DNA of 64,000 nt, from assembly GCA_028583405.1 (NCBI GenBank), contig CM053256.1:19145534-19209533 (forward strand), in the 5' to 3' direction. The first letter of the stretch is position 1, and each line of letters begins with the position of its first letter. Under the pieces are notes generated by a model. That model was not told where the DNA came from. It saw nothing but the letters and a program-made list of their open reading frames with translations, and did no database searches. The DNA comes from Pogonophryne albipinna (Eukaryota; Chordata; Actinopteri; Perciformes; Artedidraconidae). Shown one piece after another: positions 1 through 64,000 of the stretch. A program made the translations under genes and the position numbers.

Positions 1-3000
1 GTGTCAATTGGATACATTTTGGCCCTTGGACAAATGTAGTTGGTGATCCCTGCTTTAGGCCTTCATCTGCAGCCCCCTCAATGCTGTCATCGGTGGCATT
101 TGTGAGTAGTTAATCCAGAGTAATGAGATGTCAGATGCACCACAGGAAAATGGTGGGGTTTTAAAAGCAGTTGTAGTGCTTTCTGTAATAATTTATATAA
201 AAAGGCAGAGATTATTTCTACAAGACGATTGTTACACAGGAGGAAAAGCTAAACACAAGCAGTAATCATGGCTTTGGTGACTCGCCAATGAATAATAGAG
301 TCAGTGTAGCTTGGGCAGCAAGTGGGAAGTTCATTTGAATCTTAAATCAACACTGGTAACGTTTGTCAACAAAAAAACACATTTTGAAATGCCTCTGACT
401 CATTATCTGGACCCGTGAATGCATTTTATGTTGGTGTAGAAATGTCACACAGCTATACATTTGGCAAAAAGCTTTTTTTAGGCGGTTTGTACGCCAGCAT
501 TTTCATCCGTGCTTTGAGCCGAGCATTAGTAATGCCTTAAACTACAAAATGAAGCCACAGATCACAGCGGTATGCATTGCTAAATCACATTGGTGCAATT
601 AAGTGCTGCACTCTGACACAGGCTCTTGCATTTGCACACATGCCCACATACGAGCAGGAGCAGCTGATGTGATGACATCAAAGAAGCAATGAGGAAATGG
701 AAATGGCTGGCCAGCAGCAGCTTGAGCTGAGCCACAAGGTGAGGGACAGAGTGAGGCTAATGCAATGGGACATACTAAATGTGAGCTAAAGCACCGGCAG
801 GATGTGGATCAAGAGGGCTTCAAAGCGAGGTGTTGGGTGTTGAGCTGTGGTGCGTCTAATCCAGACTGACATTGTGTGAACTACAGTAACTAAACCACAC
901 ATCACTATGGAGCCCATTGACTCTCTTCAGAAGATGATCTGATCCCTTTAGACAGGTTGACGTACACAGAAACAGACAGGACCTGAGATTCTAATATTTC
1001 CCAAAGGTAATTACCATTTTTTGCACATCCGTCACATCACGGGAAAAAAGATCTGTAACAAGTTGTTCAAAATCAAAATTCACATTATGTGTGACAGAAA
1101 TATCTCAACTCACAAAGTTGGATTCAATACCCAAGATGAAAAGATCATGAAGGCAAGGCGTTAAAGGAGGAACATTACAACAAAGTGGAAGTCGGCTGTT
1201 GGCTTAGCTTGAGGCTAAAGACATTTCATTATACAATTAACAGTGTTGTCCCATAGTGGGAACAGCTTCCTTACGTATCCTCTAGGTTCCCCACACAGTC
1301 CAATGTGTTAGGTTTGATAATAGATCAAATAGTGATGAGGGTTTTGTTAATGTTAAAAAAAATAAAGAATAGCCCAGGCCTTATCCTTTAACACCAAAAT
1401 GGTGAGCCGATAGACTTTGAGCACAACAGGCAGGCCTGGCTCTCGTTCAGTCCGGTCCTATTCAGGCCAGTGCTAACCTGACGTGTGGGAACACCCAAGG
1501 ACCCGACCTGTTCGCACACAATCTGCAGTGGCACAATCCCATTACTCAGCCTGTTATTGGCCCCTTTCACAAAGTGCAGCACAGCACTGGATCAGTCAGC
1601 CACAGCCAGCCTTGTTGCCTCTCCTGGGAATAGACTGGCTGCTGGATTTTCTAAGGTGCTCCTCTCACACTCCCCCCTCCCTTACCCTCCATTGTCGTCA
1701 CTCCTCCGTGCTTGCCGTCTATCTTCCCTCGGTGTCGCTCCCCTCCCTACCTCCCTGTCCCTCTATCTGCTTCGCTCCCTTCCTCTTGTTGCCCTTGCTC
1801 CTCCACAGTGTCCCTTCTCCCATCTCTCTCTCTCTCCTCCCTCTCTCTCTCTCTCTCTCTCTCTCCTCCCTCTCTCTCTCTCTCTCTCTCTCTCCCCTTT
1901 CCACGGTCCCATCTCTTTCTCTGGACAACAGAAAACCTTATTTAGCAGTCTGCTCAGCACAGCCATGGCAAAGCTGCCAATTCACCTGCTTAGATTGCTG
2001 TATTCTCTACCCTGTCTCCAAAACCCATCGCAATTACAATCCCCTTGCATAAGTAAATGCACCTGCTTCACAGCCATGTCTGTTCAGCACCCTGTATTAT
2101 ATCCACACCTTTAGCAAAGGCTTTATTCTACACGGTTTCTCGAACAACAAACACAGCTTTTCAAATGTAAAAGGGGCCCCACATGACCAGGCTTATTTCA
2201 TCTCTGTGTGAGATAAGAGTGCACTATTAGAAGCAAGCAATACCTCACGGTCAACATGTGTGTGTTGTCCCATTTTGCACCCTTTATAATACTGTGCTGT
2301 GCTTTGTTTTAAAATCATTCAAGGCAGATGTGGAACCATTTTTGATTTATCCTGAATTACAATGCAAGCCAGGGCCACCTAATGTCACGCTCGCTTGCTT
2401 TGCCAGATACATTTTTGTTGCGCTGGAGTACAGTGTTTCTATATTTTAGAAAAACTGTCATTTTACACCTACAGAATGTGTGATAAGAAAGGCTGAAGCT
2501 GTTAGTTTGTGAAACTATATCGATTGCAATTCTTTACTGACAGGTGTTAGGGTGCTTGGCGGCTATGAAAGGAGTGAGAAGTGAGCCGATGTTGACTTTA
2601 AAAACCGTCCCCGTGGAGGAAAAACATCCTTGTAAGAGAATCAGTGAAACATTTATATTTAGTTCATGGATGATTTATAGCTACAGATAGAAAATCACAG
2701 AGTTGCTTGTCTGCAGTGCATATCACCATTCTCCTTCCTTCTACTGTACCACCTGGTGTGTGTCTGTATTCCCTTTATTCTCGTCTATTAAAGATTAATT
2801 TCCAATTCCAGGGAGAACTCATAGGTTTTATTCCTGCAAAACAGCACTATGGTGTGTGAGATATTGCGTCACGGCTTTATAATCTAATACAATTTAGCAA
2901 TAAAGATTGTTTATGATTTATGATGAATGAAAAATTATCGGGGAGAATATTTTAACACGTGGAATAAAGCTCACTAAATGTTCAAAACAGTCATTTTATC

Positions 3001-3476
3001 ACAATCAATGACTTTTAGATCCAACCAGAGTCAATTAATAATTGAAGGGAGCTGAGAAGAATTCTAATTTCACCCTGGTTGCAAAGGTGTTTAACATGAA
3101 AGCCAGATGATTGTAGTGTTTCATCAAAACTGTTCACAGGGAGCCACTGCTTGATATGCAGAGGGAACAGAACCTGACCACAGAATGCTTAACAGGATGG
3201 ATTTCTACTTGCGAAAAAGTTGCTGTACTGTGAATGTTCGAATTGGAAATGATTGTATCTAGCTTTGAGTGTTTTAAGTAAGATTCTTAACTCTGATGTG
3301 TTGACTTTTGTACTAGAGTATAAACATACTGTACAATACAGAACTCTTCAACAATGCTGAGTTCCTTACAAAAGGTGCACGTCATCTACAAAATCGAGTA
3401 TAAAGTAAGTACATGATTAATAGTCAAAGTGTATATTAGAATCTGTGGTCAGTAATAATTTGGTTGTGCTGCTCCC
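1..3476. other. Non-coding, mostly single-copy DNA
   Basis: No gene is recognised here. The open frames at 1483-2114 lie over a pyrimidine-rich low-complexity tract and do not resemble a protein. The rest is AT-rich sequence without inverted-end elements that I could find. It may be intergenic DNA on the 3' side of eif3h. Confidence 0.5.
1822..1894. repeat. (CT)n microsatellite, interrupted
   Basis: Two runs of CT dinucleotides are separated by short CCTCC interruptions within a longer pyrimidine-rich stretch (about 1660-1925). The tract keeps several reading frames open and so creates spurious Ser/Leu-rich or Arg/Glu-rich frames. Confidence 0.9.
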
Positions 3477-3892
3477 ATAAAGGGGCCATATAATTTGTTT
3501 TATAATTTTGTGCCCCTTTTGTGACATGTTTACAAGCTTTAATGTTAAAGAATTGCTTTACTTGTCATACTGCCTGTGCTGCAGCACCTCTTTTCACCCT
3601 CTGTCTGAAACCAGAGCCCTGTCTGCTCTGATTGGTTAGCTGGCCGGCTCTGTTGTTAACCGCTTAGTCAATAAAAGCACAAGTGTTGAATAGCGATGTC
3701 CCTATGTTACTGAAGTACTCAAAGGAGTCCAATGGAGGCGTTTCTGAGAGGGGGGGGGAAATGTGTGGGAGAGGCACAACCTCTGGTGGGAACTTTGGGA
3801 TTTAGCCTTTGCAGACATGCACTAAAACCTATATAACATACTACAGGAAAGGAAATCCCCAAAAATCACAAAAGGCCCCGTTTAAAAAGGTG
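3477..3892. mobile_element. MITE-like DNA element (AAAGGGGCC ends)
   Basis: The segment begins AAAGGGGCCATA and ends GGCCCCGTTTA, giving short imperfect inverted ends. Its interior includes a G-run near 3750 and the phrase 'tttagcctttgcagac', both shared with 41262-41433, where the right half of a second copy lies. It has no coding capacity. I recognise it as a short non-autonomous transposon type frequent in fish, but its superfamily cannot be fixed from this window. Confidence 0.7.
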
Positions 3893-4652
<760 letters not shown>

Positions 4653-4932
4653 CAACTGTCAATTGTCCGGACAATTGAATGTGTCTTTAATCGTCTGATG
4701 TGATACCATGCTGACCTTCACAAGGCTTGCTGGGAAACTGCAAAGAGCTCAGGGCAACAGTCATCAGGATGCACACAAATTACAACGACTGTTTGTCGAC
4801 TGGCCCGAGGAGGCCAGGGACCCAACCTGTTCATTTTTTTAAATGTCACAAAATGCCAGAAATGTTGGCTAAACTCTTGAAAAATGAAATGCCCGGAAAA
4901 GTTATTCCCTCAAATCCGCTGCTTGTTATCAG

Positions 4933-5056
4933 CTGTGGAGAAAGGATTCAGATCCTTTGCTACTTCTGCTAAGTAAAAGTTCTAATACCACACTGTCAAA
5001 ATACTCTGAGACAGGTAAAAGTATTATTCAGTGCTTGTCATATTATTTTTCGTCCC
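4933..5056. mobile_element. Fragment of the 'AGTAAAAGT' MITE family
   Basis: The stretch around 'ggattcagatcctttgctac' and 'taataccacactgtc' matches the outer part of the element at 14797-15871, which carries the same AGTAAAAGT and 'aatactctg' phrases. Only one end is present, so it is a truncated copy. Confidence 0.6.
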
Positions 5057-5149
5057 CGGAAAACATTGGTGCAGGTATATTCTAAAGAGTCAGTGACACA
5101 AGATGGGGACCCATGTCTGAATGGCCAGTCACTGAATAGCTACTGTCAA

Positions 5150-5665
5150 TCACATCTGACCTAATAATAAATAATACCTTTAAAACCTGAGGATGTTTCT
5201 GAACTTTACATTTAAACGTGTTTTGGACGTAATATGGTCTTCGCTTACATTAGCAAGCATCGCTAACACTCAGAGCTAACCTGTACTGGAGAGAGTGTGT
5301 GTAAAAAAGCAGGAAATAAAAAAAGGAACTCACCTTGTGATAAACCAGCAAGAGAATACTGTTTCAGAAATAATCCTTGATGTGGTTTGGAACATGATGG
5401 CATTTAATTACGGCATTTAGCTGAGTATCTCGTAGATTTCTGAGCAGGCATTAGCTCCCACTCCTTTTTTTTTTTTCAAGCTAAGGACCCCAAACCTGCA
5501 GTTCTCTAACAGGGCTGAAATAGAGGGATATGATGGATGTCTAAAATGCATGATCTGTTTGGTATTTTGAGCAAAACACATCATAGACATGTTTTTATAT
5601 ATTTGTATATATCTGAGACCCATAACATATGCCTGAAAATAGCATAGTAGGAGACCTTTAAATGT
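5150..5665 (-). mobile_element. Partial copy of the TTAA-flanked element found at 61030-62810
   Basis: Read on the - strand this begins AAAGGTCTCCTACTATGC at 5662 and then follows the same order of motifs as 62215-62600. Shared landmarks are 'cagccctgttagagaa', 'ccttagcttgaaaaa', 'ttatttctgaaacagtat', 'tttatcacaaggtgagttcc' and 'attacgtccaaaa'. The two copies are clearly diverged. The far end is not identifiable, so this copy is truncated or internally decayed. It has no coding capacity. Confidence 0.7.
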
Positions 5666-8600
5666 TGCTTATTTAATATTATGTATAAATACTGTGGTTT
5701 ATGGGGTAAATTCCAATTCCAATGGTTTTAATTAGTTCAAGTGGCCAGTCAAATCAATTAGATCGCCATCTTAAATTGGGTAAACTTTGAAATTGAAAAC
5801 AGCTGGTGTCAGATAACTCCTGCAGGACAGTGTACAAATTATATATGCCGAGATTGGGGGGGCACTGAGGCTTGACAAAGTGACAGACTGATAGGATAGG
5901 AAAGAGCCACCTGAGGACCCTTTGAATCACCGATCGCTATGGGAGATGAAGTAAGATGCGAAGGGAGGAGGTGAGAGACACACAGCCACAGGATTATGGT
6001 GTGAAGGAGAGGAAAGTAAGAACAAGAAAGGATGACATGACACAGCGAGGTGGCAGTGACCGTGCCGAGGAAAGAAAGAGCCAGCATCCGATCAGTGTGT
6101 TCCCGCTAATGAGGTCGCTCCGTGTTGTTCTGCTGTTCAACCTCGTCGTCGTGGTCACCTCTGTCCCCGCTGAACGCTCGGGGGCAAGCAGTCACAGAGC
6201 ATGTTGGAATATACATAGCTCTGCCGTCACAGCGAGGGTACAGGTGTGGAAATTAGCCATTCCACCCAAAGGGGGCCCACTCGCTGTTACCTTGGAAACC
6301 AGATCTGATTTGTGGAGGTACTTTGTTCTGTGTTTCCAACCTGAGAGTTCCCTCCATGACAGGAGAGGAAGCTAAACATGTGAAGGTGGAGAATTACAAC
6401 ATTACAGTTATAGCTTTATTTGACAGACTTGGGATTTAAAACTATTCTGTAGCAGTGTATGCTCAAATAATGTCTATAATCTTCAAAGGATATCCTATAT
6501 TGTAGCATACTTCCAATGGTTCAAATATCATTAGCGTTATATGCACAAAGTGTCGCATTAATTCACAGCAGTGGACTTTCAATGCGGTCGAGTTGCTTCT
6601 CCACTTTCGATTCCCTGCCATGTTGAGACCAAGGTTGAGGCTCGGTATTCATTTTCTTTTCTCATTCTTCTCCCCTCACAAAATGGATCAGAAGTGGATG
6701 ATGCGATTGTGTGCTTTCTTTCCTCCCCGCTGAAGCCCCATTGCAAGATTACTAGTTCTGTGGAGTTCAGCTGGTGTGTGCTTTGTGCTTCATCTCACAG
6801 CCACTGTGAATCTCCAGAAATAACTTCTGACCATTCTTTAAATGTTTCTATTCTTCACCATTTAGCGGTTACAATGATCCAACAAAGCATATACCATGCA
6901 TAAAGCAAACCGGACAAACAAGAGTTGTGCTTGAATAGATACATATATTTTTTTACGATTAAAGGATTCAATTCATTGTCCCTATCCAAGGTTCTGACAA
7001 ACATGTTTGTTATGCATAAGGCTTAAGAGATTTCATAAAGGATGGCAGTCATAATAGGTCAATCATTTCCGTATGCTTTGAGGTGAGTTGTATTTCCCCT
7101 TGCTGATAGCTTTGGGCATGTGTGTGCTTTTCTGAACCTTCATAACTCAACTGGAGACACTTTTGGCATAGCCAGTGCAACTTTTGATCTTGGAGGGGAA
7201 AAGTGCCTTTAATCTTGATGCAACTGTGCTCAACGAGTGGCGTCCCCGGGGTTCCTGGGGAGAGCTGCCAGGCCCTGAGTGGCAGTAAAGCCTGTGTCAT
7301 CAGTCAGAGCCGCGCTCTCTGATTCCTGGTCTTACAGTACTCCAAACTGCAAGGCCTCAGCTGGGCTGTGTTGTCCTCTCATCTAGTCCATCTTTATCTG
7401 GGACCATGTGGGCACTCTAGTCCTCTCCATCAGCCTCTCTGCCTCCACATCATCCTTAGGAGTCAAGCCTACATAAAGATGAGCTCGGTCTCTGAGCAGT
7501 TTATTGTATTTGAACGACATACAAGAGCGCAAATCAAATTCTTAACCATGGTTTATCGTGATGATACACAAGGTTGTAGATTGGAATGAACTCCATAAGA
7601 GAAACATTTTTTCCCCAAATAACCAAAAATCACTTTTGTGGGTGTTTCTGAAATAGCATCATCAGAGAGCCATTGTTCAGGTAAGCATCCAGCTCTGCAG
7701 CGCTTTGGTCCAGGCTTCAACAGGTTATCATTGGAGATTTGGAGCTTTGGTTGACTTGGCAAGAGAGAAATAGGTTAGTACAAGAGGATTATGTCGCAGG
7801 CACTCTGCAGCTTGATATGTTGGCTGGCTTAGCAGAAAAGAAAAATAAAGAAAAGTGCAGCTTTAATATTATCCTCAGGTACACTAGGATATAATATTAT
7901 CCTTGTAAGAGGCAGGACATTGTCAAAAGTACGTTTCATTTTTCATTTTATCTGGGTACGAAGGTATGCTTCATTATACTTTGTGTCATCTTTTTACTTT
8001 GATTATAGTGAGAGTCATTAAACCGTTATCAGAAATGAAACAATAAATAGAATAAAGAATGTTGCCTGCCTTTCCACCTACACATCACTCACTTCTATTT
8101 CTACAGATCAAATATTCATACGACCACTTCAAATATTTGATTGGCTTGAAAAAGCCTCTTGTCTTAGCTTTCTATTCAAATTTAAAATCTCCTCCTCCGT
8201 AACTGGAGCATGTTTCAAGAACTTATAAACCGTATTATTGGAATGAACTCCCACATCATTGGTATGTGTAGACATGCTTCACATCTAAAGTGCTCACCTC
8301 TGCTCATTAAGCTCACTCAGTCATTAATTACTCCGCGGCGGGGCTTGTTCTGAACGTGAACAATGTTAAGAACAGATACAGCAGAGTAATCGTTTTTACT
8401 GTTTCTCTACTACACGAATACCTATCCATGCTGTGTGATAATTGGGCTCACATTTTGTGACTTGCTCTAATTGCTGCATAACTTTTCAAGTGTCGGTGCT
8501 AATTACATAAAATCTACTGAGCGCTGGAGTGAGAAACTTTGCTTCGTCTCCCAAATAACAGCCTAGAACGTGATCAATATGCTACTGGTTTGGTTTTATA

Positions 8601-10237
8601 AATCAAACTGTGTGCTTCAATATTGAAGGGCCAAGGCAACCAAAAGTAAATTATAGACTTGAACTTGGATTCCATGGATTAATAAAAATAAAGTACTTTT
8701 AGAATACATTTAAGCCGCTTCTAGAAGGTAAGGTGATGGTAGATTTATTGCTTCGGCACTGAGGGTCACGTTGTAGGTTTGGGTGCAACAGCTATTCATA
8801 AATCTCATAAAAATGACATCCTTTCTAAGATTACTAGACACAGTCAAACCAGAGACTTTAAAAGGTGGCAAAAATACAAAATGTCTGAGCAGGTAAAAAA
8901 TATCAGTTATGATTACATTTGTTGGAAACATATGTATTGTTTTTATTTTAAATGAAATATTTAAGTCTGGTGATACAAGCATAACACTTGTGAAATGGAT
9001 TTCAAAACCTTCTCAATCACAGCATTAAAATAAATCTTGATCAAATGTCAGGGTCAAATATATGTGGGCTATTTATTTTCTCCTTTTTAAAGGCTTATTT
9101 ATTAGCGTGTTAACCTTTTCACGCTGCGCTAACACCTAACAGTTATTTATATTTGTTAACAATTCATGTTTATGTAAGAACTAGTTTGTGTGGTGCAATC
9201 CATTTTAATTAAGGTAAATCTGCACTGAGTGATCTGATCTTATGAAAAGCAAGGAGTGAATGGCTCAAGGCGCTGAAAACTCCTCAAATGTCAAAGGATT
9301 AATTAACAACACCGGCACCTCACTACTCTTCATCTGACAATGTCTGGATTCAGTGATGTATTTGAAGGATACGCTCCGCCGCAAATCCTGTTTCTTGCTG
9401 GATGGTCTGGATGCAGTGTGGGTGGGGGAGAGGGAGGGTCATTATGCTCAAAGTAATGAAGGGATCTGGGTTAATGTCCTTTTGTCGAAGCGTTACATTT
9501 TACCTCTTCCTCCTCTGGGACGCTATTCAGGCTCGTCAATGAGGTTGGTAATTCCTTTTGCACGTCCTAATTGTCTTTCTTTTTGTCTGCTTTCTATCAG
9601 AGGCCTACAGTCTCTGTTGCCCGAATGAATTTTTGCCAGTGGCCTAAGGTCTATTAGGTGAATAATGCGTTTAAATAGGGGTCATTTAACTCTGTCTCTG
9701 AAAGGTAATTCTAGATGTCCCTTAGATAGCTGATAGATCAGTAAACACAATTACTTAATAATGGTTGTTGTGGATATGCTTAATGTGATCCCACCAGCTG
9801 AGAGATTTCCCTCATTTATAGCTCTGTGATGGCAACTGTTTCTGGCTTTCTCTGCTCCTCTTTAGTGGGCAAGGCTAATGTTTATCACCACTACCATCAT
9901 AATTCTGAATAATCACCTTGGTACTCCATTTTTATGGTGGCTAGTAAAAGCTCAAATTGGATAATATCGGGTTATTGAGGACGGTGGGTTTAATACAGTA
10001 GCCTCATGATCGAGCAGTGCATGTGTAACAACTGTGGCGATGGCGTTTTACAACATACAGGGCCTGATTTATCGTGATATTGAGAAAAAGATCATAACAT
10101 CTTGAAATCGACATCAGAGCAGCAAAATGAGCCCAATTGAATTCTCATACATCATAAATTCATAAGAAATCATTCACATTCGGCCATTCTTCTGCGTAAA
10201 ATGTTTGTATTTCTGTGGTCAACTTTAGATGTTTGTG
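5666..10237. other. Non-coding DNA without recognised gene
   Basis: Nothing here is supported as a gene. An open frame of 139 codons at 5956-6375 contains a hydrophobic stretch resembling a signal peptide. It has no recognised domain, no splice context and an Arg-rich low-complexity start. I saw no element ends in the rest of the interval. Confidence 0.45.
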
Positions 10238-10756
10238 AGAAATTATTCACGGATATAGCCCTTTTTACGCCTTAACATTTTATAATTTGGAATTGAAAAT
10301 TGCACGACAGTCTTTCTTCTCTGACATAATTGCCAAAAACAGTGCACGTGCCTTGTTTGGTACTGTTGACGGACTAACAAACCCCCCAGTGTCAGTAGCC
10401 TCTGAATTTCTATCCACCAGGGCCTGCAATACATTTGCCTCCTTCTTCACTGACAAAATTCAGAAAATTAGACAAGCAGTCTCTGCATCAGGTACAGCAA
10501 ATGTTTTGTCTCTGTGTCCACTTAAAATCAATTCAAACACCATAACACAATTCCATCAGATTAATGATAAAAACCTATAGAGGACATTATACAACTTCTG
10601 AAATCCTCCTCCTGCTGCCTTGATATTATTCCAACAGGATTTTTCAAAAATGTTTTCATTGCATGGCCTCAGATCTACTTCATATAGTAAACAAATCTCT
10701 TCACTCAGGTGTTTTTCCACAGGCCCTGAAAACTGCAGTCATTAAACCGCTCTTAA
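10238..10756 (+). mobile_element. L2-like LINE, upstream half (split by piggyBac)
   Basis: The frame at 10287-10580 encodes the linker between endonuclease and reverse transcriptase of an L2/CR1-group non-LTR retrotransposon. It contains the recognisable stretches ARQSFFSDII, GLTNPPVSVAS and FASFFTDKIQKIRQAVSAS. A stop after NDKNL interrupts it, but the homology continues in the same orientation through SSSCCLDI and ALKTAVIKPLL up to 10756. The continuation (NNLDASV, then NYRPISNLPFLGKIIEKV) resumes at 25813, after a 15-kb insertion. The 5' part with the endonuclease is missing, as is usual for a 5'-truncated copy. It is a dead element. Confidence 0.85.
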
Positions 10757-10791
10757 CCCTTTGATACACAAGCTATGCATACCCCCTAAGG

Positions 10792-11520
10792 CAGTGGTTC
10801 CCAACCTGGGGGGCGCCAAAGATCGCAGGGGGGGCGCCAGGCCTCAGATGATTTGAGGCCAAATATCATATTTAGACTTTTTATTTTTATTTATTTTTTA
10901 CATATAATTGTAACTCAATACATGATTGTCACTAAAAGCCTTGTCTCTTCATTACAATACCATATAAAAAATAATTCATTAATTCATTTGAATAAAAGTT
11001 CAAGTTAGTAGCTATTAAAGGCATAAAAATACAAAAAAGTATAATTTTTTCTTTAATATAAATGTTTCTTCTGCCCGTAAAGTGTCCAAACCAGGCTTTG
11101 CTGGATAAGCGCATTTTTAAATCATAGTCATTGTTCATGCCGGTTTCAGTTGGATTATTTGTCACAGTTGCTCCGATCAGATCGGTCTCCTCCATTTTGT
11201 AGATTATTTACGACTTTTGAATCCACATAAACACATCGGCAAAATCCGGCTTACTTTGAGCATGTGTTTTAAACAGTTTAATCCCTTTGTGAATTCTTTC
11301 CACTTGTGCCGTCCTTTAATTTCTTCATACAGCGGGAATCCAAATTAATTAATCCTGAGTCCAATAACCATCAAAGTCACTCCATAGTGCTCCTTAATTA
11401 CGCTTTCATCCTCCTTTAACAAAATACTTCACATTCATCCAGTTTGTGACAGTAGTTGTAGCATTTTTGAGACTTTTAAACTTTAATTACCGCTGTTGCG
11501 CCCATCCATGCACCTCTTTA
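10792..11520 (+). mobile_element. hAT-type fragment (CAGTGGTTCCCAACC end)
   Basis: The left terminus CAGTGGTTCCCAACCTGG is a typical end of vertebrate hAT transposons, followed by G-rich sequence (GGGGGGCGCC repeated twice) and AT-rich sequence. No matching right terminus was found before the Tc1 fragment, so the element is truncated. A frame on the - strand (10932-11195) inside it was not recognised. Confidence 0.6.
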
Positions 11521-11522
11521 TA

Positions 11523-12094
11523 CACTATATAGACACAAGTATTAGGCCACCTACACATTACACCTACAGGAGCTTGTATGACATCCCAATCCAAATGATT
11601 AGGCATTAATATGAAGTCGGTCCCCCCTTTGCAGCTATAACAGCTTCCACTCTTCTGGGAAGGCTTTCAACAAGATATTTGAGTGTGTCTGTGGGAATTT
11701 TTGCCCATTCATCCAGAAGAGCATTTGTGAGGTCAGACACTGATGTTGGACGAGAGGGCCTGGCTCTCCATTCTAGTTCATCCCAAAGGTGTTCAATGGG
11801 GTTGAGGTCAGGGCTCTGTGCGGGCCAGTCAAGTTCTTCCACACCAAACTCATCCAACCAGGCCTTTATGGACCTTGCTTAGTGCACTGGGGCACAGTCA
11901 TGCTGGAACAGAAAAGGGCCTTCCCCAAACTGTTTCCACAAAGTTGGAAGCATAGAATTGTCCAAAATGCCATGAAGCTCCCAGTGCACAGTTTTGGTGC
12001 TGATATTAATGGCAGAGCTGGAACTCTGCAGTTATTGAGTCAGCAGAGCTTTGGTCACTTTTACGCACTATGCTCCTCAGCTCCTGATTTTTTT
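11523..12094 (-). mobile_element. Tc1/mariner-like element, partial
   Basis: The outer end at TA|CACTATATAGAC (from 11521) is a terminal sequence common in fish Tc1 elements. The - strand frame 11606-11857 encodes the carboxyl end of the DDE transposase. Its landmarks are LDWPAQSPDLNPIEHLWDEL, with the NPIEHLWDEL signature, and a final EAVIAAKGGPTSY. Sequence up to about 12094 is related non-contiguous internal sequence, after an internal deletion near 11980. The amino half with the DNA-binding domain and the first catalytic residues is missing, as is the second terminal repeat. The copy is inactive and lies against the piggyBac transposase remnant. Confidence 0.88.
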
Positions 12095-12324
12095 AAGTGA
12101 TATTACTGAATCACTTCTGGTTTCTTCTTTACACTGTTGTCATCCACTGTTCTATCATCATGCATGGTGCTCAGGAGGACAACAGCTTTCCCCTTTTTTG
12201 GGACATAGCTCACCATGGTCATGTTGTCAATGAATCTAAATTCTGAGCTATGCTTTTCCGTCAATTCGTATAGCTTCATGACAGGCGGTATGTCCGGCTT
12301 CTTCTGGCGAAGGGTCCCCACAAT
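12095..12324 (-). pseudogene. piggyBac transposase remnant, central/C-terminal part
   Basis: The - strand frame 12103-12321 reads GTLRQKKPDIPP, then FIDNMTMVSYVPKKGKAVVL, LLSTMHDD and KKKPEVIQ. This is the familiar order of the central piggyBac transposase core, ending at the 'KKPEII' region. The next codon is a stop, and the Tc1 fragment replaces the cysteine-rich tail. The upstream part of the same frame (DNFFTGIPLAEKLLEKNLTI) is 9.35 kb away at 21675-21757. The two were separated by the hAT inserted at CCCACAAT. The role was cut-and-paste transposition at TTAA; this copy is broken by insertion, a stop and truncation. Confidence 0.9.
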
Positions 12325-12671
12325 CAGGGGCGCCGTAAGGGGGTGAAAAGTTAGGACGATTCTAAGGGCCCGTGACTGACAGGGGCCCCAAAATGTTCAG
12401 AATATTAAGAAAAAAAATGTAAGTAACCTTTCATCAATCCTCAATAATTAACATTAATAGAATGTTATATTGATAAATTACTCACTAAACTTACGATTCA
12501 TTTAACTTATTTTCTTCCAAAAGTTAATTACCCAAAGCCTCTGTACACCCCCTTCTATTTACATGTAATGGTTTGGTCCTGCCTCCAAACGCGGTGCGAC
12601 ACCGGCACTTGCAGAGAGTGAAAGCATGTGAGGAGGGATGCTAGTACTTAGCCTACATAGTGTGTTGTACC

Positions 12672-13032
12672 CATAGACTGTATATATAAATGGACGTAGG
12701 GTCCGTGACGTCACCCATAGGATTCTGCAGAGTTGCCGTGAAGCCCTTAGTAGGCGGAGTCGGCTACTAACGGCTCGACAGTGACGTCAGAGTCTAACTC
12801 CCGCCTTCTCCCGCCTGCTCCAAATAAGGGCAAAGAGGCGGTGCTGAGGCGGAGCCGAGGCGGGACAGGGCGGGACCTGCTGCCAACGAGCGTGACGTTC
12901 CAGACCTAGCTCAGGCTAAGAAGCTAAGCTAACATGCTCTCAGTATTAAGCTAACAACCTATGCTAACAACACAGTCTATGCTAACAACCCAGCTTGCAG
13001 TCACTGCTCCTCGTTCCCGGCATATTCTGAAG
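12672..13032 (+). promoter_or_regulatory. Putative promoter and 5' leader of the SGNH gene
   Basis: A TATA-like TATATATAAA lies at 12681-12690. It is followed by two consensus cAMP-response palindromes TGACGTCA (12706-12713 and 12782-12789) and a CpG-rich stretch with GGCGGAG/GGCGGGAC motifs (about 12750-12880). A canonical donor AAG|GTAAGA at 13032/13033 would end a non-coding first exon. The acceptor CTTTCAG|C at 13273/13274 starts the exon with the ATG. This is inferred from motifs only. Confidence 0.5.
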
Positions 13033-13290
13033 GTAAGATACCCTGTAACTTTACAAAACTTGTCCTTTTGATTTAAATGTTCTTGAACCTACACTATACA
13101 ATTGTTTTTTAAGTGCTTCACCGTTTTTCAAATATAAATGTCATTTGTAACTAAACTTTGTAAACTAGCAGAGATATGGCCAGTGTTGCGTGAATTAAAT
13201 TTAATTAATGAAATATGACTGTAGAAAAAGAAAGGTGCTTTTATATTGATTAAACCATTTTTATTTCTTTCAGCATTAAGAAAAAAGAAG

Positions 13291-13394
13291 ATGGCAACCT
13301 CCTCCACGCCAAACTGCACAACCTGTAAGTTGATGGTCCTAGCTTACTTTACATGACTTCAGATGGTTGACATTACACACAAACATACTATACA

Positions 13395-13451
<57 letters not shown>

Positions 13452-13482
13452 GTGTGCACAATTGTAGATAAACAGCACACAG

Positions 13483-13514
<32 letters not shown>

Positions 13515-14211
13515 AACTGTGTGCTGTTAATCTGTTTTTTGAGGTTTTGCTCTATTGTTACTTTTAACCATACAGGTGTGATTTCATAGTTATTTTGTAT
13601 GTTATTGTCAAAGGAACAAAATGAGCAACCCTTTATACTTAATTTGATATTCCTCATTATCTGAAGCATTTGTTACTCTCATTTATTTTCCTCCCATAGT
13701 GACTGTATGGATAATCGGAGACAGTTATGTCCGGCGTGGAGCCCAGAGAGCTACAGAGACCATCGGCAGCAACCTTGGCCTCGACCTGAGGGTGTGCTGG
13801 TTCGGTTGGGGTGGACTGCGCTGGAGAGGTGTCCTCCCTTTCTTTTCCTACTCCCTGCGAGGAAGAGCAGCCCCGGATGTCCTCCTCATCCACTGTGGCG
13901 GCAATGACTTGGGGGATGTGCCCAGTGTTCAGTTGCTGAACCAGATGAAGGAGGACCTGCACCAGCTTCACCATCGGCACCCTGGCATGAAGATCATGCT
14001 CTCCCAGATCAACCAGAGGCGCCGGTGGAGGGCTGGTGCAAATCCTGTCAAAATTGACAAGGCCCGGAAGTTTGTTAACAGTGTTATGGCTACTTTTGTT
14101 CATAGCCTAAATGATGTCATTGTTGACCACTCCAACATTAGACATGACAGTCCTGGGCTTTTTTTGCGAGATAGAGTTCATTTCACCCCTAGGGGAAATG
14201 ATATTTTTTAA
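13291..14211 (+). CDS. SGNH/GDSL-type hydrolase-like protein, two coding exons
   Basis: The coding parts are 13291-13324 (starting [11 protein letters not shown]) and 13700-14211, joined across a GTAAGT...CCATAG intron with the frame kept. The product is 181 residues. It has the full SGNH catalytic set: the GDS box (IIGDSYV, nucleophile Ser20), the glycine block WFGWGG (47-50), GGND (Asn80) and DRVH (Asp169, His172). SGNH enzymes hydrolyse esters or related bonds; the substrate here is unknown. Such domains have been reported in vertebrate mobile elements such as Ngaro. A short T-run just before the stop (about 14204-14209) appears one base short, so the usual tail after GNDIF is out of frame. 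A possible poly(A) signal AATAAA is at 14340-14345. It is convergent with the THAP gene in the same element. Whether it is transcribed is unknown. Confidence 0.8.
13388..13514. repeat. Two (AT)n tracts in the SGNH intron
   Basis: TA dinucleotide runs lie at about 13390-13446 and 13482-13514, with TG/CA-rich sequence between them. They lie in the intron upstream of the hydrolase exon and open spurious Ile/Tyr-rich frames. Confidence 0.9.
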
Positions 14212-14796
14212 AGTCACTAGCCAATTGCCTGAAAGACCACCTCCAAAGACTGTGACAGGCATGAAAATCACTCGCTTTTCGGCGAAATTCGCCATTTTGA
14301 ATCCAAAATAGGTCGTTTGTGTGATTCATGTAGATCTGCAATAAAAATATTTTTGGGATATGGGGGGGTCTGGGACCCGGAGTAATCTGCGGCCGCGAGC
14401 TGTTATGTGCCATCATGACACGCATGGTGTTCTTTTTTTATATATTATAATGCAGCGCAAACTGTGTGCTCGAGTCTTCCTGCCTGTCGGCTCTGCTGCT
14501 CCGCGATGATGGTCTAGCTTCAGCAGCCACATTACCTACGGGTGCGTTCGTTAATATTAACTGTGCGGTCCGGAGTCACTGTGGCACAGACTGGACCGCT
14601 GGTGAACAGCTGTTAGAACGGACCGTTCAGGTGTTCAGAGCAGAGCTCCCTGTCGGAGCGGCAGAGCGCGATGTGCACTTAAAAGTTTTTCTGTCGCAAT
14701 ATTATCGTTGAGCTAGCTAACTAGCATACATTGTCACTATCAGCTAACGTTAGCTTTAGCCTTCGTTTTCTAATAGTTTTTTTTCATAGGCTATAA
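14212..14796. other. 3' flank of the SGNH gene
   Basis: After the SGNH stop, the continuation of the usual C-terminal codons is readable in another frame to about 14255. Then comes AT-rich sequence with AATAAA at 14340, followed by a CG-containing stretch (14380-14700). No further gene is recognised. Confidence 0.5.
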
Positions 14797-15871
14797 ACGG
14801 AGGTGGTATAAGTATAGATCTTGTACTTGAGTAAAAGTAGAAGCACTCAGATCTTGTACTAGAGTAAAAGTAGAAGTACTCAGATCTTGTACTTGATTAA
14901 AACAGAAATACTCAGATCTTGTACTTGATTAAATGTAGAAGTACTCAGATCTTGTACTTGATTAAAAGCAGAAATACTCAGATCTTGTACTTGAGTAAAA
15001 GTAGAAGTACTCAGGTCTTGTACTTGAGTAAAAGTAGAAGTACTCAGATCTTGTACTTGATTAAAAGCAGAAATACTCAGATCTTGAACTTGAGTAAAAG
15101 TAGAAGTACTCAGATCTTGTTCTTGAGTGAAAGTAGAAGTACTCAGATCTTGTACTTGATTAAAAGCAGAAATACTCAGATCTTGTACTTGAGTAAAAGT
15201 AGAAGTACTCAGATCTTGTTCTTGAGTCAAAGTAGAAGTACTCTGATCTTGTACTCTAGTCAAAGTAGAAGTACTCAGATCTTGTACTTGAGTAAAAGTA
15301 GAAGTACTCAGATCTTGTACTTGAGTAAAAGTAGAAGTACTCAGGTCTTGTACTTGAGTAAAAGTAGAAGTACCAGAGTGTAGGAATACTCTGTTACAGT
15401 AAAAGTCCTGCATTCAAAATGTTCCTCAAGTGAAAGTATAAAAGTATTCTCATCAAAATATAGTGAAAGTAGCGACAGTAAAAGTAGTCGTTGTGCAGAT
15501 TGGTCCATTTCAGAATAATATATATGATATGTTTTATAATGATTGATCATGAAAGTGTTCTCAAAGCTGGTAAAGGTGCAGCTAGTTTGAATGACTTTGT
15601 ATTCTGCAGGGTAGCTTGTGAATTTACTCCAGGTGGAACTAAAGTCTGATTTAACACTTGATTATATTTCACATCATTCATCCACATCTGTGAAGTAACT
15701 AAAGGTATTAATACATGTAGTGGAGTACAAGTACACCATTTACCTCTGAACTGTAGAGGAGAAGAAGAACAAAGTAGCAAAACATTGAAATACTTAAATA
15801 AAGTACAAGTATCTCAAAATTGTACCCAAGTATAGTACTTGAGTTTAGGAACTTAGTTACTTAACACCAGT
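14797..15871. mobile_element. MITE-like element with internal minisatellite
   Basis: The flanks GGCTATAA (14789-14796) and GGCTATAC (15872-15879) form an 8-bp duplication with one mismatch. The ends are ACGGAGGTGG and the complement of ACTGGTGTTAAG. The interior is the AGTAAAAGT/'gtacttgag' sequence typical of a very common teleost non-autonomous transposon, which also occurs as a fragment at 4933-5056. It has no coding capacity. The 8-bp duplication fits a hAT relative. Confidence 0.7.
14816..15373. repeat. 33-bp minisatellite, 17 copies
   Basis: Tandem units of 33 bp carry the core AGATCTTGTACTTGAGTAAA. Because 33 is divisible by three, frames on both strands stay open (154 and 177 codons) as 11-residue repeats. 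These are not believed to be genes. A variant unit (GATTAAAAGCAGAAATACTC) recurs at units 5, 8 and 11, which suggests a 99-bp higher-order repeat in the middle of the array. Confidence 0.95.
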
Positions 15872-15879
15872 GGCTATAC

Positions 15880-17490
15880 AGATAGAAAGACTAAGCCTTG
15901 CACAGAGGCATGACAATAGATTTTCAAAATGCTCAACAGTGCTGCCAGAATTATAAACTGACTGCTACACAATTAAAATAAATGCTTTTATATATTTCTA
16001 TTAGATGTGACTCTTTGGCGTTTCTGTTATTATTAACACTGCTGCTTTAGTTGTTTTGACTGCTAACATCCTGTTATTCCTAATTTTACAGCCGATATTC
16101 CGTGGGGTCGGGGGCTCGGATCCTTGTCACCTTTTCCATACCTGATGAGTTTGCATCCCTGATAATACTTAGTAAGGAGGCCATAATATTTTTGACTCAT
16201 GGCTGAAGTTAAGTTTCTCCAGCTCTCCCCAGGTTGGCAAAAAAATGCATCTCAAAATGCATCAGATTGATGCTTTAAAATATGGAATATTCAAAATGTT
16301 CTTCCCGGGGAGCATGCCCCCGGACCCCCCTAGAGGGATAATATCCTTCTCACCTTTTTCACCCCTGACCCGTTTTCATGCCTGCTGTGAACTGCTAAAA
16401 TGTCAGTATCACTGTTTTTGGATTTGGCCTTTAGAGTATGTATTCTAAGGCCCTTGCTAAGCCCAGACTGTCATGGCTAATGTTGAGTTAGATATTACAT
16501 CTGTAGCCATAACACTGTTAACATGGCTGCTCTTCCTCTTCCCCACATCCCACCCCCCCCCCCCCCCCCCCCCCCCCTCTTCCCCCAATGGACTCTGTAG
16601 CTCTCCAGGCCCATGCTGGGCATGGCTGTCTGTCAAACATTTTATTTTGTATTTGTTATGATGTTTTTTGTGATTTTATTTGTTAAAATAATTCTGTATT
16701 TATGTAAATATTGAAAATAAATTACATTCATATTTTCACTTCTTTTGTCTACAGCTTACTGAAAATGTTAGCTATCACATCCAAATGGGACTATCAAATG
16801 AAAGGATAAGCTTACCATACAATACAGAAAACATTACACATTAAGGCTCAAATCTTTTCCCAAGCCGTAGCAGTCTGAAAAGAGTCCCAAGTTTAAAAAC
16901 ACAAAATCTTGACAATGAATACTACGCTGTCATTTATCAGTGACAATGCAAACAACAAGAAGGTCTCCCCTAATCCCATGTATTTTGGCATCAAATATGT
17001 CATAAGCATACCATAGAATGTAATTATGAAGTGCAATACCCACAATCCCTACAGGGTTGTAACGTCACAGAAGATAATACCTTTTAGAGAGTTTTGTTCA
17101 GTATGCAGATAAATATTTGTTTTACAATAGAAACATTTTTCTCCATAAATGTTCCCACATGTTGTGAGCATCAACTTTAAATCTTTTGTCAACAAATAAA
17201 AAACATCTTAATTTCCTTTACGACAACATTTTGTTTATAACACCACTACATTAACAATAAGCATAGGAAAATGATAAATGTCAACATTTAAGATTGTGCT
17301 TTTACTCTTTATTTAATCAGATCTATTTCACATTGAAAATGTGATAAATACACAAGCCACATTGAAAGTTACATCTTGCATTTTATGAAAAGTAAAGGTT
17401 TCGAATCATTTTATGACTTAAGTACACTAGAAAATAAATTAAAGATGTGCAACAACTGTATCAGTAATTAAAATGATATAACTTATGTAC
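15880..17490. other. Non-coding interior of the SGNH/THAP element
   Basis: No gene is recognised. Near 16290-16345 is a G/C-rich palindromic motif (CCCGGGGAGCATGCCCCCGG) of a dispersed repeat, also present at 51690-51740 and 63650-63710. A run of 25 C lies at 16553-16577. The rest is AT-rich. Confidence 0.55.
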
Positions 17491-17957
17491 AGGGTTGGGA
17501 GGGCTACTTGTCAAAAACACAGCCAGTAACTTAATGTGAGTATCAAGATATAAAAGTAATGTAACCTGATAACTTTCTTTTTCTTTTGGATTACCTAAAT
17601 ATCAAATGCAATGCAAATAAACACAGGAGAGAAGAAATATTAATATGATTTTTTTACTTAAATGTATAATATAATACCATAAAGCAGATTCAGGCAGTAG
17701 GTGTATAGATTCACAATTAAAGTATTAGCCTACAGAACAGTACGGCTTCCAGAGAAGAGATACAATTTGATCATTTTACAACAAACAGCTCTTTTTAGGT
17801 TTTGAATAAGATTGTAATCCTGAGTTTCCCTATTATTAAAAAAAGTCAAACTAATCCGATTACATCTTTTCCTATGTAACTAAGGATTACACTTTCCTTT
17901 TTTTCTATACGATCTTGATTCGTGTTAGATGTAATCCATTACTACCTATGCCAATAA
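17491..17957. mobile_element. Decayed DNA-element fragment (AGGGTTGGGAGGG type)
   Basis: The segment starts AGGGTTGGGAGGGCTACTT. It contains 'aatccgattacatc' and 'gtaatccattactacc' towards its other end, a pattern I associate with a common teleost inverted-end element. The ends are only roughly inverted and no duplication is clear. Confidence 0.4.
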
Positions 17958-18127
17958 AAGTCATAACTTTTGGAAAATTGTCTCAAGTTATAAATTATGC
18001 CTTCAATCTCTTTCACGTGGAGAAGACATCACATTGGCCGAGGCGTTGCAACTTCCCTCAAGCGTCCTACATGAAAGAAAGATCACATGTTAAAAATGTG
18101 TGCACAAACTATTCATGATGACCCGTC

Positions 18128-20318
18128 TTAGTTTAAAGCCCAAGTGTAAGAGTGAGCAGAGGCGGAGTCTGCCTGTTTTCCAATTTGTTTTGTTTGTTGG
18201 CTGCTGCTACCCAAACCAACATCCTCACAAGCATTGACTGTTGGAATGTCATTATGCTCCACATGTGGAACAACAAAGGCTTCTTCAGGTGTGTCTTGTA
18301 TCATAATGATATTGCTCTGATCAGCAGCAAGACTGTTTTCACCACTACCATGGTCTAAATCTGCAACCTCCTCATTGCTATTAGCAGTCGAACTAGGACT
18401 GTCACTTACCTCGTCATTGTTACTCACCCTGCTTTTCCTTCTAGGCTGTTGTTCTTTGCCATTGGTGAAATAGAAAATGGTGGGCACTGCAATGTTTTTC
18501 AGGCATCTCCTTCCCTAATAAAAATAATAAACAAAAACACATAAAATAACTTTTTGAGGTCTGTAGATATTTAACTTTCTTTTGAATAATGTTGTTTTAA
18601 ATTTAAGAGTGCATTATAAAAAACAATAGAGGGCCAACATGTTAACTATGCAGTTAATCCATTCAACAATTACGTGTTTCCAAGATTCAGATTCAAAGGA
18701 TTTATGTCATATGCACATAGGCTACAGTGTAGGAATGGCAATGAAAATCATCTGTCCCGAGCTCCTCCAACAATGCAACATAGTTATATAAGACATAAAA
18801 CAATAAAAGAAATTCAAAATTAAATTAAGAATAATAAATTAGTGCAGGCAGAAATCTATATACACGTAAATATAATAAGACATATGCAAGAACAGAATGT
18901 AAAGATAAATATTGTATAGTAAAATGAAATTAAATCCTTTTTTTTTTACAGTGATAGCTGTTAAGATAAATAAGTTATAAGATGACAACAGATGAATGAA
19001 TGTTGCTATTTAAAATAATGTAAAAAAAGGTAATATAATTCATCTGTTTTTAACATAGAGTATGTGGGGGGAAATGGCAATTCTCTATCTATGATAAAGA
19101 GTCTTTGCATAAATTGAAGAGAAATGTGATGGTTTGCAAAAAAAAATCGATTTCTATGTTTCTATACTTAACTGGCAAAATCTTAATTTGGCCTTTAATC
19201 AAAAGAACATTACTCATCACTGATGTGCAAGCTGTGCCAAAACAATTATTTAGCATTGTATGATGTATAACATGTATTTAATTAGTAACAACAATTTACA
19301 CTCACAAATGGAACCAAGTTATTTAAAAAAAAAAGGGATCTGTACCCATGAGTCCGTGCTGAAGTGATGACTCTCAAAGTGTTCACTGCACAGGCGAGAA
19401 GACACGTTGGGGGTCCATTTATTCCTCCGGATGTTCAGCACCCACTGGTCCAGCCTGTCAGGAAACCTTTATTCAAAAATACATGAAAACCGACCCAAAG
19501 ACAACAGGAGGGTTAATGCCATATTCACTTAATAACGCATGAACAACTTTTACAAATATTTCTATATAGTCTGTGTTGGTAAATGTAATCTAGGTTGCAC
19601 ATTTCCTGCTGAAATACATGCATGGGCCTACCAAGTTACTGCGTGGCACTTTGGTTTTGATAAAACAGTGTAGTTCCACTATATAAACGTTACATTCATA
19701 ATCAAACGAGACAATATGCAAGATAAATAGCTATTTGTTGTTATTCTTAATGCTTGTCATTCACACGTTAAGAAAATAAAATAAGTACCGATACATAGCA
19801 GAACAATTGTGGCGATGTTCAGCTTAATAAGCCTTGTTCAACATAATTTCTTTAGCTAATACTATAGAAGGCTGCAGGCGAACCAATTCCGCGTTTCGCT
19901 GCATTCCTTGATCTCCAGTTATAACGCCGGGCTCCGCCGCTGGCCGAAGCTAACGGAGCCGCAAAGGGCTAGCTACGGCTTCGGTTAGCTTCGGCGGCGG
20001 ACTCCGGCGGCCACCACTGGGATAATTGGGTCTCCTTTTAAAATTTGCTCCCATTTAGCATTATGGGCGTCATAGCCATAGACTATAATAGTCTTACCCA
20101 AGGCTGAATCATAAACTAAACTGTATATATATATACACATGTATAAAGGGTTACGTCCTTAGCTGGCTAATAAGCTACATAACAAGCTAAGCTAACAAGC
20201 ACACAAACACCTGCTAATGGGGTTAACATGTATAATATTATCATTTTACTCACCGAAAAAAGCTGAGAGTAGACTTCTTGGAAGTTCTGTTAGTACATTC
20301 AAGCGCACAGCAAGACAT
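18128..20318 (-). CDS. THAP-domain zinc-finger protein, three coding exons
   Basis: The exons are 20318-20254 (MSCCALEC...SFF), 19466-19346 and 18514-18128. They join at canonical sites (CG|GTGAGT; AAAG|G; TGG|GTACAG; TTAG|GG) with the frame preserved, giving 190 residues. Residues 1-76 form a complete, compact THAP domain. It has C4 and C8, then FFRFP (20-24), W30, W39, LCSEHF with C48 and H51, and the terminal AVPTIF (71-76). A basic PRRKSR stretch follows (86-91), then an acidic Ser/Asp/Glu-rich tail without a recognised domain. THAP domains bind specific DNA; in P-type transposases they recognise the element's ends. A protein of this size could be a regulator or a separated DNA-binding subunit. 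No transposase catalytic part is seen. All key residues are intact, so decay is recent or the gene is selected. Confidence 0.85.
19934..20000. repeat. GC-rich imperfect inverted repeat in THAP intron 1
   Basis: The left arm CCGCCGCTGGCCGAAGCTAA pairs with a right arm ending TTAGCTTCGGCGGCGG, and both arms carry a CGGAGCCG/CGGCTTCG extension. It could form a stable hairpin. It is a CpG-rich island in otherwise AT-rich sequence. Confidence 0.75.
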
Positions 20319-20814
20319 TTTAATTGTCTGGTATTTGTAACAATATTCCCACAATCACCACGAACACGGCTAAAGCTAAAGGGTCAAGTACAGTACTATG
20401 ACTAACTAACGTTGTAGCCTCTATGGTTGTAGCCTAGCAGAGTGGACAAGTTGCTGTTAGCTGACAGTGAGGCATGTACGTGTCCATCAAAGTGTCCACA
20501 CCCTAATTTATGCAAAAACTTTAAGACCTAATATAAATAAAAGGGTCGTGTTAGAAAACAATTCACTCACAGATCCATAATCATGAAGGTGGAATCTAAC
20601 TATATCGATAATAAAAATGTATGGAGCCAGGGGTAGAAACATGTTTTTTTCTGCTGTAAAATTGGGCATTTTAACATGGGAGTCTATGGAAATTGCTCCT
20701 TTCTGCAGCCATCGCCTATCGGCCAATATATGAACTGCAGTGTGTGGCACTTCCGTATTGGCGTCCCGGCTCTTCCCCAGAGTTTGCCGCTTGGTTGTAC
20801 CCATAGGTTGTACC

Positions 20815-21290
20815 ATGTTTCAACGACCAACAAAGTCAGGCTCTAAGAAAAGAAGAGAAAGGAGAGAAAGACAAGAGAGAGGGACGCAAGGGCGAAAGTA
20901 TGTCACCCAGTTTTTCACTGTGCACAAGCTTATCTCGTGCCCTCATTGGTCATGTGCGCGTTCGTGTGTGTTGGAGGAGGGGCTCTGTAAGGAACTCTGA
21001 AGGAAGGGGCAGATTTTTTTCGGTTGTGTACTTTCAAATTCTAGCGCACTCGAGCTGGTTTCTACATTCTTACCTACCTACCTTTAATAAATGCAGGCAC
21101 ATTTTTAGCACCTATTCATACTAAATAAGTTGTCCCTCCCCCTGGTGCCAGGTCCAACAGATCCATCTTTAGGCTCAGCAGCCCTGTCCCCCCATAAGGC
21201 TGAACCTGAACCAGCTTTTCTCCCAACTGAAGGAGGTGAGCAGCATTGTGTTGAATGACATGCCACTTAACATATCTGAAGGGAGACTGG
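20815..21290 (+). pseudogene. hAT transposase N-terminal remnant
   Basis: The frame starts at ATG 20815 with MFQRPTKSGSKKRRERRERQ. The lysine/arginine-rich start is typical of hAT transposases of the TTF/zf-MYM type. Frame breaks follow, but recognisable low-complexity linker sequence (VPGPTDPSLGSAALSPHKAE) reappears at about 21130-21230 on the same strand. The remainder of the transposase, including the RNase-H-like core and dimerisation domain, is absent. The start codon lies immediately after the 8-bp duplication of the 8.1-kb insertion, which separates it from its leader (12325-12671). Confidence 0.6.
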
Positions 21291-21522
21291 AATACAATAT
21301 ATATATATATATAACAAAAAGCTAACATCTAATTTAAATTATACATTTCAAACACAGTATTTTCCCACATAGCCAATGATCTATATAAAACAAAAAACTG
21401 CTTTTAGTCTATTTAGGATGATGGACAGTTTGAAGCATTGAGTGATCAGTCTGTCAACAAAATGTTAATCACAAACATTTTGGTTATGATATTAATACTA
21501 ATGTTATTATATTAAAGCAGGG

Positions 21523-21600
21523 GTGGGGAACCTCCGGCCCCCGGGCCGTATACGGACCGCGAGACCATTTGGTACGGCCCTCGAGGTACTTTATAAACAA
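21523..21600 (+). mobile_element. hAT-type terminal fragment (CAGGGGTGGGGAACC)
   Basis: CAGGGGTGGGGAACCTCCGG followed by 'cccccgggccgtat' is a characteristic left terminus of another hAT family. Only about 80 bp remain before the right end of the surrounding hAT. Confidence 0.55.
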
Positions 21601-21674
21601 AGTGGCCTGTGCCTGGTGGTGGGGGCCAATGTGATATATCTTCATGGGGCTCAAAATCCCTGGCGGCGCCCCTG

Positions 21675-21757
21675 CCCACAATGGTCAGGTTCTTCTCAAG
21701 GAGCTTTTCAGCCAATGGGATACCGGTGAAGAAGTTGTCCATTGTGATGTTGCGATA
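21675..21757 (-). pseudogene. piggyBac transposase remnant, upstream part
   Basis: Read on the - strand, the codons give RNITMDNFFTGIPLAEKLL then EKNLTIVG. This is the DNFFTS/LAEKL block of piggyBac transposases and contains the second catalytic aspartate region. It runs straight into the hAT target duplication, and the frame resumes at 12324. Sequence further upstream (21760-21930) is too decayed to assign. Confidence 0.85.
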
Positions 21758-21939
21758 TATAATAATATCTTACATTAGCAGCATTTGGCCAGTTCCTTCT
21801 GTGTAAATTGACATAGACATGAAGTCTCTTCCTCACTAGTAATGGATGACAATGTCAGGTAATGTCAAATTTGATGTAATGTTATCTTTCACAAGATATC
21901 AAATATCTTCTTAGGTAGAAGAAGTGTAAGATAACACAG

Positions 21940-22829
21940 GATAGAATTTAAAATTCTTCTTCTCGCCTACAAAGCCCTTAATGGGCAGGCGCCATCTTAC
22001 CTTAAAGAACTCATTATACCCTACTGTCCTACTAGGCCCTAGGGCATTGCGTTCCAAGAATGCAGGGTTGTTGGTTGTTCCTAGAGTCTCTAAAAGTACA
22101 ATGGGAGCCAGAGCCTTTTCTTATCAAGCTCCACATTTGTGGAATCAGCTTCCAGTTTGTGTTCGGGCGGCAGACACCCTATCCGTTTTTAAGAGTGCGC
22201 TTAAGACCTTCCTTTTTGATAAAGCTTATAGTTAGGGCTGATTAGATTAAGCCCCTAGTTTTGCTGATATAGGCTTAGTTTGTCGGGGGACATCTTACTT
22301 CTTCCTTCTCTCTGTCTGTACCTGTGTACTCTCATGTTCCGATTAACCCAGCTTCCCCAAATTTCTTTCTTTTTGGTGTCTATATACGCTGGGATCCGGA
22401 GTCATGGATGATCCTGCGGTCCTGTGTCCTGCATCGCGAGCCCTGGATCTTGAGTCGTGGCTGTGGTCCTGGATCATAGGTCCTGGATGGATATCCTCGT
22501 GGATTCATCTTCCTATTATACACACATGCATTTCCAAACATTTGGACTACCTATGTTGCAAATGTATTATCTTTTCAATTTACACACGGCCTCTATTGCA
22601 CGTCTGTCCGTCCTGGGAGAGGGATCCCTCCTCTGTTGCTCTCCCTGAGGTTTCTCCCATGTTTCCCTTTAAACTGTGGGTTTTCTCCAGAAGTTTTTCC
22701 TTGTATGATGTGAGGGTCTAAGGACAGAGGGTGTCGTATTGTCATACTGATATTCTGTACAAACTGTGAAGTCCACTGAGACAAATGTAACATTTGTGAT
22801 ATTGGGCTATATAAATAAACATTGATTGA
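21940..22829 (+). mobile_element. Rex1-like LINE, 3' end
   Basis: The start encodes the carboxyl end of a Rex1-family reverse transcriptase polyprotein: RIEFKILLLAYKALNGQAPS, then after one frameshift LRSKNAGLLVVPRVSKSTMG and VFKSALKTFLFDKAYS with a stop at about 22235. A long 3' UTR follows and ends in 'gatattgggctatataaataaa' and ATTGATTGA-type repeats near 22800-22829, the usual Rex1 tail. It is 5' truncated. A near-identical partial copy lies at 39138-39687. Confidence 0.85.
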
Positions 22830-23029
22830 CTTACATGAATCAGAAGTGCAAAAGCAGCCTGTTGAGTGGTCATGGTAAACATGTTCCTAACGGCAATCGT
22901 TTACAAATGCAAACTTCCTATCAAATTCCTTTGTGCAGTGGTTCTCAAAGTGGGGTCCGCGACCCCCCGGGGGTCCGTGGCACTCTGCCAGGGGGTCAGT
23001 GAAAAGTTTTCAGATTCATTAGATTTTTT

Positions 23030-24535
23030 AGTGACGCAACACTTTTGGAGAGAGAGGACGCTGGCGTTGTCTGTTCGCCGCTTCTCTGTCCGAAAATGTA
23101 TCTGCCGAGTTTTGGACCAACGTTTCTACCTCAGTTTCCATACGTTCAGTGGCTTGCACACGCTGTTCTGGACACTTTTGTAACACCCGATCGCAACTTT
23201 TTACGGATGCTCCGCTTCTGACCTGTCCACCCTGCTACACCTGCTAATGTTGCTCCTGCTTCAGGCTAACACTATCGCTAACGTTAGTGGCTCCATCTGA
23301 CGACAAGCCCGATTCTCCGTCTCATTTTCCCGTTTTGAGTCCCGATCCTGCTTCACTGTATCACCTGCTTAGCTGCTGTTTGATTTTGTTCTGCCACAAA
23401 AGACACAACAACGGTCCTCTCCACCCAGCCAGTCTGACGGCGATCAGAAGCTAGCCTAGTTCTACCTGCTCAGGCTAGCCTGCTCTGGCCACCACCGGTG
23501 CTCCTCTGCAGCAAACTTCTTCAACTTCCACCATCTCTCCTCAGTGCTGTCCGTCCTTGAGTCGCTTCCTGGACAGGCTGCCTGCTGTCCTGGTTCATCT
23601 GTACTCTTGGCTGATAGCGCATTCTCCCGGCCGATCCGCGACCACAGCTAACGCTGTGCTAACGTTAGCATCATACCATCGTGATGCTTCGTTACTCCGC
23701 CTCGCAACTTTTTAGGATCAACCACATCACTACACCCCCTCTATGTCTGTCAGTCATTGAATACCTTGGGCTGTTACGAGTTGGCAGACCCAGGTATGTC
23801 CATAGAGGTTCCAAACGTGGGTTTGTTTACACCGGCTCAGCTCACACTATCCCAACTGTGTGGTCCCGGCGCCCCGTCACCGCCCACTTACGTCATCACA
23901 ACAAACCACACGTGTGCAGTGTTAACCTGAAGCCCTTGGCCTGTGTTGATGGCATCACTGTTTTACCAGCCATTGCAACAGATAACAACTCCCACACATT
24001 CATGTTGTTAAATACCCGCTCCCTTAACAACAAAGCATCACTTATTAATGAAATCATCATTGATAGGAAATTAGATTTTCTCTGCCTCACTGAGACATGG
24101 CAAAACCAACAGGACTTCCTCACACTCAACCTAGCCACCCCCCCCCCATGTTATGCTTATCTCCAACAGCCCCGCTCCATTGGTCGTGGTGGTGGGCTGG
24201 CAGTCATCCACAGAGCAGATATCCCTGTCAAACAGCTGCTTGTGACGAATAAAATCTCACTTGAGTGCATTGCCTTCTCAGTGGCTGCCCCCTCAAAGCA
24301 GCAGGTCGTCCTCATTTACCGCCCCCCCAAACCTTCCACCTCATTCATGTCTGAGTTGTCTGAGCTTCTCACCTCAATCTGCTCCATGTCCCCATCCACA
24401 CTACTGCTAGGTGATTTTAACATCCACGTGGACTCCAGCACCTGCACCTTTGCCGCTGAGTTTCTGTCACTATTGGAGTGCTTTAACATCACGCAGCATG
24501 TCCAAGGTCCCACCCACACTAAGGGCCACACCTTG
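23030..24535 (+). mobile_element. LINE 5' part with AP-endonuclease domain, truncated
   Basis: An open frame from 23681 has the apurinic-endonuclease-like domain of a non-LTR retrotransposon in order. It contains LLNTRSLNNKASL (Asn111), DFLCLTETW (Glu138), GRGGGLAVIHR, IYRPPKP, LLGDFNIHVD (Asp245, Asn247) and PTHTKGHTL (His279, His283). Homology stops at 24535 just before the expected catalytic Asp of the GHTLD motif, so the copy is 3' truncated and lacks reverse transcriptase. The sequence from about 23030 to 23680 is CpG-rich leader. Its orientation and style fit Rex1/L2-group elements. In life the domain nicks target DNA to prime reverse transcription. Confidence 0.8.
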
Positions 24536-24772
24536 CGTGTCTTCACTTGCAGAGAGAAGCAATCAGCTTCATGTGTGTCCAGATAGTGTCCAGAGCTGGC
24601 TGCCATTACAAGTAGTGGTTTGGGATTGTAGCAATGCAGTTGCAGTTGTTTTGCAATTTACTTGATATATGTTGCAATGCAGGCATGTGTTCAATTGTTT
24701 ATAGCCTGCATTTATTTTGTGATTAGACTTTTATAAATCATTTAACTAGTGAAACACTTGATGTGTTATCTT

Positions 24773-24925
<153 letters not shown>

Positions 24926-25162
24926 TCTGAAATGCACTTCAAATGATCACTTGATTTCCCTTTGATATTTTGTTTAGGTACAGTGTTACTTGCAGCTAAT
25001 TGATTGATTGTTTTATGGGTATTCTGTGTTGAGATGGTGCAAATATTTTTAATACATATCTAATATCTTTCTAATACATTTCTCTTGTGTTGTTCTTTCA
25101 CATAACTAAGACTATAGAAGTGTAAAAAATAGGCTACGTCAGATTTTTCCAAGGGACATACA

Positions 25163-25209
25163 TGTCAAATCAAGTCAATTTTTATTTATATAGCCCAAAA
25201 TCACAAATC
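25163..25209 (-). mobile_element. LINE 3' tail fragment
   Basis: The stretch 'aatttttatttatatagccc', followed by 'aaaatcacaaat', is the complement of the Rex1-type tail seen at 22795-22829 ('atttgtgatattgggctata'). Only the last about 45 bp are present, as in extremely 5'-truncated insertions. Confidence 0.65.
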
Positions 25210-25382
25210 AGAATGAGGGGGTCCTTGGTGTATTCTCTATCTTGTAAGGGGTCCTTGGCTGAAAAACAATTGAGAACCTCTGCCTTAGTGAATACATGCT
25301 CGGTCCAAATCACTGTAAAATAATTATTTATTACTAAATAATTATTATAGTATGTATTTTTTTCATTTTTATCACACTTACC

Positions 25383-25760
25383 CATGTATGCAAGTGCTGT
25401 ATAAATACAAAAACTATTTTAGTTCATAAATTAAGAAAGGTAGAATGAAAATAATGATGTGTGGTGATCAAAAACAAGATATTTAATGAATACTTGGAAT
25501 ATTAAATTATTAAATAAATTCATTTCCAAAAATATAGCTAAGAAACACTCAGCCATGCATCAAATAACATTGTAGGTCAATACGGGTCATTTTTTGTACC
25601 CATGTTGTCCCTTAGAAGGGTAGTGATACAAAAATGATTTTTATTCAAAAAGTAAGAAAGGAAAAATGAAAGTAAGAATTTGTGATGATCATAAACAAGT
25701 TAATTGAGGAATACCTGGAATTCTGAATTATTAAAGTAATTAGTTGCAAAGATATTTACA
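25383..25760. repeat. Diverged tandem pair near the right end of piggyBac
   Basis: The segment 25383-25520 ('caaaaactattttagttcat', 'aagaaaggtagaatgaaa', 'gtgatcaaaaacaag') is repeated in diverged form at 25598-25760 ('caaaaatgatttttattcaa', 'aagaaaggaaaaatgaaa', 'tgatcataaacaag'). The period is about 210 bp. Subterminal repeats often serve as transposase sites, but that is an inference here. Confidence 0.7.
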
Positions 25761-25812
25761 ATTAAAACTCACTCGGGTCACTTTTGACCCATGTTGTGTA
25801 TCAAAGGGTTAC

Positions 25813-26995
25813 AAAATAATAATCTAGATGCTTCAGTAATGAAAAATTACAGGCCCATATCAAACCTCCCATTTCTAGGTAAAATCATTGAAAAAGTAGT
25901 TTTTCAACAGTTTATATAATTTTTTTGATGGGTTCCAGTCAGGCTTTCGTCCAAACCACAGCACTGAGACTGCTCTTGTAAAGGTCTTCAATGACATCCA
26001 CTTAAACACAGACAATGGAAGAACTTCAGTGTTAGTATTATTAGATCTCAGTGCTGCGTTTGACACTGTTGACCACAGCATATTACTAGACCGACTGGAA
26101 AACTGGGTGGGACTTTCGGAAACAGTTCTAAATTGGTTTGAATCCTACTTAAAGGACAGAAACAACTTTGTTTCTATGGGTAAATACACATCTGAGTTGA
26201 CAAATATGGCATGTGGGGTTCCTCAAGGCTCCATCTTGGGGCCTCTTCTCTTTATCATCTACATGCTACCACTGGCTCAGATAATGAAGAACAACAAAAT
26301 AAGTTACCATAGCTATGCGGATGACACACAAATTTACGTAACCATTTCACCAGGAGACTATGCTCCAATTCAAACACTGAGTAAGTGCATTGAACAAATC
26401 AATGACTGGATGAGTCAGAACTTTCTCCAATTAAACAAAGATAAAACTGAGGTAATGGTTTTTGGAGCCAAGGCAGAACGTATAAAAGTTAGCGCTGAGC
26501 TTCAGTCTGCAATATTCAAAACAACAGAGAGAGCCAGAAATCTAGGTGTAGTCATGGACTCTGAACTGAGTTTCAACCGTCACATTAAAACAGTCAGGGA
26601 CGGGTCAGCTTTCTGTCCCCAGAGTCAGAACCAAACATGGAGAAGCAGCGTTCAGTTATTATGCTCCAAATATCTGGAACAAACTCCCAGAAACCTGCAG
26701 GTCCGCTGCAACTCTTATTACTTTTAAATCCAGGCTGAAGACTTTTCTTTTTGCCGCTGCTTTTAATTGATATATTCATATCTTAAACTGCACTGTAACT
26801 TTTATTATCTTTGCTTTTTATCTTTGCTTTTAAATGAGTGTTTTTAAATGTCATTTTATATCATTGCTGTTAAATGAGTGTTTCTAGATATCATTTTATA
26901 ATATGTTTCTTAATGCTCTTAATGTCTTTCATTTTTGTAAAGCACTTTGAATTGCCTTGTGTTGAAAGGTGCTATATAAATAAACTTGCCTTGAT
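25813..26995 (+). mobile_element. L2-like LINE, downstream half with reverse transcriptase
   Basis: This continues the LINE interrupted at 10756. It reads NNLDASV, NYRPISNLPFLGKIIEKVV, a short frame-broken patch, then FQSGFRPNHSTETALVKVFN and an open frame 26029-26727. That frame has LLDLSAAFDTVDH (motif A), GVPQGSILGPLLF (motif B) and YADD (motif C, residues 96-99). After HIKTV (about 26595) roughly a hundred codons are deleted. The carboxyl end resumes in another frame as AFSYYAPNIWNKLPE and LKTFLFAAAFN before a stop at about 26769. The tail ends 'gctatataaataaacttgcc' near 26995. It is inactive, though the catalytic motifs that remain are intact. Confidence 0.9.
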
Positions 26996-31127
<4,132 letters not shown>

Positions 31128-31547
31128 CTACTCTGATGCAGTTGTTGCATCTGACACAGTATTATCCCTTACCACACCATCGGTAGTGGCTGCCATTATC
31201 GCTTTGGTAAAGAGTTTGTTCTTTTTAACACATACCCAAGCCACCAGAGTAGGTGATAGTTGCCTTAGGGTAGAGCGAGAACAACGGAGGACAGGATATT
31301 TTTCTAGGGAACATCTAAACCCGACAGATTTCATCAAAGATGGGAAGCTTTGTTTATTCCTTTGTTTATGCCTCTGCAGGTTATAGCACTTTGCTACCAA
31401 AGCGCACTGATTGCAGAGCACACACAAAGGCTTGCCCTCAGCAATTCCAATGTACATGTTATTTCTAAATGTAGTCGCTGTTGAGTTGACGGCATGAACC
31501 TTTCTTTTCTGCAGGGTTGATAGTGACATTTTGCCATCTGGTATCAA
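31128..31547 (-). pseudogene. hAT transposase remnant (zinc-finger region)
   Basis: A 139-codon open frame contains KMSLSTLQKRKVHAVN, GKPLCVLCNQCALVAKCYNL with a C-x2-C pair and QRHK, then RSTLRQLSPTLVAWVCVKKN and KLFTKAIM. This order matches the amino part of hAT transposases of the GTF2IRD2/EPM2AIP1-like group: zinc finger, then the 'SYXXSWxLAKNKKPFT' region. The second zinc-binding histidine position is not clear, and the RNase-H-like core is absent. No terminal repeats were found. It is a degraded fragment on the - strand. Confidence 0.6.
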
Positions 31548-34500
31548 AACGTAACAATATAAAACAAATTGCCGATGGGTTTCTTTTTGAGTAAGATAGT
31601 TTTGGTTTTATATATACCTTGTAGCTAGCTACAAGCTGTGACAACAGCAATTGCAGAGGAAGTCTCTGGTCAGCCAAACGGCATGGTATTTACAGCACAG
31701 GCATGCCTACAGTGTTTCACTCATATTAATGTAAGATCTCTACACCTGTATCTTCCTTATTCCTTTAAGGGATGTTTTGGAAAGGTTGTGTAAGATTAAA
31801 TAACTACAAGCTATTAGAAAATATCCTCATCAGTCACTGGAGCAATTATCTTTGGTCTCAACAAGATCGTAATCTGTCATTTTAATGATCCCCTGTTACC
31901 CAACAGTAAATGGGATGTGAATAATGGTTAACGTGCAGGAAGGCAAACTTGCTAAACTGCCATACAGGATGTTAACAAGATGGGGGGATTTTTAACTGAC
32001 CTCCAGTGGTACCTGTTTATAAACCAAGGTGTCCAGTTGCAGTCAGCCTGAATGCACTAGATTCCTTCCTGCTAATTTATCATGGACCATGTCAAAACAG
32101 CACGATGGAGAGACACTTGTTCCTTCCAAACTGGGTTTAGATTCAGAAATATTTCAGGTGCCACACCACATACAGTGACACAAGCCTCCAAAGGACACCC
32201 TCGGACAACTTTTTAGGGGTCCTGAAATGAAAAGACGCAGGAGGAATGACCCATTTCAGCTCTGAAATTGTGTGAGAATTGATTCCAGCCCAGCCTAAGG
32301 TAAGCGAGGAGGAAACCGCTGAGAGTTTGAGAAAATGTACAACGCTTGGCCTTGGCCCGTGACTCTCTGGCAGAGGGTTTTGAGAGCATCAACCTGATTT
32401 TCTCTAAATCACTTACCTGCAGGCAATCATGCCCTTACCCTGTTATGGCTGCTTTGAGCTTACTCTCTATCACACTCTCGCAATATCAGGTTGGCAGTTG
32501 CATCCGTGCGGTGTAGCATCACCCCAGATGGCTTGGGAGAAATTGAATTAAAAATACTGCAGAAGATCTTGGATGTTAACCACTGCCTTGTTGTTTATTG
32601 ATGTGCGTGTGATCATCTCTGCTGCGGCTCAGCGTCTCACCATGAGACTCAGTTAAGAATCCGTGGATATGTGTCCTGCTGGTTTGATTTACACAGCACT
32701 TGTCATGCACTGTGTTATGTGTGGTTCAGGTCACAGGTGGAGGCAGCGAATCATTGTGCCAAAATAATGTGATTGAATGTCAGTGGGCTTGCTGCTCCCC
32801 TCAAAGCAAATAAATGGACACCAAATGACGCGGTTTGAGGCTCAGGCATCAACATCTGTTATAATCAAAATGCATGTGGAAAGGAAAAATGAGGTGAAAA
32901 CCAAAACAAATAAAAATAAGTAATGTATTTCTACTGCATGATTAAATGTGTTGTTTGCAGTCTCGGCTGGGGGAGGATGTTGTAGTTCATACCCCTATAA
33001 GGTCAGTGACTTCTGCTCCTCTTTGACAGTATGCATCCGTATTAACAGTGTGAAGCACGTCGTTAGAAACAGTCAAGTACACCAAGATGTCATCTCTTCA
33101 ACACTGGTGCTCGTGAAACTTTCAAAGTCAACTGTGCAGTTATTTTTGCTTCAGAAGGAGGAGAGATCAGAAAAGTGACACCCACGGAATGACTATACAT
33201 GATGCTGCTCCTATGGCAAAGTATAACCAAGTTGGATGAGAGTCAAATGGATAATAAATTAAGCCTGGGGAAAAACAAAACGGATTCACAAATGAAATAG
33301 GGCGCATTGATCACTTTTTCACAGCATGTACATAATTGAACAGTGCTTAGCATGGAGCCCATGGAAGCATTTCACACTGTGCGTTGCCACACTATAACAT
33401 ATCTTAGAATATAATGGCACTGTTACACTGACAGAGGTTTTATTACCATGTTGTGTCACTGACAGCTTCTTCTTTCAATGGTTTCTATTGGAATCAGATA
33501 TACGCTGTGTTCTCGCCATCAAACCTCCGATAAACATCGACTGGATTGTGCCAAAATACATTGCAAGATCAAGTGAACTGAGAATGCCCCGGAGTACATT
33601 CAGGAAGTTGTATATAGTTGCAGAAGGAAAAATGTAGTGCAGGACAAAAAAACTGAGCTGGCTGAGCTGAATCTTTTATCTTTTATGGGTTGAGCTACAT
33701 TGTGTATCATGGGACCAGAACAAAAGGCAAACAAGGGTCAAAGGCTTACGTCTCACTGCAGATAGAGGAAACATAAGATGTTTATGGGCCAGAGCAAGAT
33801 GTTTGGGACAGATAAGCAGCACGGAAAAAAATAACCTAAACAGGATGCAGAGAATGAAAGAACAACGTTCAACTTGCTAAATCATGTGATGAATACCTCC
33901 CAGGTAAAAGAATGTTCACTACATAAGTCCTACTGTTGCACAGCATGAAAATAAACACACTTAAGTTAGATGCTGGCAGAGATCGATGGGTGAACAGGCC
34001 GGCTATGGTAAATATATAGAATAAGGTGGATGCATAAGCGTGCTGAATGTTTACCTGCGATACAGGTATATTCAAAGGCACATCCGTCATTCTAAGGACA
34101 CACACTGAGACAGAGGTGTGGAGTACATGAGTGAACATCAAAGGGGGAGGGCGCTATTAGCATTTATCTTTCAGATTCACAGCTGGGAGATGAGGTGCTC
34201 TTTAATTGTGGCTTTGTCTATTGTAGGTCACAAGCTTACCATCAATCACTGAGCGGGTAACCTGGCAGCTCCTGACTTAAAGGAACAGAGGGAGGCAGAT
34301 CATGAATTATAATAAAGCCAGAAAAAGTACGAGATTCAAGGTTTCAACAGAGATCAAAGATAACAATTCTTGTACTTGTAGAAGTGAATAAGAAGCAACA
34401 GGCACATAACAACTGCATTAGAGGTCACAAACTGCATGTGTGCTCCAGAAAATACTAAAAACAAGAAGTCCTGTGTGTTTGTCCTAAGTCTTACTGATGC

Positions 34501-37500
34501 ACAGCGGGTGTCTGATGTACAACAGTAGCAGGTCAACGCTGTAGTCTTCAAAACCACGGGGTACAGAATCTGTATGAGATCGACCTTTATCTAGCTGAGG
34601 TCACAGACTCCAAGACTACTGCAGATGTATTTTTGATCCAGGACATTGTGAGTAAAGATCTTATAGAATATTAAACCTGCAATAATCAATCTTTAGCTAA
34701 ATGCTTCATGTTCAGTTGCAAACTTGCTAACTATGAAGGACTCCTTTGAGAAAACAGGCAGTCATTTGAGCCGTTGTTAATATAAAAACATATTGATTAT
34801 AGGTGATTTGAATTAATTAGTTGACATTTTAGGAAATAAACGCATTTGCACTACTGAAAAAAGACGATCAAAAAATGTCCCCATTCATATTTATAGGTTT
34901 TATGGAGCTACAGCCAGCAGTAGATTAGCTTAGCTTAGCATGAAGACAGTTTATCAGTAACACCTTCCAGTACTTTAAAGCATATTAAGCTGTTAAACCC
35001 TTATTTTTTCCTTTAATCCATATACAAACAAAAAGTAATAAAATACAAGTTATAGTTTTACAGGAAAGTTAATTTTTGAAGACTTAAACAGATTAAACAC
35101 TTGCTGGAGAGCTAGGCTAGCTGTTTCCTGCAGCCTACTGTCTTTTTGCCAATAATTATCAAAACTATTGTTTTAACTAGCATACAAGGGAATGCAACAC
35201 CAAAATCCACATGAGAACTTGGGCATCAGTCAGAAAACGATGCATGAAGTTTAAAAAGAGCAAAGAAACAAACGTATACGAGCAAATACCCTTGAATCAC
35301 AAACAAACACAAATAACACACTAAATAAATGGACCAAAAAGGAGTTACTTTACACATCCATGTAGACCTGCGAAACCAAGACATCAATAAAACGTAATTT
35401 ATTGTTTGTAACTGCTAAGGCCGAATGTGAGTATCCATAACAGAGAGACAAAGCCCAGCGGAAGATTACACGCAACATGCGATTGATCTCCAGCAGAAGG
35501 ACATCCAGTACATTTGTCTTAGTGGCTTGGGGATAAGACGAGACATAAGTGATGGAGTGGGATGACAACAATGCACCGTAGCCTTGCCTGAAGCCCACGG
35601 AGGCATGTGACAGACAGGGTATCATGCTCCGAAAGCATTCTTGAAAGGCTTCTGTTGCTGCTGATGTGGGGATTAAACCAGCCTCATAATGGCCTGTGGG
35701 ATTTGTGCCACTGGCGGGTGACAGCCATCGAATTGGGTGGCAGGGAGAGACAAACTGCAACCAGAACACAGCGCACAATCTATACAGTTGCCAATCACAG
35801 CGCACATCTATTGACCACGGAGAAACAAAGAGAGAGATAAGGAAAGTATACGGAGCTGCTTGAATGGCAGGTGGTGCGTTGCTATGTGGTTGTTCCGACT
35901 CATGTGAATAATCCCATACGAACTCCTCTTCCTGCATCTGCCCTCCTTTCTGCTCTTGTTTTGGGGATTTGCAAGATTATTTTTCCACGAGAACTACTTT
36001 ACATCCTCAACAGCTACTCCATACAGGATCCACAGTTGCCATGGCAATATTTATTGTAGAAAAAAAGAGAGGGGGAGAGTGAGGGAGCGGGAAAAAAATA
36101 AGTATTCAGAGTTGACAGGGAAATAACTGGTTTCATTATATTCAGCCAGCTGATTCTCTCTATCACCGATGACAGGGCGACGGCAGGCCGGGTTAAAGAG
36201 CTTCTGTTTGTGTTTGAGCGGTAATACATTACTGCTGGGGTCAGGGCTGAACAGGCCGCACTCCCTGATTAAATGAGACCAAACTTATATCCCCCTGACA
36301 TCTCCCAGCCTCCTTCTCAGGAATCTGAATTCACAGACAAATCCCATAATCCTAATTAAGTATTTCCTCCTATTGCAGCGTACAAAACCCCTGGCTGTTT
36401 ACACAGCTAAAGCCCTCATTCGGTTCCCATGCTCAGTTCAAACACAGAGTTTTGCGTAATCTCTGCAAATGCTGAAGAGAAATGTGACATCACAGAAAGC
36501 GATAAATAATTATAATTTGGAGAGCAAATAGAATCACTTTAGAAGGCTAGGAGGAAAGTTAAATCGGAGGTATTGCGTCAGCAGTCCACAGACTCAGCCA
36601 TGGAGCTGTGGGGGAAAAATGTTGTATCCTATTTGAGGATGTCATTCTAATTTTCACCGACTCACAGTTGTCTCACGGTCAATTGAGCGGCACAGTGTGG
36701 GAGAGCAAATCTCCGATGCAGCTGCTGCAGAGCGCTTCTGTGTGCTGCTTTCTTCCAAGCAGTTTAACATTTCAAAACAAGCAGCACAATGAAGCAAAGA
36801 CACAGGGAACTTCTACATCCACATCAATACCTCGAGTGGGAGCAAAGGGTGAAGTCTCTGGACATATGAGGGGCACAGGCCTGAGTGGGACTCAACTAAA
36901 TCTCTAGACTGCATGTTTACTGCACACAGGATGTTTTTATGTAGACCTATCTTAATGTGTGAAAGTGCAGGGATCAACCATTAAAACGTTTATATATTCC
37001 AAAACGGGCTATACGTATTATTAATAAGGCTGGTTACTATAAGACAAAGCCCTTAAATATTTTAGTGTTTAATAAATATTGCAGATAATGCTCAGAGCTA
37101 AAACACAGTACGTTTTTTTATTCAATATGTGAATAAATATAATTTGACAGATGCTTGTAAGTTTGTGAGTACAAAAAGCTATTGCAAGGTTTTAAAAGGA
37201 GATGTATTTTTTGGGGGGGAGGGGTAGCATTTTGGAGCAGTGTTAATATAAATGTGTTTTGTAATTGTAACTTGCTTTTGGTTATGAAAAGGTTTATAGG
37301 TTCAAGCTTTACAATTTACAAAAGGTTTACGATTTTCAGGAATATTCATTATTTATACCACTATAGTTTTCATGTGATTTTATACTTTGAATAGGGTGTT
37401 ATTCAAAATGTATTGACTGTTTATACACTGATTGGGAATACTGGCAAAACAGATCTCACATCAGCCAAATACATCTGCTCACTGTGTTTTGAAGCTTGTT

Positions 37501-39137
37501 TTAGAAACCACACACATCAGCTTGCTCTGACTGTAATTTACTTGTTACATTCTATTAATAATCTATCATCGTTATCTCTGCTTAACAAACAGTCAACGGT
37601 TAATATCATGATTTATATGAGCGTGGAGTAATGTGCGCCAGTCTGACTCCCATGCATCTCTCTCTGCACTCTATTGCCCTTGAGCTCTTCTGTGACTACA
37701 TGATTCAATCCAAACTGCTCTCCACTCCAAACAAAACACTGTCACTTTAAATACAAGTTGAACCTCTGTCAGCGTGTTTGCACTCTGCAGGCGTGAGCGG
37801 CGCCTCCACACTGCTCCTGGTTCTGCTGAGGACACTTTAAGTGTTGTAATTCCTCACACATCTCACGATTAGGGACAAGGGAGGCTGTGCCCTCGCCAGC
37901 CCTCAAGGGCAACGTCCCCCACAGTGCTGCTCCAATAATTACAAAAAACACAGATTCACCTTAAGCAGAAGCCACTAATCAAAAGCCAATCAATACCTAC
38001 TAGGAAGAAATGCCTCTCATCATACAACACATCAATCACGAGACCAGGTGTGTTCCTTAATTAATGAATATCAGCCGAACCCTCTGTTGCGAATTCATAT
38101 TTCCCGTCCTGCCAGCTTGTCAGGGAAACAGGTTGTGATTTGGGGAAGAAATCATTTCGTGCTTGAGTGTCGCCATTCCAATAAGCGTTCATCATGTTGG
38201 TGGACTTGTAATTATTGTTAATGTCATTGTGCTGATGACAAGCAGGAGCACCACAAGTTATTGCTCGACCAGGCGGTGCTGATGACAAGCTAAATAACAT
38301 CATCCACTGAATTAGATGATGTTTAAGCACAGGTCGAGGAAGAACAACGGAGCACACAACAAGATGTAATTATTATACAATGAACCACAAACTGGCAGCT
38401 TCTTTATTAAATGGAGCGAGAGGAGACATCAGCTTCCTGTTGCAGGGTGGAGTGGACAGCGGTGACAGGCTCCACAAAATAAGCTGCTCTTTTATTACTA
38501 GAGTAGAAAGTCTTGGACGGGGGACCATCACCGAAACATGTGAGGTAATTTAGCTGATGTGAGCTGGATCTTGTTCAAGGACGCTCCACAGGACTGGTTA
38601 CTGATGAACACGCTTGATGCTGCGTCAAGCTACAAGTTATGTTTTTGTTAAGTGTCAGCAACTTTGTCAGGATTGCTGAAGGGCAGGACTAACAGGATTT
38701 CCCCTTTGGGTTTATTATGATGTTATTGTTTCATAAAAAGTGGAAGGTTTCTTTTTTTCTTTTAATTTCTCTTCAGTTGCTGATTTACAGGACTGCAGTG
38801 GATGTACTGTTTAGGTAAGGTGTAGTATCTTTCTAGGAGAAGCCGAGACTTGTTCAATGAAAATCAATACATCTCAACTTTATTTATCAAGGGCAGTTCT
38901 ATGCACCAGTCTCCCAGGTGAGTTCTGGTAATAAAACAAATCTAATAAAAACACATTTAGGGCTGGCTGCTTGTGGAAAGAATAACAATGTACTTGCATC
39001 TTTTAGCTTCATATTCCCCTATGTATGCCTACAGTAAATGATAGGACGGTTTAGCTTTAGCACCCAGAAATGGATGGCAAAGTTAGCATGCTAACACGCT
39101 AAACTAAGATGACAGTAGACAATCTGCACTTAAGTAG
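31548..39137. other. Long non-coding stretch, largely unique sequence
   Basis: No recognisable gene lies in this 7.6 kb. The longest open frame is 195 codons on the - strand (35350-35937). It has no recognised domain, a biased composition and no splice or start context. I saw few transposon signatures, in contrast to the regions on either side. If the neighbourhood follows the usual vertebrate order, this is DNA between eif3h and trps1. Confidence 0.45.
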
Positions 39138-39687
39138 TGCGCTTAAGACCTTCCTTTTTGATAAAGCTTATAGTAGGGCTGATTAGATTCAGGTTGTTCC
39201 TAGAGTCTCTAAAAGTACAATGGGAGCCAGAGCCTTTTCTAATCAAGCTCCACATTTGTGGAATCAGCTTCCAGTTTGTGTTCGGGCGGCAGACACCCTA
39301 TCCGTTTTTAAGAGTGCGCTTAAGACCTTCCTTTTTGATAAAGCTTATAGTTAGGGCTGATTAGATTCAGCCCCTAGTTTTGCTGATATAGGCTTAGTTT
39401 GTCGGGGGACATCTTACTTCTTCCTTCTCTCTGTCTATACCTGTGTACTCTCATGTTCCGATTAACCCAGCTTCCCCTAATGTCTTTCTTTTTGGTGTCT
39501 ATATACGCTGGGATCCGGAGTCATGGATGATCCTGCGGTCCTGTGTCCTGCATCGCGAGCCCTGGATCTTGAGTCGTGGCTGTGGTCCTGGATCATAGGT
39601 CCTGGATGGATATCCTCGTGGATTCATCTTCCTATTATACACACATGCATTTCCAAACATTTGGACTACCTATGTTGCAAATGTATT
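39138..39687 (+). mobile_element. Rearranged Rex1-like LINE 3' fragment
   Basis: 39138-39190 equals the 'gcgcttaagaccttcctttt' end-of-ORF segment of the copy at 22190-22247. 39191-39687 then restarts about 180 bp further upstream and runs through the stop codon into the 3' UTR, matching 22068-22568 with only a few substitutions. The order is therefore a partial direct duplication within the element. The tail is missing because the inverted-end element at 39688 abuts it. Confidence 0.85.
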
Positions 39688-41253
39688 AGGGTCATTCCAG
39701 AATTGGAGGACAATTTAGACACCAACATTTTTGAAAAATGAACCTTTTATTTTATAATTTTGTATGTATTTAGGAAAAACAGATAATAAACCATAAAAAA
39801 AAGTGATTTGCCCAGCTAGGCATCAAATGTATATTTTCCAATGAAGAATTACCCCTGTTACTCTAATTATAGTAACAGGGTTGAAAATCAATGCTAATTT
39901 GAGCCTTTAACTTCAGGAATTATTGCTAGATGTAGCATGTAATGCTACTTTCCAAGGCAAGGACAAACTTGGATATCTAATGCAAGAAAGATAACTTTGA
40001 AATTAATATGCTTTATTCTGATAATATCAGTAACAGGGTTGAGTGGGTCAGAGTGCCAAAAATATGAAAAATAAAAGAGAGGACTTAGTTTTGGTCTACC
40101 CATGGCACTAGCACATGGCTTGCTGATGTCACTTCCACTGTGTCATCTGATTTACAGTGTTTTCACTTCCTGTGCCAATCTAAAAAGGTTTGGGTAACAG
40201 GGTTGGTTACGTTCCCTATTGGGCTAGGGGATCCAAAGGGAAACGACACGACCAGAGTGGAATTGGTATAATTATAAGTGGTTTATTTTCAATAGCAGAG
40301 TAAACAAAGTGGCAGGCATGAAGCCAGGAACAAACAAAAAGGCCAAAAGGGCACGGGTTGACAGATAACCAAACTAAGGGAGGACTCAAAAGAAGTCTAA
40401 AGGCATACAGGGAAAATAAATACTAATATACTAAATAAAGAACGAAACAAAACCTCACTTTAAAAGTGGTACAGACTAACACAGGAAATATATACAAAAC
40501 ACACAGCTAAACTAAAAGGCAACAGTCACAAAATCCTACACTACTAATCACACAAGTTTAACCACAGTTAACAGAATTATATACGAGCAAGTAGCGAGAG
40601 GCGTCTGTCCACATGTCAGAGCCTCCAGAGTGATGATTGTCCCCAGCTTTGTAGTCCTCTCCAGCAGGTGTGCGCTGGGCTTGCACAGGGATTGGAGAAC
40701 GTCGGGCTCGGCGTGCTCCAATCAGTGTCCTCGGAAGTGGACCAGGAGATGACAGCCAATGATGTTGGGGCAACCACACAGCTCATTTGCTTGCTTGCTT
40801 GCTTGCACACGCGCCCGCGCCCACGCCCACACACACACACACACAGACAAACAGTAACCGTAACAGGGTTGAACACATGTTGAGGGACACACCTTCTGTT
40901 ATTTAAAATATGTTTATGATTTAACAAATAGATTTTACCATTACAAGAGACATATATCAATAGAATAATACCAAAAAAAGTAAATAAAATCCCTATTTTA
41001 AATGTTATATTTGACATGCAAGTTGGTCACCAAGAAGCGGGGACAAGAGAAAAATGCCATTTTAGGGGATGTTCGAGAGCTATTTGATAATTTAAATAAT
41101 ATTTTGAAACCACTTTTTCTACAACTTTATATACATTTTGTCTCAAGACAAGTATGTTTAACACAACAAGTGCCTGTTTTAGCATTTTGGGCATGGATTA
41201 TTAGATTTTTTATATGGGGGACATGAAATATCCTCCAATTCTGGAATGACCCT
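39688..41253. mobile_element. DNA transposon with perfect 23-bp inverted ends, 1,566 bp
   Basis: AGGGTCATTCCAGAATTGG plus four more bases at 39688-39710 is exactly inverted at 41231-41253. Four direct copies of TAACAGGGTTG (about 39872, 40031, 40195, 40861) and one inverted copy near 39853 lie inside as spaced repeats. A (GCTT)n/(CA)n patch is at 40791-40844. No transposase is recognised. The immediate flanks (TGTATT and TGTATC) are only partly alike, so the duplication length and superfamily are undecided. Confidence 0.85.
40204..40860. other. Probable insertion within the 39688 element
   Basis: The segment starts GGTTACGTTCCC and ends CAGTAACC, so GGTTAC/GTAACC is inverted at its ends. A GTAACAGGGTT copy abuts each side. 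This may be a separate insertion with a target repeat, or simply the spacing between two of the internal repeats. It is unassigned. Confidence 0.35.
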
Positions 41254-41261
41254 TGTATCAC

Positions 41262-41433
41262 TTTATATCACGGAAGTATACAAAGGAGTCCAATGAAGTG
41301 TTTCAACAGTTTCAGACTTGGAGGGAACGAGCTCTGGGATTTTAGCCTTTGCAGACCATTTACATGCAAACATTTCTATATAACACACTACAGGAAAGGA
41401 ACAATCCCAAAAGGCATAATAGGGCCTCTTTAA
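41262..41433. mobile_element. Right end of an AAAGGGGCC-type MITE
   Basis: The phrases 'tacaaaggagtccaatgaag', 'ttttagcctttgcagacc' and 'acactacaggaaagga', and the end 'cataatagggcctctttaa', match the right half of the copy at 3477-3892 in the same orientation. Its left half is missing, replaced by the element ending at 41253. Confidence 0.7.
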
Positions 41434-42599
41434 AATAAACTGTAAAAAATTGAAACTTTACAAGCAGATGCGATAGAGAATTAAGAGCATAGTCAGGAGC
41501 ATAGCAACATACTAATGATAACAATGAGCTTCCTACTTTTGGTCAGGTAGGTTGAATATTCTAAATGATGATTTGTCCTAATTAGAAGCCAAATCCTGCC
41601 GTTTGACTTCAATAGAGTAGTATATTCAAAGATAAAGCTCAGGCTAATTCTGTCCTCTGATAATGCAGCAAATACAATAAAAAAAAAAAGTTAGGACTTT
41701 CAATACTCTATTTGTTAAAGTGAGAATGACTAACAAACAGATCTTTGAAGAAGGGAATCAGGCCTGCATGATAATCATCACACAATAATATATTCACTGA
41801 CAGATCTCATCATGTACGACGCGCTCTGTGATGCAAGTCTTCAACCACAGCTCACATTTATTATTAATCATCAACAACTTAACTTAACTTTATTCCTCAA
41901 AATCCATCTCTGACTGTGAAGTTTTATGAATTAACTTCTGAGACGCTTAACTGGCTCCCCTGTTGTTAATTTCTCAAATTGTGTGAACAAATAATTGACT
42001 GTTTCTTGGCAACGACAGTCACAACACTAAATAAGGAATGCCACCTAGTGCAGCCTGACATACACCTGCAGGGCATTCTTCAAACGTTGCCTTGAGAATC
42101 CAACAATAAAAATCTTTGTTTCAAACCAAATTTCACAATAGGGACTTTTTCGACATCCTGAAATTAAACAGGTGCTAATTGCTATCTGTGTGGGGAAACA
42201 AGGCACAAACAACACAAACAAAGCCTATTTAGTGCAGCGCGACAGTGGGGGCTGAGGCAGGTAACCGGCATTTAATTTAACGCTCAACTCTCACTGATAC
42301 TGTTGCAGTTGTGTTTACAAGGATATCATTGTTTTCACTATGCAAACCGAAGCTCCGGCAAATCCACTAGTGATTGGTTCCACCTGTTGGATGTTCAAAC
42401 TGCAAGTCGAAATGCATGTCGCAATGAAATCATGTACGAGTACAATGTATAATTATGAGCAAGAGTCCCATTTAGGCATGCTAATGTTGTGTACAAGAAT
42501 ATCATTTTTGTACAGCAAAACAGAAAACAAACTAAATAAAATATGCAGCAATTAAAAGCTGAATAGTAATTCACTATGAAGATATACAGAGTCAGAGAA
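41434..42599. other. Non-coding DNA downstream of eif3h
   Basis: No gene or transposon with both ends is recognised. This is the immediate 3' flank of eif3h. Confidence 0.5.
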
Positions 42600-42619
42600 A
42601 AATGTAGAGATGCAATACT

Positions 42620-42625
42620 TTTATT
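42620..42625 (-). promoter_or_regulatory. eif3h: Candidate poly(A) signal of eif3h
   Basis: TTTATT on the + strand is AATAAA on the coding strand, about 200 bp after the eif3h stop codon. This spacing is plausible for a short 3' UTR (about 42600-42825). Confidence 0.5.
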
Positions 42626-42825
42626 TAAATCAAGTGATTTTCAAAGATCATTCTGTATCCAAGATGGAACAAGGCATAACAACAATGAGTAAATCCTTAG
42701 AAAACTAATAAAGATGGTCTGTTCTTCCAATCTAGGTGGTTTTGGATCTCCGTTTCCTTTCTTTATCCGGCCTCTCGCCCTTCTCTTCCCCTCCATCGCA
42801 GATTCTTTCACCCAGTTTCTCTCCT

Positions 42826-42920
42826 CTAGTTGTGTCCCTGGAGAGCCTCCGCCATGAACAGCTTCCCGAGGTTCTGAGAGGTGAATTCCTTCACGTTCTG
42901 GCAGTAGTTGTTAATTTGAC
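42826..42920 (-). CDS. eif3h: eIF3 subunit h, last coding exon
   Basis: The exon starts after the acceptor TTCCAACAG with the split glycine codon. It encodes [20 protein letters not shown] and ten more residues ending ALQGHN, then TAG at 42826-42828. Subunit h belongs to the MPN-domain proteins of the octameric core of translation initiation factor 3 in the cytoplasm. This piece is the conserved carboxyl end, nearly identical to the mammalian protein in the [20 protein letters not shown] core. The MPN domain itself is encoded upstream, outside the window. Identification is by recognition of the family sequence. Confidence 0.95.
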
Positions 42921-43352
42921 CTGTTGGAAGGTAGCCACATGCATCCACGCGCCCCCACACAACAAAAACACACCCACATAAATATACATACATTTGTACA
43001 CAGACATACACGCAAAGAGGCAGAGGCGGGAGAGAGGGGAGGAGGAACAGAAAACATCAAATTAGTGTGGAACAAAGTAAACGGAAGTATCAGAATGTTG
43101 TCAGAAGGCGGGGGAGAGCTGAACAGCGTGAAACGGCACGGAAAGGAGCGGGCGAGTTGGAGATTGAGTCAATAAACTTTAAATTAATGTAATTTCAAGA
43201 TAATGGCGGAGATAATTACAAAGCAGAACCTGAGCTCCTGTGAGGGGAGCAGAGGCGGCTGTTGGAGTTTGGAGAGGGGGGGGGTCTCCTAAATGAGCTC
43301 AGTCCGTGCGTGAAGGCTGTGTGTTTGTGCCATAGTGAATGTATGTGCGTAC
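42921..43352 (-). other. eif3h: Last intron of eif3h (432 bp)
   Basis: It is bounded by a GTACGC donor (43352) and a CCAACAG acceptor (42921), phase 1. No repeat of note except a G-run near 43280. Confidence 0.9.
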
Positions 43353-43485
43353 CTGCAATGAGCAGCGTGTCCATGCGTGGTGGCGCCTGAGGAGGCTTGA
43401 ACATTTTGCTCATGTCCTCCTCGGGCAGAGCGGGCTCCCCCCGGCTCTGTCGCTGGGTGTTCTCCTGCGTCCGCCTCTGGACGTA
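43353..43485 (-). CDS. eif3h: eIF3 subunit h, penultimate coding exon
   Basis: 133 bp encode [20 protein letters not shown], then [20 protein letters not shown] and LLIA plus the first base of a glycine codon. The acceptor CCCCCTCCAG|TAC is in phase 0 and the donor GCAG|GTACGC in phase 1. The glutamine/arginine-rich start followed by the Lys-Phe-Lys-Pro-Pro segment is the hinge between the helical region and the carboxyl end of subunit h. No frame damage is seen. Confidence 0.95.
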
Positions 43486-45838
43486 CTGGAGGGGGGACAC
43501 ACAGAGAAAACAAGGGGCGGGGTTAGAGAAGCAGGGGGCACAAGAAGAAATGAAAGAAAGAAAAACAAGGGCAGAATAGACACAGTGAGAATGTGAGGCG
43601 AAGAGAAAGGGTGAAACATTGACTTGAGAAAGCAGGTGAATAAAGTGAGAGAAAAGGTATGAAGAAAGTAAGTCAGGAACAGGACAAAGGGCAATAAAAT
43701 GGAGAGAGATGTAGAAAGTACAATGTTGCATAGAATAATAATAATAAAAAAGCAACAGGCAGGAAGTGAGCTGTAAAGATACATGGCGATGAAAGAAGAG
43801 ACAGACAGAGAGAGGAGTTATAAGGGCTGACAGGAATGGAGTGATTTGTAGAGGGCTGACAGTCGGTAAATCAGCGAGGTGCCGGGTCTCTGGAGATCCT
43901 AAAAGCCTTGTTAATTTGGCAAGATGGAGGAGAGCCTGACACAGACCGGCAAAAGGAGAGGTTGCGGCAGATGAGAAAAAAATTGTTTGGGAGCAACTTG
44001 AGTGCGTTCAACCACACATCTCTCAACGCACCTGTACGGGGGACTGAAGCTGACTCAACATAAGCGTTGAGTCAAATATTTAACCATCCACTCCTCCAGT
44101 GTTCTTTCTTTTTGCCTGCCAATGCGTCACAGCAAGCATTTGCATAATCAGAATGCTAATATATGCAAATGTTCTAAACAACCAAACTAAAACAGTTTTG
44201 CCTTAAAAGTATTGACCTCCCTCCATCAAAAGAAATATTCAAATTAAAACAAAAAATCGAACAAAAACAACCTCGTTCAAGTGAGCATTTGCTGGAAGAC
44301 ATTTTAGAAGGTTTTTTTTTTTACAGCCAATTTTTCTTTACAAAGTGCTTGGGCTGTCAGGTTGCATGGGGACTGGGGGGGGGGGGGGGCAGCCGTTGTC
44401 AAGTCCTGCTACAAAGTCTGATTTGGCTTGAGATCTGGACTCCCGTGTAGTGTTGGCTTTGTGTTGGAGGTCATTGTCTGGGTGGAAAATAAAACCGTCC
44501 CACGTCACAGGTCTTGTACTGACAACTGCAGGACTTCTCAGAATGTATTTTACCCAGCTTTCCAGGGGCTACTGCAGAGAAGACCTCGCACAGTATGCCG
44601 CTGAAAACACTGACTCATGCTGGAGATGGTGTGTTTTTGGCAATGTGCTATGGTTAAAAAAACTTCCAAAGTTGGTAACTGGACTAGAGGCCTGATGTGA
44701 GAAAGTTTGGAGCAAATTGCATTCATTGATACAAGTCAGTGTTTCAAACCCAGGTGGTCAGAAATGCATCAGAGCGTACTCATATGAGATCAGATCACAT
44801 GGTACATCAAAAATAACTAGTGGAACTCATAATATAGGACATCAATTCCATTTGTGAAAACAAATTCTTTAAAATTACATATGTTTTTGAGTTCTATTTA
44901 AATAATCCGAAACGTACTAACTTTAATATTTTGATGAGTTTCTAAAACGTATATATATATTCATTGCTCTACTAAAACTGCTAGCTAATTGATAGGTCAT
45001 GATTCTGTTGTGTAGGTGTTATCTGTTATTCCCTCAGATTCCTTTCAAGATAAGGTCCTTTGTATAAAAAAAAAAGAATGTTAAGTTTGGGTTTCTTTTT
45101 CACAGATCCAACATGGACTCTACATCAGATCGTTCACCCTTGATTTTCTTTGTTTCAGTTTGAACTGATAATAATTTTCCAAGTTGAGAAAAACTTGGAG
45201 AAATGGATTTGTATCCATTTAGCACCTACTACATCAAAATAGACTCCTAGCAACGACTTGGCTTGCCTTTTATGTGTATATTTACCGTTTGTACATCAAA
45301 ATAATTACACGGCTCAGAAATAATGACTTGGAAAATATTGCTGAATCATCTAATGGTTGCTGAATTGTATCATTAACTATGAATCATGACTCCTCAGCTC
45401 ATGAGATTAACACATTGCTCCATAACTAATCTTCTGCAAAGTGTTGCCTGCTTCCATCGATGGGAAAAGAGAAGAAAAAGAAAATTGAAAATGAATAAAT
45501 CAGGGGGAGTGAGACATACATTTTCCCGGTACAAAGACTAACTCGGCCACAGATTGGGCCGGGGAACCTGCTATTTACCAAATTTAGGAGAGCTGCAAAT
45601 GAAAAATGGAGCCCTCTGAGCACAGCGCCTTTTCGCAACTTTCTATGATGATTAATAAGGTTCCATTTGTCCGGGAAGCAGCTGAGTCAATAGCACAAGA
45701 TTACATGGAGCAAGTACTGTAGATGTGTGAAAGGCGTAATAGAGGCTCTGTGCGCGCTGTTTGTTCATTGTAGAGGATCGCATGGAACAGGACACCATCA
45801 CAGGGGTTGTCTGTACGATATTGTGTATGACATGACCC

Positions 45839-45840
<2 letters not shown>

Positions 45841-45917
<77 letters not shown>
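45841..45917. repeat. Compound (TGTC)n-(TG)n microsatellite
   Basis: About ten TGTC tetramers pass into TG dinucleotides, inside an eif3h intron. Confidence 0.97.
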
Positions 45918-45918
<1 letters not shown>

Positions 45919-46298
45919 AGGGAGGGAGGGGTACGGGCTTGCGGGCTACGATGATGAGAAGGTTGGAAGGGGAGGAGGATGATGGATCGTAATGGCTGTA
46001 GTGTGTGAGATTGGCCCGGGGATGTGTGTACGCACTACGCAGGTGTGTGTTTCTCCCTGGCCCGGGCGGTGAATTCCTCATGTGCATGCGGTGGAGTACC
46101 TGTGGTCACAGATGCGTTTTGTTTTTTTGTAAGTCTGTGTAATGTGTGTGAACTTGGCTGTCATCCGAGGCGATGATGACTTAGCGCCGACTATCGTTAA
46201 TGCTTCAGACATTTCTACTTGCTGAGAATAATGGAATTGTTTGAATGTAGGTGTATGTTTAGAGGCATCAGTGAGTAACCTTGAATGCCTATGCTTCC

Positions 46299-46303
<5 letters not shown>

Positions 46304-46385
<82 letters not shown>

Positions 46386-46436
46386 TGTACGTGTGTGTAC
46401 GCGTGTGTGTGTGTGTGTACGTGCGTGTGTGCGACC
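46304..46436. repeat. (TG)n microsatellite with interrupted tail
   Basis: A pure TG run covers 46304-46378, then TG units broken by TA and CG steps to about 46436. It lies in an eif3h intron. Confidence 0.97.
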
Positions 46437-47862
46437 TTTTGTGTTTGCGTTTATAATGCATCTGGCTGAGGTTATAGTTGCAGATGCTCCGTGGCTTATT
46501 CCATTTGTGTGAGTACATTTTGTTCTGATCCTTTTTGATGCTTCTGGTGAGTTTGTACTTTAGGTGGAGTGTGTGTCCTGAGTCTTTGCAGTACGTGTGT
46601 GAGTGTTTTACAAAGTGCTACTGCTTTTAAATTAAGTCTGTGTCTCACTGGTAGGGAATAGGAATAAAAACAGAAGACTTTCACTTTCTCATTAAAATAA
46701 AGAAAGGGTCTGTTCATTAATACCAGCTCTGCTTCCATATGCATCATCTCCCCCTGGGTGGTATTTAAAGATCCTGAGAGCCTGGTTTCTAACCTTGTGA
46801 ACCTACTCTACTGCACATAAATGTAAATAAATGTAGTGAATAAAATGACCATTTCATTGAGGGGGAAAATAATGCAGGAGATGAAGGGGAAGCGTGCCTG
46901 AAATTAAGTGATGCTAGTCTTCAGTGGGTGCATGTCAGCACTGAGGTGAGGGTTGAACACTATGACATATGTATAAGGGTTAGTTTTATCTCATTAGTGT
47001 GTGCTCAGAATAAAACAATACACTAAACCTGTGTCTTTGATTGAGACATTACTGCTGATGGTCTTGGTGATTAGCTTGTCGCCCACTCATCCACTCATCA
47101 GTAGGTTAATGCAATTGTTAAGCAAAGCAGTCTTTTTTTTTTTTTTTTTAAATGGTATATTAATTAAGTTAGTGATCCAAATCAGACCAGTGGGAAATTA
47201 GATAACGATATGAATAAAGTAGTAAAAACATGCATGTCTTTTTCCGAGCACTTGGCAATTGTTCTTGATCACGTGATGCAGGTATTGTTCTGACGCACCA
47301 GTCTGATCCTTCCTCGTATTTTAAGGGCTGATTCAGACAAAAAGTAGTCCTGTGTTGAAACAAAAAAGGGCTGCGTATATAGAGGCTGTTGCCTTCTTTT
47401 AGAACTGCGTACCAGCAGAACTACAATTTCATTAGAGAGCCAGAGAAGGCCTTCTATTTTGTGAACACAGCATTACTGAGTAGTATGCCTATGGAATATC
47501 CATGTGTAAAAATGTGAGTATAGTTACAGATGTCACTGAATGTTTATATAACTCTAACCTTTGCCGTTTACTGTGGTCCTCAGTGGGTGCATGTCCATTA
47601 AAGTGTGAGTCTGAGGTTTGTGTGTGTGTGTCAAACAGGTTCCCTGCTGTGATTATAGCTGCAATTGGTTGCATCCAAGAATGAGAGAAATATACCTGCT
47701 GTTTTCCTGCTGAGTTTGTGGCTGCAAGTATGTACGTGTGTGTGTGTGTGTGTGTGTCTCAGTCTTTCCCTTATAATCACGCTGGTAGGGTGATGTTGTC
47801 TGCTGCTTGTTCATTGTGTCTGTGGAGTGTGGCGTGTCCGTGTGTGCGCGCTCGGGTGTTAC

Positions 47863-47983
47863 CTGGTGCTTCTGCTGCTGCTGCTTGCTCACGTTGCGGC
47901 TGTAGGTGTTATACTTGACAATGTCCTGGCTCATGTCGTCCACCCTGTCCATCAGAAGCTGAAGGCTCTTCTCCAAATGGTTG
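47863..47983 (-). CDS. eif3h: eIF3 subunit h, third-last coding exon
   Basis: 121 bp: one base completing a codon, then 40 codons [40 protein letters not shown], ending in phase 0. The acceptor TTCTTTCCAG and the donor CAG|GTAACA are canonical. This is the helical segment after the MPN domain, which packs in the helical bundle of the eIF3 core. Only the start of the gene is missing from the window; upstream exons (MPN domain, amino end) were searched for on the - strand to 64000 and not found. Confidence 0.95.
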
Positions 47984-48044
47984 CTGGAAAGAAAACGACA
48001 GCGTGTCATTCACATGGTTTTGTGCAGCCATTAGTACTTGTGTG

Positions 48045-49341
48045 TAGTGCTGCGTACCGGTACGCCGAACCGGTACTGGACTTGTAAAAAGTTTCGGTTT
48101 AAGTCCGGAACGTCGGGAACCGGTACTTGGACTCGCAAAAAAACTAGCACTTACATATATTCTCCTTTTTGTTATAAACCATCTAAAACCTCCCTGAAGG
48201 GAGGAGAGACTGAAAAGAGTCAAGGGAAGCTTATAAAAGTTAACAGTATTTAATTACACAAAAGATGCGGTGGTGTACAAATGAAATTGCAAAAGGAGGC
48301 GCTCTCCTCATCTCCCGTCAGCCCAGGTCAGGGGGTAGAAGAGATCAATTCTTGGCTTGCTCTTCCTGTTGTCATCTGAGGTCTTCTCCTATTGGCCGGC
48401 GTCGTCGGGGGGCGGGTACAATGTAATTCCTGCCTTTTTCTGTTGCTAAATTACATCATTCTGGTGTCTGTGGTTATTTAAACATTCCCTGATAAACGTT
48501 ATTCAGCGTCAATAAATGAGTGCTAATCCCAGTGTGCTCAGTGTACAACATCACATGTCATTTCACCTTCGATTCACGGTTTGAAAACGTAGCATTTCGC
48601 CACATGCTAATGCTAACCGGAAGTGAATAATTTTCAGAATAAAAGTATGAAGTTAATAGTGTGAACTTCTGTTTTTTTCAGAATAAAACTGATTTAAATT
48701 AAATAGTGTATTTAATTCAAATTACGCCATATCAACATTGATTTGAATTTCTAACAGTATGTACATCACTATGTATGTAGTATGTACTGTATAATGTACA
48801 CATGTAGAGTTGTAGAAAAGACATGGTGTACAGACAGTACAGTACACTCTGCAGTGTGCAGTCACTACAGTGTAGCCTATACTGTATAGTAGGTGTGTAA
48901 CAGTGTAATGCGTATAGTCTACACTACACTCAACCTTTCAGCAACGTTTTAGGGATTTAGGCTCAGTCAGCTCAGGGACTGTTTGGTTACTTTAGTTTGG
49001 TAAATGAAATAAATGTTTGAACTTTGTAGTAGTTCACTATAGTTGCTGTCATAAAGTCATTTGTAGACTAAGTGGCAAAAAGTTGTTTTTTTACATTTGT
49101 ACTTGAAATGTAGAAATGTAGATACAAGTTGGAAGTGAGCACAATAAACCTGACGAGTTTGAATTTGAGTTGATTATGAGTTTATTTTCAATTGATAATT
49201 AGCTCACAATAAGTTCACTTTAGTTACTCACACAACTTGACACAAGCCATGGGTTCAGGTCCGGACTTATAAGTCCGGACCTGAACCTCTGGACTTGAGT
49301 CCGGACCTGAACCTGAATGTGAGTCCAGGTACGCAGCACTA
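48045..49341. mobile_element. hAT-type non-autonomous transposon, 1,297 bp
   Basis: The ends TAGTGCTGCGTACC and GGTACGCAGCACTA are perfect 14-bp inverted repeats. They are flanked by the perfect 8-bp duplication CTTGTGTG (48037-48044 and 49342-49349). Both terminal regions are rich in GGTCCGGAC/GGAACCGG palindromes. No transposase is present. It lies in an eif3h intron, close to the acceptor of the exon at 47863-47983. Confidence 0.93.
49252..49287. repeat. Perfect 36-bp palindrome
   Basis: The half-site GGTTCAGGTCCGGACTTA is followed directly by its exact complement, with no spacer. It lies about 55 bp inside the right end of the hAT at 48045-49341. Confidence 0.97.
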
Positions 49342-49349
49342 CTTGTGTG

Positions 49350-50947
49350 TGCTGTGATGTAAATTATTTTCAGCTGATCATATCTGCTGCAGGTCTGACT
49401 TGTATTGTGATACATTTCTTGCCATGTTCAAACAACGGCTAGTATTTGTATTATCTATAAGTGTGCTGTATATTTTCTAGTTAGTCTCCTCAAAATTGTG
49501 AAAATGTCCATCCCAGTTTCTCAAAGTCCAAGGTGATGTCGACAAATGTTGTTTGTCGGTCAAGTTACCGAAGATATTCAGTATTATATGATATAAAACA
49601 CAGTATAGGCTGAGAATATCATTTTTGGGCAATAATGTCGTGCATTAAAAAATAATTAACAGATAGTTGATCCTACAGATCTTAAAAAGCATCAGTGCAG
49701 TTTGACCACCTTCAGATGCAAATCTTCAACCAAACCATCTTCTCGAGCAATACTAGCATCTCGTTACAACCACCTTCAGTGTGAAGTAATCTTAAAAGAG
49801 TCCATAGGCCTTAGAGAGATCCTTATATCAAGTAGCAACCACTACACACAGAAAACATTAGCTAGTGGTAGACCCTATTCCAGCTTTAAATGTCCCTTCA
49901 GAGACCTTCGGTTGCTGTAGAAAATGCTACATATGCACTTTCCAACAGTCAATGTTAGCCATACAGTCTGACCTCATCTTAAAGGTCACCTCCCTGCAGA
50001 TTTGTTGCTCTTGTGTATCCTGAAAGACATCTGCCATGAAACCACTCGAGGGGGGTTTGAGTGTACTCAGACCTGAGGACTCTTATTCTTGCCCCGTGCT
50101 TCATCTCACTGCTTCGGTATCACATCCTTCATCTTCTCCCAACACCATCACCCTGACAACACTTGACACAACTCCACCGGCATTCCTCTCCTCCCGTGAG
50201 GTCCATTTTTGACAAGATGTCTCACTACTGCTTCAAGTTCAACCTTGACAGAGCAGCAGTGGTCCCCTTCAAAACATCGACCCCTTAAACTTTCCTCTGT
50301 GGATTTATACTGTTTCATTCATGACTGTTTGGGTGCTACATAATGCAGCGTGTACTGTGGGAAAACAGATTCCAAATATCTGTTTAAATGGAAATCGTAC
50401 CCGCAAGGACCGTCAGCAACCGTGTACGTTTTGGCTGTGTTTGCTCTCGCTCTGATGCAACTGCTTTGTTGGTGTGTTTCTTTGTTTGTGTGATTATGAG
50501 GAGGAAGAGTGCAGAGTGTTTTGAGTGATTTTAGTTGCTTTCCTCCCTGCCGCGAGATTTGTCAATTAGCACATTTATAAATCAATATTGCTCCCCGTGC
50601 CCTGGCTCTTTTATGCTCCGTCTTCTGTTGCAAGCTACGAGAAATCATCTTGTCAAGATAAAGTACAGAGACTCAATTTCCGAGACTGTGCAAAGTCTTA
50701 CATTTTAAAACACTTGCTGGTACAAAATTGACCTGAGCAAAACTCATTTGCCTTGCCAATTCGAGCCAATATCTTAAGTGTAAAAACTTTTTTTATGGTG
50801 TATCAATGTAGTTCAGTGAAACATGTATTCGCATAAGAAGCATAGCAATTGTTTGAGAGCTGTTTCACTTTGTGACTATGCTGCTGCAAGCTTCATCTAC
50901 AACAACTGTTGGAACAAAGCACATATAGTTTTACAATGGCCTAAGGG
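49350..50947. other. Intronic DNA without recognised feature
   Basis: No gene, exon or complete transposon was found in this 1.6 kb. Confidence 0.5.
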
Positions 50948-52324
50948 GGTTTCACCAGTGGCGAGCCGTCAGGGCCCTCTAGGCCCTCTGTGAGGGCCTA
51001 ATATATTAAAAAAATAAATATTTGAAAACATTAAAAAAAAAAACGTTTTTTTTTAAATATTATTTTTTATATTTTGTTGTCGTTACATTTTTCATTAGTT
51101 TTACCGAAATAACTTGATTTAATTGTATTTAAAATAACATTTCCAAATAAATAAATCCTTCGAATCTGCCTGTTCAGTTTCTGTTGGAATGTGAAGGGTT
51201 AAATGCCGTCTCTGCGAGTTATGTGAAGACGGGAGAGCTTGTTGGTCCCTCTCTACATTCACAGAGGGCCAGCTATAGTAACTCAACGAGAGAGTAATGT
51301 CAAATGACAGTACAATTGACCAATCACATCTTCCCCAGTGTTTCCCTTAGGATTGAGTCATAGCAGCGGTGCTAAGGTACGTGGACCCAGCATAATGTGA
51401 GCGCGGAGAGCGTGGAATTTTTTAGTGCGTGCGAAGTGCGCCCCGCCAATTTGTTTCTATGAGTCTGCCAGCACAAGAAAGGCTCTTGAGGAACTAGTAC
51501 CAGGGCCGGTTCTAGACAATTTTCTGCCCTAGGCGAGATTTTATATATAAAGAATAAATGAAAAATCTCTACAAAAGACAAAAACAGAAACCTATTGACA
51601 TAGGTAATATACGTCAAAATGGCTTCAAATGTATTCAGTATTGTACGAACATGTTTTAATTGGGGAGTGGACGCATGGGGTGGACGTCACATCCTCCAGG
51701 GGGGTCTGGGGGTATGCCCCCCCGGGAAGATTTTTTTTGAACATTTAAAGTAAAATGCTTCAATCTGGTGCACTTTGAGCACACAATTTCTATACCTGAT
51801 CTAGGGGGGTACAACATAAACACCCATATGAAAAAGATCGGTTTACATTGTAATAATCAAATAAGTATGTGAACATAACCAATAACCTACCATAGCCAAT
51901 AACAAATAAATGTAACTTATTTTATTTTTGTTGTTCATTAATATCTTATTTTACCTTAACATTTACTTATTCATGCATATTTTGTATCTCTCCAACTTTA
52001 AACGATATTTTTGGTTTACTGTCCTAGTATACATCGGAATGATTTCAAACCTGTTTTTATTTATCCTAATAATTATAAAGGAGTGCCTTGGAAATATGTG
52101 TTTACATAATTTGTAAACACATATTTGTTTGAGACCCACTGAGATAACTTAGACTAAAATTAACTATCTAAACACTCAGAGTCCCTAACCTCACCTGAGC
52201 TGTTTATCTCTCTCAGTCTGACAGCAGAGGACTCTCCCTCCACCTTGTTGTTGAAACAGCTCCTTATGTCTTTTAGAGCAGCTAGCTAACCAGATGCTAA
52301 CAACAAAAATACAAGTAACCAGTG

Positions 52325-52363
52325 CACGCTCTCTCTCTTTCTTTCTTTCTATCTCTCTCTCTC
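52325..52363. repeat. (CT)n / (TTTC)n microsatellite
   Basis: Interrupted CT and TTTC units between unique sequences, inside the level 3 element. Confidence 0.85.
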
Positions 52364-52481
52364 GCTCGTGCCATACATACACACACCCTCCCGAACTTGA
52401 ATGACACACAGAGACCAATCGAGGGCTTTGATTTATGATCGGTATGGAAGTGGCCATGCCGGCAGGCCACATTATGTAGAC

Positions 52482-54002
52482 CAGGGGTGCCCACACTTTT
52501 TTGGCTGGTGAGCTACTTTTGAAATGACCAGCTCACCGAGGTCTACCAACCAAAAATAAAATCCCAAATTGCAAGGGTTGCTGAATAACACGTTATATTT
52601 ATACATGGGATAATGGGGCTGCAACAAACGACTAATTTGATAATCGATTAATGAAACGATTAATCGACTATTCGGACTATTACATGCCTTGCACAATTTC
52701 TCAAACGCTCTTATTTAGCAATCAACTTTTAGATTTAGCTTGAGATTGTTTTAGGCATGTGGAAACTAACAATGAAGACAATAAAGATGAATACTTGATT
52801 CAAAAATACATATATTATTAAATTAATTTAACAAATTGTTTACGAAATTAACATTGCTTTTTATTTAAATTAAATAAATAATATTTCACATCAAAAGAAA
52901 CAACAATGTTTTAACAAATCATATTAAATAATCTGATGACAGAACTGTAAACAGAATAGCTGAAACTTTAACAAAATAAAGAGTAACTCAGTTACCTCTA
53001 ATCAGTAACCCATGTTTGTATAATTGAGTTAACTCCGTGTGTTGCTGCTAGCATACATAACACCTCACGAGGAAAAGTTACTCATGGATGGGGATACAGA
53101 GCTACTAGAAAGACAGTCGAACCCGGTGCATTCCTCCGTCTGGATGTGGTGCACTTTTGCTAAATGTTTAGACAAATTGCTCGTGTTACCGCCCTTACAT
53201 GCTAAACACTTATTGCACTATTGGCAAGGAGCATTGTCCACCTCAAGACGGGTAACATTTAACCACACCTTGGAGCACTTCTCTCCGCCATCTCCTCCGT
53301 GTGTTGCTGCATGTAGCAGCTGCGTGTGTGTAAACTGCCCCGCCCCCCTCGCACACAGGGGAGAGAGATCTCGTCTGGATCGGAAAGATCGAAAATACAC
53401 CGACCATAGACGCATTTTTTTTGTCTTTTTACATATTAGAAACGAGTTGGCTGCGAGATAATGTTTGTGGAGACTGCGAGATAATGTTTGTGTAGCAATA
53501 ATACATGACCTTTCTCTTTCTAAACTCGCTACTCGGAGGGAAGTCGCTGTCATATGCCTTGTGAACACTCCGATAATGCCTCTCCACGTTACCTTTCTTT
53601 GGCAGAGCGACGCTTGCTTTACAAATAAGGCAAATAACCTTTGAATGTCACATCACAACAAAATATTCTTCCTCCCATTCTGGGTGGAAGTGGTATGTTT
53701 TTAGCTTTTTGCTCGGTCCCGCACTCAAATTTGTTGTTTGTCTCTTTGAGTTTTGAGTTTGAGTTTTCCTGGCACTTGACTGATTTTGTATCGCTTTGCA
53801 TTCTGGGTTAACAGACTGGAAAGCGATAGGTCGCTTTTTCTGTCAATCAAGTAAACTCCTGAATTAAGTGGCAGGGAGGCCAAGGGAGGAGGGATCAAAA
53901 CCTGTTTTGCCTAATTCTAACGGAACTGGATTTTTATTTTTATTTTTAATGACTCGCGATCTACCAACATTGCCCCCGCGGTCGACGTACTGGGCACCTC
54001 TG
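52482..54002 (-). mobile_element. Innermost hAT, level 4, 1,521 bp
   Basis: The left end CAGGGGTGCCCACAC and the right end GGGCACCTCTG are inverted with one mismatch. They are flanked by the perfect 8-bp duplication ATGTAGAC (52474-52481 and 54003-54010). It contains the amino part of a transposase on the - strand (53500-53730). A fragment of another hAT terminus (GGGGCTGCAACAAACGAC and related TAATCGATTAATC repeats) lies near 52616-52680. Confidence 0.93.
53500..53730 (-). pseudogene. hAT transposase remnant with zinc finger (level 4)
   Basis: On the - strand the codons read YHFHPEWEEEYFVVM, one stop, then VICLICKASVALPKKGNVER and HYRSVHKAYDSDFPPSSEF plus RKRKV. This gives a C-x2-C...H-x4-H finger of the kind found at the start of hAT transposases related to GTF2IRD2 and ZMYM/EPM2AIP1 proteins. 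A single stop breaks the frame, and the rest of the transposase (RNase-H-like core, dimerisation domain) is missing. Confidence 0.8.
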
Positions 54003-54721
54003 ATGTAGACAGGCTGTCACCCTGTGTGAGGCAAACCCACATTTGCGTAGCGTTGCGTTCACAATACATAATAAAAAAAAAATCGCCAGACCAGCAGGCC
54101 ACTTAACAGGCCAGTCCGGGCCTGCCTATTACATACAGTGGCAATGTCTCAAGATTTAGCTAAATACACCTTTTTGAACATTTAACACAAATACTACAAA
54201 TCCACATGACAAACAATCAAAAACCAAAAAGGGTCGGCACTTATTATTATTATTTATAAAAAATCGTATCCTTATTTCTAAAAAAAAATTTTTTAATAGG
54301 CTATGTATTTTTTTTTTGGTACCTGGCTGGCGCCCCCTAGCAGCGGCGCGCATATTTCAGCAGCGGCGCAGCACCGCCACTATTTGTATATAGGGGAAAC
54401 ACTGTTCCCTCTAAATGGGCGGGCTTTATTTTCGCGGACTTTATGACAAGTTCCGCCCGCTGTGAGGTCTATGCAAGTGGTGCAGTGACGCGTCCTAAAA
54501 CCCGGAAGTAAGCTTCGCTCGGATTCCCTCGACAAAAGAGCAATGGGATTTCTCCATAGGATTTTGGAAAATAGCTGGAAATAAGGTCTGTGGAAAACGA
54601 ACCTGTTAGATAAATGCACGTTTTGTTCAGACGGATAATATCCACATGTCTACCCTACTTTTATTATTTTCGAATCATAAATCTAATCGATAGATTTATG
54701 ATTAGCATAAGTTCGTTCATG

Positions 54722-54900
54722 ATGGCTCACTTCAGTGATAGTGATGACATCGTTGCGAAATTATTAACAGAGTCATTTTCAAGATTGAGTTACAATGATA
54801 AACTGGAGTGGAAAAGGATCAGCTGAATGACCCGCCAGCAAGTGCTTCATCCAAAAGGACAGGAGGATGGACTTTGTGTTTAAGTGATTTGATCATCAAA
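54722..54900 (+). pseudogene. Possible transposase start of the outer hAT
   Basis: MAHFSDSDDIVAKLLTESFS then RLSYNDKLEWKRIS, ending at a stop (54824-54826). It resembles the amino end of zf-MYM/TTF-type hAT transposases ('DDIVA-LL...FSR.SY..KL..K'). A further readable stretch in another frame (SSKRTGGWTLCLSD) follows, then nothing recognisable. It lies in the right arm of the level 1 element. Confidence 0.4.
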
Positions 54901-55178
54901 GGTAGGCCTAAGTCATTTTCAATGTGGGCCGCCGTGCCGACTTAATTCATTTGTAATTGTTACTTGGTTGTGGGTGCCCTGTCATGATAGGTGTTTAGAT
55001 AAATGGTGTTGTTTTGTGTGGTAGAGGGTCGCTGTCATTGATGCGTTTTGCACCCCGGGCCGCTGTTTTGATATTCCGCTGAAGTATACGCTGTGACGTA
55101 ATATCTCTTCTTTTCTTTCGAGGGAAGGGGGGTCAGAGGGCCTAGGTATAAAAGTCACGACTCGCCACTGGGTTTCAC

Positions 55179-58100
55179 AATATTAAAAACTAAGGTATGT
55201 ACATGACAGTTCTAACATTCATTTTCACAGCTTCAAATGTAGTATTCTTGTTGCGAAGAAGGTGATTGAACTAGATTAAAAAGTGAATAAGGTTAGGGTT
55301 ATGTAATTCAAACTGCAACGCAACAGACTATGGCCAAAACAAACACCAGAATAGATTACATGCGTGTTTTTATAATTAAAACATATGCACACAATGAAGC
55401 CACTCATCGTGATAATTTCCGTTTAGCATACGACCGAGCACCTTAATCACATTTACATACAGAAATACACATGTATATCAAGCTTGCTTGCACATAGAGA
55501 GAAAACTAATATCACCACATGCATGCAGATAATTGTATGAACACTGCTGGTGATGATTTATAATGTTATTCTCGGATGCTTGACAATCTGTAACACTTCC
55601 CATATCTCTGCCTGACACCTGCATGAGGTGTGTGTTAATGTAAGTGATCAAATATTCAGCCTCAAGGTCTGTCGGCTGCCCTTGCGTTGCCAAATGTCAG
55701 GCGCACAAGTTATGTGGACAAAATGGGTTTTCTGTCAGATTTCCCTTATTTTTTTCACTTTTCAAAATTCAGATTAAGGTGTGAATAGTGTATTATTTTC
55801 AGGGGCTCACATTGGCTTCCCCATAGTTAAGGCTGCTGCAACACTTTCAGCCCCGATGGTGTTTTCCTGTGAGGACTGTTGTGCGATCAGTCTGTCAGCC
55901 CTCCACTGCAGTGTCAGAGCTGTAAACATGGAAACCGATGGCCCAGGACCAAATCTCGCCACAGCACTTCCCTGCCGAGTCCCTCCGACTGTGTCAAAAT
56001 TGATTCTCGCTGACGAAGGCCCATTTAAAACTATTCCATCGAGCAATATGGTAGCTAATTTGTTTGGTGCGTGTTTATAATATATGCAAAGGAAAACATT
56101 TAGTCAGAGCAAAATCAGTCGCACATCTGTCGTTTATGTATTTGTCAAGAGTTTAAAGCTGGACTGAAGTGCGTGTTTACGAGTGACTGCACTGGATTTT
56201 TATTTAGTTTGTATTTCATACTGTGAGTCTTTCTGAGCTTGAAACATACTTGGTAATGAAGGGATGCTTTCACACGCATCAAGTTTACTTTACTGTGTTT
56301 GTTCATGTTTTTGAGCATGTCTTGTTGTTACAGTACTTTTATAAAAGCCAGAATATGCAAAACATATTTCTGCTAAAAGAATTCTGTGCACCATTTTTGC
56401 CAATAATACATGCTTGGAATAATGTACCCACCAAATAAAGCATTCTACACTATTCAGATGGGTCAGTGAGCCTTCGGAACAATCCTGAATAAGAAATCAA
56501 AGTCCAAGGGGGGACTTCCTATCATCACGGATTCTGTTTCACGGTGTGGGTTCGAGGGAGCCCATACAGTGTGCTGAATGTATGCCCGGGTCTACATGCT
56601 CATATTCACACAGGACAATCGAGGACAAATTCTAGAACTGTATTGATGTGCGGGCGAAAGTGATCTGACATTCAGTAAATTGAAAGTTCAGAGAGGCGTT
56701 CTTTAACAAAGCTGCCAAAGGAAGTGACTTCCATTCTTATAATGAGTGTAATACTCTGATGGAGCCTTTTTAACTGATGCACTGGGGCACAATATGGATC
56801 TCTGGCTTGCTTCTGCAGCAGAATAATAGGTTTTGAAGAGGACATGAAATAGCCTACATCTAACATTTTCCCAATGTAGTTTATAGCATTAGCTCTGTGA
56901 AAGTATAAGATAAAACGTTCAATTAATATTTTCAGAAGGATTTGTCGTGGGTTGGGCAAATTCATAATCCTTACGTGAGTGAAAAGGCTATTCATTTTGT
57001 GTTAAAGTCCATAGTATCTCTCTCCCTGGCCATAATCATTATTTCATTACAGAAAAAGACAAGAAACTGTAAGAGTATAAAGAAATATTTCTTATAAACA
57101 TCTCATAGGAGACAGTTTGTCACTCAAGGACTTTTATCCTCTCGATCTTAATTTAAGCTACTTCACCATCGTCATTTTCCTTCCACCTCCTACAGCTCTA
57201 TCAACGCCTCACAGTTCTTGTATTTTCGCCCTGCACTAACATTTTCCTGACTGAATACATATCATAAGGGTAGAAAGAATCTTATGTTTACATATCCTTC
57301 CACTGTCCAACATTTCTATGCTGATGGCCAATTCAACTAAGCCGACTGGAGGTAATGGACTGACTAGTTGCTCATTCATACAGAACAAAAAGTAGAGGTT
57401 TAAAGGATGATTCATAAAGAACAATGTCAGGGACTACGCAGTGGGCGCTTTCTAATGCATATAAGATAGCTCTGTGACCTGACATGAATACAGGTTGCTT
57501 TCTAACATCGTAAATATTAAGGCATTTGCAGGCTGTTTATGGGAAAATAGCTCCATAAATGAATGTACTTTCATACAATCCATCACCACCATCAACATCA
57601 TCATCTGTGGTAAGAACAACCCTGTTTGCTGGAGTGAAACTACATTCACTCAGCCTTAGACGTGGATGACAATGACAAATGGGGCTACAGATTGGAAAAT
57701 GAGACAAAAAGGAAAAACATTAAATAAAACCCATTATCGTTGTCTTTTTTTGAATGGGTGGAAATGAGAAGAAAAGGGCGGGGCTGTCAGCAGACGATGG
57801 GGAGAGACGAGAAACGGACGCTACAATCCAAAGTGTGGACCGAGCTGCGCAGCAATCTGACAACTTCAGGAAACAATTTCATTTTACCAGACATCCCATT
57901 GGCAGTCATGCAGGGAAACCTATGGGGAGGGCCTCACTGCTTCTGCCCCATTCAGGGTCATAGCAAAAGCTGTGTTTCAACTTCAGAGTAGTCATTTGGA
58001 AAATAGAATAATATGCAAGAAAAGTGAAATATTCTCCTTCAGTCTGGTTGACACATTCTAATAAATGACTGCCTGGGGTCAGGCACATGTGTTCATAGGC

Positions 58101-60416
58101 GCTGTGTTCATTAAGATCATGTCTTACTTGCGTTACAGGACACATGAGAAAAAATCACAACAACTCCTGAGGTGCTAAACTGCAGTGCATAAGTCAGCAT
58201 GGAGTGTTTTTGCACGCCAACAGTGTGTAAATCAGCACTTCGAGTCGTTCTTGTGCTAATGTCTCACACCTGCCCCTGGGAAGCTTCACAGCTGTTGCTC
58301 CAATTGAAGCAGTTCATCTCCATAAATGATTGCTGATAAATTCTCCTGAGACTGAAAGCCTCCGAGATCATAATGCGAGACTTTAAGTGCCAGGCTGCGA
58401 GTTGATACAGTGGGGTTGGTATTTGTTCATATTGTGCTCATTAGTGATGGAAGACAAAAGTTAGATGGCCAGTATTGTTATTGGAGACATTTCTGAATAA
58501 ATATATCTTGACATTTAGATGTGGCATTTACTGTACCAAGTTTTGGGCTGGATATCCCAATCAAACATCCGATACTACCTCAAGGGTACACCCATTAGTT
58601 CAGAACCAGAATATTTCTATGGACTGGCTTTTTGTTGTTTATGGATTAGATCCATGCAACAACTACTGGAGTTTGTTTTATAGCCCTAAGATGCACAACA
58701 CAAGCTACAGTTTTCAGTTAACATTTCAATGACTGGCAGGTTAAACATTTGAAGATGTCCTGATGGTGTGTCCCTCACACACACATTTTACTGCAGTCCA
58801 AGAAGGTCAACAATTATCTTTAAAGGATAAAGCTGGTGTTATCTGTAATGTTTTCATTGTCATCCACAAAAAAACAAACCCAGCAAATAATTAATTCTAT
58901 ATACCAACAACTATCGTCTGCGGCTCATAAATCGTACGCCATAGATTTACATTATCCTCTAAAAACAATTTCAATCACACCATAAAGTTGCACAGAGTGA
59001 CATATTCCTTCATTACAGAAAACATGGCCAGTATAGTTTATGCTGTTCAGCTTGTTGTATTTTCTCCAGAGTACTCCAGTTTATGACATCGCAGATCCAC
59101 CCGATCTGACCCCAACTTCATTAGTGTTGTCGGCTGCGTATTCAACATTGTGGAAATGATCCGAATCTGACCCTCACATAGTACACAAACGGTCTTTTCT
59201 GCAACTAATGATAAATGGTAAAGCAAGCTAACAAAGCGAGGTGAACAGCGTGAGCATTTGTTTCCCATCGGTCAAAAATGCGGTCTATAGTTTTGTAGTG
59301 GCCAGTATCATAAAGAAATAAAACATGTAAACTGCTAGTGACGTTTCCGAATAAACTAAAGAGACCATGTTTATTATAATGGAGGAATTTCCCGATGCAA
59401 TAATATGACTCGGTTATGGTGTTGAATAGGTTTTTTAAGATAATTACACAGAAGCTTGAGCTTTGGATACAATACTATTCCTGTTCAGTAATTTACATTA
59501 TGGGATTTACTTTTTGGGTGAGAGTCTTGAGATAATAATAAAAAGATAAAACTCAAACCAGCCCTCCTAAGCAGTGCTTGAAAATGGCACTAAAAGCATG
59601 TATGGAGGATAAACATAAGCCAAGACACATCGATAGATCTCTTATTCCTTCCATCAATCTGGCACACTTAAGAACAGTGCACAAGACAAATGCCCATGAG
59701 AGCCCTAATGTCAAATCAATTTTAATTTAGAACTACCTTTAACTCATGTCTGTGAAAGCGCCCTGCAGGTTTAAAGAGATTCCATGACATTGTCTTAAAG
59801 CTTGTAAGACACTTTAAGGAAGTCATTATTCTTTAGTAGATATGCGTGTACAGTACAATAGTCCCTGTGTGCAAATGAATCAAATTGAGGTGACACTTCG
59901 CTTAAGTTTGAGTGATATTGGGTGATGTTATTGCTATCAATATCCTGTTTTCCTGGACTTTATGGTATAGTGATTTGGCACAGAGGTCTGTTAACGAACT
60001 TTATGAGAGTATTTCCTCCATTATGCAGACAGTGTCATAAAAATAGACAATGCTGTAATGTAAGAGTGGAATGAAACAAGAACCAGAAAGTGAGCAAATA
60101 AGTCCAGAGATTGAAAAGCTTCCTGCCATTCTGATCTTTAAATGGTGACTTCAAGTGCAGTATAAGAATATGAATTTGCATGAGAAACAATCATGAGTAT
60201 CCAAAGCAGTTACATCTGTCGGATAACCTACATGTTCACTGCTTGATTCGAAAATGTGCAGCCAGATGAACGTGAGGACAGATGTTGATGAACCCAGTCA
60301 GTGCTGGACGAGACCATGCAAAAACATGTTGTAAATGTGAGACAGGAGATAAAACAGATGGAAATAGTTGATCCAAAGAGCAAAAGTACTTGCATTATCT
60401 CCTAAAGCCTCCTTCT
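55179..60416. other. Intronic DNA, mostly unique
   Basis: No gene or complete transposon was recognised in 5.2 kb. At 55781-56080 both strands are open (99 and 79 codons) with a composition unlike the surroundings. No domain is recognised, and no convincing splice sites border it. The rest is AT-rich. Confidence 0.45.
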
Positions 60417-60893
60417 TAACCTGTTAAGCCCCGAGCCTGTTTTCCAGGTCTCAGACTCGAAAACGACATTCCCAGAACAAATGACCATAACTTCACTTCT
60501 AAAAGGGGTAAATTAATAATCTTTTTTCTCAAAGCAATGATACACCTGTGAGTTGGATGTAGAAAAAGTCAGAATCAATATAGATTTTTTTTATTTTAAA
60601 GTAAATTCAGATTGAATATAGTAAAAAAAAAAAAAAAAAAAAAGTGTCCGTCCAATAAAAACCATTACTTATAGTGAAAACCACCCTTGAATGATGGGAT
60701 CGGAGGCTAAAGGCTTTAGGAATCCAAACTATAACATAATAAGTACCCTGTATCAAGATTGATGCAAAACAAGTGACATTTGGCCTTTTTAGAGAGATTT
60801 AGCAACAAAAAAAACACTTCTGGGGCCATTTGACCTATCTCTGGCCCCCCTTGGTCGATTTTGATGATTGACATCTCTTTTTAACCGCTAGAG
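60417..60893. mobile_element. Dispersed repeat beginning TTAACCTGTTAAGCC
   Basis: TTAACCTGTTAAGCCCCGAG and the following about 150 bp reappear at 63849-64000 in the same orientation with a few changes. The leading TTAA would fit a piggyBac/Kolobok target, but the far end is not certain. A 20-base A run is at 60622-60643. Confidence 0.6.
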
Positions 60894-61025
60894 CAGGGGT
60901 TCTCAAACTCCGGACCAAGGTCCGGATCCGGACCGAACTGCAAATTAATCCGGACTGAACCCTGTGTCCCATTATTAAAAATATATATATATTTATTAAA
61001 AAAAAAAATCTGATTCTGATGTCAA
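60894..61025 (+). mobile_element. hAT-type terminal fragment (CAGGGGTTCTCAAACTCCGG)
   Basis: It has a typical hAT left terminus and GGTCCGGATCCGGACC palindromes. No right end is found before the TTAA element at 61030. Confidence 0.6.
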
Positions 61026-61364
61026 TTAAAGTGGACCTATTATGCTATAATGGAAAAATATATTGTTGGGCCATACCTATAGAGTGGCGAAGTCACGCCC
61101 ATCTACTTCCGGTCCATGGGACATTATTTCGGAAAAATAATGTATTGAAGTCAATGGAGAGAGAAAACTTATCTTTCGATCCCGTTTGAATTGTGCCACG
61201 AATTACACATATGATGTTTGTCAATCTTAAAAAATCATTTCCATGTCAAAAAAGTCACAGTTTGTCGTAAAACTGTTGAAATATAAGACTATGAAAAATA
61301 CGCAACTAGAAAGAGTACAAATCCCAATCACAATTGTTTTCCTCCACTAAGAGATAGCTAAGAT

Positions 61365-61401
61365 CAGCGCCATATAGATATAATCTATCTATATGGCGCT
61401 G
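61365..61401. repeat. Perfect 15-bp hairpin
   Basis: The arms CAGCGCCATATAGAT (61365-61379) and ATCTATATGGCGCTG (61387-61401) are separated by 7 bases. It lies 25 bp upstream of the THAP start codon. Confidence 0.95.
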
Positions 61402-61426
61402 GCTAAGATAAGATAGCTTTAACAAG

Positions 61427-61527
61427 ATGCCTGTGTGCTTAGTACCAGGTTGTTATCATACCAGCAATGGGTCTTGCTCGTTCTTTCGCTTCCCGTCTGA
61501 TGAAAGGACCAGGAGTGGCTGGATCAA
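61427..61527 (+). pseudogene. THAP-domain first exon (orphan)
   Basis: From ATG 61427: MPVCLVPGCYHTSNGSCSFF then RFPSDERTRSGWI, which has the first half of a THAP zinc finger (C4-x4-C9, FFRFP, W32). It could end at a GTTAGC donor at 61528, in phase 2. The second half (CxxH and AVPTIF) was not found downstream, and the following sequence is AT-rich with an unrecognised 110-codon frame (61724-62056). It is a remnant of the transposon's own DNA-binding protein and is different from the THAP gene at 18128-20318. Confidence 0.75.
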
Positions 61528-63038
61528 GTTAGCTACCTAGCTAGTAGCTAGCACGTTAGTTAGCATTACAGCCTTGTCATTTTTTTTAGCCTTAATATGA
61601 AGTAACATTAAGTAACCCAAACTGTTAAACAGTAAGAGTAGTAGTCATATTTCGTGAACCCTTTGAAGAGTACAGTCACCGGTGTGATCATTCTATAATA
61701 CACAATTTAAGCCAGGGGGAGAAATGCTAACGCTAGCATCGGCGATCGGTGATCTTTTCTACTTCATGCCATCTGCCCAAATGGTTGACATTAAAAAGAC
61801 CAGGCAGTTCAGAGAGAATCAAAGGAAGGCAGGCAGGCAGCTTTGCATGACATTCTTCTGGACGTGTTTCATTGTGGTGATAGTGAGGGTAGTCAATCGT
61901 TTTGTTGACAAGATAGTAGTGACGGCCATCTTGGTGACGTGTGTTGTTCTGCGAGACCAGAGATGTAGTTCATTGAGCGTTTCACATAAACAAATGTGTT
62001 ACTTCACAGTTTTACGACAAATTTATTTATTTTTTACTTGCAAAATTATCTTTTAAATTGACAATCATATGTGTAATTCGTGGCACAATTCAAACGGGAT
62101 CGAAAGATAATCTTTCTCTCTCCATTGACGTCAATACATAATTTTTTCGAAATAAGGTTCCATGGAGGTCCACTGGAAGGGGAGGGACTTCGCCACACTA
62201 TACAAAACATGTCTGTGAGTTTTTTTTGCTTAAAATACCAAACAGTTCACCCATTGTAGCCATGCCTCATACTGCTCATACCCCTCTTTTTCAGCCCTGT
62301 TAGAGAAACGCGGATTTTGGATCCTTAGCTTGAAAAAATAAAATAAAAAGAGGAGGCGGAGCTAATGCCTGATCAGAATTATACCGGAGATAAAGTTAAA
62401 TTCTGCTGTGATAAAACGCCATCCTGTTCTAAACCACATCAAAGATTATTTCTGAAACAGTATGGAGCTCAAATGCTTTTTCTCTTGCAGGTTTATCACA
62501 AGGTGAGTTCCATTTTTTATTTCCTGCTTTTTAAACATGTGCTTACAGTACAGGTTAGCTCTGTGTGTTAGCGAGGCTTGCTAATGTAAACAAAGACGAG
62601 ATTACGTCCAAAAAACGTCTGGCGTTGTTTCTGATTGCAATTTTCGCAATTTGTATCCGCTCGTTGTACCCCTGTTTTTAAAAGATTTGGGTACGGAGGA
62701 AAAGAGAGAGGGTTTTATTTTCTGACGCTGCGTGAGTTCCCCGACGCACCGGGGACACATATTTATGTATAAAAGACATCACAAAGTGCATTTTGCATGA
62801 TAGGTCCCCTTTAATGTATATTTTCTTGTGTCTGACGCGTTGTGAGAATGAACGTGCATATATATTTACTTGTGTTTGCGAGCGTGACACGCATTGCAGA
62901 CTGCAAGTTAACCGCAAGTTTACCTTGACTTTCTAATGCTTCCAATGCCATTTTTGCCGAGGTTCAAGGCATTGGCTACAGACAAACAGTGCCATTTCTC
63001 CCACTAGTTCAAGCCATCATGCTGTATGTATGTATTGA

Positions 63039-63040
<2 letters not shown>

Positions 63041-63094
<54 letters not shown>
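63041..63094. repeat. (TG)n microsatellite, 27 units
   Basis: TG dinucleotides over 54 bp, ending just before a hAT terminus. Confidence 0.97.
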
Positions 63095-63096
<2 letters not shown>

Positions 63097-63097
63097 A

Positions 63098-63848
63098 CAG
63101 GGGCGCCGTTTACCGACAGGCAAGTGCTTGGACCAGAAGGGGGCCTCCAAATAAAGTAGATTAATCCAATCCAACTTTATTTATATAGCACTTTAAAACC
63201 TCCAGACCAAAGTGTTGGACACAGTGATGCAAACACAGGTATGGTGAAAAAAGAGAGAACTATTCGAAGCAGAAAAAAAACAGCGTAATACACCATCTGA
63301 CAAAGGCCTGTGCTATAATGCTTCAATTAACTGGCTATTCTTTATAATATACTCAGATCAAGAGGAGACAGAGATGTTAAGTTATAAATCAAGGGTTTTT
63401 ATTGTTATTTACAGTAGGGGTGGGGAACATTTTTCCTTTCAATTTTTACAACATCCTCAGCAGGCCGTACAAATTATTGAACTCAACCTCTGCTTAAAAA
63501 AACTAAAATCACAGCCCATTCATTTGGCCTTTCTTTCATGCTGTGCAAAGAACAAGGTGGCATGACCACCAAAACAGAACGATATGGACACAAGATGTCT
63601 GCAAATGTATTTAGTATCCTATCCATGTGAACATGATTTAAGTGGGGGGGACCTAACCTCCTCTAGGGGGGTCCGGGGGCATGCTCCCCCGGGAAGATTC
63701 TTTTTTTAAATATTGAAGTTAAAAGCATCAATCTGGTGCATTTTGAGAGCAACATGAGGAGATCTATGGATACATCTCTCAACACCCATTTGAAACAGAA
63801 CTGTAAGCAGACTTTTCTTTTTGGAAATTTTACAAATCACTCCCCTTT
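63098..63848 (+). mobile_element. hAT-type mosaic, left end only
   Basis: CAGGGGCGCCGTTTACCGAC at 63099 shares its first 11 bases with the 9.35-kb hAT at 12325. A LINE tail on the - strand ('aactttatttatatagcact') is at 63167-63196. A GGGGTGGGGAAC terminus-like motif is at 63418. The CTAGGGGGGTCCGGGGGCAT block and its 100-bp neighbourhood at 63590-63790 match 51620-51830. No right end lies inside the window. Confidence 0.5.
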
Positions 63849-64000
63849 TAACCTGTTAAGCCCGAGCCTGTTTTTCAGGTCTCAGGCTCGAAAAAATGAC
63901 ATTCCCAGAACAAATGACCATATCTTCCCTTCTAAAAGGGCTAAATTAATAATATTTTTTCTCAAAGCAAGGTTACACCTGTGAGTTGGATGTAGAAGTG
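63849..64000. mobile_element. Second copy of the TTAACCTGTTAAGCC repeat, cut by window end
   Basis: It aligns over its whole visible length with 60417-60568 (shared 'gacattcccagaacaaatga' and 'cacctgtgagttggatgtag'). Confidence 0.7.

Follow-up and report, generated by a model that had tools for sequence, protein, structure and literature searches.

The window analysed here, a 64,000-nucleotide stretch of Pogonophryne albipinna DNA, contains two genes that face each other, one specifying an SGNH hydrolase and the other a THAP-domain protein, flanked by copies of a short direct repeat (Table 1). Both genes find their best matches in Antarctic notothenioids, and the window is fish DNA. The introns start with GT and end with AG, and in this respect the original prediction of two convergent, spliced genes with canonical sites was correct.

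Table 1. Coordinates of the features found at the locus (positions are those of the window)
Feature	Position	Strand	Evidence or remark
Left target-site duplication, GTTGTACC	12664–12671	+	Sequence repeat count
Left terminus, CCATAGACTGTATA	12671–12684	+	14-mer recurs at 30915–30902, minus strand
Element, preferred extent, CATAGACTG...GCCGCTTG	12672–20793	+	GTTGTACC immediately flanking both ends
SGNH 5′ untranslated exon	12700–13032	+	Read from the sequence; start and use presumed; donor GTAAGA at 13033
SGNH exon 2, ATG at 13291	13274–13324	+	Exon and junction to exon 3 shared with Gymnodraco P0001
SGNH exon 3, catalytic domain	13700–14211	+	Pfam Lipase_GDSL_2, 2.2e-11; 97 homologues; AF2 model
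Out-of-frame SGNH C-terminus remnant, 15 residues then TGA	14212–14255	+	tblastn of P0001 and P0003
Nested DNA transposon, ends CAGGCATGAAAA / TTTTCATGCCTG	14256–16384		6-bp duplication CTGTGA (14250–14255, 16385–16390)
Truncated inverted SGNH exon 3 copy, downstream of the SGNH gene	16459–16631	-	Three colinear antiparallel matches
THAP exon 4	18006–18066	-	Icefish P0100, P0101 and P0104 likewise end in KSRDA
THAP exon 3 (AVPTIF)	18428–18514	-	With intron 3 kept, open frame to the stop at 18128–18130
THAP exon 2, lacking four domain residues	19346–19466	-	tblastn and exon reading
THAP exon 1, ATG at 20318	20254–20318	-	22/22 residues identical to P0098
Right target-site duplication, GTTGTACC, preferred model	20794–20801	+	Sequence repeat count
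CATAG plus third GTTGTACC	20802–20814	+	Probably the footprint of a second same-site insertion, left by excision or deletion; the mechanism is presumed

The SGNH product is a putative esterase which, in this copy, is 15 residues shorter at the C-terminus than its relatives. The Ser-Gly-Asn-His blocks and the fold of SGNH/GDSL hydrolases are present in the sequence and in the structural model, and the catalytic set is intact as claimed (S20, G50, N80, D169 and H172), these residues being conserved in most of the homologues that cover the set. The claim that the frames had been kept failed for this gene: a premature TAA interrupts the frame at 14209–14211, where close relatives run 15 residues longer, and the missing residues can be read in another frame down to 14252. 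The closest relative is from Gymnodraco acuticeps (P0001, 96% identity); others were found in Labrus (P0012) and zebrafish (P0017), and none in viral contigs or prokaryote genomes. In the SGNH tree, 8 of 8 Astyanax clusters grouped together with an SH-like support of 0.999, and 8 of 8 Synaphobranchus clusters did so with a support of just 0.168. Such within-species bursts argue for the gene being part of a mobile, single element.

The closest solved relative of the SGNH profile is the ORF1 esterase of the zebrafish LINE ZfL2-1 (PDB 4c1b; E = 7e-8). Foldseek matched the SGNH model to 4c1b with E = 5.7e-7 and a poor superposition (TM 0.46, rmsd 19.6); other hydrolases superposed better. Unlike LINE ORF1 esterases, the SGNH gene has introns and no accompanying reverse transcriptase in the part of the element frames that was scanned; the reverse transcriptase of the window, at 25.9 kb, lies outside the element. 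A LINE remnant with endonuclease and reverse transcriptase domains occupies 23669–26727 (plus strand). Ngaro elements also carry an SGNH gene within a vertebrate mobile element, together with split direct repeats, a reverse transcriptase and a tyrosine recombinase (PMC9210276), none of which was noticed here; the element has no long terminal direct repeats, and a tyrosine recombinase was sought in the scanned pieces only.

The THAP gene carries the C2CH residues and the AVPTIF motif (Pfam THAP, 7.4e-17), as predicted, but what had been called intact is missing four domain residues (FGDP, LGDP or LDDP in P0098–P0101), and a fourth exon, from 18066 downwards, had been overlooked. The closest THAP protein is Pseudochaenichthys P0098 (83% over 49% of an early, partly mis-spliced query). 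Splicing to exon 4 gives a protein ending in KSRDA; P0098 takes this exon in the other frame, and grouper P0106 has a similar end stretch. If intron 3 is retained instead, the product has 190 residues, and its tail shares 50% identity with that of Labrus P0123 over 82 aligned columns, a match suggesting that both THAP forms may be genuine in distantly related fish. The tail of Champsocephalus P0099 is different and is not encoded in the window. A search limited to proteins of similar length found 173 THAP relatives, and features were counted among the 120 listed; the icefish relatives formed clusters of 17 and 7 sequences, whose members may span several genomes. The P-transposase HTH (PF12017) was recorded in a precomputed column for 7 of these 120, and rescans of P0133 and P0141 both matched it; the DHxY-SP-K pattern, written by ourselves, was present in 17. 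By these similarities the THAP domain thus belongs near P-type proteins. It could just as well derive from a captured host THAP gene, since other listed THAP proteins have the pattern without the HTH. Elsewhere in the window, a second THAP domain start (MPVCLVPGCYHTSNGSCSFFRFPSDERTRSGWI; 61427–61525, plus strand) matched Pfam at 3.7e-5, and a segment of what is probably the host's eIF3h gene lies at 47653–48009 (minus strand; Pfam eIF3h_C, 6.2e-17).

Between the two genes lies a nested DNA transposon containing a 33-bp minisatellite (about 14806–15369). Since this is a separate insertion, the 8.1 kb originally proposed is not the element's own length; the preferred extent of 8122 bp counts it in. 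A ~90-bp repeat has one copy in the nested transposon (16250–16336) and two others at 51693–51779 and 63660–63748. The inverted SGNH piece further downstream is internally deleted, and its chain score of 158 exceeded the highest value from 200 shuffles, 110.8. With the nested transposon excluded, AATAAA first occurs at 16716 on the plus strand past the SGNH gene, and at 17308 on the minus strand past the THAP gene. If these sites are used, the inverted piece would fall within the SGNH 3′ UTR, and the genes would be just ~0.6 kb apart, a gap offering no evident space for a transposase since lost. Within a transcript the inverted copy could fold back, making it a possible source of hairpin RNA.

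For loss of a transposase by deletion, one of the options raised initially, no trace was found between the genes. None of the 36 stop-free pieces of at least 28 residues in 16385–18127 matched a transposase domain in Pfam, the same pieces giving only weak unrelated matches (zf-RING_5, 0.05; FixQ, 0.13; Cortexin, 0.28), and 19 tblastn queries, THAP or P-type proteins most of which have no RNase H, hit only the THAP exons and tail within the element; eroded or RNase H pieces could escape both searches. The pieces 14451–14708 and 20511–20819 matched no Pfam family, and no RNA families or tRNAs were found. Beside the insertion, at 12103–12396 (minus strand), there is a weak DDE_Tnp_1_7 match, just below the family cut-off, which we take to be piggyBac-like.

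The element had been delimited by an 8-bp repeat bracketing 8,135 bp. The two copies of GTTGTACC on which this was based are there (12664–12671 and 20807–20814), but a third lies at 20794–20801, and the direct repeat in full is 13 bp, GTTGTACCCATAG, perfect and confined to positions 12664 and 20794. Across the left junction the sequence is GTTGTACC / CATAGACTGTATATATAAATGG, and across the right one it is GTTTGCCGCTTG / GTTGTACC / CATAG / GTTGTACC / ATG. Pairing the outer copies leaves the middle GTTGTACC unexplained, and a right end at 20806 is unlikely because the element would need eight target-like bases within its own end; from these strings, the boundary first given on the right is probably wrong. 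Pairing the first two copies yields 12672–20793 with an 8-bp duplication and places CATAG and one GTTGTACC outside. The CATAG at the left probably belongs to the element, as its first five bases, since the left-terminal 14-mer recurs at 30915–30902, where the match extends no further inward. Two same-site insertions and partial excision of one would reproduce the right-junction string exactly. Alternatively, a single insertion by another enzyme might have duplicated the 13 bp of GTTGTACCCATAG at a site already holding GTTGTACC directly after it. The perfection of the repeat and its presence at two positions only agree with such an event, which we nevertheless regard as improbable: the extra GTTGTACC stays unexplained, and the CCATAGACTGTATA copy makes CATAG probably the element's own. 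An empty site would read GTTGTACCCATAGGTTGTACC if 13 bp were duplicated, and would hold GTTGTACC once if the footprint model is right. The exact CCATAGACTGTATA at 30902–30915 (minus strand), with AAGG after it, may be where a related repeat ends; 3.8 kb beyond this copy lies an 8-bp repeat, GTGTGATC, possibly a chance occurrence.

How much the repeat can prove was gauged by its expected frequency. The GTTGTACC 8-mer occurs five times in the window, where 1.79 occurrences are expected (at least five in 4 of 100 shuffles), and after low-complexity filtering 19 perfect 13-mer pairs lie 5–12 kb apart, the GTTGTACCCATAG pair included. Pairs of this kind being not rare at such spacing, the repeat by itself is weak proof, and its weight derives mainly from its place outside both gene starts and from the third GTTGTACC copy. 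In counts made post hoc, after looking (as was that of the 14-mer), CCATAGACT had four matches in the window, three of them within the element, of which one is at its left end and two are in the rightmost 720 bp (0.46 expected in the window; four matches reached in 0 of 100 shuffles), and 15 9-mer placements were common to both ends, a value that 3 of the 278 region pairs drawn at random also reached; the common 9-mers are mostly TA-rich or GCTAAGCTAAC words. Position, third copy and CCATAGACT distribution strengthen the bracket. The left terminus also overlaps a TATA-like box, TATATAAA, at 12683, which could serve as the SGNH promoter. Six terminal strings sought as text in papers were not found, and a 17-mer that only approximates the left end, differing from its exact string, had six viral-contig matches, about the number that we estimate for chance. 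Both termini may resemble abundant percomorph repeats, a likeness given no weight as evidence here.

The prediction that obvious inverted ends are lacking held. End-to-end comparison of the element ends, with both right-end options, revealed no terminal inverted repeat; inverted matches in the terminal 10 bases numbered 2 (end 20793), 3 (end 20806) or 4 (best one-base shift), and the best local alignment between the ends is non-terminal. The locus might instead consist of two adjoining repeats, an SGNH element on the left and a P-like THAP remnant on the right, the flanking repeat being a coincidence or a shared hot spot; we consider this possible, with more doubt than conviction. The 18 other 13-mer pairs of that spacing, one of them inside the element, are in keeping with coincidence, and SGNH relatives occur in many fish in which the search yielded no THAP protein of this type. 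Because SGNH relatives turned up in far more fish than did the THAP type, for which proteins of similar length were searched, the two genes may not form a constant pair. A scan for separate boundaries, covering 7- and 8-bp duplications with inverted ends, produced a THAP-only candidate at 17358–20922 with a 7-bp repeat and 9/10 inverted bases; however, this is near chance (9 of 400 random region pairs) and would cut through the open frame 20734–21000, and no single-gene boundary combined an 8-bp duplication with more than 6/10 inverted bases.

Helitrons have no target duplication, TC...CTRR ends and a 3′ hairpin. Here a duplication is present, the ends are not TC...CTRR, and four 60-base end folds at the preferred ends contained no stable hairpin. 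Rolling-circle capture of the SGNH gene, as for texim in platyfish, would agree with the lack of inverted repeats and with the association of fish Helitrons with SGNH genes (PMC4021074), the texim-Helitron being, like the element, a fish DNA element with a linked SGNH gene. However, teximYa and teximYb have 15 exons and an adjoining Helitron coding region, with no THAP mentioned in the available part of that source, and texim is reported there to be absent from zebrafish (PMC4021074), whereas the SGNH type found here has a zebrafish member (P0017). Such a capture is very improbable.

Two features shared with the P superfamily (Drosophila P, Anopheles P, zebrafish Pdre2), the 8-bp duplication and the THAP gene, suggest a link to it; some of the THAP relatives also carry the P-transposase HTH. 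The GTTGTACC flanks have the length of a P-element duplication, in a single insertion and with a third copy. P elements have inverted repeats, of 13 bp in zebrafish (PMC7776569) and 27–31 bp in Anopheles (PMC1562414), and a THAP-HTH-RNase H transposase (PMC1562414, PMC7776569). Here there are no inverted repeats, and THAP alone is present, plus an SGNH gene; the element is therefore not filed as a P element, although it may move like one. Izanagi, a non-autonomous P element of medaka, is alike in its 8-bp duplication, its fish host and a THAP gene of three putative exons without transposase, but it differs in its 1.3 kb, its 27-bp inverted repeats (CAATGAGTT...) and the absence of any other open frame from the available account (PMC2820524). 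Drosophila P makes truncated THAP-bearing repressors, one through retention of intron 3 (PMC7776569), and in the THAP gene described here intron 3 retention likewise alters the C-terminus. By this analogy, the gene could act like a P-element repressor.

We give about even odds (a probability of roughly 0.5) to the locus being one element, a damaged, non-autonomous, gene-carrying DNA transposon of ~6 kb without the nested one, the odds being set by the single copy known and by partial coverage of the literature. The presence of both gene types in Labrus (SGNH P0012, THAP P0123) counts in its favour; the single copy, the lack of inverted repeats and of a transposase, and the absence of the P0099 tail count against it. 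Movement as DNA is probable, since two genes in opposite orientation, each with introns, could not both have passed through a spliced RNA. A two-gene element would have inserted with an 8-bp duplication of GTTGTACC, its LINE-ORF1-type SGNH esterase and its THAP protein, akin to the N-terminus of P-type transposases, each being driven from its own end. A P-type (THAP) transposase provided from elsewhere may act on the ends by cut-and-paste, and the short THAP protein may compete for or mark these ends, like the truncated THAP products of Drosophila P. The esterase might be cargo, the simplest reading, or an accessory. A second insertion at the same site, incompletely excised, would have left CATAG and the third GTTGTACC, after which the copy would have decayed. 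That this copy represents a teleost family without inverted repeats, with its own SGNH and THAP genes paired one per end and 8-bp duplications made by a P-type or unrecognised enzyme in trans, seems unlikely. The original observation was thus partly confirmed, with five corrections (the third repeat, the SGNH frame, the THAP residues and exon, the nesting and the role of chance); of its interpretation, a mobile DNA element that has a THAP gene and an 8-bp duplication but lacks inverted ends still fits, while its right boundary probably does not hold, both genes are damaged, and the search between them turned up no transposase remnant.

No paper combining a THAP domain, SGNH and transposase was found in the partly covered open-licence literature, and the SGNH and THAP pairing, resting on a single copy, looks new. 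Esterase domains recur in retroelements, including LINEs, Ngaro and the LTR elements of bdelloids (PMC5408684, PMC9210276). If an esterase does reside in a DNA-moved, THAP-bearing element, this would suggest that the module crosses transposon classes, and the element would offer a system for studying esterase and transposition apart from each other. A further gain would be a vertebrate stand-alone THAP protein with intron-3 isoforms, in parallel to the P-element repressor.
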